64,000 bases of DNA, from contig CALMJT010000104.1 in NCBI GenBank assembly GCA_937864365.1, positions 1-64,000 on the forward strand, written 5' to 3'. This document shows positions 1-64,000 of the stretch, piece by piece. The notes under the pieces are model-generated. The model was not told where the DNA came from and searched no databases. It saw only the letters and a list, made by a program, of their open reading frames with translations. The translations under genes were made by a program, and so were the position numbers. Numbering within the stretch: the first letter of the stretch is position 1; each line of letters begins with the position of its first letter. The stretch comes from an uncultured Alteromonadales bacterium. Its GTDB lineage: Bacteria > Pseudomonadota > Gammaproteobacteria > Pseudomonadales > Cellvibrionaceae.

Positions 1-1286
1 ATTCCGAAATCGAAGCCATTTTAATAAAAACAAATGAAGGTTCTGCTCTTTATCCCCGTCAGAAACTCAATGAAAATAATTTATATAAGCAAAATATAAT
101 TCAGATTCAAAATTATGAAAAATTTTGGCAGTCGGTTGATTGGTTTATGCCTCTTTTTATAGCTAGAGGCAAAATCGACGATGCTATTCATGCAATGGGC
201 ATAGATTTAAATGAATATAGGAATTGGAATAAAAGGCTATTACAAGAGCGTTTTGAACATTGCCTTACATCAATTTACACGCTTGATAACATTATTCCTG
301 TAACTGTTCAAACTCTTTCTGGCTCAAGAGCCATTTCCAAACATTTGCCTATTATCAAAGAGTCAATATTGGCTTTTTATAGTGGTATGAAAGTGGTTGC
401 AATAGCAGCCTTAATTCCAATAATAGAAGATATTCTCAATTCGATTATTAATGTTAGTAGTACGGATTTAGATTTAATTAATAAGGTTAACAAATGCATA
501 GATTTGGCTCAAAAGAAAGTTATTAAAATTCATATTGAAAATGTTGACTGGATACCACCAGAGTACATAAAGTTAGAAGTTTTAAAAGTAATGAATGAAC
601 GCGTTTTTGTTTTAGAGTCGATCAGATATTGGTTGATCAATAGTTTTTATTCTAAGACAGATAATTACGATAATCATTCGGGATTTAACCGCCATTTTTT
701 TGCTCATGCTAAATCAGATATCTGGCAGAATACATCGAACTTCTTTCGAGCAATCGGATTAATTCAAGCCCTTGCCTTTGTAGAGTGTTTTGCGTTGGAG
801 GGGAGTGGCGTGAGTATTTTTCCGCCTACGCCTGATGAACGGAGTAATTCTTTTAAACTCGAAATTTCAGCTTGCGAAATCTGTCAATATTTTAAAAATA
901 ATTTTCTTCAGCAGTTACAAGTTGCTAACTGCTTACCTTTTAATGACATTGCTTCGGATGATGGTTGGCATCGTAGAGCAGCTTTGTTATCGAAAGAAAT
1001 GAATGATCAGATTATATCTAGCTTAAGGAATAAGGGATGGCAATGTCATTCTTTTGGTGATCCTGTGAAACTAGGCGCATATATCACTGTTAATGCCTCC
1101 AAAGAAGATCGCGAAATCAAAGTTGCTTTGCTTTATACTTGCGCAACAGGAAATAAAATTTATAAGGAACTAGATAAGTTTTGTGATTTTATTTTATATC
1201 TAGGACCGCATTCGCATCAAGAAAGTTATGCTTTTGGCGTTCAAGCTAAAGTACTTCCCGTCAAAGCATGGATTCCTCCTGACTAG
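1..1286 (+). CDS. Hypothetical protein, 5'-truncated by the window edge; C-terminal region has an NRHFFAHA motif
   Basis: The frame of ORF 147..1286 stays open to the left edge (from nt 3: SEIEAILIKTNEGSALYPRQKLNENNLYKQNIIQIQNYEKFWQSVDWF-MPLF...). ATG147 is therefore probably internal. No family recognised. Confidence 0.7.
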   Translation, partial: SEIEAILIKTNEGSALYPRQKLNENNLYKQNIIQIQNYEKFWQSVDWFMPLFIARGKIDDAIHAMGIDLNEYRNWNKRLLQERFEHCLTSIYTLDNIIPVTVQTLSGSRAISKHLPIIKESILAFYSGMKVVAIAALIPIIEDILNSIINVSSTDLDLINKVNKCIDLAQKKVIKIHIENVDWIPPEYIKLEVLKVMNERVFVLESIRYWLINSFYSKTDNYDNHSGFNRHFFAHAKSDIWQNTSNFFRAIGLIQALAFVECFALEGSGVSIFPPTPDERSNSFKLEISACEICQYFKNNFLQQLQVANCLPFNDIASDDGWHRRAALLSKEMNDQIISSLRNKGWQCHSFGDPVKLGAYITVNASKEDREIKVALLYTCATGNKIYKELDKFCDFILYLGPHSHQESYAFGVQAKVLPVKAWIPPD

Positions 1287-1463
1287 GTGGGGTCACAATA
1301 GTGAGTACATAAATTAACTTTTAAGGATATTTACTCAAATCCATTAATATTTCAAAAGCAGTGCAAGGGTAATATGCTCTGTGACGCACATTTGATGAAG
1401 CGTTTATAATTTAGAGTTAAAATTCGGTTGTTGGTATGAATAAGTTGTTTTAGGAGGTGGATA

Positions 1464-1811
1464 TTGGAGCTCAAAAATCTTATAAATTGGATGGGATTAA
1501 TTTCAGGCCAAGATAGATTCTATAGGGAAGACGCAGTCACAGTTCACGTTTATGGTGAAGGGGATGAGTCTTATATTGTTATAGAAAGAGAAGTATCTAA
1601 GTCTCCTAGAATCGTTGATCAATACACGATAACTCCTTTTCAAAACAAAAATAGTTTGTATGAACTTGTCCAATTTTTACAAACCTGCGAATTCGATTTA
1701 AACAATTTAGTGTCAAAGATTGTGAGCGCCGATTATGTTGAATATGGAATGAATGATGTCGCTCAATTCGACTTTGTTGAGGTTGCAAGATATCAAGTTC
1801 AGGAGAATTAA
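1464..1811 (+). CDS. Hypothetical protein, 115 aa, first gene of a small putative toxin-antitoxin operon
   Basis: TTG start preceded by AGGAGG (about 1453). Stop lies 5 nt before the next small ORF at 1817. Confidence 0.6.
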   Translation: MELKNLINWMGLISGQDRFYREDAVTVHVYGEGDESYIVIEREVSKSPRIVDQYTITPFQNKNSLYELVQFLQTCEFDLNNLVSKIVSADYVEYGMNDVAQFDFVEVARYQVQEN

Positions 1812-1816
1812 TAAAC

Positions 1817-1984
1817 ATGGACAAAAAGAAGCCATCCATCACAAAAACGAGTACCCTTGATCAGAACAAAATTAAAAATGCAAAAGGTCTGAGTAAAAAA
1901 GAAAAAATTGATACTGCTGCAAAACAGGAACGGAAACTAAAGATCTCGAAATCTGTAATACAAGAGTTTGAGGAATGGCGGTAA
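1817..1984 (+). CDS. Small Lys-rich protein (55 aa), putative antitoxin preceding a YafO-like toxin
   Basis: Manual translation: MDKKKPSITKTSTLDQNKIKNAKGLSKKEKIDTAAKQERKLKISKSVIQEFEEWR*. AGGAG upstream. Its 3' end overlaps the toxin ATG (ATGGCGGTAA). Below the ORF-track size cut-off. Confidence 0.55.
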   Translation: MDKKKPSITKTSTLDQNKIKNAKGLSKKEKIDTAAKQERKLKISKSVIQEFEEWR

Positions 1985-2516
1985 GAGTTTTTACCAGTCA
2001 GATAATCAGAGAAGGGTTACCCGATTCGGAATTGCAACTTTTAGGAACCTCTGATTAACTCATCCATGATTTAATCAGAGGGCAGAAATTGAAAATGCGA
2101 TTTCCAATTTCTTCACAATTTCAATCACTTACCGTTCTTGAAATTGGCGACACATCCTTGTGTCGCGAGAAACTCTAGGTTAATCAGAGTTTCCTTTAGT
2201 ATCCAAATTCAAAATTTATAAAAAAACTGGCGAAACGCAAAACTATTTTGGTAGGGATGTGAGTTTTAACCGGCCAGAAGCAATCAAAACCGCTGGGTTA
2301 ATGCATGTACATTTAAACGATAGAAAGTCATGGGGCGTTCGATTACTGCAATTTGACCGTACCAGTGATACGCACATTGTATATTGTCAAGGCTATTTTA
2401 ATCCGAGCTGCTATCTACTGATTACCCTTTTAAATGGAGCTCATGCGAAATACCGAGACAATTTGTTAATGCTTAGTTTAGCTGATGTAGCTTCTGGCTT
2501 TAGAGATAAATATTAG
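1975..2516 (+). pseudogene. YafO-family mRNA-interferase toxin gene interrupted by a 151-bp repeat element (2044-2194)
   Basis: N-terminal part 1975-2043 = MAVRVFTSQIIREGLPDSELQLL. C-terminal part 2199-2516 = VSKFKIYKKTGETQNYFGRDVSFNRPEAIKTAGLMHVHLNDRKSWGVRLLQFDRTSDTHIVYCQGYFNPSCYLLITLLNGAHAKYRDN... The FGRD and HxVYCQG...LLI..L...H...RDN pattern matches E. coli YafO from memory. The element adds an in-frame stop. Confidence 0.8.
2044..2194 (+). mobile_element. MITE-like element, copy A (151 bp)
   Basis: TIRs GGAACCTCTGATTAA / TTAATCAGAGTTTCC (14/15 match). Flanked by TTTA direct repeats (2040-2043, 2195-2198). Homologous copies at 28898-29060 and 50864-51012. Confidence 0.82.
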
Positions 2517-2547
2517 CTTTGTTACTACCATGTTTAGTCATTAATGT

Positions 2548-3081
2548 TCAGTCATTTTCTAAATGACGCTTTTGTAGTTTTCTCTGTAGTGTTCTTCTGT
2601 GCATGTTAAGTTGTCGGGCTGCGGCGGATATGTTGCCGTCGTTGTCGTCGAGTGCGGTTTGAATGGCTTCCCATTCGAGTTTTTTTAGAGTTAGCGGTTT
2701 TAGGTTTTCTTCTTCGGCTAAAAGTTCGTTGTCTAGATTTTCAAACGCGCTGATTATTTCTGAAATTGACGCAGGTTTTGTTAAAAAGTTAGCGGCGCCC
2801 AGTTTTATGGCTTTTACTGCTGTGCGAATGGTACCGTAGCCGGTTAAAAACACGGTGGGTATTTCTATAAGGTTGGGTATTTCGTTGAGGAGTTCTAACG
2901 AGGTGTCGGTACCAATTTTTAAATCCAATAATGCGTAGTCGTATTCTTCTTTATTAAACGCTTCTTTAAATGCTAGTAGAGTTTCTACGTGGGTTACCTC
3001 AAAACCTTTCTTGGTAAGGGAGCGGCTGGTAATTAACCCTAGTGCGGCATCGTCTTCTAAATAAATAATCTTTTGCGACAT
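2548..3081 (-). CDS. regA: RegA/PrrA/ActR-type response regulator with Fis-like HTH
   Basis: Receiver domain (DYALLDLKIG, TGYGTIRTAVKAIKLGAANFLTKP) and C-terminal NISAAARQLNMHRRTLQRKLQKR. Adjacent to a RegB-like kinase. Confidence 0.85.
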   Translation of the reverse strand: MSQKIIYLEDDAALGLITSRSLTKKGFEVTHVETLLAFKEAFNKEEYDYALLDLKIGTDTSLELLNEIPNLIEIPTVFLTGYGTIRTAVKAIKLGAANFLTKPASISEIISAFENLDNELLAEEENLKPLTLKKLEWEAIQTALDDNDGNISAAARQLNMHRRTLQRKLQKRHLEND

Positions 3082-3083
3082 AA

Positions 3084-4355
3084 TTAAATACTGTTGCTAA
3101 TGATTGGAAAGCTTACGGTTACGCGAATGGTAACGTCGGTTTTTGTTGTATCTTCTACGGGAATAATTTCTAAGCCTACGGTGCCGCCTTGTTTTTCGAT
3201 GGTGCTGTTGGCCAAAAATGATCCTATACCCAAGCCGGTTTCTTTATTTGAGGTTTTGGGTTTACCCCAACGCACCAATATTTGCTCGGCATTAAGTTCG
3301 CTTTGGTTTTCAATGGTGATGGTTAGTTGCTGTTGATGTGTGTTAAACGCTAATGTTGGGTGTTCGTTTGATGAATCAATGGCGTTATTAATAAGATTAA
3401 TTAATGCGTAGTAGAAGAGTTCGTTTGAGAGAATTTTTTGCTTGCCGCAGGCGTTGTCGTAAATAACCGGTGCTTGCTCTATTTTTTGCAACGAATAATG
3501 CTCTTTAATGCTTTCTACAATATCACTCACAGAAACCGGTTTTAGGTCTTCGGATTGCTGCGCAAGGTTGGATAGGTTTTTCATGGTTGAAAAGCAGCGT
3601 TCTAGCTGTGTTTTCATTAACAAGGCGTCGTTTTTAATGTCTTCAGGTAGCGATTGCTGTTCTAAAATATCTTCGGCAATTAATTTTACGGTTGAAATGG
3701 GTGTCGCTAAGTTGTGTACTGTAGATGCAGCAACGGTTGCCAGTGCGATTAATTGTTCATTTTTAAGATTTTCTTCACGTGCGGCCGAGAGCTGAAATTC
3801 TTGCTGTCTTATTAATCGCATTAAATTGGTGATAAAAAAGCAAGTAATGATGGTTCCGGCGAGATAGTTCAACCACATGGCTACAAGATGAACACGGTAA
3901 TCGGTAGAGAAATGCGCAAAATGCTGTTGTGAATCGCTAATGAGTAAAGCCGTATACAACATTATGCCTAATGCACAAATCATCCATGCTTGTTTAAAAG
4001 TGAGTGTAACCGCGGCAATTGCCGTAATGACTAAATAATAATAAATAAATGGGTTAGACGTGCCGCCGGTGGTGTAGGCGATGGCTAATACCCAGCTAAT
4101 ATCGATGATCAGTTCGCGCACTAGGCTGTTGGCTTGCTGTAACCTTGCCGTTTTAAACGCAATTAAAGACCAGGCCATCATCATTGCTAATACAACAAAC
4201 GGCCAGTTGCCGCGCACTTCTAATAAATCGGTGTTCTTTTGGGCAATCAGTAAGCCGGCAGAAATTACGATTAGTGCCATTCTCAACATTAGAATGTTCT
4301 TAATAATTCCGTCCGGCCGATCAAACAGAGAGCGTTTTAATTGGTGTAAGACCAT
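3084..4355 (-). CDS. regB: RegB/PrrB/ActS-type sensor histidine kinase
   Basis: Multi-TM N-terminus with quinone-type motif GGTSNPF, H-box STVHNLATPIST, HATPase region GLGIGSFLANSTIEKQGG. Confidence 0.85.
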   Translation of the reverse strand: MVLHQLKRSLFDRPDGIIKNILMLRMALIVISAGLLIAQKNTDLLEVRGNWPFVVLAMMMAWSLIAFKTARLQQANSLVRELIIDISWVLAIAYTTGGTSNPFIYYYLVITAIAAVTLTFKQAWMICALGIMLYTALLISDSQQHFAHFSTDYRVHLVAMWLNYLAGTIITCFFITNLMRLIRQQEFQLSAAREENLKNEQLIALATVAASTVHNLATPISTVKLIAEDILEQQSLPEDIKNDALLMKTQLERCFSTMKNLSNLAQQSEDLKPVSVSDIVESIKEHYSLQKIEQAPVIYDNACGKQKILSNELFYYALINLINNAIDSSNEHPTLAFNTHQQQLTITIENQSELNAEQILVRWGKPKTSNKETGLGIGSFLANSTIEKQGGTVGLEIIPVEDTTKTDVTIRVTVSFPIISNSI

Positions 4356-4601
4356 TGTTCCCCAAGCTTGCCAGCTGATTATTCAAAATAGGTGTTGATT
4401 ATACCTTGGGATGGTCCTGTAACGCAGCTATGCGGCATTTTGTCACTACAGGTTAAGTACTGGCTTTTTGTAATATTTATTCACAGCAAATGGGTTTGAT
4501 ATAACGTTTTGTGGCGTTTTGTAAAACAGAATTTCGCAAAGCGTTAATAATTTTCGTGTTGCGTGCGTGGCAACAGGGACGTCTTTTTAGGTGTAATTTT
4601 T

Positions 4602-5885
4602 ATGGTCAACAGTCAATCCATTTTGTACCGCAATGCATGGCGATGGCATTTTTATATTGGGCTGTTGTGTTTTCCGGTCATTATTTTTATGTCTATTTCG
4701 GGTGGTTTATATCTTTTTAAACCACAAATAGAAGCTTTTCGAGAATCTTCTTACAACAATATTAGTGTTGATGCCAGCCGTGCAACACCAAACCAAATTA
4801 TAGCCACTGCACAAAGCGCCTTGCCCAATGCTCGCTTTCATTTATATCGCTTGCCTAAAAACGACAGCGATGCAGTACGCATTAGCGTGCTCTCGGAAGG
4901 TGTTCGCTATTTTGTTTACGTTAATCCGTACAATTTATCTGTAATCGACGTAGTACGTTTTGATCAATTATTTACCGAATTATTAAAAGACTTACACGAA
5001 TCTATTTTTATGGGCAGTTACGGCTCTTATTTTGTAGAGCTATGCGCGAGCTGGGCCATTGTATTGTTGGTAACTGGTGTCATTTTGTGGTGGCCACGAA
5101 ACAGTTCTGGATTTGCAGGAGTTTTATATCCGCGATTGCAGTTGCGAGGCCGCAAACTCTGGAAAGATTTGCACGTGGTGATTGGAATTTGGATCAGCAT
5201 TTTTGCCTTATTTTTGTTGGTAACAGGATTACCTTGGACGCAAGGGTGGGGTAGTGCTTTTGAAAAATCCAGAAAATGGTTTGAGCCAGAACTGCAACAA
5301 GATTGGAGCACCAGTGCCGATTTAGAAAAACTCCGTTGGAGCTCCCAAGCGGTGCGTAATGCTCAGTTATCGGAATCGGTTTACAACACGGCGGTTGAAC
5401 TTCAATTGGCTTATCCGGTAACGCTTTCGGTGAGTGATACTCAAAACAACGTATGGAAGGCCAGTTCTCTCAGCCAAAATCGCCCTAAGCGCGCCGATGC
5501 ATGGATCGATGGCGCAAGCGGCGAACTTATTATTCTGCAACCGTTTTCTGAGCGTAAAATTGTTGACCGGATTGTCGGTTGGGGAATTGCCGCCCACGAA
5601 GGCCAGTTATTTGGTTGGTTTAACCAACTGCTGGGAGTGTTTACTACGGTTGGTCTGATTTTTATGAGTGTGAGTGGTTTTGTGCTGTGGTGGAAACGCA
5701 AACCCAATCACCAGTTGGGTGCGCCAAAAGCCATGGGTACACGTATCACCGGTGTTATGTTGGCTGTTTTGATGATTTGTGCAGCCTTGTTACCGGCGGT
5801 GCTGGTCACTGTGGTGATGCTTGTTGTGATTGATCTTTTGCTAAAACCTATCAAGCCTGTGCGTCGGTGGTTAGGTTTGTCGTGA
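4602..5885 (+). CDS. PepSY-associated TM helix domain protein
   Basis: ORF 4563..5885 with likely start ATG 4602 (MVNSQSILYRNAWRWHFYIGLLCFPVIIFMSISGGLYLFKPQIE...). Several TM helices, WW.RK motifs. Confidence 0.85.
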   Translation: MVNSQSILYRNAWRWHFYIGLLCFPVIIFMSISGGLYLFKPQIEAFRESSYNNISVDASRATPNQIIATAQSALPNARFHLYRLPKNDSDAVRISVLSEGVRYFVYVNPYNLSVIDVVRFDQLFTELLKDLHESIFMGSYGSYFVELCASWAIVLLVTGVILWWPRNSSGFAGVLYPRLQLRGRKLWKDLHVVIGIWISIFALFLLVTGLPWTQGWGSAFEKSRKWFEPELQQDWSTSADLEKLRWSSQAVRNAQLSESVYNTAVELQLAYPVTLSVSDTQNNVWKASSLSQNRPKRADAWIDGASGELIILQPFSERKIVDRIVGWGIAAHEGQLFGWFNQLLGVFTTVGLIFMSVSGFVLWWKRKPNHQLGAPKAMGTRITGVMLAVLMICAALLPAVLVTVVMLVVIDLLLKPIKPVRRWLGLS

Positions 5886-6008
5886 TGACTGGTTTACAAC
5901 CTATAGAGGTGGACAATTATTGATCTGCTTGGAGTGATGTGTTGTGCTCGGTTGAACCTGTTTTGGAATGGCGTTAACATTGGCCGATTAATTGTCTATG
6001 AGCCGCTA

Positions 6009-6461
6009 ATGCCAAATCGCCGAGTCATCATTGCCTTTATCTGCTTGCTTGCGTATCTCACGCAAAGCACGGCGGTGTTTGCGATGAATTGCGCTATGGG
6101 CGAATCTCACCCTACAGCGCTTGATACTCGCTCGGTAGATTCCTTGTCGAATTCTTCGGCTTTGCACAGTTTGCAGGCAGACTCATCTAATCCATCTACC
6201 GATACTCATCATTGCCACGATTCTGATCAGTCGATGGATTTAAAATCGGTGAATACCAAAACCGAAGCCAATACTGCATCTGGCTCTATAAGTTGCTGTG
6301 ACAGTGGTAGTTGTGATTTAGAACATTGTTCCTATCATGTGGTTGTGCCGGTAGAGTCTTTTAATTTTTCCGTAATTATTTCAGCGAAATCCCACTTCGC
6401 TGCCTATCTTCAGTCTGTTACTCGTACTGTCTCCGTTTTTTTTCGTCCTCCCAAATTTTAA
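6009..6461 (+). CDS. Secreted His/Cys-rich hypothetical protein, probable metal-resistance accessory
   Basis: Likely start ATG 6009 with signal peptide (MPNRRVIIAFICLLAYLTQSTAVFA). HHCHDSDQ and CCDSGSCDLEHCSYH clusters. Upstream of cus operon. Confidence 0.65.
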   Translation: MPNRRVIIAFICLLAYLTQSTAVFAMNCAMGESHPTALDTRSVDSLSNSSALHSLQADSSNPSTDTHHCHDSDQSMDLKSVNTKTEANTASGSISCCDSGSCDLEHCSYHVVVPVESFNFSVIISAKSHFAAYLQSVTRTVSVFFRPPKF

Positions 6462-6603
6462 TGTCCTAGCCCTAGTGGGTATTTTGCCTACTAATTTCTT
6501 GAATTTACGCGTTTAAATTCTTTGCGTTACGGCCAATGCTGTTTGTTCGTTTTTGATATGAGCACTGTTTTGGCGAGACATTATTGTTAAAAAGGTTGGT
6601 GTT

Positions 6604-7962
6604 GTGAAAAACAATTCCTCATTGAGTTGTATTATTCGAAGCCTAACGGCCTGTGTGTTTGTCTTTAGTTCGGTATCTATTGGTGCGCAGCAGTCGTTTG
6701 AGAATTTACCACCGGTATTAAACGAGCTGATAGAGTCTGCGATTACTAATGATCCATACTTGGCTCAAACGCGTCACTTAAAGACTGCTGCCGAGGCGGA
6801 ATCTATAGCCGACCGGCAACTTAAAGATCCAAAAATTAATTTGGCTTACGCTAATCTTCCCATCGACACATTTGATGTTAACCAAGAGCCCATGACGCAA
6901 TTTCAAATTGGTATCAGTCAGGAGTTTCCGGGTGGTAAAAAACGATCACTAAAATCAGAACAAAAAAACATTGCCGGTAATCGTTTTCCTGCATTGGCCG
7001 CGAATCGTAGGGCAGATATTGCGCGTTCGATCACTCAGTTGTGGTCGAGATTAGTTGCTAAAAAATTAGCTTTATTATTAATTAAAGACGATCAAATACT
7101 GCTAGAACAACTTAGCAACAGTTTGCAATCGAGTTATGCCAGTGGTTTAAGCAGCATTAGCCAGCAAGACTTGTTGCTTGCGCAATTAGAAATTACTCGC
7201 TTGAACGAAAAATATTTACAAATAACCAGCGAGTTAAACAGCACCCAAGCCTTGCTACTTGAGTTCGCCAGTCATGAGCAGGTGCAAGATGTGCTTGAGT
7301 CTGTAAATAATTATGTAGTGGGTGGTAACAAGGTTGTTTTATCGACCTTACCTGATTTTTTGGTCATGGCGAATAATTTAACTTTACTATCGAGTTCTGA
7401 TTTTATTCAAATGCAGAAGCGACATCCGGCCGCAGTTGCTGTTGATCAACGATATAAAGAGCAACAATTGCAGGTGCAATTAGAAAAACAAGACTATCTA
7501 CCCGATTGGACCTTACGTGCTCAGTATGGTTATCGTGAAAATAATCCAGTAGGTGACAGCCGTGCCGACTTTTTAACGTTAGGCGTTACTTTCGATTTAC
7601 CGGTTTTTACACGTAATCGTCAAAGCCAATCGGTAAAAGCAGCGCAAGAAAAAGCCAGCGCTGCGCAGTTAGAACTCGATCAGTTATTGCTCGGATTTTC
7701 GGCAAAAACACAATCGTCCATTGCGCAATATAAAATCGTTAACGAACGTATAGAGATCTATCAGTCTCAATTTCTCGGCCAAAATCAAGAGTTGGTAGAG
7801 TCTTATCTTGCCGCTTACTCGGCGGGCAATGGCAGTTTTTCTGAGTTTTTGCGAGCCAAAGGTAATGAGTTAAATACGCAAATCGATTATTTATCGCTTT
7901 GGTCAACTCGTACTTCGCTAAGCGCAGACATCCATTATCTTTTAACCGAATACACCCTTTAA
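6604..7962 (+). CDS. TolC/CusC-family outer membrane efflux protein
   Basis: Signal peptide; OEP-like repeats; followed by CusB and CusA homologues. GTG start. Confidence 0.85.
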   Translation: MKNNSSLSCIIRSLTACVFVFSSVSIGAQQSFENLPPVLNELIESAITNDPYLAQTRHLKTAAEAESIADRQLKDPKINLAYANLPIDTFDVNQEPMTQFQIGISQEFPGGKKRSLKSEQKNIAGNRFPALAANRRADIARSITQLWSRLVAKKLALLLIKDDQILLEQLSNSLQSSYASGLSSISQQDLLLAQLEITRLNEKYLQITSELNSTQALLLEFASHEQVQDVLESVNNYVVGGNKVVLSTLPDFLVMANNLTLLSSSDFIQMQKRHPAAVAVDQRYKEQQLQVQLEKQDYLPDWTLRAQYGYRENNPVGDSRADFLTLGVTFDLPVFTRNRQSQSVKAAQEKASAAQLELDQLLLGFSAKTQSSIAQYKIVNERIEIYQSQFLGQNQELVESYLAAYSAGNGSFSEFLRAKGNELNTQIDYLSLWSTRTSLSADIHYLLTEYTL

Positions 7963-7996
7963 TGGCTTGTATTGAGGCCAATTCAGGTATTTAAAA

Positions 7997-9688
7997 ATGA
8001 ACAATTTATTTTCGATTAAATCGTTACTGTTAGTTAGTGTGGGGGCGGTAGTTGGTATTGTCGGCTACAGTCTTTTAGCTACTCACACCATGACTGTCGC
8101 AGGCGGTTCGGCAGATGCAGCAGATGATGAGCCTTTGTATTGGGTTGCACCCATGGACCCGAATTTTAGACGCGACGGGCCCGGAAAATCACCCATGGGT
8201 ATGGATTTAATCCCGGTTTACGCCAATGAACAACAAAGCCAAGACGTAGGCACCGTACAAATTAATTCGCAAATTGTGAACAGTATTGGTGTGCGAACTT
8301 CGCGTGCAGTAGTCAGAAATTTACCGACAGAAATTCAAACCGTGGGTTATGTAACCTACGACGAAGATCAATTGGTGCATATGCATCCGCGTGTTGAAGG
8401 TTGGATTGAAAAGTTATACATCAAGGCCGCGGGTGACCCGGTTGAAAAGGGCGAGCCGGTTTATTCACTGTATTCGCCGCAACTTGTTACTGCGCAAGAA
8501 GAGTTATTGCTTGCATTGAACCGCAATAATACACCGCTAATTAAAGCAGCCGAAGAACGCTTAAAAGCCTTGCAGGTGCCAGAAGGCTTTATTGCAAAAA
8601 TAAAAAAGCAACGCAAAATCGAAAACAACGTAATTTTTTCTGCTCCGCAATCAGGCATTATCGATAACCTAAACATACGCGAAGGTTTTTACATTAAACC
8701 AGGTTTAACTTTATTGAGTATTGTTAATTTAGATTCTGTCTGGGTAGAGGCTGAAGTATTTGAACGTCAAGCGCGTTTAATTGAAGTTGGTGAGCCGGTG
8801 ATTATGACTCTAGGATTTGACACTACCAAAGAGTGGGCTGGAGAGGTTGATTATATTTATCCTGTGCTTGATGAAAAAATGCGAACACTGCGTGTGCGTT
8901 TAAAATTTAAGAACCCTGAATATTTATTAAAGCCTAATATGTTTGCCGACGTAAAAATATTGGGCAACTCAAAATATGAAGCACTTACCGTTGAGAAAAG
9001 TGCTGTTATTCGCACAGGTGATCAAGCTCGTGTGGTACTTGCTAAGGGTGATGGTGAATTTAAATCGGTTGAGGTCAATATTGGCCGAGTTGAAGGTAAG
9101 TATGCTGAAATTCTCTCGGGTATTTTTGAAGGCGAAAAAGTGGTTACCGCAGCGCAGTTTTTGTTAGATTCCGAATCCAGTAAAACATCAGATTTTAAAC
9201 GTTTAGACAGTGAAATTGCACGTAAGCCTTCGGTTGCTGAGACCCGTGGTGAAATATTAGAAATTGACCCAGAAAATAATCAGCTAACGATTCACCGTGA
9301 AGCCATCGAAAAATGGAATCGTCCAGCAGCAACCGTAGATTTTATTTTAGAAGCGCCTTATCAAATTCAAGATTTTGCTAAAGGGGATTCTTTAACGTTT
9401 AAATTTTTAGTGAGCAGTGGCGAGTTTATTATTTTGGATATTCTGGATCATAAGCCCTCGGACTTGCTTCAGGGTATGAATGCTCACGAAAACATGACAA
9501 TGGAATCCAAGGCTTTGATGAGTTCAGAAACCATGGATTCAAAGAGTATGAATTTAGAGGCCATGTCTGCCGATAAGGCAAAATCAATGGAAGATTCAAC
9601 CATGGAAATGCCAGACTCTAATAATTCATCCAACGAACACAACCACACCGAGCATAATCACGCTGAGAATAATGGTGGCCAATTATGA
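7997..9688 (+). CDS. cusB: CusB/CzcB-family efflux RND periplasmic adaptor with heavy-metal-binding N-domain, CusF-like C-domain and Met/His-rich tail
   Basis: YWVAPMDPNFRRDGPGKSPMGMDLIPVY heavy-metal-binding motif; adaptor core; GEILEIDPENNQLTIHREAIEKWNRPAATVDF CusF-like region; MNAHENMTMES...NEHNHTEHNHAENNGG tail. Confidence 0.9.
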   Translation: MNNLFSIKSLLLVSVGAVVGIVGYSLLATHTMTVAGGSADAADDEPLYWVAPMDPNFRRDGPGKSPMGMDLIPVYANEQQSQDVGTVQINSQIVNSIGVRTSRAVVRNLPTEIQTVGYVTYDEDQLVHMHPRVEGWIEKLYIKAAGDPVEKGEPVYSLYSPQLVTAQEELLLALNRNNTPLIKAAEERLKALQVPEGFIAKIKKQRKIENNVIFSAPQSGIIDNLNIREGFYIKPGLTLLSIVNLDSVWVEAEVFERQARLIEVGEPVIMTLGFDTTKEWAGEVDYIYPVLDEKMRTLRVRLKFKNPEYLLKPNMFADVKILGNSKYEALTVEKSAVIRTGDQARVVLAKGDGEFKSVEVNIGRVEGKYAEILSGIFEGEKVVTAAQFLLDSESSKTSDFKRLDSEIARKPSVAETRGEILEIDPENNQLTIHREAIEKWNRPAATVDFILEAPYQIQDFAKGDSLTFKFLVSSGEFIILDILDHKPSDLLQGMNAHENMTMESKALMSSETMDSKSMNLEAMSADKAKSMEDSTMEMPDSNNSSNEHNHTEHNHAENNGGQL

Positions 9689-12600
9689 TCGAAAAAGTTA
9701 TTTATTGGTCGATTCAAAATCGTGTTTTGGTTTTGTTAGCAACGGTTATTTTAAGCGTTGGCGGTTTGTATTCGGTGAAAAATACACCCGTAGACGCCAT
9801 ACCGGATCTGTCGGATGTACAAGTCATTATAAAAACCAGTTATCCGGGCCAGGCGCCGCAAGTTGTGCAAGATCAGGTTACCTATCCGTTAACCACAGCA
9901 ATGTTATCGGTTCCGGGCGCGCAAACGGTTCGAGGATTTTCGTTTTTTGGTGATTCTTACGTTTATATTATTTTTGAAGATAAAACCGATCTCTATTGGG
10001 CACGTTCACGCGTTTTAGAATATTTAAACCAAGTTGCGCCACAATTACCGGCAAATGCATCGCCACAATTAGGGCCGGATGCCACCGGTGTGGGCTGGGT
10101 GTATTTATACGCGTTAATTGATAAGACTGGTCAGCATGACATTAATCAGCTTAGAAGCTTGCAAGATTGGTTTTTAAAATTTGAACTGCAATCGGTACCC
10201 GGTGTTGCTGAGGTCGCAACCGTTGGCGGTATGGTAAAACAATATCAAGTTGAGGTTGATCCCGAGCGATTGCGCGCTTTTGATATTCCGCTCACGCACA
10301 TTCAAAACGCTATTCGTCAGGCGAACCAAGAAGTTGGAGCATCTGTGGTTGAATTGGCTGAAGCTGAATATGTGGTTCGCGCTTCGGGTTATTTAAAGTC
10401 AGAACAAGACCTTAGCAATATTCCGTTGGGAGTAAGCGGCCAAGGCACGCCACTGTTGCTTAAAGACGTTGCGACTATTTCTGTTGGCCCACAAATGCGT
10501 CGCGGTATTTCTGAGTTTAACGGTTTGGGTGAATCAGTTGGTGGAATTGTGGTAATGCGTTTTGGTGAAAATGCACAACAAACCATCGATGCGGTTAAAG
10601 AAAAAATTGAGGCACTAAAAAGCAGTTTACCGGCTGGGGTAGAGTTGGTGCCTGTTTATGATCGATCAGAATTAATCACTTCGGCCATCGATAATTTGTG
10701 GCAAAAACTCGCCGAAGAATTAATCATGGTGGCGGTTGTATGCATTGTGTTTTTAATGCATTTAAGGTCATCGCTGGTCGCTATGATTAGTTTGCCAATT
10801 GGTATTCTTACCGCATTTATTGTTATGCACTGGCAAGGTCTTAACGCCAATATCATGTCTTTAGGTGGTATCGCCATTGCAATTGGTGCCATGATTGATG
10901 GTGCCATTGTAATGATTGAAAACCTTCATAAACATTTAGAAGACTATTCTAAAAATAATATTCAGCTCACGAATCAAGAGCGCTGGAATTTGGTCGCTAA
11001 ATCTTCCGTTGAAGTTGGTCCAGGACTCTTTTTTAGTTTGTTGATTATTACCGTGAGTTTTTTACCGGTATTTACGCTAGAGGCGCAAGAAGGAAAAATG
11101 TTTGCGCCACTTGCGTATACCAAAACCTTTGCCATGGCAGCCTCTGCTGCGTTGGCAGTGACGCTTGTGCCGGTGTTAATGGGTTATTTTGTGCGCGGTA
11201 GAATTCGTACCGAGCAAGAAAATCCCATTAATCGTTTTTTGATGAATAGTTATCGCCCCTTGTTAAAAAGGGTACTTAAATTCCCTAAGCTAACCTTAGC
11301 GGTATTTATTGGTGTTTTGATTTCGGGAGTTTGGCCGTTATTTAATATTGGCAGTGAGTTTATGCCAGAATTAAACGAAGGCGATTTAATGTACATGCCG
11401 ACGACTTATCCGGGTGTGTCCATTGGTAAAGCGCGTGAAATTCTTCAACAAACCGATAAATTAATAAAAACAGTACCTGAAGTAAAAACCGTTTTCGGTA
11501 AAATTGGTCGGGCTGAAACCGCCACAGATCCTGCGCCCTTAACCATGATTGAAACCTTTATTCAGTTTAAAGACAAAAGTGAATGGCGTGATGGTTTGAC
11601 ATTTTCGGATTTAAAATCTGAATTGGAATCTATCGTCCAGGTTCCCGGCTTAACCAACGCTTGGGTAATGCCGATTAAAACCCGCATAGATATGCTGGCA
11701 ACTGGTATTAAAACTCCCGTGGGTTTAAAAATTGCCGGTCCCAATTTAAAAACTATTCAAGGCATTGGCGAACAGGTAGAAAACCTGCTGGGAGATTTTC
11801 CAGGCACGGCATCGGTTTACTCCGAGCGCGTTGCTGGAGGTCGATATTTAGAAATCGATTTAAAACGCGAGCAGGCCGTTCGCTTTGGTTTAAATATTGA
11901 CGATATTCAACAGGTCATTTCTACGGCTGTGGGCGGTGTTAACATCACACAAACCGTTGAAGGGTTAGAGCGGTATCCGGTGAATATTCGTTATCCGCAA
12001 GCGTATCGTGACTCACCAGAAAAACTCGAATTGTTGCCTATTGTTACCGAAAGTGGTCAACGTATTGCACTTGCCGATGTTGCTGACATAAAAATTGTCG
12101 AAGGGCCACCTAACATTAAAAGCGAAAATGCTCGTGTAAATGGTTGGGTGTTTATCGATGTAGCGGGTGTAGATTTAGGTACCTACGTTACCACGGCAAA
12201 AGATTATTTGAATGAAAATCTAGATTTACCGGTGGGTTATTCTGTTACGTGGTCTGGTCAGTTTGAATACCTAGAGCGTGCCAAAGAAAAACTCACCTAC
12301 GTAATACCCTTAACCATCGCCATTATTATTGTGTTGCTGTATCTAAACTTTAAATCCTTTACGCAGGTTACCATGTTGCTACTGACATTACCGGTGGCGT
12401 TAGTTGGTAGTTTATGGCTGATGTACATATTGAATTTTAACTTCTCAATTGCCGCAGGGGTTGGATTAATAGCGTTAGCCGGTGTTGCTGCCGAAACGGG
12501 CGTTATTATGCTAGTGTATTTAAATCAAGCATTTAAAGATCACGTGATACAGAATAATAATCAACAAAAAATCGATGAAGCTAACGATAATGTAATCCTA

Positions 12601-12885
12601 AAAGAATATTCAAAAAATGACATTACCGAAATTATTGTCGAAGGTGCCTCTAAACGCGTTCGACCTGTGATCATGACTGCCGGTGCAACCGTAATAGGTT
12701 TAGTCCCTATTTTGTACGGAACCGGTACCGGTTCAGAGGTAATGAGTCGACTCGCTGCGCCTATGGTGGGGGGAATGTTGACAACAATTTTATTAACACT
12801 ATTTGTATTGCCCGTGGTTTACTTGTTAGTTACTAAAAGTGTTAGCGCAACGCCGGTAATGAGCGAAGAAAACCAGAGCTCTTAA
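9685..12885 (+). CDS. cusA: CusA/CzcA-family heavy metal efflux RND transporter
   Basis: 1066 aa RND permease (NTPVDAIPDLSDVQV; GAMIDGAIVMIENLHKHLE); overlaps the cusB stop. Confidence 0.94.
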   Translation: MIEKVIYWSIQNRVLVLLATVILSVGGLYSVKNTPVDAIPDLSDVQVIIKTSYPGQAPQVVQDQVTYPLTTAMLSVPGAQTVRGFSFFGDSYVYIIFEDKTDLYWARSRVLEYLNQVAPQLPANASPQLGPDATGVGWVYLYALIDKTGQHDINQLRSLQDWFLKFELQSVPGVAEVATVGGMVKQYQVEVDPERLRAFDIPLTHIQNAIRQANQEVGASVVELAEAEYVVRASGYLKSEQDLSNIPLGVSGQGTPLLLKDVATISVGPQMRRGISEFNGLGESVGGIVVMRFGENAQQTIDAVKEKIEALKSSLPAGVELVPVYDRSELITSAIDNLWQKLAEELIMVAVVCIVFLMHLRSSLVAMISLPIGILTAFIVMHWQGLNANIMSLGGIAIAIGAMIDGAIVMIENLHKHLEDYSKNNIQLTNQERWNLVAKSSVEVGPGLFFSLLIITVSFLPVFTLEAQEGKMFAPLAYTKTFAMAASAALAVTLVPVLMGYFVRGRIRTEQENPINRFLMNSYRPLLKRVLKFPKLTLAVFIGVLISGVWPLFNIGSEFMPELNEGDLMYMPTTYPGVSIGKAREILQQTDKLIKTVPEVKTVFGKIGRAETATDPAPLTMIETFIQFKDKSEWRDGLTFSDLKSELESIVQVPGLTNAWVMPIKTRIDMLATGIKTPVGLKIAGPNLKTIQGIGEQVENLLGDFPGTASVYSERVAGGRYLEIDLKREQAVRFGLNIDDIQQVISTAVGGVNITQTVEGLERYPVNIRYPQAYRDSPEKLELLPIVTESGQRIALADVADIKIVEGPPNIKSENARVNGWVFIDVAGVDLGTYVTTAKDYLNENLDLPVGYSVTWSGQFEYLERAKEKLTYVIPLTIAIIIVLLYLNFKSFTQVTMLLLTLPVALVGSLWLMYILNFNFSIAAGVGLIALAGVAAETGVIMLVYLNQAFKDHVIQNNNQQKIDEANDNVILKEYSKNDITEIIVEGASKRVRPVIMTAGATVIGLVPILYGTGTGSEVMSRLAAPMVGGMLTTILLTLFVLPVVYLLVTKSVSATPVMSEENQSS

Positions 12886-12913
12886 TTAAGAAAATAATAT
12901 TTCTTCTGGCTAA

Positions 12914-13016
12914 GGGAACTCTAATTTGCTGTTCTTTGATTTAATCGAAGAACAGTAATTGAGTTTGGCGACGTATTCCTCTGTGATAGGAGGCTTTAGA
13001 ATAATCAGAGTTTTCT
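12914..13016 (+). repeat. Degenerate copy D of the MITE-like repeat with a strong palindrome
   Basis: GGGAACTCTAATTTG...; CTGTTCTTTGATTTAATCGAAGAACAG hairpin; GGCGACgtATTCCTctGTG...TAATCAGAGTTTTC aligns to the right half of copy A. Confidence 0.6.
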
Positions 13017-13106
13017 CTTTTAGCATTAACGCGAAAGCTATTTTAAATTGCATCTTAATGCTACAAAAGTAATTGCTTTTTTTGCTGCGAAGCTTTTGGA
13101 TTAATT

Positions 13107-13625
13107 ATGAATATATCTATAAGAAAGTATAAATCAACAGATGCTACTCAGTTTTATGAGGCGGTCATGGAATCTGTAGATCATGTATCTCGTTGGTTGC
13201 CTTGGTGTACAGAAAACTATTCCTTTTCTGACGCTCAAGATTGGTGTAACTCGGCGCTGACAGCATGGGAAAACGATACTGACTACAGGTTTATTATTGA
13301 AGATAACGACACTAGAGCAATACTAGGTTCGGTTGGATTTAATCAAATAGTCAAACAACATAAAATAGCGAATTTAGGATATTGGATTCGTAAATCAGCA
13401 GCCGGTAAAGGTGTGTGCACAACAGCTTGTCGTTTAGCGATTGATTACGCGTTTTCAAAATTGGATATTTATCGAATAGAAATTCACGTGCATCCTGAAA
13501 ATACCGCTAGTAATACGGTAGCTTCAAAACTTGGTGTGTACGAAGGTACTTTTCGTAATAAGCTGGTATTACATGGCAAATCGGTAGCGGCAAAATGTTA
13601 TTCTGTAATACCCGGAGACATTTAA
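13107..13625 (+). CDS. GNAT family N-acetyltransferase (RimJ/RimL-like)
   Basis: LGYWIRKSAAGKGVCTTACRLAIDYAF...RIEIHVHPENTASNTVASKLGV. Confidence 0.9.
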   Translation: MNISIRKYKSTDATQFYEAVMESVDHVSRWLPWCTENYSFSDAQDWCNSALTAWENDTDYRFIIEDNDTRAILGSVGFNQIVKQHKIANLGYWIRKSAAGKGVCTTACRLAIDYAFSKLDIYRIEIHVHPENTASNTVASKLGVYEGTFRNKLVLHGKSVAAKCYSVIPGDI

Positions 13626-14233
13626 TAGAAATATAAGCGTGTCAAATAGCCGTTAATGATTGGTATATGAATGGATTTAACGAAAATAAAACTCTTCTTG
13701 ATGGGTTCCCTACCGAATTCTTAGTGCGCTGCCCAAAAACCGACAAACAAGCTCGAATAGCCATAGTGCTCCTAATAAAGAGGGTTTTGCTTGCTCCAAC
13801 TACGGTAATTTGCAAGATTGGCAAAATACACAACCAAGTATTCAATTATGGGCCCATAACAAAGGCCATTTGGAAGGGTTAGAAAATTACGTCAGTGTAA
13901 AGCTTTGTGAACACAGGCAAGACGATTTAAATGGCTGGCGTAACAACAGTTTGGCCTAAATGGATTAAAGCAGCAAAACTCCGAATGGAAATTTTAAATA
14001 CGATTCAGAAATTGCAAGAAAACATTGGATAAAATAATTACTAACGGATTCTCATTGGGGGTTCGTTTTTCAATACTAAAAATACAATCAATGTACTGAA
14101 GTAATGACTTTGATGTATTTATTGTTCGAAGATATTAAATGGGAATTTTTTGAAAACTTGTTGAAGTGATTGAACAGCTTAATTTGCACAGCTGAAAATT
14201 CTTCTAATTACTTCTGTCTTTTTTCGCAGGCAT

Positions 14234-14265
14234 AAAAAAAGCTTCAATAATTGAGGCTTTTTTTA
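14234..14265 (-). terminator. Intrinsic terminator downstream of the tRNA pair
   Basis: AAAAAAAGCTTCAATAATTGAGGCTTTTTTT stem-loop with T/A tracts. Confidence 0.7.
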
Positions 14266-14273
14266 GAATTAAG

Positions 14274-14350
14274 TGGCGGACCGGACGGGGCTCGAACCCG
14301 CGACCTCCGGCGTGACAGGCCGGCATTCTAACCAACTGAACTACCGGTCC
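14274..14350 (-). tRNA. tRNA-Asp (GTC)
   Basis: Reverse complement GGACCGGTAGTTCAGTTGGTTAGAATGCCGGCCTGTCACGCCGGAGGTCGCGGGTTCGAGCCCCGTCCGGTCCGCCA; encoded CCA. Confidence 0.97.
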
Positions 14351-14390
14351 GCAAACGGATCATCCACTCATTAGGCAGTTCATTAATAAG

Positions 14391-14466
14391 TGGTGGGTGG
14401 TACAGGGGTCGAACCTGTGACCTACGGCTTGTAAGGCCGTCGCTCTCCCGACTGAGCTAACCACCC
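14391..14466 (-). tRNA. tRNA-Val (TAC)
   Basis: Reverse complement GGGTGGTTAGCTCAGTCGGGAGAGCGACGGCCTTACAAGCCGTAGGTCACAGGTTCGACCCCTGTACCACCCACCA. Confidence 0.97.
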
Positions 14467-14984
14467 CTCGTCAGGAGCCGCGTATATTACTGATAAAAAA
14501 ATCCGAGTCAACAAAAAATTCTAGAAAAATCATTTAAATATAATGTCTGTTGGTATTTTCTTCGCCTTGTTCAAGTTGTCGTCAGCTTTTACTGATATCA
14601 TCGGTCTCGGTGGAGTTTGATGTCATCCTTGTTATAATTCGAAAAATTAACATCATGGCAAATGCATGAGGAAAATCTTTTTCAAGCATTTATAGGGCGA
14701 TATCTGTAATTGATATTCAATTTATACCTTAATGCCATTTTCTGATTTTTTATTAAAGACGGTAGTTTTAATTTTTTTACGATGGTGTTGGTTATAGGTT
14801 TGATGGTAAAACGGTGTCACTTCTATAATAGGGGCTTATCGAGAAGTTAGAGCTACTAGGCACATGGTGAGACTGATATTACCGATTACGGTTAGCTGTT
14901 GTTCATAATATAGATTGGAAGCAGTTCGATAGTGTTAGTTACGGTGTTTAGGTGGTTGAATTTTGTTAACAAAAGGAGTCCAAG

Positions 14985-15533
14985 GTGAACCCTACAGTAT
15001 CGGTGACTTGGTATTTTAATATGGAATTTGTTCGTAGCTATTTAGCTCGTATTTTGGGTGCGGCGTTACTGGTCTTGGCTGTGTTGTTCGCCAACTCGGT
15101 ATACGCGGTGGTTGAAATTTACGAGTTTGATTCTGTTGAGCAAGAAAAGCTCTATCAAAGTTTGGCCAGCGAATTGCGCTGTCCTAAATGTCAGAACCAA
15201 AATCTTATTGGTTCGGATTCTCAGATCGCTAAGGATTTGCGTGCAGAGGTTTATCGCTTATTAAAAGAGGGTAAAACCGGCCCTGAAATTAAAGAATACA
15301 TGGTTGCGCGTTATGGTGAGTACGTATTGTACAAGCCTAAGTTACAAGGTAAGACTTACATTCTTTGGTTTGGCCCGGCTGTTTTGTTGTTAATTGGTGT
15401 GAGTGTTTTGGCGATGATTGTCAAACGCCGCAAAACCACAGAGGTCGTCGAGACAAACACCGAAATCTCTGATCAAGAACAAGCCCGTTTGCAAGCGATG
15501 CTTAATAACCCAGAATTCAATGGAAAAGACTAA
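14985..15533 (+). CDS. ccmH: Cytochrome c-type biogenesis protein CcmH
   Basis: LRCPKCQNQNLIGSDSQIAKDLR...VARYGEYVLYKP. True start may be ATG 15021. Confidence 0.93.
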   Translation: MNPTVSVTWYFNMEFVRSYLARILGAALLVLAVLFANSVYAVVEIYEFDSVEQEKLYQSLASELRCPKCQNQNLIGSDSQIAKDLRAEVYRLLKEGKTGPEIKEYMVARYGEYVLYKPKLQGKTYILWFGPAVLLLIGVSVLAMIVKRRKTTEVVETNTEISDQEQARLQAMLNNPEFNGKD

Positions 15534-16813
15534 TGTTAAATTTTTGGTTAGCCGTCGCGGTATTGGCTGTGCTTGCTGCTGTTTTTGTTGCTTGGCCGTT
15601 ATTACGCAGCCGAGGTAGAAATCTAGCGAACGAATACAATCGAGAAGGTGAGAACGTCGTTCTTTATAAGTCTCATTTGGCCGAGCTTGAGCAAAGTTTT
15701 AAAAATGGCGAAATAGAAGAAGCGGTGTTTAAGCAGCTAAAAGCTGAGCTTGATCGTTCTTTGCTAGAAGATAATTACACAACCAGTGAAATTGTTTCTA
15801 AACGCGGTTTGAGTAAACCGGTCTTGATCATTTCTCTGGTGCTGGTGCCTGCGCTGGCACTGAGTTTTTATTTGTCCCGTGGCGAATTCGACAACGTTGA
15901 GCTTTCGCAGCTGATGAAAGCCCAAGAAAACGAACTTATTGAGGCGTTTCGTGCAAATCGAGATGCCAATCCTAAGGTTACTCAGGATGTTGTTGAGAAG
16001 TTAAAAGACTTGCTCGAAAAAGATCCTGATAATCTTAAAAACCGCTATATGCTTGCGCGTAATTACGCCGAGTTAGGTGATTTTCGATCGGCCATTTCTG
16101 CGTATCAAGCTATATTGATTAAGCGACCAAAAGATTCTCGCATCATGGCGGAGTTTGCTCAAACCGTGTTTTTTGCCTCTGGCAATCGAATGATTCCCGA
16201 GATTGAAAGTTTGGTGAATCGCGCTCTTGCGATAGATCCCGATAACACATTGGCACTGAGTATGTCGGGCATTGCAGCAATGCAAAATAGTCGTTTCCAA
16301 GAGGCTATTGATCAATGGACACGTGCGATAAATCTATTAGGCAATGATCCCGATGTTGCAACCTTGCAAGCCGGTATCAATCGCGCTCGCGAGTTGTTGG
16401 TTGAGTCCGGACAAGAAGTTGCCGAAACCACGCCTGCAACTACTGAGGCTGCGACTACTGATGCTGAGCCGTTGAAAGTCGTCTTGAATGTAGCTCTGTC
16501 AGAAGGGGTGCCATCTGAGCCTGAGCAAACCGTTTTTGTGTACGCGCGTGCTTGGAATGGTCCTAAAGTACCCTTAGCCATTCAACGTATTAAGGTTTCT
16601 GATTTACCAACCCAAATCACTCTAGACGAATCCATGTCTATGGTGCCAAACATGAATTTGCGATCGGTTGATCAGCTAGAGTTGGTTGCCAGAGTCAGTC
16701 CTGACGGTAGCCCAATCGCAAAAGCTGGTGATTGGCAGGGGGCAATTGGTCCGGTAACTCAAGATCAATTGAGCCAAGGTTTTGATTTGCTAATTCAGAA
16801 TCCAGTTAACTGA
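15533..16813 (+). CDS. ccmI: Cytochrome c biogenesis protein CcmI (TPR)
   Basis: TAATG overlap with ccmH; N-terminal TM helices, TPR region, C-terminal periplasmic domain. Confidence 0.92.
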   Translation: MLNFWLAVAVLAVLAAVFVAWPLLRSRGRNLANEYNREGENVVLYKSHLAELEQSFKNGEIEEAVFKQLKAELDRSLLEDNYTTSEIVSKRGLSKPVLIISLVLVPALALSFYLSRGEFDNVELSQLMKAQENELIEAFRANRDANPKVTQDVVEKLKDLLEKDPDNLKNRYMLARNYAELGDFRSAISAYQAILIKRPKDSRIMAEFAQTVFFASGNRMIPEIESLVNRALAIDPDNTLALSMSGIAAMQNSRFQEAIDQWTRAINLLGNDPDVATLQAGINRARELLVESGQEVAETTPATTEAATTDAEPLKVVLNVALSEGVPSEPEQTVFVYARAWNGPKVPLAIQRIKVSDLPTQITLDESMSMVPNMNLRSVDQLELVARVSPDGSPIAKAGDWQGAIGPVTQDQLSQGFDLLIQNPVN

Positions 16814-16833
16814 TTTACCCAAGTTTATATCGT

Positions 16834-16871
16834 AAAAGCTCAGTGGTGATTCTGTTGCCGCTGAGCTTTTT
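16834..16871 (+). terminator. Intrinsic terminator after ccmI
   Basis: AAAAGCTCAG...CTGAGCTTTTTG stem-loop. Confidence 0.65.
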
Positions 16872-17276
16872 GATTTTTGGGTATGCTCAAATGTTAGGGC
16901 AGTGGTTGTTTTGTTTAGAGCTGTAATAAGCTCTTGTTGGTTACCATCTGATCGTATAATACTTTTGTGCTAGTTTGATCGATCATAAAAAATGTCAGAA
17001 TTTTGTCTCATAAATTCGAAATTGACTAAAATGAAAGTAAATGAGTAAAAAGTCATAAAATCGTCACCTAAACCTTCGACAGACGCTTTTTATACGGGTA
17101 TAAAAGCCCACCCAAAAACGCAGTCAAATGATTGAATTGAAATGATTTTTTAGAACGATCAATCACTTTATTAAGCGCGTCTTATGCGTTGTGCTGTCGT
17201 TTGTGAACGAATATGTAGAATTTGTCTGAATACTCAGGCCGATTACCAGACTATTAAAGAGTGAAATAACCTAATT

Positions 17277-20200
17277 ATGCGGCTCAAGTGCATTAAGCTT
17301 GCTGGTTTTAAATCCTTTGTTGATCCAACCACCGTTTATTTTCCGAGTAATTTGTGTGCGGTTGTGGGGCCAAACGGTTGTGGTAAATCAAATATCATCG
17401 ATGCCGTTCGTTGGGTAATGGGTGAGTCTTCGGCGAAAAACCTTCGTGGCGAGTCGATGACGGATGTTATTTTTAACGGATCGGGCAATCGCAAACCTAT
17501 TGGTCAAGCCAGTATCGAATTGGTTTTTGATAACAGCGACGGCACCATCATTGGTGAGTTCGCCAGTTATAACGAAATTTCTGTGCGCCGAAAGGTTACC
17601 CGTGATGGTCAAAACAACTACTACCTTAACGGTAATCGCTGTCGCCGCCGTGACATCACCGATTTATTCTTAGGTACCGGTCTTGGGCCGCGCAGTTACG
17701 CAATCATCGAACAGGGCATGATCTCAAAGCTTATTGAGGCAAAACCAGAAGATCTGCGTGTTTTTATTGAAGAAGCTGCCGGTATTTCTAAGTACAAAGA
17801 GCGCCGTCGCGATACCGAAAATCGTATGCGACGCACCATGGAAAACCTTGAGCGTTTGACAGACTTACGCGAAGAACTAGAGCGACAGCTGTCGCGCTTG
17901 GAGCGTCAAGCTCAGGCTGCGGAAAAATACACAGAGTACAAAAAGCTGGAGCGTCAATCTAAGGCTTGGTTACAAGCGCTGCGCTATAAAGAGCTAGATC
18001 AGCAAGCTCAGTTGAAATCCGGAGAAATTACCGAGCTTGAACTCAAAGTGGAAAGCTTTGTAACCGATCAAGTCAGTACCGATACCCAAATTGAGCGCTA
18101 CCGTCAAAACCATACCGAAGTGGGCGAGACCTTTAACGAAGTGCAAGGTCGTTTCTACTCGTTGGGCAACGATATCGCGCGAATCGAACAAAGTATTCAC
18201 CATACCGAAGAGCGTTCTCGTCAGCTGAAAGCTGATTTGCAGCAGGCCGAGCAGGAATTCAACGAAACTAAAGAGCATCTAGAAAGTGATCGTGAGCGAT
18301 CTGAACTGTTGCAAGTTGAGTTGATGGAGGTTGAGCCAGAAATGGAACTGCTTGCTGAAACCGAAGAGGTTTCAAGCGAAACATTGGCCGAATCAGAAGA
18401 GCAAATGCGCGCCTGGCAAACACGTTGGGATGAATTCAACCAAACGTCTGCGGCGCCCCGTCAACAGGCCGAGGTGCAACAGTCTCGCATTCAGCATCTA
18501 GAACAAGTTCAAACCCGATTGAATCAACGTATCGAACGACTGCGCGAAGAAAAATCCGGTTTGTCTGCGGTTGAAGGTGAAGAGAACTTAGAAATTCTGC
18601 GCGAAAAAATCGCCGAAATGGAATTAATCGGCGAGGAGTATGCCCAGCAATCTGAGCAGTTTAGCGATCAATTGCAATCTAAGCGGGCCGACGTAGAAAG
18701 CTTACGCAATAAGCTCGATGATGTACGCGCGCTTATTCAAACCCAAAAAGGACGCTTGGCTTCGTTGGAAGCACTTCAGCAGGCTGCATTAAGTCAATCT
18801 AGTGCTGCGGTTGATGAGTGGCTTGAAACTCACAATTTAAGATCAGCGCCAAAGCTTGCCGAAAAAATCCAAGTAACCGATGGCTGGAATTTGGCAGTAG
18901 AAACCGTTTTAGGGGCCAATTTACAAGCCGTCGCTACCGACGCTTTTGATGAATTTGCCAGCAGTCTTGAGGCCTTCAACGATGGCAACTTATTTTTGGT
19001 TGACGGAAAAGCATCGGCTCAACATAACGCCAGTGCCGATCTCGATTTGTTGAAATATGTTTCTGGTTCAGACGCCTTGCCATCTTTACTTGCTGGTGTA
19101 CAGGTGGCCGAAACTCTTACCGATGCACTGACACGACGAGCCGGATTGAGCCACGGTCAATCGATTATTACCCGTGATGGTATTTGGATTGGCTCAAATT
19201 GGGTTCGTGTTAAGCGTGAACATGACGCTGGTGCTGGCGTTTTAGCGCGTCAGCAAGAGCTTGAGTTGCTTTCTGAAAATCTTCATGAGAATCAAGAGGT
19301 TGCCGAAGATATCTCAAGTCAGCTTGAGGATGCTTTGGGCGCAGTTAAGGATCTTGAGCGTAAGCGTGAAGACGTCCGCCGTGAAGCCGATACTCATAAC
19401 CGTCAACGCAGTGAGCTTGCAGCGCAGCTTAGCGCTCAACAAGTCCAAATCGAACAGATTTTGGTGCGCCGTCAACGTGTTGATCAAGAAATCAATGAAG
19501 CGCTAACCCAACAACATCAAGAGAGCAAAAATCTATCCGAAGCGAGAGCCATTTTAGAAGACGCTATTGAGGCGATGGAAAACGATTCCAGTCAGCGTGA
19601 ATCCTTAATGGCTGAACGCGATCGAATTCGCCAAGCATTGGAAGACGCACGAGTTAAGGCGCGAGAAAATAAAGATAAGTCGCACCAGTTAGCGATGCAG
19701 TATCAATCTTTAAAAACACAGCTGGACTCGATTCGGTCTTCTTTGAGTCGAACCGAGCAATTGCACTTACGAGCCAAAGAACGCCGCGAGTCGCTGCTTG
19801 AAAATATCGAAAATACGCAAGATCCGGCAGAAGAGCAGAAGTCTGAGTTGGAAGCTCTGTTGCAAAAACGTATGTCGGTTGAAGCCGAATTAACCGCAGC
19901 AAGAACCGCGGTGCAAGAGGTTGAACATCAACTGCGTGAGTTAGAACAGTCTCGCGGTAAGGTCGAGCAAACTCTCGCTCAAGTTCGCGGGGTACTTGAA
20001 AAGGCGCGTTTGTCTGCTCGTGAGTTAGAGACCAAGCGTGAATCTGCACTGGAACAGTTAAAAGCCGAGAATTATGAGTTAGAACAAACCCTCGCCGAGC
20101 TCGCCGATGACATTACCGAAGATTCTTTGGTTAGCGAAATCGAAGGTTTAGAGTCGAAAATTTCACGCCTAGGTGCTATCAATCTGGCGGCGATTGATGA

Positions 20201-20783
20201 ATATAAAACCGAGTCAGAACGTAAAAATTATTTAGATCGCCAAGATGCCGATTTGCGTGACGCACTAGAAATGCTGGAAAATGCAATCCGCAAAATTGAC
20301 AGGGAAACTCGAACTCGATTTAAAGAAACCTTCGATCAAGTTAACTCTGGACTGCAAGAGCTATTTCCAAAAGTTTTTGGCGGCGGCCATGCTTATCTGG
20401 AGCTCACCGGTGATGATTTGTTGGATACCGGTATCGCCATTATGGCGCGCCCTCCGGGCAAACGAAACAGCACCATTCATTTGCTCTCCGGTGGTGAAAA
20501 AGCACTTACAGCAATTGCATTGGTCTTTTCGATTTTCCGTTTGAATCCGGCGCCGTTTTGTATGCTCGATGAGGTTGATGCGCCGCTTGACGACGCTAAC
20601 GTGGGTCGTTACGCACGCATGGTTGAAGAAATGAGTTCACAGGTTCAATTTATTTACATCACCCATAATAAAGGGGCGATGGAAATGGCGCAGAACCTTC
20701 TCGGCGTTACCATGCACGAACCCGGCGTTTCGCGACTGGTTTCGGTGGATGTCGAAGAAGCAGCAGAATTGGCGGCGAGCTAA
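17277..20783 (+). CDS. smc: Chromosome segregation protein SMC
   Basis: 1168 aa; Walker A GPNGCGKSNIIDAVRWVMGE; C-terminal LSGGEKALTAIAL and DEVDAPLDDANV. Confidence 0.97.
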   Translation: MRLKCIKLAGFKSFVDPTTVYFPSNLCAVVGPNGCGKSNIIDAVRWVMGESSAKNLRGESMTDVIFNGSGNRKPIGQASIELVFDNSDGTIIGEFASYNEISVRRKVTRDGQNNYYLNGNRCRRRDITDLFLGTGLGPRSYAIIEQGMISKLIEAKPEDLRVFIEEAAGISKYKERRRDTENRMRRTMENLERLTDLREELERQLSRLERQAQAAEKYTEYKKLERQSKAWLQALRYKELDQQAQLKSGEITELELKVESFVTDQVSTDTQIERYRQNHTEVGETFNEVQGRFYSLGNDIARIEQSIHHTEERSRQLKADLQQAEQEFNETKEHLESDRERSELLQVELMEVEPEMELLAETEEVSSETLAESEEQMRAWQTRWDEFNQTSAAPRQQAEVQQSRIQHLEQVQTRLNQRIERLREEKSGLSAVEGEENLEILREKIAEMELIGEEYAQQSEQFSDQLQSKRADVESLRNKLDDVRALIQTQKGRLASLEALQQAALSQSSAAVDEWLETHNLRSAPKLAEKIQVTDGWNLAVETVLGANLQAVATDAFDEFASSLEAFNDGNLFLVDGKASAQHNASADLDLLKYVSGSDALPSLLAGVQVAETLTDALTRRAGLSHGQSIITRDGIWIGSNWVRVKREHDAGAGVLARQQELELLSENLHENQEVAEDISSQLEDALGAVKDLERKREDVRREADTHNRQRSELAAQLSAQQVQIEQILVRRQRVDQEINEALTQQHQESKNLSEARAILEDAIEAMENDSSQRESLMAERDRIRQALEDARVKARENKDKSHQLAMQYQSLKTQLDSIRSSLSRTEQLHLRAKERRESLLENIENTQDPAEEQKSELEALLQKRMSVEAELTAARTAVQEVEHQLRELEQSRGKVEQTLAQVRGVLEKARLSARELETKRESALEQLKAENYELEQTLAELADDITEDSLVSEIEGLESKISRLGAINLAAIDEYKTESERKNYLDRQDADLRDALEMLENAIRKIDRETRTRFKETFDQVNSGLQELFPKVFGGGHAYLELTGDDLLDTGIAIMARPPGKRNSTIHLLSGGEKALTAIALVFSIFRLNPAPFCMLDEVDAPLDDANVGRYARMVEEMSSQVQFIYITHNKGAMEMAQNLLGVTMHEPGVSRLVSVDVEEAAELAAS

Positions 20784-20862
20784 ACACGGTTTATCGAGCT
20801 TGCATAAGAATACACATTACTCACACCAGGTGTTTTGGTGTTTGTCAGAGGCAGTTTAATTT

Positions 20863-21876
20863 ATGGAATTCGCCGCACGTGAGTGGCTTACCGTAATCAT
20901 TGGTTTGGCTATTTTAGCCGTAATTTTGGACGGAGTTCGCCGAATGCGACACGCCAAACGCGGCTCAATTAAAGTATCTGCAAATGTTCAGGTTGGCGGT
21001 AATAAAGCCGATTTGGAACGCTATGGCAGCGAACTCCCAAGTGGTGGCGCACGAGTTGTCGCCCAACGCGATGAGGTTTCTGCCGAGCAACTGAATCGTG
21101 TCGTAAAAGAATCCTACAGTGCCAGTAAAACCACCAAGGGATATCGTATTCCCGAACAGGTTACATTAAATCTGGATGAGTCTGTGCCTATGCTAATGGA
21201 CTCGGTTGTTGAACCGGATCAGGCGCAAAAACAGAAAGAGCCTACGTTGGGTAACATCGATGATCTAGAGGTTCCGGAGAACGAACCACAACTGCGAGCA
21301 GAACCTGAAGAATCTTTGCGATCGAACACGTCATTTACGGTTAGTGGTTCAAACCCGCTTGATGAACCTCAAGCTCAAGCGGACGTCGAGCATTCAGCCG
21401 ATGCCGAGCCCGAGCTAGATGAAATCGAACATCATTACGAAGAGCCCGAAGAAGTCTTGGTCATTAATATTATGGCGCCAAGCGGCGAGTATTTTTCTGG
21501 CGGTGCGATTCTGGATGCTTGTATCGAAGAAGGGATGCGCTTTGGTGAAATGAATATTTTCCATCGCCACCGCGATATTGAGGGCAGGCAACCAATTATT
21601 TTTAGCATGGCTAACATCGTTATGCCAGGTACGTTTAACATCCAAGAAATGGATCGATTTTATACGCCGGGCGTGAGTTTCTTTCTGGCGTTACCCTGTT
21701 CCGGCAAAAGTATGGATGCCTTCGATTTGCTCTATAACACCGCGAAGAACCTTGCAAATTATTGGGGTGGTGAGTTAAAAGACGAAAATCGCAGTGTCTT
21801 AACCCAGCAAACGGTCGAGCATTATCGCCAGCGTATACGTGATTACGAACGCAAGCGGCTAACACACCCACACTGA
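20863..21876 (+). CDS. zipA: Cell division protein ZipA
   Basis: N-terminal TM, acidic linker, C-terminal FtsZ-binding domain (LVINIMAPSGEYFSGGAILDAC...); between smc and ligA. Confidence 0.92.
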   Translation: MEFAAREWLTVIIGLAILAVILDGVRRMRHAKRGSIKVSANVQVGGNKADLERYGSELPSGGARVVAQRDEVSAEQLNRVVKESYSASKTTKGYRIPEQVTLNLDESVPMLMDSVVEPDQAQKQKEPTLGNIDDLEVPENEPQLRAEPEESLRSNTSFTVSGSNPLDEPQAQADVEHSADAEPELDEIEHHYEEPEEVLVINIMAPSGEYFSGGAILDACIEEGMRFGEMNIFHRHRDIEGRQPIIFSMANIVMPGTFNIQEMDRFYTPGVSFFLALPCSGKSMDAFDLLYNTAKNLANYWGGELKDENRSVLTQQTVEHYRQRIRDYERKRLTHPH

Positions 21877-21898
21877 GCCATAACGTTAAGTGATATTG

Positions 21899-21936
21899 AG
21901 CCTGCAAGTAAATCATTAAACCTTGCGGGCTTTTTT
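21899..21936 (+). terminator. Intrinsic terminator after zipA
   Basis: GCCTGCAAG...CTTGCGGGCTTTTTT. Confidence 0.7.
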
Positions 21937-21966
21937 ACATTTGCAGTCTTAATTTCGAATATCTAA

Positions 21967-24015
<2,049 letters not shown>

Positions 24016-24113
24016 AATCTCTTACGCTTTTGGTGTAATAACATTATTGAGTTCAAGGGCTCATTTAGGCGATGTAAATTATTAAATGGACTAAATCAAT
24101 CTGAGAGCTGCGG

Positions 24114-24746
24114 GTGTATCGAAAATTAAGCAACCTATTTATCACGATTAGAGTTTTTGCGGTGGTTACCTTGTGCATTGCACTTGCTGCGTGTACTTCA
24201 TCACCGCCTAAACATACCGAAAACATCTGCGATATTTTTGATGAGAAGCGCGGTTGGTATGACGATGCCAAAAAGGCTGAAAAGCGCTGGGGTTCGTCCA
24301 TACCAACAATGATGGCAATTATGTATCAGGAGTCTGGCTTTGTTGCCAAGGCTCGGCCAAAGCGGAAGAAGTTCTTGTGGATTTTTCCCGGTGCCAGGCC
24401 CAGTGATGCCTATGGCTACGCCCAAGTAAAAGACGATACTTGGAAATGGTACAAAAAATCATCGGGTCGGTCGGGTGCAGACCGACACGATTTTGATGAT
24501 GCCATCGATTTTGTCGGTTGGTACAACAAACAAAGCCAAAAACTCAGTAATATTAATCTCTCTAATACCTACGGTTTGTATTTGGCGTATCACGAAGGGC
24601 ATGGCGGTTTTAACCGTAAAACCTATGCGAGTAAAGATTGGCTAAAAGCAACGGCTCGAAAAGTTGCTGATCGTGCTAGTCGATATACGACGCAGTTGCA
24701 ACGTTGTGAAAAACGGTTAAGTAGTAAGGGTTGGTGGATTTTTTAA
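24114..24746 (+). CDS. Transglycosylase SLT domain-containing lipoprotein
   Basis: Lipobox LAAC; MMAIMYQESGF...DAYGYAQVKDDTWKWY...YLAYHEGHGGF. GTG start. Confidence 0.85.
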   Translation: MYRKLSNLFITIRVFAVVTLCIALAACTSSPPKHTENICDIFDEKRGWYDDAKKAEKRWGSSIPTMMAIMYQESGFVAKARPKRKKFLWIFPGARPSDAYGYAQVKDDTWKWYKKSSGRSGADRHDFDDAIDFVGWYNKQSQKLSNINLSNTYGLYLAYHEGHGGFNRKTYASKDWLKATARKVADRASRYTTQLQRCEKRLSSKGWWIF

Positions 24747-24824
24747 CCTTTGATTATGTAACGTTTTGGGTGAGTTTTAAGCAAATCTACAATCCTCTAA
24801 CGATTATCAACGAGAGAATATTGG

Positions 24825-25238
24825 GTGGAATTCGAATCTTTAGTTTACGGATGTATTATCGACTCCAAGCGCTTGGACGCCGAGCGACGAGAAATAAATC
24901 GCAAGGCCATGTTGGAGTTGCCTTCACAAGATGAGTGGCAGTTTTTGGCTCGGGAGATGTTTTCGTTACCACAGCCATCACCAGAATTAGACACCGTTAA
25001 TAACGAAGTTTTTCATTTTGGCGCATCTTATCGCGGTATTGAATACGAATGGCAAAGTTGGATTGCGCAATTTGAGCAGCTGCTTTCTAAAATGTATTGG
25101 GTTTCTGCAAAGGTTCATCTGGAAACTGTGCTCTCTGGCAGCCATACTTTTACGTGGGAGACCAGTGGCGATTTTCACACGCCGGGCTCTGGGGATATGC
25201 AAGTGCAATGTGAATGGTCCCGTGAAGACGCATTCTAA
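24825..25238 (+). CDS. Hypothetical protein (137 aa)
   Basis: ORF with GTG start; no family recognised. Confidence 0.55.
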   Translation: MEFESLVYGCIIDSKRLDAERREINRKAMLELPSQDEWQFLAREMFSLPQPSPELDTVNNEVFHFGASYRGIEYEWQSWIAQFEQLLSKMYWVSAKVHLETVLSGSHTFTWETSGDFHTPGSGDMQVQCEWSREDAF

Positions 25239-25276
25239 GCACACTCATTATTCGTGATATGTAAAGTAGGTGATAT

Positions 25277-25507
25277 TTGTTTATTTTTAAGCGTAAGTTC
25301 AAACGTACAACAACAACACTTGTTGGTGTGTTCGCTCTAGCGTCTTTTCTAGGACTGGCTGTGTGGGGGTGGGGAGTACCGGCTTACGCCATACGTAATT
25401 TTTTTCTAATTTGCGTACTGTTTTTACTGTTGATTTTAATAATTGCTGCTCTCACTGGATTATTAGTGTTACTGCTTCGAAAACTTAAAAATTCGAGTAA
25501 CGAATAA
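25277..25507 (+). CDS. Small two-TM hypothetical protein
   Basis: TTG start; two hydrophobic segments. Confidence 0.45.
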   Translation: MFIFKRKFKRTTTTLVGVFALASFLGLAVWGWGVPAYAIRNFFLICVLFLLLILIIAALTGLLVLLLRKLKNSSNE

Positions 25508-25608
25508 CCGGTTTTATTTTCGAAATTTATAAGTATTCAGTTATTTTCTTTTCCAGTTTTTTCTTTGCTTAACGGGCCTTTTTCGTTAGGCTCATTAGCA
25601 ATTTTTGC

Positions 25609-25642
25609 CTTCTGATTAAATTCAGGAAGAGTTAATCAGGGG
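25609..25642 (+). repeat. Hairpin remnant (copy E) possibly related to the MITE-like family
   Basis: CTTCTGATTAA-attcaggaagag-TTAATCAGGGG, fully paired allowing G-U; similar to the left hairpin of copy A. Confidence 0.4.
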
Positions 25643-25683
25643 CTTCTAAAAGTCCTCATTAATTAACCATTAAAAGTGATTGA

Positions 25684-26817
25684 ATGTCCCGAGCGTTAGT
25701 TTTATCTGGTGGCGGTGCTAGAGCCGCCTATCAGGTTGGTGTGTTAAATGCCGTTAATGACATTATTGGCAAGTCTGAAACTTCTCCTTTTCCCATTATT
25801 TGCGGTACATCTGCTGGAGCAATTAATGCGCTGGCCTTGGCATCGCATTTAAGTACCTTCGATAACGCCATTGCTGATTTGGTGACTATTTGGGATAACC
25901 TACACGTTGAAAATGTCGTAAAAGCTGGCTGGAAAGATATTGCTTTGGGCGTAAAACGTCTTACCGGAGCGTTTTTTAATCAGGGTATCGCTAAGTCTGA
26001 CTCCATAGCCTTACTCGACAATTCCCCGCTGAAAACTCTGCTGCAAAGTCATATTAATTTTTCAAACCTAAAACCTTCTATTGAATCTGGAAAACTTCAC
26101 GCTGTTGCTGTAACTGCTATGGCCTACAGTACCGGTGAATCCATTAGTTTCTTTCAGGGACATTCATCCATTCGCAATTGGCGCCGTTATAATCGTTTAG
26201 GGTTGTCTACGGAACTATCCATCGATCACCTTTTGGCGTCTTCTGCGATTCCCGGAGTTTTTCCAAGCGTAAAAATTAATGATGAATATTACGGCGATGG
26301 TGCTGTTCGACAGTTATCGCCATTGAGTACCGCGTTGCAATTAGGCGCCGATAAAATATTCATTGTGGGTGTGAGCGATAGCCGAAATCCTGAGCACTGG
26401 AATAAACGGCACATGGCTAAACATTCTCCTTCTATGGGGCAAATGTTTGGGCATTTGTTAGATTCCGCTTTTTTGGATTCTATGGATGCCGATCTAGAGC
26501 ATTTAGAGCACGTCAACGACTTAATTAATTTGATTCCAGCGCCGCTTAGGGTGGGTCATCCTAAAGCGCGAAAAATAGAATCGATTTCAATTTCTCCCAC
26601 CAAAGACGTAGATCGAATCGCTGGTCGTCATGTCCGTTATCTTCCTAAACCTTTGAAAGCAATCTTGGCATCGTCTGGCGCTACCGCAAAAGGTGGTGGA
26701 GCCGGTTTGGCCAGTTATCTTTTATTTTCTAATAAATTCACGAAAACTCTGATGGATCTTGGTTACCAAGATGCTATGTGGGAACGTGACAAGATATTGC
26801 GCTTTTTTGAAGATTGA
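25684..26817 (+). CDS. Patatin-like phospholipase family protein
   Basis: LSGGGARAAYQVGVL, GTSAGAINA (GxSxG), YYGDGAVRQLSPLS. Confidence 0.93.
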   Translation: MSRALVLSGGGARAAYQVGVLNAVNDIIGKSETSPFPIICGTSAGAINALALASHLSTFDNAIADLVTIWDNLHVENVVKAGWKDIALGVKRLTGAFFNQGIAKSDSIALLDNSPLKTLLQSHINFSNLKPSIESGKLHAVAVTAMAYSTGESISFFQGHSSIRNWRRYNRLGLSTELSIDHLLASSAIPGVFPSVKINDEYYGDGAVRQLSPLSTALQLGADKIFIVGVSDSRNPEHWNKRHMAKHSPSMGQMFGHLLDSAFLDSMDADLEHLEHVNDLINLIPAPLRVGHPKARKIESISISPTKDVDRIAGRHVRYLPKPLKAILASSGATAKGGGAGLASYLLFSNKFTKTLMDLGYQDAMWERDKILRFFED

Positions 26818-26986
26818 TTATTCGAAGTGGTTATTTATTATTCGTGATTCTGCGAAGTAATCCAAATGGTGCATGTTTTGGCTGAAATGCCAACATTTAT
26901 GACCATAAAACCCGTTTAGTATCCTTTCTTGGCGCACTAGACTGCACGCTATAATTGATCTAGCTCTGACCTTCTTTGGAATTACC

Positions 26987-28897
26987 ATGACTTTGTCTGC
27001 ACGTTTACCTGTAATTGTTGGTTTTGGCGGCTATAACGCCGCTGGTCGTACATCTTTTCATCACGGTTATAAACGTTTAGTAATCGATAGTATCGATTCG
27101 ACAGAGCGCAACAAGACAATTGCTGGTTTAGCTGTGTTAATGGGTTATGCCAAAAAAAGCGAAAATGGTTACATCATTGGTGAACAGACGGGTTTGTCGT
27201 TAGAGCAAACCGTTGGGTTATTAGAGACAGATGTACTCGCGAACACTTTAATTCGTCGTATTGATAAAGACGTGTATTTCGATGTTGATAGCGTCAAATG
27301 GCACAAAAAAACCACTTTAGATTCGGCAACTGGTGAAGCGATCGAATTTAAAGTTCGTACTCGTGATTTGCCAGAGCCATTACCCGAAGGTTGGGAAATT
27401 ATTGCCGAAGACGGCAAAACTACCACCATTGCCGTCAGTTCTTTGAGCAACATTAAAGTCGATAGCTATCGCGATTTTCCGGTTAAATCTGCGGGACAGT
27501 TGCCAAAAGGATTCGATATCTCCAGCCATTATAATTCCCACTTTCACCCTCGTGCGCTGCAAATGGCGGTGTTGGGTGCGTCTGACGCCATTCGTTCGGT
27601 GGGCATAGATTGGCAAGATATATTGAATGCAGTTTCTCCCGATGAAATCGGTGTTTATGCCAGTAATATTATGGCGCAGCTTGACGAGCACGGCGCAGGC
27701 GGAATGTTGCAGTCTCGATTACTTGGCTCGCGCGTATCGACCAAAAATTTAATTTTGGGCCTCAACTCAATGACTACCGATTTTATCAACGCCTATGTTA
27801 TTGGTAGCGTGGGTAGTTCGGCTTCTATTACCGGGGCTTGCGCAAGCTTTTTGTATAATATGAACACTGCTATAGAAGAAATTCGTAGCGGTCGTAAGCG
27901 TGTGGTAATTGTTGGTGGTTGTGAAGCGCCGGTAACCAGTGAAATTATCGACGGTTACGCAACCATGGGTGCTTTAGCAACTGAAGACGCTCAAAAGCGT
28001 TTATACAATGTTGATGAGGTTGACCACAGTCGCTCCAGTCGTCCATTTTCTGATAACTGCGGTTTTACGATTGCTGAATCTAGCCAATTTACGGTGTTAA
28101 TGGATGACGAATTAGCTCTTGAGCTGGGTGCGCAAATTCACGGTTCTGTTGCCGGGGTATTCTTAAATTCAGACGGTTATAAAAAGTCTATTTCTGCTCC
28201 CGGCGCCGGTAACTATTTGACTATGGCTCGGGCTGTGGCCAGTGCTCAATCTATGTTTGGCAAGGAGTCAGTTCAGTCGAGTATTTTATTGGCTCACGGA
28301 TCTAGCACACCTAAGAATAGAGAAACCGAATCTGTTTTATTTGACGAAGTCGCTAAGACGTTCGGCATAGAAAATTGGCCAACCATTGCCATTAAAGCGT
28401 TTTTGGGCCATTCCTTGGCGCCTGCCAGCGGTGATCAAGTGAATGCGGCTTTGGGTATGTTTAAATATAAAGTTCTGCCCGGAATTCGCACCGCGGATAA
28501 TATTGCCGACGATGTTGCACGAAGTCATTTAAATATTTTCTTGGATGACATTAAAGTCGAACATAATCTTGATTTGGCTTTTATCAACTCGAAAGGTTTT
28601 GGGGGCGCCAACGCTACTGGTATTTTAGTATCGCCAGAAAAAACTCTGCAAATGCTCGAAAAGCGCTGGGGTTCCGACGTTTTAGATCAGTATTTTTCTA
28701 AGCTAGACGCTACCGTAACACGCGCAAACGAATACGATCAAAGCGCTTTAGCCGGAGATTTACAGGTAATTTATCAGTTTGGTGAAGGTGTTATTGAAGA
28801 AGGTAAGATTGAAATGACCACCACAAGCATCCGCGTTCCCGGATTTGAAAATCCAATAAGTTTGGAAATGTCGAATCTCTACAAAGACATGCTTTAA
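26987..28897 (+). CDS. fabY: Beta-ketoacyl-ACP synthase, FabY-like
   Basis: VIVGFGGYNAAGRTSFHHGYKRLVID; GACASFLYNMNTAIEEIRSG active-site Cys; LGHSLAPASGDQVNAALGMF. Length 636 aa, as recalled for P. aeruginosa FabY. Confidence 0.8.
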   Translation: MTLSARLPVIVGFGGYNAAGRTSFHHGYKRLVIDSIDSTERNKTIAGLAVLMGYAKKSENGYIIGEQTGLSLEQTVGLLETDVLANTLIRRIDKDVYFDVDSVKWHKKTTLDSATGEAIEFKVRTRDLPEPLPEGWEIIAEDGKTTTIAVSSLSNIKVDSYRDFPVKSAGQLPKGFDISSHYNSHFHPRALQMAVLGASDAIRSVGIDWQDILNAVSPDEIGVYASNIMAQLDEHGAGGMLQSRLLGSRVSTKNLILGLNSMTTDFINAYVIGSVGSSASITGACASFLYNMNTAIEEIRSGRKRVVIVGGCEAPVTSEIIDGYATMGALATEDAQKRLYNVDEVDHSRSSRPFSDNCGFTIAESSQFTVLMDDELALELGAQIHGSVAGVFLNSDGYKKSISAPGAGNYLTMARAVASAQSMFGKESVQSSILLAHGSSTPKNRETESVLFDEVAKTFGIENWPTIAIKAFLGHSLAPASGDQVNAALGMFKYKVLPGIRTADNIADDVARSHLNIFLDDIKVEHNLDLAFINSKGFGGANATGILVSPEKTLQMLEKRWGSDVLDQYFSKLDATVTRANEYDQSALAGDLQVIYQFGEGVIEEGKIEMTTTSIRVPGFENPISLEMSNLYKDML

Positions 28898-29060
28898 GGA
28901 AACCCTGATTCATCTAGAGTTTCTTGTGGTACAAGGATGTGCCGTCAATTTCTAGATGCGTAAGTGATTGAAATCGTGAAAAAATTAAAAATCGCTGTTT
29001 CGTTTCCTACTCTTCTATTAAATCTCTGATCTAATAATCGAAAAATTAATCAAAGATTCC
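28898..29060 (-). mobile_element. MITE-like element, copy C (163 bp, inverted relative to A)
   Basis: TTAA direct repeats at 28894-28897 and 29061-29064. Reverse complement GGAATCTTTGATTAA...TTTTTCACGATTTCAATCACTTACGCATCTAGAAATTGACGGCACATCCTTG...ATGAATCAGGGTTTCC aligns to copy A. Confidence 0.78.
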
Positions 29061-29175
29061 TTAAGTGGTTTTTCGCATACACTCAAAAAAAGCGAATGTA
29101 TGCGGGTTACTATTCTTTTAGATTAATGATTAACGTCAATTAATTCTTAGCCATTATTTACCAAATAAGGCGTAA

Positions 29176-29553
29176 TTAACCCTGTGACTCGATGTGTTTG
29201 GCCATTATTTTCGCAAATTCGCTGTTCGATCCAAAATAGTCTAATTGCGTAATCGTGCAATTTGGGTAAGCCGTTAAGCATTCTTGTATTTGTGCGGGAA
29301 TATCTACGCCAACGTGCTTTCCTTGATTAAAAAACATCGGGTAGATATCTATATTTTCAATGCCATTTTCATAAAGCACCTCCACTGCATCCAGCATAGA
29401 AGGATCGCAAAGTTCTAAGAAAATAGGTTCTACGATTTTGTAGCCACTTACATACTCAGATAATTGGTTAACAATGGTTTTAAATTCATCGTTAGCTTTT
29501 TGCGCGCGGCTGCCATGCGCCATAACCAATAAAGCTTTTGTGTTTGTGCTCAT
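29176..29553 (-). CDS. CbiX-like sirohydrochlorin chelatase family protein (small form)
   Basis: LLVMAHGSRAQKANDEF...EPIFLELCDPSMLDAVEVLYENGIENIDIYPMFFNQGKHVGVDIP. Confidence 0.88.
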   Translation of the reverse strand: MSTNTKALLVMAHGSRAQKANDEFKTIVNQLSEYVSGYKIVEPIFLELCDPSMLDAVEVLYENGIENIDIYPMFFNQGKHVGVDIPAQIQECLTAYPNCTITQLDYFGSNSEFAKIMAKHIESQG

Positions 29554-29586
29554 GGCATTATTTACCTTTTGATGAAAATCTGAGTA

Positions 29587-30657
29587 TTAAAACGTTGCAC
29601 CGAGTACTTTTGCTCGTTGGCTTTGCTGTTGTCGATCTTCGTTTGCAATCGCCCAACCCTTAAGGTTGTCATTAACAATTTGAGCCAGTGCTTGAATATG
29701 CTCGGGTTCATCATTTAATGCCGTTATGTATTCAAAGCGCTCACCGCCGTTGGCAATAAAATAGCCTTTATTTTCAACGTTAATTTCTTCGATGGTTTCC
29801 AGACAGTCAGCGGAAAATCCCGGACAAAATACTTGAACAGATTTGGTACCTTTGGATGGTAACGACTTCATGGTTTCATCGGTATAAGGCTGCAACCATT
29901 CTTCTCTACCAAATCGAGATTGGAACGTTGTTAGATAATCACCGTCTTGGAGATTTAGCGCTTGGGCAATGAGTCGGGTGGTTTTATGGCATTCACAAAA
30001 ATAAGGATCGCCATTATCCAAATAATGTTTAGGCACACCATGATACGAAAAAACGATTTTTTCGGCTCGTTCGTGTATCTGCCAATGTTTTTTAATTTTT
30101 TCAGCGCAGGCTTTTATGTACAAAGGATGATCATGGTAATGTGTAATAAAGCGCAGTTCCGGTAGCCAGCGGCGTTGGGTAAAATCTTGCGCGATGGCAT
30201 CAAAGGTTGATGCAGTAGTGGCGGCGCAGTATTGAGGGTAGAGCGGTAATACGACTAATTTTCTAACACCGGCTTCCGACATTTTTTGAATCACAGATGT
30301 GATAGACGGATTGCCGTAGCGCATGGCAAATTCAACCACCAGATTCTCGTCCAGCATCTCACTGAGCGCGCGGTGCTGCGCCTTAGTAATGGTCATCAAT
30401 GGCGAGCCTTCTTCTGTCCAAACCGATGCGTAAGCATGAGCCGACTTTTTAGGTCTCACGTTTAAAATAATTCCATTTAAGATAAACCACCATATCAACC
30501 TTGGGATTTCGACAACTCGTGGATCAGACAGAAATTCCTTTAAATAGGTTTTTAGCTTAGAGGGTGTTGGTGCGTCTGGAGTGCCTAAATTGGTAATGAG
30601 TACACCAATTTTCTCGTTGTGTTGATGATTAAAATTTTTTGTATTTTGGTATTTCAT
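29587..30657 (-). CDS. hemH: Ferrochelatase HemH
   Basis: GVLITNLGTPDAPTPSKLKTYLKEFLSDPRVVEIPR; IVFSYHGVPKHYLDNGDPYFCECHKT; FCPGFSADCLETIEEI. Confidence 0.97.
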   Translation of the reverse strand: MKYQNTKNFNHQHNEKIGVLITNLGTPDAPTPSKLKTYLKEFLSDPRVVEIPRLIWWFILNGIILNVRPKKSAHAYASVWTEEGSPLMTITKAQHRALSEMLDENLVVEFAMRYGNPSITSVIQKMSEAGVRKLVVLPLYPQYCAATTASTFDAIAQDFTQRRWLPELRFITHYHDHPLYIKACAEKIKKHWQIHERAEKIVFSYHGVPKHYLDNGDPYFCECHKTTRLIAQALNLQDGDYLTTFQSRFGREEWLQPYTDETMKSLPSKGTKSVQVFCPGFSADCLETIEEINVENKGYFIANGGERFEYITALNDEPEHIQALAQIVNDNLKGWAIANEDRQQQSQRAKVLGATF

Positions 30658-30862
30658 GCGCTTTCAACTTATCAACGTTCGAGGTCGTGAGCACTAAGCC
30701 TTTTAATGCTTAGCTTGGTTGCGTGTTATCAAAGCGCCATTATACGTAAAAGTGTCTGAGTTCGGTTCAATGCTTTTGATGATTTCTGCATTCCATGCAA
30801 TCCGATGGAATATTTATTTAGAGAGCTGAATCATTTTATCCCTCAAAAATGCAAAGTCTGTC

Positions 30863-31738
30863 TTATGATTGTTTTTGTAATAACCGTACCAAAGACGATA
30901 TTGCTCGCGATAATTCCTCTGCTGCCGGTTGATTATCGATAATTTCTAGCCAAGTGCTACCATCGGTGGGGTTAAGCAATTGGCAACTGGCATTTTCGAG
31001 TCCACACTCATAACGCAAATATGGATCAACTCCGTACACAGAAAATCGCTGATTTGTGGTTAATCTTTTAGTGTTTGCCAAATTCTGAGTCGTTGTGATG
31101 ACAGTATCAGGCAGCTTTACGCTAATTTTGTGGCGATGAGCTCCTTCGAGCTTATTTGAGGCAACTACTGAGGTTTCACCGTAGCCGTAAAATTCGAGAA
31201 GATTATTGATGTGCTGTGTAACGGCTTTTACGGTGTCGTCGGTTTGATACAAAAATTCCAGATACTGATAATAATCGTCCACAACATCGAGATCGTTTGA
31301 CCATTTAATCTTAGCGGTGCTGGCTTTAAGACTATCGTCGGCTACTGTTTTTGAGGGCCCCTGCGTTTGCTCGCGCAGTTTGGTGATTAATCGTAAGGTT
31401 TCAAAATACTCCGGTGCGCTTCGTCCTGCGTGCTCTATGTAAGATTCGTAAGATGATAATGCTTTATGAGGTTCGTTTAGAGCAGCGTAAACACGTCCTT
31501 GCAAGAAATAAAATCGTGGTGGTGGATCAGTTCTTAAAGAGAGCGAGCGGGATAAAGATTCTTTTGCCTTCGAAAATTGACTCTGACTGATTAAATCTTC
31601 AGCTTCAATCAACAGGCGATCCGCTTCAAAGGATGGACTCAGCGCTGAGTGTCCTTCTAATGATGACAATGTGAAAACAGCTGTGACGATAAGCGTAAGA
31701 AACGATGAACGTTTGGATTGTGTTTGGTGATTGTTCAA
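30863..31738 (-). CDS. Secreted TPR-like hypothetical protein
   Basis: Signal peptide; AKESLSRSLSLRTDPPPRFYFLQGRVYAALNEPHKALSSYESYI. Confidence 0.7.
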   Translation of the reverse strand: MNNHQTQSKRSSFLTLIVTAVFTLSSLEGHSALSPSFEADRLLIEAEDLISQSQFSKAKESLSRSLSLRTDPPPRFYFLQGRVYAALNEPHKALSSYESYIEHAGRSAPEYFETLRLITKLREQTQGPSKTVADDSLKASTAKIKWSNDLDVVDDYYQYLEFLYQTDDTVKAVTQHINNLLEFYGYGETSVVASNKLEGAHRHKISVKLPDTVITTTQNLANTKRLTTNQRFSVYGVDPYLRYECGLENASCQLLNPTDGSTWLEIIDNQPAAEELSRAISSLVRLLQKQS

Positions 31739-32071
31739 AATCGTTTCCTCAATTCAACCGTGAAAATCGTAAATCACTACCGCAAATGATCAAGGTAGGG
31801 CTGTAAAGTGATAACAAGATCACACTCATTAGTTTAGAAAGTTTACGCTGAACAGGGCATTACTGGTCAAATTTTTCTGATAAATGGTTTTGTTCAGTAT
31901 AGGAGACTCTAATCGAGTTCGAACTATCGGTAACACAGAAGCGAGATTTCATTCTCCATAATCGTAACTGGTTGAAATTATGACGAAATTGGTAATCGCC
32001 TTATCAATACTGGTGCGGTGTTAACATCAGAATGGGTTCACTAAGGCAGTCAAGGCTAAGAGAAAGATTAA

Positions 32072-32710
32072 ATGTTGGTTCAGATTTGCCCATTATGTGG
32101 CGCGGTTTGCTCGTTATTTCATCAAGATAAGCGGAGGAGTTACTTTATTTGTGCGATTTGTAGCCTGGTTCATGTGCCGAAAGAATTCCATTTGACGGAC
32201 AATCAAGAGCGAGAAGAATACGATAAACACGAAAATTCATTGACCGATGTCGGCTATCGTCAATTTCTTACCCGCGCAGCGGAGCCACTTCTTGGCCGCT
32301 TACAGCAAAAGTCTTACGGCTTAGATTTTGGCTGTGGTCCGGCACCAATGCTGGCCAAAATCCTTTCTGAGTATGGGCACACCGTCGAGCTTTTCGATAA
32401 ATTTTATTATCCAAATAACACGATTTTGGATAATAGGTTTGATTTTATTGTAACCACAGAAGTCGTAGAGCACTTGGCTGATCCAGCGTTAATACTAGAT
32501 ACACTGTTTAATACTTTGAAAGTGGGTGGTTTTTTGGTGATTATGACCAAGCGTTGGTTGGATCTTGAACGATTTAAGTCGTGGCATTACAAAAATGATC
32601 CCACTCACATCACCTATTTTCACGAAAAGACATTGCAGTGGATCGCCAACTTTTGGCGAGCTGAGCTTGAATTTGTTGCTGCGGATGTTGTTGTACTGAC
32701 AAAAAAATAG
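32072..32710 (+). CDS. Class I SAM-dependent methyltransferase
   Basis: CxxC-containing N-terminus; YGLDFGCGPAPMLAKIL; VTTEVVEHLADP. Confidence 0.88.
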   Translation: MLVQICPLCGAVCSLFHQDKRRSYFICAICSLVHVPKEFHLTDNQEREEYDKHENSLTDVGYRQFLTRAAEPLLGRLQQKSYGLDFGCGPAPMLAKILSEYGHTVELFDKFYYPNNTILDNRFDFIVTTEVVEHLADPALILDTLFNTLKVGGFLVIMTKRWLDLERFKSWHYKNDPTHITYFHEKTLQWIANFWRAELEFVAADVVVLTKK

Positions 32711-32718
32711 TGCGCAAA

Positions 32719-33717
32719 TTACGAGTGCTGATCGGCACTGAATAATTTGGCGCGTACGGTGGTTCTGTATTCGCTGGGTGTGGTAGCAAGTAGCTTTTTA
32801 AATAAACCCACAAAGTGACCCATATCGGAATAGCCAACTTTATAGGCAATTTCGTGAATGGTGAGATTACTGGTTTGAAGTAAATCTTTGGCGACCGTGA
32901 TTCTGATTTCCTGCAAATACTGTAGGGGTGATTTGTTAGTGGCGATTTTAAATCGACGATTAAATGATCTTACGCTCATTTCAAATCGCTCTGCCACTTC
33001 ACTGAGTCGAATATCTTTTCCATAGTTATCGTGTAACCACATTTGTGCTTGCACAATATCCTCATCGGGATGTTGATTTATCTTGCCATCGAAATAACCG
33101 CGTTCTTCATACGATCTACGAATTTCATGGGAAAAATGGCGCTCAACATGATTGGCAATTTCTTGGTTGTAGATTCTTTGAATAAAATGCACGGTCAGGT
33201 CGGCGAGGGCGTTTACGCTGGCGGCGCAGAATAGGTTTCCTGATTGGGTAATGAAATACTGGCGTTTTAAATCGACTCGCGGATAGTACTTTTGGAATTG
33301 ATCGAAGTAATGCCAATGAGTTGTGGCCGCTTTACCATCAAGTAGGCCGGATTCCGCCAAGAAGCACACCCCGGTTCCGACTGCGCTTACAATGGCGCCA
33401 TTTTGTACCTGTTGCGTTAACCAAGAATAGATGGAAGGGTTTTCTCGTAAACGTAATCGTGGATTTCGCCAGAGAGCAGGTAGAAAGATAATGTTGGCTT
33501 CTGGTTGTGCGTCGAATACTGTGTATGGTGTTAAAGGTATGCCCGCACGGGTTTTAATGGGGGTTGCATCCTGAGCAATTGTTTGTATTTCTAGCCGTGC
33601 TGATCTTCGATTTTTCGAGCGTGCAATGCTTTCTCCAGCATTGAGCATTTCCATGGGTAAAGTGGCGCTGGACGCAAGCATCTCATCACAAAGAACAAAA
33701 TATATACGCTGAATCAT
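32719..33717 (-). CDS. GlxA-family (DJ-1/PfpI + AraC HTH) transcriptional regulator
   Basis: ORF 32719..33816 with likely start ATG 33717 (MIQRIYFVLCDEM...). C-terminal AraC domain RSFNRRFKIATNKSPLQYLQEIR...GYSDMGHFVGLFKKL. Confidence 0.88.
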   Translation of the reverse strand: MIQRIYFVLCDEMLASSATLPMEMLNAGESIARSKNRRSARLEIQTIAQDATPIKTRAGIPLTPYTVFDAQPEANIIFLPALWRNPRLRLRENPSIYSWLTQQVQNGAIVSAVGTGVCFLAESGLLDGKAATTHWHYFDQFQKYYPRVDLKRQYFITQSGNLFCAASVNALADLTVHFIQRIYNQEIANHVERHFSHEIRRSYEERGYFDGKINQHPDEDIVQAQMWLHDNYGKDIRLSEVAERFEMSVRSFNRRFKIATNKSPLQYLQEIRITVAKDLLQTSNLTIHEIAYKVGYSDMGHFVGLFKKLLATTPSEYRTTVRAKLFSADQHS

Positions 33718-34146
33718 AACTGTTAACGCTAAGAACTTGATCCGACATTGTGATGTAAAAATGTAAACCAAGAAAGTTATACCACCCCCAGAATTTATAT
33801 CATCAACGTAAAACACAAAAACTTCTGGTAATTAAAAGGAAGGCGAAGAGCCAGATTACAAAGCTGTCTTTTGTATTGTTCAGTTAAGAATTCAATGTCG
33901 TTGCTGTCGCAAAATTATTGCGTATCAGATGCATCCCGCCTGGTGAGTTGCATATCTCTTTGCTTATTGCATTTTCTGTTTAAATTATAAATCTCTTATT
34001 AACTATTTATCTTTAGTAAGAAATTATTTTCTCGGTACATTATCGGTTCGTTTAGTTCGAAAATTTATCTAGAGGCTTTTGTCTTAGATAGATGGTTAGA
34101 AATCATCTAAGTATTGCAAGATGCCTTTACCGAATTGGAGTGGTGC

Positions 34147-34680
34147 GTGCTTGAGATCGGAGAACGCATACAATGGTTGCGTAAGCTCAACGGCTGGTCA
34201 CAGCGAGAGCTGGCCCGTCGTGCCGGTGTCGCTAACAGTGCAATTTCGCAAATGGAGCAGGGGCGTATCAGTCCTTCGGTGTCCTCCCTTAAAAAAGTGC
34301 TCGATGGCGTGCCAATTTCCTTAGCGGATTTTTTCAGTTTAGATCTGCATTCTTCACATAATCCCTTTTATTCGTCCTCCGAATTACCCGATCAGGGCGA
34401 TGGATTTATTCAAGCGCGCTTAGTCGGTAATGACAAACGACGCACGGTTTCTCTTTTTTGGCAATTTTATCCGCCAGGTAGTGATACCGGTGAAGATATG
34501 CTTCGTTCAACGAAAGACATCGCTGGATTAGTCTTCGAAGGGGAGTTGGAAGTTGCTGTTGCGGGTCAGGTAAAGGTTTTGTCGGTTGGTGATGGGTATT
34601 ACATCTATGCCATGCAGCCTTATCGAATACGAAATGTTGGTTTTAAAGGGTGTATTTGTACCATGTCCAGAGCCTCGTAA
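34147..34680 (+). CDS. XRE-family regulator with C-terminal cupin (PuuR-like)
   Basis: IGERIQWLRKLNGWSQRELARRAGVANSAISQMEQGRISPSVSSLKK; cupin LEVAVAGQVKVLSVGDGYYI. Probable GTG start 34147 within ORF 34114..34680. Confidence 0.82.
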   Translation: MLEIGERIQWLRKLNGWSQRELARRAGVANSAISQMEQGRISPSVSSLKKVLDGVPISLADFFSLDLHSSHNPFYSSSELPDQGDGFIQARLVGNDKRRTVSLFWQFYPPGSDTGEDMLRSTKDIAGLVFEGELEVAVAGQVKVLSVGDGYYIYAMQPYRIRNVGFKGCICTMSRAS

Positions 34681-34917
34681 TGCCCGTAAGTTACTAATTT
34701 TTCGAGTAAAAAATATTCTTTTTGATTGCCCTTAGTGCAGTTTTTAAGAAAATCTACAAATTTAATGTAATTTTTAATTTTTGTGTTGCTGACCTGAAAA
34801 TCCTATGGCACAATGCGCTCCGCTTTTCCGGTAGAGCACTTAAGAAAAAAGATTTTATTGAATAAAATCAAAAACTTAGGTAAAGTTCTTCCAAGCTTAG
34901 GAAAAAGCTTTTTCAAT

Positions 34918-35002
34918 GCGGACGTGGTGAAATTGGTAGACACGCCAGGTTTAGGTTCTGGTGCCGCGAGGTGTGAGAGTTCGAGTCTCTCCGTCCGCAC
35001 CA
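34918..35002 (+). tRNA. tRNA-Leu (TAG)
   Basis: GCGGACGTGGTGAAATTGGTAGACACGCCAGGTTTAGGTTCTGGTGCCGCGAGGTGTGAGAGTTCGAGTCTCTCCGTCCGCACCA. Confidence 0.97.
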
Positions 35003-35147
35003 CATTGAATTTTATGCGCAGGTTGATTCCGTCAGCTTGCGCTTTTTCATATTTTGAAAACCACTTTTCTCCTTTTTCCTTATCGTGCATGACATACGTC
35101 GTAGCTGGCGATACAGGGTATTAAGTTTATATAGCTAGAGGATCAAC

Positions 35148-36458
35148 ATGCAGGTCTCAATCGAAACCACCGAAGGATTAGAGCGTAAAATGACTGTGGG
35201 TATTCCCGCAGAGCAGTTTGATGGCGAAGTTGAAAAGCGACTTGCTGAAGCCGCTAAAACCATACGTCTAAACGGGTTTCGTAAAGGTAAGGTTCCTCTA
35301 AAAGTTGTTAAGCAACGCTTTGGTTTGGGTGTTCGTCAAGAAGTTATGGGCGACTTAATTAACCAAACTTTCCCGAAAGCCGTTCAAGAAAACGAAATTA
35401 AACCAGCTGGACAGCCTTCGATCGAACCTCTTGAAATCAAAGATGGTGAAGGTTTTCAGTACGTTGCAACGTTTGAAGTTTATCCAGAAGTTACTTTAAA
35501 CAGCATTGAGGGCTTCGAAATTGAGAAGCTTAATGCGCAAGTAACTGACGCAGATCTCGATAAAATGATCGATATTCTGCGCAAGCAACAAGCTACTTGG
35601 AAATCTGTTGAACGCGCTGCGCAAACAGAAGACAAGGTAAATATTGATTTCGTTGGCACCAAAGACGGCGAAGAATTCCAAGGTGGTAGTGCTAAAGGTC
35701 AAGACCTAGTATTGGGTTCTGGTCGAATGATCCCTGGTTTTGAAGATGGCATCATCGGCTTATCTGCCGGCGAAGAGAAGGCTATCCCTTTAACTTTCCC
35801 AGAAGATTATCATTCAGAAGAGCTAAAAGGCGCTGCTGTTGAGTTCAAAATCACTGTTAATTCGGTGAGCGAACAAGAATTGCCTGAGCTTAATGCAGAC
35901 TTTTTCAAAGCTTTTGGTACAGAAGTCGAAGATGAAGCCGCATTCCGTGAAGAAGTAAAAGCTAATATGGAGCGCGAGCTGAAGAACGCTGGCAAAAACA
36001 AACTAAAGACTCAAGTGATGGATAAGCTTATCGAAGCTCATGAAGTTGCGTTGCCAAAAGCTTTGGTTGCTGGTGAGATCGATGTTTTGCGTCAACAAAC
36101 GGCTCAGCAGTTTGGTGGTCGTGCTCAGAATCTAGATTTGCGTTCTTTGCTTCCAGATACCATGTTTGAAGAGCAAGCAAAACGCCGTGTTTCTCTTGGT
36201 TTGATTGTTAGCGAAATTGTTAAGCAACAAGAAATTAAAGTCGACGCTGATAAAGTTAGAGAAATGGTTGATGAAATCGCCTCTACTTATCAAGAGCCCG
36301 AAGAAGTTGTTAACTACTACTACGGTAATCAGCAATTATTAGCTGGTATCGAATCAGTTGTTCTAGAAGATCAGGTTGTTGATTTTGTATTGTCTAAATC
36401 GACAATTTCTGAAGTCGAAAGCAATTATGAAGATGTCATTAAACCGGCTTCTGTGTAA
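35148..36458 (+). CDS. tig: Trigger factor
   Basis: MQVSIETTEGLERKMTVGIPAEQFDGEVEKRL...GFRKGKVP; FKBP domain; upstream of clpP. Confidence 0.97.
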   Translation: MQVSIETTEGLERKMTVGIPAEQFDGEVEKRLAEAAKTIRLNGFRKGKVPLKVVKQRFGLGVRQEVMGDLINQTFPKAVQENEIKPAGQPSIEPLEIKDGEGFQYVATFEVYPEVTLNSIEGFEIEKLNAQVTDADLDKMIDILRKQQATWKSVERAAQTEDKVNIDFVGTKDGEEFQGGSAKGQDLVLGSGRMIPGFEDGIIGLSAGEEKAIPLTFPEDYHSEELKGAAVEFKITVNSVSEQELPELNADFFKAFGTEVEDEAAFREEVKANMERELKNAGKNKLKTQVMDKLIEAHEVALPKALVAGEIDVLRQQTAQQFGGRAQNLDLRSLLPDTMFEEQAKRRVSLGLIVSEIVKQQEIKVDADKVREMVDEIASTYQEPEEVVNYYYGNQQLLAGIESVVLEDQVVDFVLSKSTISEVESNYEDVIKPASV

Positions 36459-36526
36459 TTTCCAGTCTTTGTAAGCTTTGCCGCACATTATTTGTAAGCT
36501 AACAAAATGTGTGCGCCTATCTTCCT

Positions 36527-36554
36527 AAAACGCCACTAATTAGTGGCGTTTTTT
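36527..36554 (+). terminator. Intrinsic terminator after tig
   Basis: AAAACGCCACTAATTAGTGGCGTTTTTT. Confidence 0.75.
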
Positions 36555-36704
36555 GTCATTATTCGTTAATACTTCACTGGCATATCCTTTGAACTCGGGT
36601 TAAGCTGACGACTGAGGCTATGCAGGCTCGCCCCTAGTTTATTGGCTTTCAGGTCGTTTTCTGTGGTGTATCCTGTTTCTAAGTTTTGCAATTAGAGTAT
36701 AAAT

Positions 36705-37334
36705 ATGTCCGATATTATTAATCCTAATTCCATGTACGTTAACTCCGGTTTGATTCCAATGGTGATTGAACAAACTGCGAGAGGTGAGCGTTCTTTCGAT
36801 ATTTATTCTCGACTATTAAAAGAGAGAATTATTTTCCTTGTGGGTCAAGTTGAAGATCATATGGCCAATTTAGTTGTGGCCCAGCTTTTGTTTTTAGAAG
36901 CTGAAAATCCCGACAAAGACATCCATTTATACATCAATAGCCCTGGAGGTTCCGTTACCGCAGGTCTATCAATCTACGACACCATGCAGTTTATTAAACC
37001 TGATGTTAGTACAATGTGTATCGGGCAAGCGTGCAGCATGGGAGCGTTCTTATTGACGGCAGGTGCTAAAGGTAAACGCTATTGTTTGCCTAATGCTCGT
37101 ACCATGATTCATCAGCCTAGTGGCGGTGCTCAAGGTCAGGCATCTGATATTCATATTCAAGCTCAAGAAATTTTGAAAATACGTTCTCGTTTAAATGAAC
37201 TAATGGCTCATCATACCGGTCAATCCGTTTCGAAAATTGAAACAGATACTGAGCGCGATAACTTCATGAGTGCTGCCCAGTCTGCGGAATATGGATTGGT
37301 TGATAAAGTACTGTCGAATCGCGTTCCTACCTAA
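36705..37334 (+). CDS. clpP: ATP-dependent Clp protease proteolytic subunit
   Basis: [58 protein letters not shown]. Confidence 0.98.
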
Positions 37335-37622
37335 GTCGGTGCGAAGGTCTAATTTCAATCTATAATAACTTTATAAAGGTCAGCCAACATAAAAAGTCGA
37401 TAAGGTCTGATTCATCATGTTTGGATAAAATATAAACTAGATGAATGGTCTTATTATTTAGTCTTATAAGTTGTTAAATAATTCTTTTGTATGCCGATGA
37501 TTTATTTCATCCAACAAAGGAGGCTGGCCAAGTGCCTTTGTTAGATTTTTTTCTTCAAAGACTTGCAAAACGAGTCCAAAGCTAGCATCTTCTAGTCATT
37601 GGCTCAAAAATGGAGTGATTTA

Positions 37623-38924
37623 ATGTCCGATCACGGTAACGATAAAGACAACCAAAACGGCAAGCTTTTATACTGTTCATTCTGCGGTAAAAGTCAGCAT
37701 GAAGTACGTAAGCTTATCGCAGGCCCATCAGTCTTTATCTGCGATGAATGCGTCGATTTATGTAACGACATCATTCGTGAAGAGATTCAAGACAACAATT
37801 CTGAAGGTAACCAGGACAAGCTTCCAACTCCTGAAGAAATTGCTAAAACCCTAGATCAGTATGTCATCGGACAACGTCGTGCGAAACGTGTGTTGTCGGT
37901 AGCGGTATACAATCATTACAAGCGTCTTCGAATTGGCAATGATAGCAAAAAGTCAAAAGACGATGTCGAATTAGGCAAGAGTAATATCTTACTTGTCGGT
38001 CCGACAGGTAGTGGTAAAACTCTGCTGGCTGAGACTTTGGCTAGGCTTTTGAATGTTCCGTTTACCATTGCAGATGCTACGACTTTAACTGAAGCCGGTT
38101 ATGTTGGTGAAGACGTCGAGAATATTATTCAAAAGCTTTTGCAGAAGTGTGATTACGATGTAGATCGCGCTCAGCAAGGCATCGTCTATATTGATGAAAT
38201 TGATAAGATATCTCGAAAGTCTGACAATCCATCGATTACACGAGATGTTTCTGGTGAAGGTGTACAGCAGGCGCTCTTAAAACTAATTGAAGGCACTGTG
38301 GCTTCGGTACCACCTCAAGGTGGTCGTAAACACCCTCAGCAAGAATTTTTGCAAGTTGATACTTCTAACATTCTCTTTATTTGTGGCGGCGCTTTTGCTG
38401 GCTTAGATAAAATCATTCTTGATCGCTCTGAAAAGGGTGGTATTGGTTTTGGTGCAGAAGTTAAGAGTAACAATGACAAGAAAAACTTCGGTGAAGCCCT
38501 TAAGGAGCTAGAAGCCGAAGATTTAGTCAAGTATGGATTAATTCCTGAATTTGTTGGTCGACTACCGGTAATTGCTACTTTAGAAGAATTGAGCAAAGAA
38601 GCATTGGTTCAAATTCTTACAGAACCTAAAAATGCACTTACTAAACAGTACGCCAAGCTATTCAGTATGGAAGGTGTCGAGATCGATTTTCGTCCAGAAG
38701 CTTTAGACGCAGTTGCGCAAAAAGCAATGGATAGAAAAACCGGTGCTCGTGGTCTTCGTTCCATTATGGAAAATGTTCTACTAGACACAATGTATGAAAT
38801 TCCATCGTCAGAAAATGTTGTTAAGGTAGTTGTTGATGAAAGTGTAATCAAAGGTGAGTCCGAGCCACTTTTGGTATACGCAAGCAACACTTCTAAAGCA
38901 AGTAAAGCGAGTTCTGAAGATTGA
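37623..38924 (+). CDS. clpX: ATP-dependent Clp protease ATP-binding subunit ClpX
   Basis: [30 protein letters not shown] zinc finger; [15 protein letters not shown]. Likely start ATG 37623. Confidence 0.97.
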
Positions 38925-38930
38925 CCCGTA

Positions 38931-38960
38931 AACAGGCGATGTTAAAACATCGCCTGTTTT
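38931..38960 (+). terminator. Intrinsic terminator after clpX
   Basis: AACAGGCGATGTTAAAACATCGCCTGTTTT. Confidence 0.75.
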
Positions 38961-39201
38961 GCATTTGATGCTCCACTCTTTCCGATTACATGCCTCACGC
39001 TGACCTTGTCAGACGCAATTTCTGTTTCCTGTTTAGCCATGGTTGCTTTGGTCGGATACCCAAATGCGGGGATTTTCGGTAGTGTGTTTGTGGTTAACGG
39101 ATATTAAATTCGTATTTACGGCTGTGTTACGGTTGCAATTAGTAAAAGACTCCCAACATTTACTAGATTGAAATGAAATTACACTTATTTTTATCGAGGC
39201 A

Positions 39202-41631
39202 ATGATTAATATGTCTTCAGAAGGTTTCGAAAGTACAAACGCCGGACTACCTTTATTGCCACTTCGAGACGTGGTTATCTACCCGCACATGGTAATCCCT
39301 TTGTTTGTCGGTAGAGAGAAATCTATAGAAGCTCTAGAGCAAGCGATGGCAACTGACAAGCAGGTATTGTTGCTGGCTCAAAAAAATGCATCTGATGACG
39401 ATCCAAGTCCAGATCGGTTGTATGAAATTGGTACTGTTTCTTCGGTATTACAGTTGCTAAAGCTTCCCGATGGCACAGTTAAAGTGCTAGTTGAGGGCGG
39501 TGAGCGTGCGCGCGTTACCTCAATTGATAGCGAGGGGAATTTTTACAAAGCGCACATCGAGTTGCTTGAACCCGAAGAGATACCCGCCCGTGAAGGCGAG
39601 GTTTTGGTAAAGACGGCACTCAGTCAGTTTGAGCAATATGTGAATCTCAGTAAGAAAGTACCGTCTGAGGTGATGACCTCTTTGTCGGGCATCGATGAGC
39701 CAGGTCGCTTGGCAGATACCATAGTTGCTCACATGTCTCTTGAGCTTCCGCAAAAACAAGAAATTCTTGAGATGGTCAATGTTCGAGAGCGCCTTGAGCA
39801 CATTCTAGGACTTATTGAGGCTGAAATTGATCTTTTCCAAGTCGAAAAACGCATTCGTGGTCGCGTTAAAAAGCAAATGGAAAAGAGTCAACGTGAGTAT
39901 TACCTAAACGAGCAAATGAAGGCCATTCAGCGTGAGTTGGGTGATCTTGGTGACGAGCCAAATGAGCTTGAAGATCTTGAGCAAAAGATTGCCGATGCCG
40001 GGATGCCGGAGGAAGCTGAGAAAAAATCTCGTGCTGAATTGAACAAGTTGAAGATGATGTCTCCTATGTCTGCCGAAGCTTCGGTGGTGCGTTCTTATAT
40101 CGACTGGATGTTGAATGTACCTTGGACTAAAAAGAGCAAAGTTCGTAATGATTTGGCGCGTGCCGAAGAAATTTTAGAGCAAGATCATTATGGTCTTGAA
40201 GAAGTTAAAACTCGTATTTTGGAATATCTGGCCGTTCAGAAACGTGTTCGCAAGATTAAGGGGCCAGTTTTGTGTTTGGTCGGGCCTCCCGGTGTTGGTA
40301 AAACTTCACTGGGTGAATCTATTGCGCGTGCAACAAACCGTAAGTTTGTTCGTATGGCTTTGGGCGGTGTTCGAGACGAGGCTGAAATTCGAGGACATAG
40401 ACGTACCTATATCGGTTCGTTGCCGGGTAAATTAATCCAAAAAATGTCTAAAGCAGGTGTTAAAAATCCATTATTCCTCTTAGATGAGATCGACAAAATG
40501 GGTATGGATCATCGTGGTGATCCTGCATCTGCTTTGCTTGAAGTATTAGATCCCGAACAAAACTTCAGTTTTAACGATCATTATCTGGAAGTTGATTATG
40601 ACTTATCAGATGTAATGTTCGTTTGTACGTCGAACTCTATGAACATTCCTGGTCCACTGTTGGACCGTATGGAAGTCATAAGAATTCCGGGCTACACCGA
40701 AGACGAAAAAGTTAATATCTCTACAAAGTATCTAATTCCAAAACAAGTGCAACGTAACGGCTTGACCGAAGGTGAAATCACCATCAAGGAAAATGCGTTA
40801 AGAGATATTATCCGCTATTACACTCGCGAAGCTGGTGTGCGTGGTTTAGACCGTGAAATCGCCAAAATCTGCCGTAAAGTTGTAACTCAGCACGTTAAAG
40901 ACAAAACCAAAGTTCAGGCCGAGGTTGATAGCGATGTGCTTGAAAACTACTTGGGTGTGAAGCGCTTCGACTACGGCGTGGCCGAGCAAGAGAATCAAGT
41001 TGGCCAGGTTACAGGTTTGGCTTGGACGCAAGTTGGTGGAGAGCTTTTGACTATTGAATCAGCTTCTTTAAGAGGAAAAGGGCGCCTGGTTAAGACCGGT
41101 TCTCTTGGCGACGTCATGCAGGAGTCGATTCAAGCTGCAATGACGGTTGTTAGATCTCGATCTCAAGTGTTAGGTATAGATCCAAACTATTCAGAAAATA
41201 CTGATTTACATATTCACGTTCCTGAAGGTGCCACACCTAAAGATGGCCCAAGTGCGGGTATCGCAATGTGTACTGCACTTGTGAGTGTTCTCACCAACAT
41301 TCCCGTTCGTGCTGATGTAGCTATGACAGGAGAGATCACTCTTAGAGGCGAGGTATTACGGATCGGTGGATTAAAAGAGAAGCTCTTGGCGGCGCATCGT
41401 GGTGGTATCAAAACAGTGTTGATTCCTGCCGATAATGAACGCGACCTTAAAGAAATTCCCGATAACATTAAGGCTGATTTAGTTATTAAACCTGTTAAAT
41501 GGATTGATCAAGTACTTGAGGTTGCACTAACTCATTTACCGGAACCGTTCTCAGATGAGGAATACAGGGCTTTAGAGGAAAAAGAGCGAGCTAAAAAAGA
41601 CGCTCCTATTGAAACTGCAAGCAGACATTAA
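39202..41631 (+). CDS. lon: Endopeptidase La (Lon protease)
   Basis: LPLRDVVIYPHMVIPLFVGREKSI; GPPGVGKTSLGESIA; PKDGPSAGIAM catalytic Ser. Confidence 0.98.
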   Translation: MINMSSEGFESTNAGLPLLPLRDVVIYPHMVIPLFVGREKSIEALEQAMATDKQVLLLAQKNASDDDPSPDRLYEIGTVSSVLQLLKLPDGTVKVLVEGGERARVTSIDSEGNFYKAHIELLEPEEIPAREGEVLVKTALSQFEQYVNLSKKVPSEVMTSLSGIDEPGRLADTIVAHMSLELPQKQEILEMVNVRERLEHILGLIEAEIDLFQVEKRIRGRVKKQMEKSQREYYLNEQMKAIQRELGDLGDEPNELEDLEQKIADAGMPEEAEKKSRAELNKLKMMSPMSAEASVVRSYIDWMLNVPWTKKSKVRNDLARAEEILEQDHYGLEEVKTRILEYLAVQKRVRKIKGPVLCLVGPPGVGKTSLGESIARATNRKFVRMALGGVRDEAEIRGHRRTYIGSLPGKLIQKMSKAGVKNPLFLLDEIDKMGMDHRGDPASALLEVLDPEQNFSFNDHYLEVDYDLSDVMFVCTSNSMNIPGPLLDRMEVIRIPGYTEDEKVNISTKYLIPKQVQRNGLTEGEITIKENALRDIIRYYTREAGVRGLDREIAKICRKVVTQHVKDKTKVQAEVDSDVLENYLGVKRFDYGVAEQENQVGQVTGLAWTQVGGELLTIESASLRGKGRLVKTGSLGDVMQESIQAAMTVVRSRSQVLGIDPNYSENTDLHIHVPEGATPKDGPSAGIAMCTALVSVLTNIPVRADVAMTGEITLRGEVLRIGGLKEKLLAAHRGGIKTVLIPADNERDLKEIPDNIKADLVIKPVKWIDQVLEVALTHLPEPFSDEEYRALEEKERAKKDAPIETASRH

Positions 41632-42164
41632 TTAATTTGAGTGGCCGATCACTATTTTCGGTCACTTATATTATTAATGAAGTGATTCCATTAGATTTTT
41701 TGTGAAAGTTAGAAAAGTATTTTTCAATTATATTTTAGGGTTTATTCAAGTTAAAAATAAACGCTAAGTAATTAACTTTCAATTTTATTATGCTGAATTT
41801 CTAATGATCTCTCTTCTCTAATAGTTTGTAGACAATATAATAAACAACACTGAAATTTTATTTACGGTTAAAAACGTGAATATTTTTTTAAGTATTTATT
41901 TGATTTCTTTGCGCGGTGCACTTGAATATAAATTCGATTTTATAAACAAGGTCACTTTGTGTGTAGAAATTTTAAACTAATGATGAGTTTATTTTTTGTT
42001 TTACGGATTTTTACTGTTTTAATGTGAGTGTTCCTTGACCCTTTACAGCACTGTTGGTATAAAACGCTCTCTCAGAGCCACGGGTTCCGGGGCTTAAAAC
42101 TAAATTACATTAAAGTAAAAATTATTAAACTCAATCTCTAATCAATATATAAGAGGGGTAAAGT

Positions 42165-42440
42165 GTGAATAAATCAGAGCTAATCGAAGCCATTGCGGAA
42201 TCAGCAGATATACCTAAAGCAGCTGCTGGTCGCGCGTTAGACGCGATGGTTGACGCCGTTACAACTGCTCTGAAAGACGGCGATCAAGTTGTGCTCGTTG
42301 GATTTGGTACTTTCTCTGTGAAAGATCGCGCTGCCCGTACCGGCCGTAATCCACAAACTGGCGCTCCAATCGAAATTGCAGCAGCAAAAATTCCAAGCTT
42401 TAAACCGGGTAAAGCATTGAAAGATGCGGTAAACCCATAG
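42165..42440 (+). CDS. hupB: DNA-binding protein HU (HupB-type)
   Basis: [32 protein letters not shown]...[24 protein letters not shown] start; follows lon. Confidence 0.95.
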
Positions 42441-42984
42441 TTAATTAAGCGGTATTTAAAACACCCGTTTTTAAAGGTTGTCTTCTCCTAGTTTAATTAG
42501 GGAGAAGGACCTTTTAAATTATACGTAAAGTATAAAAATTTTTTCTCGCGAATATTTCATTTCATAATTGAGCATTTTGCTCCACCTATACCCCCTTCAA
42601 AATTAGAATCATTTTTCTTTCACGCGCTTTTTATTTTTAAATGTTCGCGTTTTATTTCTTCAGTGATGTTTAGATTTAAAAAAATAAACACTCATTCTTT
42701 AGTTCAATTTTTAAAATCTCCGAAGAGTAAATTTTGAACAGATTGTTAAGCTCAGGGATCGCATTGCGTTAAAAACTACGTTGAGATCACTAAATACCTA
42801 GAAACTTTGCTGAAGTTATTAAAGAATATTTTGATTTACATGTGGTTTTTGTAACAATACACGTTTGGTAATCAACACTAGATTTCCGGTTCCTATATAG
42901 GTCGGTTTTCTAAAACTGAAGTCATAACGGCTAAAAAAATTCTTATTAGAATTGCCGTTTCGAAACAATTATCTGGTAACTAAC

Positions 42985-44877
42985 ATGCTGCAATCATTTC
43001 GCGATAACCTGAAAGGTGGTGTCGCAATTATTCTAGTTGGACTCATTTGTATTCCATTCGCGATATTTGGAATTGATTCTTTGTTTTCGCAATCGTCGGT
43101 GGTGCCAGAAGTCGCTGAGGTTAACGGTAAGAGCATCACTCAGTATGAATTGGATCAGGCGCTTCAACTTCAGAAGAGACAACTCGTTCAGCAGTTTGGT
43201 GAAAACCTACCACCAGACTTTTTGAGTGACGATAGATTGCGTCAACCTGTCTTAGAAAGTTTAGTTCAGCGAAAAGCTTTGTTGCAGGCTGCAGAAAAAA
43301 GCGGTTTAACGGCTTCTGAGAAGCAGCTCAATGAAATTATTCTTTCCTCTCCCGAATATCAAGTTAACGGTAAGTTTGACACGCTTCGTTTTCAGCAAGT
43401 CTTACGAGGTGCCGGTTACACAGTTGCAACTTATAAAGGATTGCTAACCGATGAGGTTGTGTTGAATCAATACGCAACCACAGTTGGTCAATCTAATTTC
43501 GCGCTAGATTCGGAGGTTAAAGCCTTAACTAAGTTAGGTTTGCAAACCCGAGATTTTGATTTTGTTACCTTAGACATAAATACGGTGTTGCCAACCATTG
43601 AAGTATCAGATGCTGAGATCGATGAATACTACCAATCACATCAAGATCGTTACTTGGAACCTGAGTCGGTAGTTATCGAAGCGGTTGAGATTAATACAGA
43701 CGATTTCCTTGCTAATATTGAAGTCAGTGAAGAAGCTCTCAAACAAGAATACGATGCAGAAGTTAAAAATTACCAAGCTACTACCGAACGTCGCGCGTCG
43801 CATATCTTGTTAGACGATAGCGCCGACGATTACCAAGAAACCTTAGCGTCAATTCAATCGCGTATAGCCAGTGGCGAAGACTTTGCGACTTTGGCCAAAG
43901 AGTTCTCACAAGATTTTGGCTCAAAGGATTCCGGTGGTGACGTTGGTTACACATCTGGCTCTACCTTTGTAGAGCCATTCGAAACTGCTTTGGCGAATTT
44001 GTCTGTGGGCGGAATTTCTGAACCCGTAGAATCACAGTTTGGTGTTCACATTATCAAACTCACCGATGTTCAAGAAAAAGCGGCTCCTACCTTTGATGAG
44101 CTGAGATTTGAATTAGCTCAACGTATTAAAACCTCTGAAGCGGAAACGGTTTTTGTTCAAAAATCCGAGCTGTTGGCAGACATTGCTTACAATGTTAATG
44201 ATCTTAAACCTGTAGCGGATGAGTTGGGTGTTGAGTTGTGGACTTCGGCACGTTTTAATCGTCAAACTCCAGCGGGATTGGCAGCAAATCCAGAAGTTTT
44301 AGATCAAGCGTTCGATGAAGACTTAATTGCCAGTGGCCGCACCAGCGACATTATCAGTTTGGGCGATAATCGTTCAGTGGTTATCCGTGTAATCGAACAT
44401 ACGCCAGAGTCTGTTAAGTTATTGGAACAGGTTAAAGAACAAGTAGCCGAATCGGTAAAAGCCGATAAAGCACAGCAGCGTTTATTGGAAGTTGCTGATG
44501 AGCTTTTGGCATCTGCGAAAGGAACAAGTTTTTCAGAAGCCGTAAGCAATCAAACCTTGTTGGAAGGTGTCGAATTGACATTGACTCAAGCTCGGGAAGT
44601 AAGCCGACAACAAACGGAGTTTCCTTCTGATCTAGTCAGTGAAATTTTTAGTTATTCCAAGTCTGACGCTGAAAACACTGCGTTTTCAAAAGTTGAATTG
44701 GCATCTGGCGGTGTTGCTTTAGTTCAATTCCTTGAAGTTAAAGAAGGGGACTTAACCAAGGTTTCCGAGCAAGAACTGAACGCTGTCAATGCACAGTTAG
44801 CCCAAGCCTATGGCAATGCCGACATTAGCAATGTTAGAAAAGTGATTGTCGATGAGTCTGACGTTGAATATCGGTGA
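42985..44877 (+). CDS. ppiD: Peptidylprolyl isomerase PpiD / SurA N-terminal domain protein
   Basis: MLQSFRDNLKGGVAIILVGLICIPFAIFGIDSLF; rotamase region ASHILLDDS...GGDVGYTSGSTFVEPFE; after hup. Confidence 0.93.
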   Translation: MLQSFRDNLKGGVAIILVGLICIPFAIFGIDSLFSQSSVVPEVAEVNGKSITQYELDQALQLQKRQLVQQFGENLPPDFLSDDRLRQPVLESLVQRKALLQAAEKSGLTASEKQLNEIILSSPEYQVNGKFDTLRFQQVLRGAGYTVATYKGLLTDEVVLNQYATTVGQSNFALDSEVKALTKLGLQTRDFDFVTLDINTVLPTIEVSDAEIDEYYQSHQDRYLEPESVVIEAVEINTDDFLANIEVSEEALKQEYDAEVKNYQATTERRASHILLDDSADDYQETLASIQSRIASGEDFATLAKEFSQDFGSKDSGGDVGYTSGSTFVEPFETALANLSVGGISEPVESQFGVHIIKLTDVQEKAAPTFDELRFELAQRIKTSEAETVFVQKSELLADIAYNVNDLKPVADELGVELWTSARFNRQTPAGLAANPEVLDQAFDEDLIASGRTSDIISLGDNRSVVIRVIEHTPESVKLLEQVKEQVAESVKADKAQQRLLEVADELLASAKGTSFSEAVSNQTLLEGVELTLTQAREVSRQQTEFPSDLVSEIFSYSKSDAENTAFSKVELASGGVALVQFLEVKEGDLTKVSEQELNAVNAQLAQAYGNADISNVRKVIVDESDVEYR

Positions 44878-44934
44878 GATATTACCGATAAAGTAAAACA
44901 TCGATAGAGCAAAACATATCGATAAATAACAAAT

Positions 44935-44961
44935 AAAAAAGCCGCTTATGCGGCTTTTTTT
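44935..44961. terminator. Bidirectional intrinsic terminator between convergent ppiD and mltD
   Basis: AAAAAAGCCGCTTATGCGGCTTTTTTT. Confidence 0.8.
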
Positions 44962-45044
44962 GTATTTAGATGCTAGTCCTAACGCTGGTTGAAGATGGTC
45001 TAACAGTATCGTCAAACCATCTCATCCAAACTCAAGACAGTAGG

Positions 45045-46700
45045 TTAATGTAAATTCGTCACATTCACGAATAAGGTTAACAAATCACCTGGTTGTAAAT
45101 ATTTTTTTGCAGCATAGCCGCTGTTCCAGTTTTTAATTTGCTGAACACTTAGATTAAATTTCTGAGCGATTAGCGCTAGAGAGTCTCCCTTCTTTACCTT
45201 GTAACTTACCTTTCTGACGGTAGCATTGTCGGCCAATGTGGTTTGTGGAATTGAGATGTTGCTTGTCGATGTCGATTTTGACCAAATGGTGAGTTTTTGG
45301 TTAATTTGTAAGGGATCGGTTGGGGCTAAACCATTCCATTTGGCAAGCTCACGAACACCTACACGATATTTTTTAGCAATACTCCAAAAACTGTCGCCCT
45401 GTTGAGTTGTATAAACGATTTTTTGAGTATTCGTGGTTGGCGAGGTATTTTGTTTTCGGCTGATTCGCTGGCTTTGACTTTGTGTGTATTGATTGGCCGG
45501 TGATTTAGCCACAGGAATAATCAATGCGTCGCCAGCTCTGATGGTGTTATTTTTTAAATTGTTGGTTGCTTTTAATGTTGCCACATCGGTGTTGAATTTT
45601 TTGGCGATTGTGATCAAAGAATCACCGCTGGCAATTGTGTAACGTTCCCAGCCAACACGCTGGTCTTGAGGTAATGCGGCAAGATTCTCGTTAAACAATG
45701 CTATTTTTTCGGCAGGTATTAGTAGTGAGTGATGTCCTTTAGGGTCGGTCGCCCAGCGATTGTAGCCAGGGTTAATTCGGTATAACTCGTTAATACTAAT
45801 ATCCGCGAGTTCAGCAGCCTGCGATAAATCGATTTGTGAACCTACTTCTACAATTTCAAAATAAGGTGCATTTATTATTGTTGGTAATTCAAGGCCATAT
45901 TTTTCTGGGTCGGCAACGATTTTAGATAGAGCAATGAGTTGCGGTACGTAGGCCGCTGTTTCGTTCGGAAGCCTCAAAGACCAGTAATCGATGCTTTTGC
46001 CTAACTTTTCGTTGCGCTGTTTCGCGCGTTTTACTGTACCTTCACCAGAATTGTATGCGGCAAGGGAGTGTAGCCAATTGCCATCAAAAAATTTATTAAG
46101 ATATTTTAAGTACTTGATGGCAGCTTCGGTAGATTCAACAATATCGCGTCGCCCGTCGTACCACCAATTTTGCTCTAATCCGTAGCTTTTACCTGTACTT
46201 GGGATAAATTGCCAAATTCCGGCGGCTCGGCCGTGGGAATAGGCGAATGGATCGAACGCGCTTTCAACAATAGGTAAGAGCGCTAACTCCGTTGGAAGTC
46301 CTTCTTCTTCCATTCGCTCTACAATGTAATGCAGGTATAAACTGCCACGTTCGCCAACTCTTTCTATGTAGGTGGGGTGTTTTTGATACCATTCTATATA
46401 GGTTTGAACTCGGGCGTGATCAATCTCTTCAAAACCATATCCGTTACGAATTCTCGACCACAAATCGGTATTGTCACTCAGTCGATAGTTTTGGGCGCCA
46501 AATTCTGAGATAGAGCAATCCCAATCCCCTTCTGCCGGTGGACTCGCAAGCGTATCAGACTCAACGATTGTTCTGGAAATATCAGATGTGGAGGTTGTTT
46601 CAGCAGCGTTGTCTTTGGGTGCTTTTATTTGCTGTGTTTGGCAAGCCGATAGAGTGATACACATACAAACGGCGCAAAAAATAGGGCGTAAATGAAGCAT
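45045..46700 (-). CDS. mltD: Membrane-bound lytic murein transglycosylase D with LysM repeats
   Basis: Lipobox LSAC; ALLPIVESAFDPFAYSHGRAAGIWQFIPSTGKSYGL; three LysM modules (YTIASGDSLITIAKKF, YTTQQGDSFWSIAKKY, YKVKKGDSLALIAQKF). Confidence 0.95.
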   Translation of the reverse strand: MLHLRPIFCAVCMCITLSACQTQQIKAPKDNAAETTSTSDISRTIVESDTLASPPAEGDWDCSISEFGAQNYRLSDNTDLWSRIRNGYGFEEIDHARVQTYIEWYQKHPTYIERVGERGSLYLHYIVERMEEEGLPTELALLPIVESAFDPFAYSHGRAAGIWQFIPSTGKSYGLEQNWWYDGRRDIVESTEAAIKYLKYLNKFFDGNWLHSLAAYNSGEGTVKRAKQRNEKLGKSIDYWSLRLPNETAAYVPQLIALSKIVADPEKYGLELPTIINAPYFEIVEVGSQIDLSQAAELADISINELYRINPGYNRWATDPKGHHSLLIPAEKIALFNENLAALPQDQRVGWERYTIASGDSLITIAKKFNTDVATLKATNNLKNNTIRAGDALIIPVAKSPANQYTQSQSQRISRKQNTSPTTNTQKIVYTTQQGDSFWSIAKKYRVGVRELAKWNGLAPTDPLQINQKLTIWSKSTSTSNISIPQTTLADNATVRKVSYKVKKGDSLALIAQKFNLSVQQIKNWNSGYAAKKYLQPGDLLTLFVNVTNLH

Positions 46701-46968
46701 ACGTCTTTGGGTAATCCTAACGATATTTTATAAGTTTAATAACTCTGAGATTGAGCACTCTTAATGATAAAAAGCGACTAAAAGTCTATCGCTTTCAATT
46801 TTTTGAATGAGAAATCGCTCAAATAGTGTCATGTTGTTTGAAAGTATAAATGATTCAAATTGAAGATATCTATGTCATTAGAACCATTAAAGATAAAACA
46901 ACCGAATTTTAGTTCCGATAATTTTATCTGGAGTGAACAATATAGAGGTAAAGATCGAATACAGTTTT

Positions 46969-47808
46969 TTAAAATCGATCCTTCCACAATCGTATTTGAG
47001 CGAATGTTTCAACGTCGTTTAAAACAGGTTTTTCGGCAAGCTCTGCCGCTTTTTTCGTTACAGCAGGATCATTCCAGCGTAGAAATGGATTGATCAATAG
47101 TTCTTGTTGAATTGTTGTGGGAACGGTTGGTTTGTTATTGTTTCGTAACTCAATACAGGAATGTTTGAATTCTTGGATATCTTGATTGGCTGGCTCTACA
47201 GCTTCTGCAAATTTTAAATTATTAAGTGTGTATTCGTGTGCGCAAAAGTTTACAGTATTTGCAGGCAGAGCTTTCAGCTTCTTAAGTGAAGAAAGCATTT
47301 GCTCGGCGCTACCTTCAAACAAGCGTCCGCATCCGGCCACAAATAACGTGTCACCACTGAATAAGAACGAATGCTTTGAGTTCTTCGAAAAATACGCTAT
47401 GTGATCGCGGGTATGCCCCGTTACGGAAATAATTTCAAACGTTAAATTGGCAGACAGTTCAAGCGTGTCTCCTTCGGCCACAAACATAGATACTTGGGGC
47501 ACACGGTCGGACTTAACGCCATAAACCGGAGTATCGGGAAAAACCTTGAGTATTTGGTCGATTCCTCCAATATGGTCATGATGGTGGTGGGTGACTAAAA
47601 TTCCAGACAGAGACTTATTGTTGAGGCTTTTAAGCGTTTTGAGTACGGGTTCGGCACTACCAGGATCAACAATCCAACATTGTTGTGTTTCGGTATCTTC
47701 TATATACCAAATGTAGTTGTCATCGAAGGCGCCTATTGGTGATACTTCAATGGCACCCAGTGTTGTTTTATTGATCAAAGCTAAGGTATTTTCTGATAGT
47801 GAATTCAT
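46969..47808 (-). CDS. gloB: Hydroxyacylglutathione hydrolase (glyoxalase II)
   Basis: THHHHDHIGGID; GDTLFVAGCGRLFEGSAEQM; opposite strand of methyltransferase/rnhA. Confidence 0.96.
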   Translation of the reverse strand: MNSLSENTLALINKTTLGAIEVSPIGAFDDNYIWYIEDTETQQCWIVDPGSAEPVLKTLKSLNNKSLSGILVTHHHHDHIGGIDQILKVFPDTPVYGVKSDRVPQVSMFVAEGDTLELSANLTFEIISVTGHTRDHIAYFSKNSKHSFLFSGDTLFVAGCGRLFEGSAEQMLSSLKKLKALPANTVNFCAHEYTLNNLKFAEAVEPANQDIQEFKHSCIELRNNNKPTVPTTIQQELLINPFLRWNDPAVTKKAAELAEKPVLNDVETFAQIRLWKDRF

Positions 47809-48013
47809 AGGGTTGCGTTCTTTAGTGTTTTAATAAAATGGCGCAGGTAGATCTATCGGTACCAATACTGAAAGAGGTCGATCCAAAGTGCAAGTTGGTA
47901 ATTTCGCAAGGAAATTACTTCGCCTCAAGGTCTTTACATATCGTTGTTTTCTCAAGTTAACTTGGGATTGTGGCGAAGGAAAATGTTCGACGCTAAAAAA
48001 ATCATAAATATCG

Positions 48014-48952
48014 TTGGCGGTAAGCTGGTCCATGTCTGATAAGCATTTTTTTGATCACAAAGAGATACTCCCTTCTTTTATTCAACAGCGCTTGGATAGC
48101 TGGTTTGGCGTAGCCGAAATAGAGTCCTTAGCGCCATCGTTGGAGGCATGGTTTGAAACCCCTTTAGGTAGCAGCTTGCTAGAAGCTGAGCAAGAAGTGA
48201 TTGATACCGCGTTAAATTATTTGTTCGGCTATCACTTGATGCAGCTCAGTATTGATCGCAGAGCAAAGCTTTATGAAAAAAGTAAAATTAATCACTGCTT
48301 TGGGCTACATCCCATGGCAACTGACGGAAAGGTTTATACCGCAACGTCAAATTTTGAAAGCTTGCCTTTAGAGAGCGATGTCATCGATGTTGCCATATTG
48401 CATCATGTTTTAGAGTTCTCATCCGATCCGCATCGCCTGCTTCGGGAGGTGGCTCGAACCATTACTCCCCATGGATACATGGTTATAGTTGGATTCAATC
48501 CCATAAGTTTGTTGGGTATTCGAAGACAGATTGCCCGACACACGTTAAGAAAGCCCCACCAACGCTCACACGCAATTCGTTTGTCTCGATTGGTTGATTG
48601 GTTACGTTTATTGGATTTCACACCAGTTAAAATCCAACGAGGTTTGTTTAGGATTCCGGTCAACAATCGATTCTTATTAAATCACTGGCGTTGGTTCGAG
48701 CGATTCGGCGCAAAGTTACTCACGCCGACCGGTGGGTTTTATCTAATTATCGCGCGTAAGCAAACAGCAGCCGTAACGCCCATAAAACCCAGTTGGAAGT
48801 TTGCCAAGCCGGTTTCAGGATTTGCAGTTGGTGCAGCATCAAGTGCCGGTGCCGGGTCTGTTCGTATTCACGATCGAGTCGGTGATCATGCAAAGTCTGA
48901 TGAAATTTGCTTGAAAAAGTCTGATGAGAATTGTTTGAAATCGGAAGTTTGA
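48014..48952 (+). CDS. Class I SAM-dependent methyltransferase
   Basis: ESDVIDVAILHHVLEFSSDPHRLLREVARTITPHGYMVIVGFNP; upstream of rnhA. Start codon uncertain. Confidence 0.85.
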   Translation: MAVSWSMSDKHFFDHKEILPSFIQQRLDSWFGVAEIESLAPSLEAWFETPLGSSLLEAEQEVIDTALNYLFGYHLMQLSIDRRAKLYEKSKINHCFGLHPMATDGKVYTATSNFESLPLESDVIDVAILHHVLEFSSDPHRLLREVARTITPHGYMVIVGFNPISLLGIRRQIARHTLRKPHQRSHAIRLSRLVDWLRLLDFTPVKIQRGLFRIPVNNRFLLNHWRWFERFGAKLLTPTGGFYLIIARKQTAAVTPIKPSWKFAKPVSGFAVGAASSAGAGSVRIHDRVGDHAKSDEICLKKSDENCLKSEV

Positions 48953-49031
48953 TTCCGATAGCCGTTTGATCAAAACGTTGGAGTCGTTATCATAAGTCCC
49001 AACAGAATATTTGTATGAAACTGATCTATTT

Positions 49032-49478
49032 ATGCCCAAATCTTTAAAATCTGTAGAAATATTTACCGACGGTGCCTGCAAGGGAAATCCAGGTCCAGGA
49101 GGGTGGGGGGCACTTCTTCGCTATAACGGCAACGAGAAATCCTTCTATGGTGGTGAGGCAAATACCACCAACAATCGAATGGAATTGACCGCAGCGATTA
49201 AAGGTCTTGAAGCTCTCAAGGAGCCTTGTCAGGTCGATTTAACCACCGACTCTCAGTATGTTCGAAAGGGTGTTACCGAATGGATCAATCAATGGAAGAA
49301 AAACGGCTGGAAAACTTCTGCGAAAAAGCCCGTTAAAAATGTCGATTTGTGGCAGGAATTAGATCATTTGGCCTCTGTTCATTCGGTGGCGTGGCATTGG
49401 GTTAAAGGCCACGCAGGGCACAGAGAAAACGAAATTGCGGATGAATTGGCCAACAAAGGTATTGAAGGGCTGAACTGA
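49032..49478 (+). CDS. rnhA: Ribonuclease HI
   Basis: [23 protein letters not shown]...[15 protein letters not shown]...[21 protein letters not shown]; start ATG 49032. Confidence 0.97.
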
Positions 49479-49532
49479 CGGCAAGTGTTTGCCTTCGTCC
49501 GAAACTTATCTGAATTTAGGAAGAGAATAAAC

Positions 49533-50264
49533 GTGCGACAAATTGTTCTAGATACCGAAACGACCGGTATTGATCCTGCGCAAGGGCACAGAATCATCGA
49601 GATTGGTTGTGTAGAAGTCATTGACCGAAAGCTTACGGGTCGTCATTACCATCAATATATCCACCCGGAACGTGAAGTCGAGCAAGAAGCTATTGAAGTT
49701 CACGGAATTACCAACGACTTTTTAGCAGATAAACCCAAGTTCGGTCAGATTGCCGACGAGTTTCTAGAATTCATTCGCGGCGCGCAGCTAGTCATACACA
49801 ACGCTGCTTTCGATATTGGGTTTATCAACAATGAACTGAAATTACTCAAGCGAAACGATGGTCAAGTCACCGATTTTTGTACGGTAATAGATACATTAGC
49901 GCTTGCCCGTGAAAAGCATCCGGGGCAAAAAAATAACTTAGACGCGCTCTGCAAACGTTATTTTGTCGATAACTCTGCTCGTGACCTGCATGGCGCTTTA
50001 CTCGACGCCGAAATTTTAGCAGACGTATATTTGTTGATGACCGGTGGTCAAACTTCTTTGGGTTTGAACGCGGGTAATGCGGGGCAACAAGAGTCTGGGG
50101 AAGTGGATAACAGAGAGATTCGGCGCCTCATGCCCGGAAGTTATTCCGTTCCTGTGTTGCAAGCCAGTCTCGACGAATTGTCTGCTCACGAATCGACTTT
50201 GGACGCCATTTCAAAAAGCTCAGGTGGAAATGTTGTTTGGCGTGCTGTAATCACCGAACACTAA
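49533..50264 (+). CDS. dnaQ: DNA polymerase III subunit epsilon
   Basis: RQIVLDTETTGIDPAQGHRIIEIGCVE; VIHNAAFDIGFINNEL; likely GTG start at 49533. Confidence 0.95.
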   Translation: MRQIVLDTETTGIDPAQGHRIIEIGCVEVIDRKLTGRHYHQYIHPEREVEQEAIEVHGITNDFLADKPKFGQIADEFLEFIRGAQLVIHNAAFDIGFINNELKLLKRNDGQVTDFCTVIDTLALAREKHPGQKNNLDALCKRYFVDNSARDLHGALLDAEILADVYLLMTGGQTSLGLNAGNAGQQESGEVDNREIRRLMPGSYSVPVLQASLDELSAHESTLDAISKSSGGNVVWRAVITEH

Positions 50265-50426
50265 ATTGAGCGTCTATTATTGGCTACGGTCTTATGTGTC
50301 CCAACCTGACAAGCTTGTTGTTGGCTTCCAGTTGGGACGGCTTAGCTAAATCGAGTTAACATCTTCAACTTAGGCAAGGCGCTTCGAAATTCACGAAACC
50401 GCCGGTAAATGGATGAAACTGATTTG

Positions 50427-50762
50427 TTATTGAGGCGATTTACGCTCAATGACAGAATGAATAACAATATCTCTCTCAAAATAAACGCTGAAGCTCGGAT
50501 ATATCCAGGTGGTAATTGGCGGGCTGCCAACTGGACCCAGCGTTCGCTCGGGATCTCCAAAACTGGACTTCACTGTGTTCATATTCATTCCCAAACTGGG
50601 CACCGCAATGTGTGATTGATTCCCCTGAGTACCTACAGGTATCGCAATTGTGTTGGTGTCTTGAGTTAATTCAACGTCTTCGTTCTGTTGAGCACTTACG
50701 TTAGTGGAGAGTAAAACCGCAATAAAGACGATGTAATTACGCAGAGTAAGTTTGTTTTTCAT
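50427..50762 (-). CDS. Secreted hypothetical protein, BamE/SmpA-like fold possible
   Basis: Signal peptide; IAVPSLGMNMNTVKSSFGDPERTLGPVGSPPITTWIYPSFSVYFERDIVIHSV. Confidence 0.7.
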   Translation of the reverse strand: MKNKLTLRNYIVFIAVLLSTNVSAQQNEDVELTQDTNTIAIPVGTQGNQSHIAVPSLGMNMNTVKSSFGDPERTLGPVGSPPITTWIYPSFSVYFERDIVIHSVIERKSPQ

Positions 50763-50863
50763 AGTGTTTGATGAAGACCTTAACGTTCGGTTTCAAATAG
50801 TAGTGATGTCTCTATCTTGAGATTTTTTGTAGATAGAGAGTTTCGTACGAGTTAATTACTTTA

Positions 50864-51012
50864 GAAACCTCTGATGGACTCACTTATGATTTCATCAGAG
50901 GGCAGAAATTGAAGATGCGACTTTCAATTTCTTCGCAATTTTTATCACCCACCGTTCTTAATATGGGCGATACATCCTTGTGTTGCTAGAAACTCGGTTG
51001 ATCAGAGTTTTC
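50864..51012 (+). mobile_element. MITE-like element, copy B (149 bp)
   Basis: GAAACCTCTGATGGACTCACTTATGATTTCATCAGAGGGCAGAAATTGAAGATGCGACTTTCAATTTCTTCGCAATTTTTATCACCCACCGTTCTTAATATGGGCGATACATCCTTGTG...GATCAGAGTTTTC, extensively matching copy A; TTA on both flanks. Confidence 0.8.
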
Positions 51013-51206
51013 TTATACGTTAATAGAACTTGGCGTGAATATTTAAGGTTATTTCTAGGCGCTCACGGTATCATAGCACTTAACGTAGCCAAATTAATTG
51101 CACACTCAAATTAAATTGAACTTCGTCAAACTCCTAAGTTCTCTTAACATCTTCGCCTAAAAGCAGTTGATGTTTTTAAACAATAGCCTTCCACTAGCCT
51201 TAATTC

Positions 51207-52475
51207 ATGATTGCTCGATTTTCTCCTGTATCACTGTTCATCGGTTTGCGTTATCTAAAAGCAAAAAGGCGTAACCAGTTTATCTCGTTTATCAGCACCT
51301 TTTCTTTGATCGGTATGGCGTTTGGCGTATTCGCGCTGATTGTGGTTTTGTCTGTTATGAATGGCTTTGATCGCGAAATCAAAGAACGCATTTTAAGTGT
51401 TGTGCCACACGGTTTTGTGCGCTCGGAACAGGGAATTGATGACTGGAGTTCTTTGCGAGACGAGGTCTTTCGTGATCCCGATGTAACTGGAGCGGCGCCT
51501 TACATAGAAGGCTATGGTTTACTGAATTATGGTTACGGTATTCAAGGCGTCAATATTCAGGGAATTGATCCCAGTATTGAGCCTAGCGTATCGAGTGTTG
51601 CTGAAAAAATGGTTGTAGGCGAACTCGATAATCTTCAGCCCGGTGAATTTGGGATTGTCATCGGACGTTTATTAGCTCGTTATTTAGGGGTTACCACCGG
51701 CGATAAAATCACCTTGGTGCTGCCTCAAGTTAGCATTACTCCAGCCGGCGTTTTTCCTCGGCAGAAACGTGTAATCGTGGTTGGGGTTTTCGAAATTGGC
51801 GCACAGCAGGACCAAACATTGGCGCTGATAAATATTCACGATGCGCAAAAACTGTTCAGATTTGATGCCGAAGCTGAAGGTTTACGAATTGCGACCTCCG
51901 ACCTGTACAGCGCTCAGGCAGTTTTAAGTCGTTTACAATCGACCGTGAGCCAAGAAACAACATCCTCTCACAAGCTTGAATTTCTTGACTGGAGCCAAAC
52001 CCAAGGCGGGCTTTTTCAAGCCGTTAAAATGGAAAAAATAGTCGTTGGCAGTTTGTTGATGATTATCATTGCGGTGGCTGCGTTCAACATTATTACCAGC
52101 TTGATTCTGATGGTTTCTGACAAGCGTTCAGACATAGCGGTACTTAGAACAATGGGTTTAAGTGCCGCCGAGGTTATGGCTATCTTTATTGTTCAGGGTA
52201 CTGCGGTTGGTGTAATTGGGATTCTAATGGGTGGTGTTTTAGGCAGTTTATGCGCAGTTTACGTTGGCGATATTGTGCAATTTTTTGAATCCGTTGTTGG
52301 TACACCGGTTTTTGATCCAAACGTATATTTTGTTTCAAAACTCCCATCGTTAGTAATGATCAATGATGTTTTCACGGTTGCCGGCGTGGGATTTGTTTTA
52401 GCGACATTGGCGACGCTTTATCCAGCCAGGCAGGCTGCGAAAATTCAACCCGCCGATGCACTTCGCTACGAATAG
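51207..52475 (+). CDS. lolC: Lipoprotein-releasing ABC transporter permease (LolC/LolE family)
   Basis: FIGLRYLKAKRRNQFISFISTFSLIGMAFGV...VLSVMNGFDREIKERIL; C-terminal FtsX region TLYPARQAAKIQPADALRYE. Confidence 0.93.
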   Translation: MIARFSPVSLFIGLRYLKAKRRNQFISFISTFSLIGMAFGVFALIVVLSVMNGFDREIKERILSVVPHGFVRSEQGIDDWSSLRDEVFRDPDVTGAAPYIEGYGLLNYGYGIQGVNIQGIDPSIEPSVSSVAEKMVVGELDNLQPGEFGIVIGRLLARYLGVTTGDKITLVLPQVSITPAGVFPRQKRVIVVGVFEIGAQQDQTLALINIHDAQKLFRFDAEAEGLRIATSDLYSAQAVLSRLQSTVSQETTSSHKLEFLDWSQTQGGLFQAVKMEKIVVGSLLMIIIAVAAFNIITSLILMVSDKRSDIAVLRTMGLSAAEVMAIFIVQGTAVGVIGILMGGVLGSLCAVYVGDIVQFFESVVGTPVFDPNVYFVSKLPSLVMINDVFTVAGVGFVLATLATLYPARQAAKIQPADALRYE

Positions 52476-52578
52476 CTTCGGGAGCTAGCGATAAACTGAT
52501 CGCGATGTGTTTTTAAAATACGTAGTCAGCTCGTACGAACCTTGAATTTCTAGCGGCGCCAAGATATGTCGCTACTTT

Positions 52579-52680
52579 TAAGAGTTGATAGTAATTAAGA
52601 GTTGATAGTAATTAAGAGTTGATAGTAATTAAGAGTTGAAAATAATTAAGGGTCGTAAGTAATTGAAATTGTTAGTAATT
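52579..52680. repeat. 17-bp tandem repeat array (TAAGAGTTGATAGTAAT), about 4 clear plus degenerate units
   Basis: Perfect units at 52579-52595, 52596-52612 and 52613-52629, near-perfect at 52630-52646, degenerate to about 52680. Confidence 0.9.
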
Positions 52681-52700
52681 GAGAATCATATTTTCAATTG

Positions 52701-52748
52701 CTACTCTCTGATTAAATCCTTGCAGAGTGAATTTTAGGTTCTCTTTTC
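52701..52748 (+). repeat. Possible MITE-family remnant (copy F)
   Basis: ACTCTCTGATTAAATCCTTGCAGAGTGAATTTTAGG; CTCTG...CAGAG hairpin and CTCTGATTAA core. Confidence 0.3.
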
Positions 52749-52844
52749 TGGGTTCTCTTACTGAAAGTTTGAAATGATTCAAACGTATCAATTTAGCAAA
52801 CTTAAGTAGCTGTATTTTTATATTTGATTTCTGGATATTTATTT

Positions 52845-53567
52845 ATGAACAGTGCAGAAAGTACCATCCGTTCCAATCAAAAGTCCTCTGCACGAGTAGT
52901 TTTGCAATGTCAAAACTTATCAAAGGTGTACCTTTCAGGTCCTGAACCAGTAAAAGTCTTAAACAATATCAATGTTTCTATTTTTGCTGGCGAGACCATT
53001 GCCATTGTTGGTTCTTCTGGCGCGGGTAAGTCTACGTTGTTGAATATTCTCGGCGGTTTGGATTTGCCGACCGAGGGAACTGTATCTCTATTAGGAAATG
53101 ATTTTGCCAAACTTGATGAGGTAGAGCGCAGTCGGCTTCGAAATAAGCAGCTGGGTTTTGTTTATCAGTTCCATCATTTACTACCCGAATTTAGCGCACT
53201 GGAAAATGTCGCCATGCCGCTAATTATAGGCAAACTATCTAAGAACGAAGCGCAAGAGCGTGCGAAAGACGTGCTCGATAAGGTTAATTTATCAGCTCGA
53301 ATTAAACATCGTCCATCTGAGCTGTCTGGCGGAGAACGTCAACGCGTCGCCATTGCTAGGGCAATTGTCTCTAATCCGGCTTGCGTTTTAATGGATGAAC
53401 CGACTGGAAACCTCGATAGAAAAACCGCCGAGTCCATTCAAGATTTAATGCAGTCTCTAAACACAGCCTACGATACTAGCTTTGTTATTGTGACGCACGA
53501 CGAGGCTTTAGCCGAACAGCAAAACAGAATTTTGTTTTTATCGGATGGTGTTTTACAAGAAAAATAA
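52845..53567 (+). CDS. lolD: Lipoprotein-releasing system ATP-binding protein LolD
   Basis: IVGSSGAGKSTLLNILGGLD; LSGGERQRVAIARAIVSNPACVLMDEPTGNLD. Likely start ATG 52845. Confidence 0.96.
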   Translation: MNSAESTIRSNQKSSARVVLQCQNLSKVYLSGPEPVKVLNNINVSIFAGETIAIVGSSGAGKSTLLNILGGLDLPTEGTVSLLGNDFAKLDEVERSRLRNKQLGFVYQFHHLLPEFSALENVAMPLIIGKLSKNEAQERAKDVLDKVNLSARIKHRPSELSGGERQRVAIARAIVSNPACVLMDEPTGNLDRKTAESIQDLMQSLNTAYDTSFVIVTHDEALAEQQNRILFLSDGVLQEK

Positions 53568-53630
53568 CACTCTGTCTGCGGTAGTACCTATTTCAAACTT
53601 ACTTTATCCAATCCATTACTAAGAGTTCCT

Positions 53631-54899
53631 ATGGCTTCTGGTGGCAATTCTACTTCTTCGATATCTTTGGCATGGTTTGTCGGTAGACGATTCGGCTCGG
53701 TAAAGAGCGTTAATCAATTAGTCAGTTTTATTTCAAGAATCTCGATGATTGGCCTCGTCGTTGGTGTGGCAATGCTTGTGGTTGTCGTGGCGGTCATGAA
53801 TGGATTTGATCGAGATTTACGCACTAAAATTCTAGCAATTGTGCCCCAAGCTTCGTTATTTCATCGTCAGGGACTAGAGAACTGGTCTGAGCAAATCGAG
53901 TATTTGAAATCTTTGCCTTCAGCTGAAGATATTCAAGCTATGGCTCCCTTTGTTCATCTAGAAGGCATGTTGAAGTTTGGAACAGGCGTAGAACCTGTGT
54001 TGATCTATGGTGTAGAACCCAAGTTAGAGGTAAATGTTTCGGATATAGCTCTTTATTTGCAGCAGGGTGACCTGGCGTCATTAGAAAACACACCTAACGG
54101 TTTAGCACTAGGCTCCGGGCTTGCAAAAAAATTGGGTTTAAAGTTGGGTGATTCCATTTCTTTTATTGTTCCTAAGGTGAACCAGTCTCGGCAAGCGGCA
54201 GGTATAAAACAACTTACCCTCGTTGCATTGCTAGACAGTGGTACAGAGTTGGATCACAAAATTGGTGTTATTTCACTGTCGGATGCTTCTGAGCTTGCAC
54301 CAATACCCGGTACAGTTACCGGAATTCGACTGAAGCTGAACGATTTATTTGATGCGCCATGGGTAGTGAGAGAAGTCGCTACTGATCTTCCTTACGGATT
54401 CTATACCAGTGATTGGACCCGAACTCACGGGAATCTTTATCACGCCGTTAAAATGTCTTCGAACTTAGTGTCTGTTTTATTGGTGTTAATTATTGGTATT
54501 GCGGTTTTCAATGTGGTTTCTACGTTGGTTTTAGCGGTTGTAGAAAAGCAGGGCGATATCGCTATCTTAAGAACACTCGGAGCAACACCCAATGAAATTT
54601 TGAAAATCTTTATGGTGCAGGGTTGTTCAATTGGGGTTTATGGAACGGTATTTGGCGTAATAATAGGCGTGCTTCTAACGATATTAGCGCCTTTTTTGCT
54701 GAATTTTATTGAGTGGGCGACAGCTACCGAAGTGTTACGCTCAGACATTTACCCAGTGAGCGAGTTACCGATTGATAACCGAATCTCTGACATTGTTTTT
54801 ATTGCCGTCACCGCGTTGATTTTGAGCTTAATTGCGTCGATTTATCCGGCCTGGCGAGCTAGTAGAATTCAGCCAGCTGAAGCATTGCGTTACGATTAA
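53631..54899 (+). CDS. lolE: Lipoprotein-releasing ABC transporter permease (LolE/LolC family)
   Basis: WFVGRRFGSVKSVNQLVSFISRISMIGLVVGVAMLVVVVAVMNGFDRDLRTKIL; ASIYPAWRASRIQPAEALRYD. Confidence 0.93.
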   Translation: MASGGNSTSSISLAWFVGRRFGSVKSVNQLVSFISRISMIGLVVGVAMLVVVVAVMNGFDRDLRTKILAIVPQASLFHRQGLENWSEQIEYLKSLPSAEDIQAMAPFVHLEGMLKFGTGVEPVLIYGVEPKLEVNVSDIALYLQQGDLASLENTPNGLALGSGLAKKLGLKLGDSISFIVPKVNQSRQAAGIKQLTLVALLDSGTELDHKIGVISLSDASELAPIPGTVTGIRLKLNDLFDAPWVVREVATDLPYGFYTSDWTRTHGNLYHAVKMSSNLVSVLLVLIIGIAVFNVVSTLVLAVVEKQGDIAILRTLGATPNEILKIFMVQGCSIGVYGTVFGVIIGVLLTILAPFLLNFIEWATATEVLRSDIYPVSELPIDNRISDIVFIAVTALILSLIASIYPAWRASRIQPAEALRYD

Positions 54900-55435
54900 G
54901 CATTGTTGGCGTTGTTTCTCTCTTCGCGATCTTTTTTACGTTTTTCCCAACTGCGAATCACGTTCCAGCGCCACAATACTTGCATTGCTAGGTAGCCAAA
55001 GGCACCTAGCACCAAACCACTCAATACGGAGCCTACAAATAAAGGCGCCCATATCTTGCCGACTTCATTGACTAACCAATCCCAACTCATTTCAAACGTA
55101 AATTCGTGAACGGGAGTGTTTAATATCCATGTGCCTATTAAGTAGGTGGTGAAAAAGATAGGGCCAAAGGTGAGCGGGTTGCTGATCCAAATAAGGCCGA
55201 TGGTGATGGGTAGATTACACCTTGCAACAACTGCCAATATTGCGCCAACGATTAACTGTCCTGGAAAGGGCAGTAACATGCAAAATAAACCAGCAAAAAA
55301 CGCAACGGAAACGGAATGTCTATTCAGATGAAATAGATTGGGATCGTGAAGAATGTCACCCAAAAATGAAAAGCCAGGAATTTGTTTGACTTTAGCGGGG
55401 TCGGGCATCCATCTTTTTAAAAATTTCTTCGCCAT
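54896..55435 (-). CDS. DUF2062 domain-containing membrane protein
   Basis: Likely start ATG 55435 (MAKKFLKRWMPDPAKVKQIPGFSFLGDILHDPNLFHLNRHSVSVAFFAGLFCMLLPFPGQ). Confidence 0.9.
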   Translation of the reverse strand: MAKKFLKRWMPDPAKVKQIPGFSFLGDILHDPNLFHLNRHSVSVAFFAGLFCMLLPFPGQLIVGAILAVVARCNLPITIGLIWISNPLTFGPIFFTTYLIGTWILNTPVHEFTFEMSWDWLVNEVGKIWAPLFVGSVLSGLVLGAFGYLAMQVLWRWNVIRSWEKRKKDREERNNANNA

Positions 55436-55711
55436 TATAAATTCGTTGGCTCTAACAGGGGCGCGTATTATGCACTGAAAGGAATTACGACTTCTACCGT
55501 AACCTGACCGAATACCTTTAAAAACCATCGGATGGTTAAAACCTGTTCAGGTTTTGAGTCTAAATTCCAATCATATGAAGTCCGATCAAGTATAAAGTTT
55601 AGTTTTTACAGATTTTGGTGCTCTTAAATACACAATATGATTGCATATTGATCTTTTATTCCAAAGTTTAAACTCCGTACCCAACTTTCAATGACGTTTG
55701 AAGTTGGCTAG

Positions 55712-58324
55712 ATGATTGACGTAAACCCAAGAACTCAAAAAGACAGTAAGGTGTTTGTAAGAAGCGCCGCACTACCTCCTTTCATTTCATCATGGTCATT
55801 TCGGTTAGCACTGGTTAATTCTGGTTACGTAGTCACCGGATTTTTATCCAAATTGCCAGACATCACACTGTGTTCGGTGGCCATAGTTATAAGTTTACTG
55901 CTGGGGAGAACAAATCCCAGTTCAATTTTAAGAGGTATCTTGCTTTCTGCTGTATGTGTATTGATTGGTGTGGTGATCGCTAGTTGGAGGTCGCAACAGG
56001 TCATTGATCGACAACTGCCTAAAGCATTAGACCGTGAAGCTATATGGTTGACCGGTTGGATTAGTGATTTGGCTGATCTGCCCGAAGAGAACCAAGATAA
56101 TTTCAAAATATCTATATATGTTAACGAGTTATCTAGGTCTTCGTGTGTAAATTCTAGTAATTTAGACCTCCAGTCTACCTATTCTGTGGCCGGTAGTATT
56201 CGCCTTACTTGGAGCTCAGAGTTTCAAGACCCAGATCAAGCAGCCTCACAAAAACAATTTTTTGAACATTTGAAGCCCGCAGACCAATTCTGCATTCAGG
56301 CTAAGCTAAAGCGGCCTAGAGGTTTGGCGAATCCTGCAGGCCATGACTATCAGCTGTGGCTGCTAAGTGAAGGGTATATTGCCACCGGTTACATACTTGA
56401 TATTTATCCCTATGAGCGAAGATTGGCTCGATCACTCAGCCAATCCATAAAAATTACTTTTAATCAATTGCGTTACCAGTTAAGGCAGAAACTGCTTCCG
56501 GTACTCTCTGAGAAACGGAATTTGGCGGCCATCTTGGCATTAAGTATCGGCGATGATCACCTGTTGGATGATCACGATTGGGAAGTTTTAAAGCAGACCG
56601 GAACCTTACATCTATTGGTAATATCTGGGCTGCATGTTGGCCTGATCGCAGCGCTGGGCTTTTGGTTGGGACAAGGCATTGCCAGAATTTTTGGGACTTT
56701 CGTTGGGCGGTACCCACTGGTAATTCCCGTCGTTTGTTCTGTGCTCTGCACGCTTGCCTATGCTTTGTTGGCTGGCTATTCGTTGCCCACCCAGCGAGCT
56801 ATGATCATGGTAGTGGTCGCTGGTTTATTGTTAGTGTGTGGGCGTATCCGCCAGATATGGTTCGGTTACTGGCTATCAATGTTGTTGGTGCTGATCAACA
56901 ATCCCTTCGCAATGCATCAGATAGGATTTGTCTTATCGTTTGGTGTTGTATTTGTAATCTTAACCACGTTATTAACCCAGAGACATCATTCAAAGCTAGG
57001 CCTATTTGTAGGATTACAAACTCGCATTTATTTTATGATGTTAATTCCTCTGGTTTTAACGACAGAAACGTTTAGCGTTGCTTCTTGGTTCTCAAACCTC
57101 ATCGCTATTCCTTATGTTTCTCTTTTATTAGTACCTCTGACCTTAATTAGCTCATGCCTTGCTTTTCTATCACCAGAAACTGTGCTGTTTGAATGGAGCA
57201 TTCAGTTAACGAACTTCGCTGTTACTGGGTTTTGGATGTTTTTGGATACGCTCGCAAGTTTAAACTTTACCGAAAGTTATGCTTTTTCGGGACAGCTCAG
57301 CGGGCAGTCAGACAGATCTTTTTATGTGGGATTAGGAGTGGTACCAACACTAAACTGGGTATTCTCGTTAGCGATTGTGGTTGCATTATTGCTCCCGATT
57401 TGGAGCTTTCCGCATAAATTAGCGTTGATTGGTTCGATTCTGATCGTTTTATGGTTTCCAGCATATGAATCGAATCCGCTCAAGCTCGTTGTGTTCGACG
57501 TTGGGCAAGGTTTTTCTGCGTTAATTACTACGCAAACTACCATGCAAACTACCACGCAAACTATTACCGACCTAGATCGAGGAATCGAGGCCAGTGATGT
57601 TCATTCCTTTGAACATCATTTGTACGATACCGGTCCTAGGTTTGGTGAAAGTTCATCCGCTATAGAGGCCGTATTAACGCCCTATTTAAAGTTTAATCGC
57701 ATTGATCGGATTCATAATTTAGTGATCAGCCATGGGGATGAAGATCACTCCTATCTAGCCGAGCACTTGAGTGAGATAGCATCTGTTAGTGTCGATAACA
57801 CTTACGTGGGTGAACCGCATCGATATTTTCTTCCGGCGCAATCGTGTCAAAAAGGGCAGTCTTGGCGCTCGGGAAACGTAAGTTTTAAGATTTTGTGGCC
57901 AGATAAGAGCTTTATTGCCGATAAAGCTAACGATGCTTCGTGTGTACTACTGGTCTCATACAACGATTTCACCATTTTATTTGCTGGCGATATCAGTAAA
58001 TCTGTTGAATGGAAGCTCGAACAAGCCGGTTTACCGAAAATAGATGTGCTTATGGCCGCGCATCACGGCAGTAACTCATCTTCCAGTTTAAGATTTTTGC
58101 ACGCGTTACAACCAAAACACATCGTATTTAGCTCCGGTTTTGGTAATTTTTATCGGCATCCTTCCGAAAAAGTCATTCAGCGTATTCGTCAGCACCTTCC
58201 TAACGCTCAGTTGTGGAATACTGCAGTCGATGGCGCAATCATCATCACAGTCGATCAATCCAATCAGCTTCTTGTAAACGGCTATCGCAAAAATCACAAA
58301 CGGTTTTGGTATGAGCTTGATTAG
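55712..58324 (+). CDS. comEC: DNA internalization-related competence protein ComEC/Rec2
   Basis: LLVISGLHVGLIAALGFWLG; VFDVGQGFSALI; ISHGDEDHS; LMAAHHGSNSSSS. Confidence 0.94.
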   Translation: MIDVNPRTQKDSKVFVRSAALPPFISSWSFRLALVNSGYVVTGFLSKLPDITLCSVAIVISLLLGRTNPSSILRGILLSAVCVLIGVVIASWRSQQVIDRQLPKALDREAIWLTGWISDLADLPEENQDNFKISIYVNELSRSSCVNSSNLDLQSTYSVAGSIRLTWSSEFQDPDQAASQKQFFEHLKPADQFCIQAKLKRPRGLANPAGHDYQLWLLSEGYIATGYILDIYPYERRLARSLSQSIKITFNQLRYQLRQKLLPVLSEKRNLAAILALSIGDDHLLDDHDWEVLKQTGTLHLLVISGLHVGLIAALGFWLGQGIARIFGTFVGRYPLVIPVVCSVLCTLAYALLAGYSLPTQRAMIMVVVAGLLLVCGRIRQIWFGYWLSMLLVLINNPFAMHQIGFVLSFGVVFVILTTLLTQRHHSKLGLFVGLQTRIYFMMLIPLVLTTETFSVASWFSNLIAIPYVSLLLVPLTLISSCLAFLSPETVLFEWSIQLTNFAVTGFWMFLDTLASLNFTESYAFSGQLSGQSDRSFYVGLGVVPTLNWVFSLAIVVALLLPIWSFPHKLALIGSILIVLWFPAYESNPLKLVVFDVGQGFSALITTQTTMQTTTQTITDLDRGIEASDVHSFEHHLYDTGPRFGESSSAIEAVLTPYLKFNRIDRIHNLVISHGDEDHSYLAEHLSEIASVSVDNTYVGEPHRYFLPAQSCQKGQSWRSGNVSFKILWPDKSFIADKANDASCVLLVSYNDFTILFAGDISKSVEWKLEQAGLPKIDVLMAAHHGSNSSSSLRFLHALQPKHIVFSSGFGNFYRHPSEKVIQRIRQHLPNAQLWNTAVDGAIIITVDQSNQLLVNGYRKNHKRFWYELD
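57530..57565 (+). repeat. 12-bp in-frame tandem repeat inside comEC
   Basis: ACGCAAACTACC / ATGCAAACTACC / ACGCAAACTATT. Confidence 0.85.
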
Positions 58325-58466
58325 TATTGGGTGAACTAATTTGCTGTGCTAAAGTCCCAGCCCGAAATTAAATAAGCCAATCGCTTGTTTTAACAGCAAA
58401 AAATAGCGTGGCGGGTGTTTTGACCATGCCTATTATTTATCAGTTTGAAGGTTGGGGGATTAACAA

Positions 58467-59093
58467 GTGTTTGAAGTCATCGCCGCTGGTGGTTGGTTGA
58501 TGTTGCCAATAATTTTGTGTTCGCTTGCGGTTGTAGGCATTACTTTTGAGCGATATTGGACGTTATCACCTCAAAAAATAGCGCCCAAACACTTGCTTGG
58601 TGAAGTTTGGGAGAGCATCTCTAAAAAGAAAATGACCGCAGATACCCTAAAAGAGCTTAAGTATGGCTCTGCTCTTGGTGCAATTTTGGCTGCTGGGATC
58701 AGTAATTCTCGCCACGGCCGTGACGTGATGAAAGACAGTATCGAAGAAGCTGCAAGCTCGGTCATTCATGATATGGAGCGTTACCTAGGACTGTTGGGAA
58801 CTATTGCTGCTGTGGCACCACTGTTGGGTCTTTTAGGTACAGTAATCGGTATGATCAATGTGTTTACTGCGATTATGATTCAAGGAGCAGGCAACACCGG
58901 CGCTTTAGCAGGTGGCATCTCCGAAGCGTTAATCACAACCGCTGCGGGTTTGTGTGTCGCTATTCCTGCGATGATGGCACACAGATTTTTCCAGCGTCGC
59001 ATTGATTCTCTTGTCGTCACCATGGAGCAAGAAGCTGTTAAGCTGGTAGATGCGATTCATGGCGACCGAAAAGTCGATGTTAAGGTTGTTTAA
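58467..59093 (+). CDS. exbB: MotA/TolQ/ExbB proton channel family protein
   Basis: GGWLMLPIILCSLAVVGITFERYWTL; GLLGTIAAVAPLLGLLGTVIGMINVF. Confidence 0.92.
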   Translation: MFEVIAAGGWLMLPIILCSLAVVGITFERYWTLSPQKIAPKHLLGEVWESISKKKMTADTLKELKYGSALGAILAAGISNSRHGRDVMKDSIEEAASSVIHDMERYLGLLGTIAAVAPLLGLLGTVIGMINVFTAIMIQGAGNTGALAGGISEALITTAAGLCVAIPAMMAHRFFQRRIDSLVVTMEQEAVKLVDAIHGDRKVDVKVV

Positions 59094-59111
59094 GCTCAAA
59101 GGAGTAGTAAG

Positions 59112-59528
59112 TTGAAGTTTAAACGCCAGTCCAATGCCGAAGATTCCATCAATTTGACACCATTAATTGATGTCGTATTTTTGTTGCTCATCTTTTTTAT
59201 GGTTTCTACTACTTTCACTAAAGAAACGCATCTAAAAGTTGATTTACCCGAAGCCAGCGCAGAGCCTAATACCGAACAACCTAAGGTTATTGAGATATTA
59301 ATCGGTCGCGATGGCAGCTATGCGATTAATGGTCAATCGCTTGTGAACAGTAAAATTCCCACTCTCAAACGTGCGCTCTCAGAAGAATCGTCTGGCGATT
59401 TGACGCGTCCGTTGGTCATTACAGCTGACGCCAATACTCCGCACCAAGCTGTTGTAACGGCTATGGATGTAGCAGGGCAGCTCGGTTTTTCGCACTTGAG
59501 TATTACCACACGTTCTCCTGCTGGATAG
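59112..59528 (+). CDS. exbD: ExbD/TolR family biopolymer transporter
   Basis: INLTPLIDVVFLLLIFFMVSTTF. Confidence 0.93.
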   Translation: MKFKRQSNAEDSINLTPLIDVVFLLLIFFMVSTTFTKETHLKVDLPEASAEPNTEQPKVIEILIGRDGSYAINGQSLVNSKIPTLKRALSEESSGDLTRPLVITADANTPHQAVVTAMDVAGQLGFSHLSITTRSPAG

Positions 59529-59543
59529 AGTAATCCTTAATCG

Positions 59544-60593
59544 ATGAGTGGCATAAAAACCTGGCTTGAAAAAGCCGTAAATGCCAGTTGGTATGGGCGC
59601 ATTCCTTGGACCTATGCGCTCAAACCGCTGGAATACTTATCGCACCATCACATCAGTAAGCGTCGCCGATTGCGTAAATCACCACAGAAAGGTCCTATTA
59701 TTGTCGTTGTGGGCAACATCACCGTCGGCGGTACCGGCAAAACGCCAATCTTAATCTCTCTCGCAAAATCTCTTCATAAAGCCGGCTTGCGCGTAGGTAT
59801 TGTGGCCCGTGGTTATGGAGGTTCGAACGACCGATATCCACTGCAGGTGACAGAGAACACATCAGTTACACAATGCGGTGACGAAGCTAAATTACTTGCT
59901 ATGGCTACGGGTTGTGATGTTTGGGTTGATCCAAAACGCCGCCGTGCCCTCGAAGCTTTACTGTCAAACTCGTCTGTTGATGTTGTGTTAAGTGATGATG
60001 GCCTACAACACTATGAACTCGAACGTGATATCGAGGTGTGCGTTATCGATGGTCAAAGGGGATTTGGAAATCAGCAGTGCTTGCCAACGGGCCCCTTACG
60101 AGAACCTTTGGATCGCTTAAGCGATGTTGACTTTATCGTTATCAACGGCAACCAAGGGGCCGTCGATAATTTTAAAGAAAGATATAGCGTCGAGTCGTAT
60201 CTTAATAATCGAGATCTTCACTGCGCAACCATTCAACCAAACACGTTCATTGCGTTAAAAAGTGGTGACTCTATCCCATTGAAGGAATTTCCAAGGTTGA
60301 AGACCTATTCGGCAGTAACGGGAATTGGCAATCCGCAACGATTTTTTGATACGCTATCATCGCTTTCTATAAGCTATAACGAACATATTTTTCCTGATCA
60401 TTATCGATATCAGAAAAAGGATTTTGCCACTTTGCATTCTCCAATTCTGATGACGGAGAAAGACGCAGTAAAATGTCTTGGTTTTGCCGAAGAAGATTGG
60501 TTTTACCTTAATGTTTATGCGAGCTTCTCGACGCCATTTTTCGATCATCTAGTCACTAAAATTCAAGCGCTTCAAAGCAGTCGTGGGCGCTAA
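59544..60593 (+). CDS. lpxK: Tetraacyldisaccharide 4'-kinase
   Basis: IVVVGNITVGGTGKTPILISLA; VARGYGG; LSDDGLQHYELERDIEVCVID. Confidence 0.96.
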   Translation: MSGIKTWLEKAVNASWYGRIPWTYALKPLEYLSHHHISKRRRLRKSPQKGPIIVVVGNITVGGTGKTPILISLAKSLHKAGLRVGIVARGYGGSNDRYPLQVTENTSVTQCGDEAKLLAMATGCDVWVDPKRRRALEALLSNSSVDVVLSDDGLQHYELERDIEVCVIDGQRGFGNQQCLPTGPLREPLDRLSDVDFIVINGNQGAVDNFKERYSVESYLNNRDLHCATIQPNTFIALKSGDSIPLKEFPRLKTYSAVTGIGNPQRFFDTLSSLSISYNEHIFPDHYRYQKKDFATLHSPILMTEKDAVKCLGFAEEDWFYLNVYASFSTPFFDHLVTKIQALQSSRGR

Positions 60594-60625
60594 TAGACAA
60601 TCTTTAAAAAGGTAATTACCAGCAG

Positions 60626-61381
60626 ATGAGTGATTTTACGGTAATCATTCCAGCCCGATTTGCGTCGACTCGATTTCCCGGCAAACCATTGGTTGATATT
60701 CATGGTAAAACCATGGTTCAACGAGTTTACGAGCAAGCAAAGCAAAGTAGTGCGATTAGAGTGTGTATCGCTACTGATGACTCCCGAATATTTGATCATG
60801 TTGAGAGCTTCGGCGGTGAGGTTATTCTTACCGGTGCAAATCATGTGTCTGGTACAGATCGATTACAAGAAGCCGCTAATCTTTTGAATTTGGATGACCA
60901 GCATATTGTCGTCAATGTACAAGGCGATGAGCCCATGATTCCGCCTTCGGTCATTGACCAAGTTGCGCGCAATTTAGCAGGCGCTAAAGATGCACTTGCG
61001 GCAACCTTGGCAGAGCCCATTGACTCGGTAGATGATTTTCTAAATCCAAACATCGTTAAAGTAGTTGCAGACCAAGAAGGCTACGCACATTACTTTAGTC
61101 GAGCTCCAATACCTTGGCCGCGAGATGCTTTCGCTAGCGAAAAAGTTCTGCCAGAGAATTATCCCTGTCTGCGTCATTTAGGCATTTATGCGTATCGAGT
61201 AAGCTTGTTGAATTTGTTCGTAAGTTGGCCGGTATCACTTTTAGAACGCTACGAAAGCCTTGAGCAATTGCGAATAATCGATCACGGCAAGAAAATTCAC
61301 ATTGAAACTTCCTGTGAGCCTGTGCCAGGTGGAATTGACACGCCTGAAGATCTTGAAAAATTGCGCGCCTTTTTGCGTTGA
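60626..61381 (+). CDS. kdsB: 3-deoxy-manno-octulosonate cytidylyltransferase
   Basis: VIIPARFASTRFPGKPLVDIHGKTMVQRVYEQA; VNVQGDEPMIPP. Confidence 0.97.
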   Translation: MSDFTVIIPARFASTRFPGKPLVDIHGKTMVQRVYEQAKQSSAIRVCIATDDSRIFDHVESFGGEVILTGANHVSGTDRLQEAANLLNLDDQHIVVNVQGDEPMIPPSVIDQVARNLAGAKDALAATLAEPIDSVDDFLNPNIVKVVADQEGYAHYFSRAPIPWPRDAFASEKVLPENYPCLRHLGIYAYRVSLLNLFVSWPVSLLERYESLEQLRIIDHGKKIHIETSCEPVPGGIDTPEDLEKLRAFLR

Positions 61382-61449
61382 TTGCAGCATCGTTTGGCTG
61401 TTGAAAAAAACGCCATCAGTTTAACAAACCTAGTCCCAGTTCAGTTGTT

Positions 61450-61953
61450 ATGAAATCTGTAAAATCACCGCTTTCGGTTTTATTTGTTTGCTTGGGAAAT
61501 ATCTGCCGCTCACCGACCGCAGAGGCAGTGTTTAGGCAGATTATTGTGAACCGAATGAATGAAGGTAGTATGTTACGCGATATGATTATCGATTCTGCGG
61601 GCACAGGTGCTTGGCACATTGGTAGCCAGCCGGATTCTAGAGCGATAGCGGCAGGGCGTACGCGTGGGTACGATTTATCTTCTTTAAGAGCTCGGCAAGT
61701 ATCGAATCAAGATTTCTCTCAATTTGATTTCATTTTAGCCATGGATAATGACAACCTACGCAATCTTCGCAATTTGTCGTCTTTGAACAATTTTCGAGGC
61801 CATCTAGGGTTATTTTTGGATTTTTCTCCTTCTTCAGAAACTGAGGTTCCTGATCCTTACTATGGCGGTAGTGAAGGATTCGATCACGTCTTGGATTTGA
61901 TTGAATCGGCAAGCCATGGATTTATTGATTATTTGATTAAAACTTGTGACTAA
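61450..61953 (+). CDS. Low molecular weight protein-tyrosine-phosphatase
   Basis: VLFVCLGNICRSPTAEAVF (CX5R); EVPDPYYGGSEGFDHVLDLIE. Confidence 0.95.
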   Translation: MKSVKSPLSVLFVCLGNICRSPTAEAVFRQIIVNRMNEGSMLRDMIIDSAGTGAWHIGSQPDSRAIAAGRTRGYDLSSLRARQVSNQDFSQFDFILAMDNDNLRNLRNLSSLNNFRGHLGLFLDFSPSSETEVPDPYYGGSEGFDHVLDLIESASHGFIDYLIKTCD

Positions 61954-62968
61954 TAGCAACAGCCCTAAAATTTCACTGAAAACCTACAACAGTTTCCAGT
62001 TAGATGTATCTGCCCCCTGCATTTTTGAATTCGATCATGTTGATGCGCTTAAACGACAGATAGAAAAAAACGGTTCCGACTTTATCTTACTGGGTGGTGG
62101 AAGTAATGTTTTGCTTCTTGGAGATCTAGATGTTCCTGTGTTTATCAATAGGATAAAAGGCACTCGGGTAACATCTAGTGATGACAAAAACGTTTATATC
62201 ACTGTCGGTGCTGGTGAGAACTGGTCGGATTTTGTCGAATATTCGGTTGCGAACAATTTCTGGGGCCTCGAAAATCTGGCATTGATTCCCGGTACCGTTG
62301 GCGCAGCTCCGGTTCAAAATATCGGTGCGTACGGTGTTGAAGTTGAATCTTGTTTTTTCAGTGCAACCTTATTAGATCGATACTCGTGCCAAGAAATTAT
62401 TGTCACAAAACAAGACTGCAATTTTGGTTACCGTGAAAGTCGATTTAAATCACAATGGAAAGATCAATACGTTATCTTAGATGTTACCTTTCAGCTTTCC
62501 CGTACCGCCAAACCCACGCTTGAGTATCCGGGTTTAAAAGATTTTTTTTCAGCAGATCAGCCAATCATTTCACAAAGAGCGATTTTTGATCGAGTTTGTT
62601 TTTTGCGCAATTCAAAACTCCCCGATCCGCGGCGCCTACCCAACGTTGGTAGTTTTTTTAAAAATCCTGTTGTGCAAAAACCTACCTTTGTTGAATTAAA
62701 AGAAAAATTTCCAAATATTGCCAGTTTTGCTTTCGGTGATGATTTTAAAATAGCTGCCGGCTGGTTAATCGATCAAGCTGGATGGCGAGGTAAGTGTTTG
62801 AATACCGTCGGTATGCATGAACATCAAGCGCTAGTCATGGTTAATCATGGTGGAGCAGTCCCGAATGATGTTCGAGCTTTGTATGAAGAAATTCAACATG
62901 ATGTATTAAAACAGTATGGGATTTTTCTTGAAGTAGAACCCACAATCTTTCCAACCTTAAAAGTTTAA
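61946..62968 (+). CDS. murB: UDP-N-acetylmuramate dehydrogenase MurB
   Basis: FILLGGGSNVLLLGD; IPGTVGAAPVQNIGAYGVEV; RRLPNVGSFFKNPVV; AAGWLIDQAGWRG. Confidence 0.96.
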   Translation: MTNSNSPKISLKTYNSFQLDVSAPCIFEFDHVDALKRQIEKNGSDFILLGGGSNVLLLGDLDVPVFINRIKGTRVTSSDDKNVYITVGAGENWSDFVEYSVANNFWGLENLALIPGTVGAAPVQNIGAYGVEVESCFFSATLLDRYSCQEIIVTKQDCNFGYRESRFKSQWKDQYVILDVTFQLSRTAKPTLEYPGLKDFFSADQPIISQRAIFDRVCFLRNSKLPDPRRLPNVGSFFKNPVVQKPTFVELKEKFPNIASFAFGDDFKIAAGWLIDQAGWRGKCLNTVGMHEHQALVMVNHGGAVPNDVRALYEEIQHDVLKQYGIFLEVEPTIFPTLKV

Positions 62969-64000
62969 CGTTGCAAAAAAGCAATTAAATCGATACTCCC
63001 AAATTTACTATTTTTGCTGAATATTCTGATTAACCCAACGTTCGCTATAGCACGGGTATATCTAGTCAATCTCAATAATGATAAGTGATAGAAATGGTGA
63101 ATAAATTAGAAGTTGAAGTGTCAATTGTTGTCATCTCATTAAATCAAAGCGAGGTTAATCAAACACTTTTATTATTTTCGCCATACTATTTTCCATAAAT
63201 TTATAAATAGCTCGTCGTAATTCAAATAAGATTCGATAGAGTATTTTTGAATATATAATTTGAGCGATCATTTTGTCTGCCCAGTATTAACGTTAAGCGT
63301 TAATCACATATCTAAATCAGTATATTCCAATCCAAGTTGTGAGCTCTGTCGATCTTTGTCGAAATGCGTTGTAACAGCTGAATGCTTACAATGTATAAAG
63401 CTGAAAATGCAGAAATTACTCGATTTATTTAATTCTATTTTAATCTGGAAGAAACAAAGTTGAGATTATTTTCAGATATGGTGCACCCAATAAGTCGTCG
63501 TTAGAAAAATATTGCTTATTATTGGGCGCCTTGGAATTTGTGAACAAAAAACATTAAATCAACCTAATTAAAAAAAACTAAATATGAAATTGTCTCAATT
63601 ATCGTTTTTAGTGTATCTGTTAAAAAAGTTGAGTCGCAAAACAGTTGTTGTGAATTCATGTCATTCTAAAAGCCAATACCAAACTTTGTGAGAATATGAT
63701 TTGCTATGCTTACGGCAATTATTAACATGATAACAATAAAAATAGACCGTTCATTCAACTTGTGAAACGGGGTGTTTCTCAAACGGGCAAAAATTTCCTA
63801 GCGAAAGAATTTTAAACACGTTTCTACCAGATTTGGTTTGTAGTAGTGTAATAGGCGAGATAGAAGTAAAAGTTTTGTTAATCCGTTAAGATTAGAATCT
63901 GTTTTTATCCTAAATCGGATGTTTTTTAGTATAAAATTTTGAATCAATTTGGGATTGTTTACTTCCATGGCGTCCGAAAAATTCACAATCTAAGATTTTA

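What the first reader, a model, noticed from the sequence alone, without database searches (positions are those of the whole stretch)
1975..2516. YafO-like toxin gene disrupted by a precisely delimited 151-bp MITE-like insertion
The ORF track calls only an 85-aa ORF at 2259. The same frame is open upstream to a stop inside the repeat, and a matching N-terminus (MAVRVFTSQIIREGLPDSELQLL) starts at ATG 1975. Removing 2044-2194 plus one TTTA duplication (2195-2198) joins ctt-tta|gta-tcc in frame. The result is a protein of about 128 aa that matches the E. coli YafO layout (FGRD..., HxVYCQG...LLI..L...RDN), which I recall as 132 aa. The element therefore behaves as a recent insertion, and the antitoxin-like ORF is left with an inactivated toxin.
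Basis: partly seen in the sequence, partly recalled or inferred. Interest (0 to 1): 0.86.

Follow-up and report, generated by a model that had tools for sequence, protein, structure and literature searches.

The report
Mobile element breaks bacterial YafO gene
In a bacterium whose genome carries about 300 copies of a 151-base jumping DNA element, one copy has split the gene for a growth-arresting enzyme (YafO), leaving two small companion genes that seem to belong to an undescribed three-gene version of this toxin-antitoxin system.

Summary
Window 2044-2194 is one copy of a 151-bp non-autonomous element (MITE) inside a yafO gene, flanked by a TTTA duplication. The genome has 308 copies of its terminal hairpin; none of 143 other genomes of the family has it. 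About 45 of 62 inspected copies carry an exact 4-bp duplication, and an IS5-like transposase remnant shares its ends. The C-terminal fragment is YafO by Pfam (E 4.5e-26). The N-terminal fragment matches residues 1-23, and the C-terminal one begins at residue 24, of intact 128-aa homologues, so nothing else is missing. The two pieces were searched apart and never joined.

The upstream 55-aa ORF (B) is not YafN/Phd. It and the 115-aa ORF before it (A) form an A-B-yafO order also found in Microbulbifer, Marinomonas spartinae and two other genera, mostly with the same 10-nt B/yafO overlap. A and B match no Pfam, NCBIfam or PADLOC family. I infer a YafO module with non-YafN partners; their function is untested.

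Gene disruption by a MITE is ordinary. The MITE load is high but precedented. The most novel part is the A-B-YafO module.

The parts
1464..1811 (+). Gene A: 115-aa protein of unknown family, first gene of the module (TTG start as listed; true start not established)
   Evidence: Homologous 118-120-aa ORF at the same place in L027, L032-L034, L114-L116, E 4e-10 to 9e-7; no Pfam, NCBIfam or PADLOC family
1817..1984 (+). Gene B: 55-aa Lys/Ser-rich protein, putative antitoxin or accessory factor; overlaps the yafO start by 10 nt
   Evidence: Same position, size and overlap in L114, L115 and L027; no family hit
1975..2043 (+). N-terminal fragment of yafO (codons 1-23); the frame ends at TAA 2056-2058 inside the element
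   Evidence: Sequence; 14/23 identity to residues 1-23 of the intact homologue
2040..2043 (.). Left copy of the target-site duplication TTTA
   Evidence: Sequence; 4-bp duplications in most other copies
2044..2194 (+). 151-bp MITE with inverted ends GGAACCTCTGATTAAC / GTTAATCAGAGTTTCC and five predicted hairpins
2195..2198 (.). Right copy of the target-site duplication TTTA
   Evidence: Sequence
2199..2516 (+). C-terminal fragment of yafO (codons 24-128 and stop); only in-frame start is GTG 2259, which would give 85 aa
   Evidence: Pfam YafO_toxin E 4.5e-26; alignment to L114/L115 from residue 24

Best explanation
A non-autonomous IS5-type element (MITE) of 151 bp inserted between codons 23 and 24 of a yafO gene and duplicated TTTA. 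Shown: the gene is split, the first frame ends four codons into the element, and a protein started downstream at GTG 2259 lacks the first 43 residues including the conserved FGRD segment. Inferred: no active toxin is made. Inferred: the element was moved in trans by an IS5-like transposase whose ends survive at two contig ends. Shown: the broken gene was the third of a three-gene order, A (115 aa), B (55 aa), yafO, which is found with an intact toxin in other genera. Inferred: A and/or B restrain YafO in place of the usual YafN antitoxin, and here they remain as orphans.
For: C piece is YafO; both pieces tile intact homologues exactly. Element: 308 hairpin copies, exact 4-bp duplication in about 45 of 62 distinct complete copies, absent from 143 other genomes of the family. 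Transposase C-terminus followed by the same terminal sequence on contigs C156 and C147. A-B-yafO order in four other genera, B-yafO overlap identical in geometry.
Against: No empty site in the same species or genus. No complete autonomous IS in the assembly. The A and B homologies are weak in the window copy (23-29% for A; B supported mainly by its position, size and C-terminal end). One genome carries A without yafO (L141), so A may not be dedicated to YafO. Function of A and B untested.
Confidence: 0.93

Rival explanations
1. The insertion is a reversible switch: excision of the element restores the toxin, giving phase variation.
For: The downstream half has kept an open frame with no further stop.
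Against: Loss of the element alone would leave both TTTA copies, a 4-bp frameshift; restoration needs loss of 155 bp. No population variation could be seen in one assembly. The same element lies at hundreds of unrelated sites.
Confidence: 0.03
2. The 151-bp segment is a native structured RNA or regulatory part of this operon rather than a mobile insertion.
For: It folds into five hairpins much more stably than shuffles (z = -7.6), and compensatory changes exceed shuffles in diverged copies (15 pairs against 3.2).
Against: Hundreds of copies at unrelated sites with target duplications; absent from homologous yafO genes; no Rfam family.
Confidence: 0.02
3. A and B are ordinary neighbours with no role in controlling YafO; their shared order reflects transfer of one island, and the toxin's real antitoxin was a YafN-type protein elsewhere.
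For: A occurs once without yafO (L141). The near-identical toxins of Microbulbifer and Marinomonas spartinae point to recent transfer. B's conserved tail may only reflect the toxin's ribosome-binding site and start overlap.
Against: The order persists between copies whose A proteins are only 23-29% identical and whose flanks differ, and B overlaps the toxin start, as antitoxin genes often do. No Phd-type gene lies beside yafO in these loci, whereas it does in most other YafO loci of the family.
Confidence: 0.3

Closest known systems
Prokaryotic MITEs (Correia, ERIC, Chunjie, QMITE, MITEAba12; review PMC10969869)
   Same: Short, non-coding, inverted ends, short target duplications, mostly in AT-rich intergenic DNA, stable hairpins, occasional gene inactivation
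   Different: Sequence is specific to this genome among 144 of its family; about 300 copies is high for a MITE, though below the 711 cited for ERIC in Photorhabdus
Escherichia coli YafNO type II toxin-antitoxin system (PMC2814082)
   Same: Toxin of the YafO family (PF13957), toxin gene last and directly after the small partner gene
   Different: No YafN/Phd partner; instead a 115-aa and a 55-aa ORF of no known family; toxin interrupted
Three-component systems such as PaaR-PaaA-ParE and HipBST (cited in PMC7180214; details from memory)
   Same: Three genes in a row, one very small partner next to the toxin
   Different: Different toxin family; roles of A and B here unknown; no homology shown
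IS5-family insertion sequences (from memory of family features)
   Same: DDE_Tnp_1 transposase C-terminus with the MITE's terminal sequence beside it; 4-bp duplications of the MITE
   Different: Only partial copies at two contig ends; subgroup assignment not tested against an IS database

Membership tests
MITE | Short non-coding element with terminal inverted repeats | tested here: met
   151 bp, 17-nt ends 94% complementary
MITE | Many dispersed copies with target-site duplications | tested here: met
   308 hairpins; about 45 of 62 distinct copies with an exact 4-bp duplication (63 rows, one site listed twice)
MITE | Autonomous partner element sharing the ends | tested here: inconclusive
   Transposase C-terminus plus GGAACCTCTGATTAACC at contigs C156 and C147; no complete copy assembled; mobilisation not testable here
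YafO toxin family (PF13957) | Match above the curated cut-off | tested here: met
   C fragment 91.3 bits against 25
YafO equivalog (NF007377) | Match above the curated cut-off of 153 bits | tested here: not met
   87.8 bits for the fragment; the intact homologue also falls short at 124.5, so these are YafO-family proteins but not E. coli-type YafO equivalogs
YafO toxin family (PF13957) | Translation-dependent mRNA cleavage | not testable with these tools
   Known for E. coli YafO (PMC2814082); not assayed here, and the gene is broken
YafNO type II toxin-antitoxin system | Upstream YafN (Phd/YefM-type) antitoxin | tested here: not met
   No Pfam or NCBIfam antitoxin hit for 1464-1811 or 1817-1984; related loci with Phd-type genes are hit by the same search
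Three-component toxin-antitoxin system | Conserved co-occurrence of three adjacent genes | tested here: met
   Window, L027, L032-L034, L114-L116
Three-component toxin-antitoxin system | Neutralisation of the toxin by the partner genes | not testable with these tools
   Needs expression experiments

The most novel reading that the evidence does not exclude
A-B-YafO is an undescribed three-component toxin-antitoxin system in which a 115-120-aa protein and a 51-55-aa protein replace YafN. It has moved between marine gammaproteobacterial genera (94-95% identical toxin in Microbulbifer and Marinomonas), and in this host it was disarmed by a MITE that has multiplied to about 300 copies.
Probability: 0.35. 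Interest if true: 0.55.

Novelty: new variant of a known kind. Interest (0 to 1): 0.4.

Why it matters
The disruption itself is a clean case of a MITE splitting a toxin gene, and it shows that the 85-aa ORF at 2259 is a fragment and not a gene. What could matter more is the module it hit. YafO is usually discussed only with YafN, yet here and in four other genera it sits behind two small uncharacterised genes. That gives a directly testable question: which of the two neutralises YafO, and does one toxin family accept unrelated antitoxins? The host, with about 300 MITE copies that are absent from its relatives, is also a good subject for studying a recent element burst.

Tried and rejected
1) The EF.EW(K/R) tail of B, which resembles the tails of Phd-type partners, as a toxin-binding motif: set aside, because the same bases form the toxin's Shine-Dalgarno region and start overlap. 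2) Native RNA element: rejected. 3) Identity of A by fold: the AlphaFold model is usable (pLDDT 74.5), but there is no significant PDB or viral match. 4) Solved-structure relatives of the YafO fragment: none at E <= 1. 5) AlphaFold model of the intact homologue: low confidence (57.8), used only to note that residue 23/24 falls in a predicted helix. 7) A on plasmids, phages or viral contigs: none; A5-type YafO in viral contigs: none. YafO itself occurs on plasmids and phages with other partners. 8) Promoter/terminator scan of 1280-2560: nothing above chance.

Full report
Observation. The window is contig 104 of a 4.72-Mb, 231-contig genome. At 1975-2516 a reading frame matching YafO is interrupted at 2044-2194. 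The first part, 1975-2043, encodes 23 residues and then stops after four codons of the insert. The second part, 2199-2516, is open to a normal stop. TTTA is present on both sides of the insert.

The gene. The second part alone scores 91.3 bits against Pfam YafO_toxin (cut-off 25) and 87.8 bits against the NCBIfam YafO equivalog (cut-off 153). In the family-level search, 11 other genomes have a relative. Aligned to these, the two window pieces fall next to each other with no missing and no extra residue. Against the 128-aa YafO of Microbulbifer okhotskensis and Marinomonas spartinae, the N piece is residues 1-23 and the C piece residues 24-128. The 85-aa ORF at 2259 therefore begins after the conserved FGRD segment and should be inactive. 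That is inference: no solved relative was found to map a catalytic site, and PMC7180214 notes the lack of structural information.

The element. The own genome holds many copies: 40 at 97-100% identity among 756 first-look candidates, and the 32-nt end hairpin 308 times. None of 143 other genomes of the family has it. Of about 62 distinct complete copies fetched, about 45 have an exact 4-bp duplication, typically TTTA, TATA, TTAA or TATT. Flanks average 32% GC against 42% for the window. Only 4% of 55 sites have open frames of at least 40 codons on both sides, against 72% of random window points. Most copies are thus intergenic, and the yafO copy is one of the unusual ones inside a gene. The window also has degenerate copies, the best at 50866-51010 (84%). 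As RNA the element folds into five successive hairpins (z = -7.6), with more compensatory changes than shuffles in diverged copies. The slid controls reach 12 double-change pairs against 15, so this is only moderate evidence. Two contig ends (C156, C147) carry the C-terminus of an IS5-like transposase followed by GGAACCTCTGATTAACC, the MITE's terminal sequence. This is the likely source of transposase, but no complete copy is assembled.

The partner genes. The ORF before yafO (B, 1817-1984, 55 aa) overlaps the toxin start by 10 nt. The ORF before that (A, 1464-1811, 115 aa) ends 5 nt before B. Neither hits Pfam, NCBIfam or PADLOC, and A hits no Pfam family beyond noise in any of seven members. 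The same A-B-yafO order occurs in L032 and L033/L114 (Microbulbifer and its genus in this collection), L034 (a further genus of the family), L115/L116 (Marinomonas spartinae) and L027 (another genus). A matches at E 4e-10 to 9e-7 with 23-29% identity. The B-yafO overlap has the same geometry in the window, L114, L115 and L027. Most other YafO loci in the family and order carry a Phd/YefM-type gene, alone or followed by a different small ORF; a few (L035, L039, L041) have only a small ORF next to yafO. A profile of A finds only three of 392 genomes of the order: the window, G124 (with yafO), and one genome (L141) where A stands without yafO.

Mechanism. Shown: the MITE split the gene. Inferred: loss of active toxin; transposition in trans by an IS5-type enzyme; A and B as a non-YafN control unit for YafO, now orphaned. 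Loss of the element alone would leave a 4-bp duplication and a shifted frame, so a reversible switch is unlikely.

Known or new. MITEs of this sort, their AT-rich intergenic preference and occasional gene inactivation are well described (PMC10969869). A copy number around 300 is high but below the 711 cited there for ERIC. The YafO family is known (PMC2814082, PMC11980606). I found no description of the A-B-YafO arrangement in two literature searches on YafO. The library holds only open-licence papers, so absence is weak evidence.

Noticed in passing
G000:C84:3387-3704 (L134, L026): The same genome has a second yafO relative with several stops and frame changes, preceded by a Phd-type antitoxin relative; no MITE lies in it.
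   Followed up: partly
L027:818-1662: In another genus the A-B-yafO module also has a damaged toxin: the yafO match jumps from one frame to another around base 1502. It may be a true mutation or a sequencing error.
   Followed up: partly
L022-L025, L040, L119: A third layout, Phd-type gene (102-112 aa), a different small ORF (46-66 aa), then yafO, recurs in the family and order. The small ORF has no Pfam family.
   Followed up: partly
L142, L144, L145, L146: On Klebsiella phage-plasmids and on Escherichia and Pseudomonas phages, yafO follows a 167-190-aa gene mostly annotated hypothetical, a further possible partner type.
   Followed up: no
window 50866-51010, 28898-29039, 63025-63161, 52655-52741, 31950-32038: Degenerate relatives of the MITE (70-84% identity) lie elsewhere in the window, so the element has an older history in this genome.
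   Followed up: partly
L006:1501-1785; contig starts of C7, C12, C18, C58 and others: One MITE is inserted into another, and many contigs end just inside a copy, so the element is a likely cause of assembly breaks and its true count may be higher.
   Followed up: no
L141:1501-1869: An A homologue (122 aa) stands alone, without B or yafO, between unrelated genes.
   Followed up: partly
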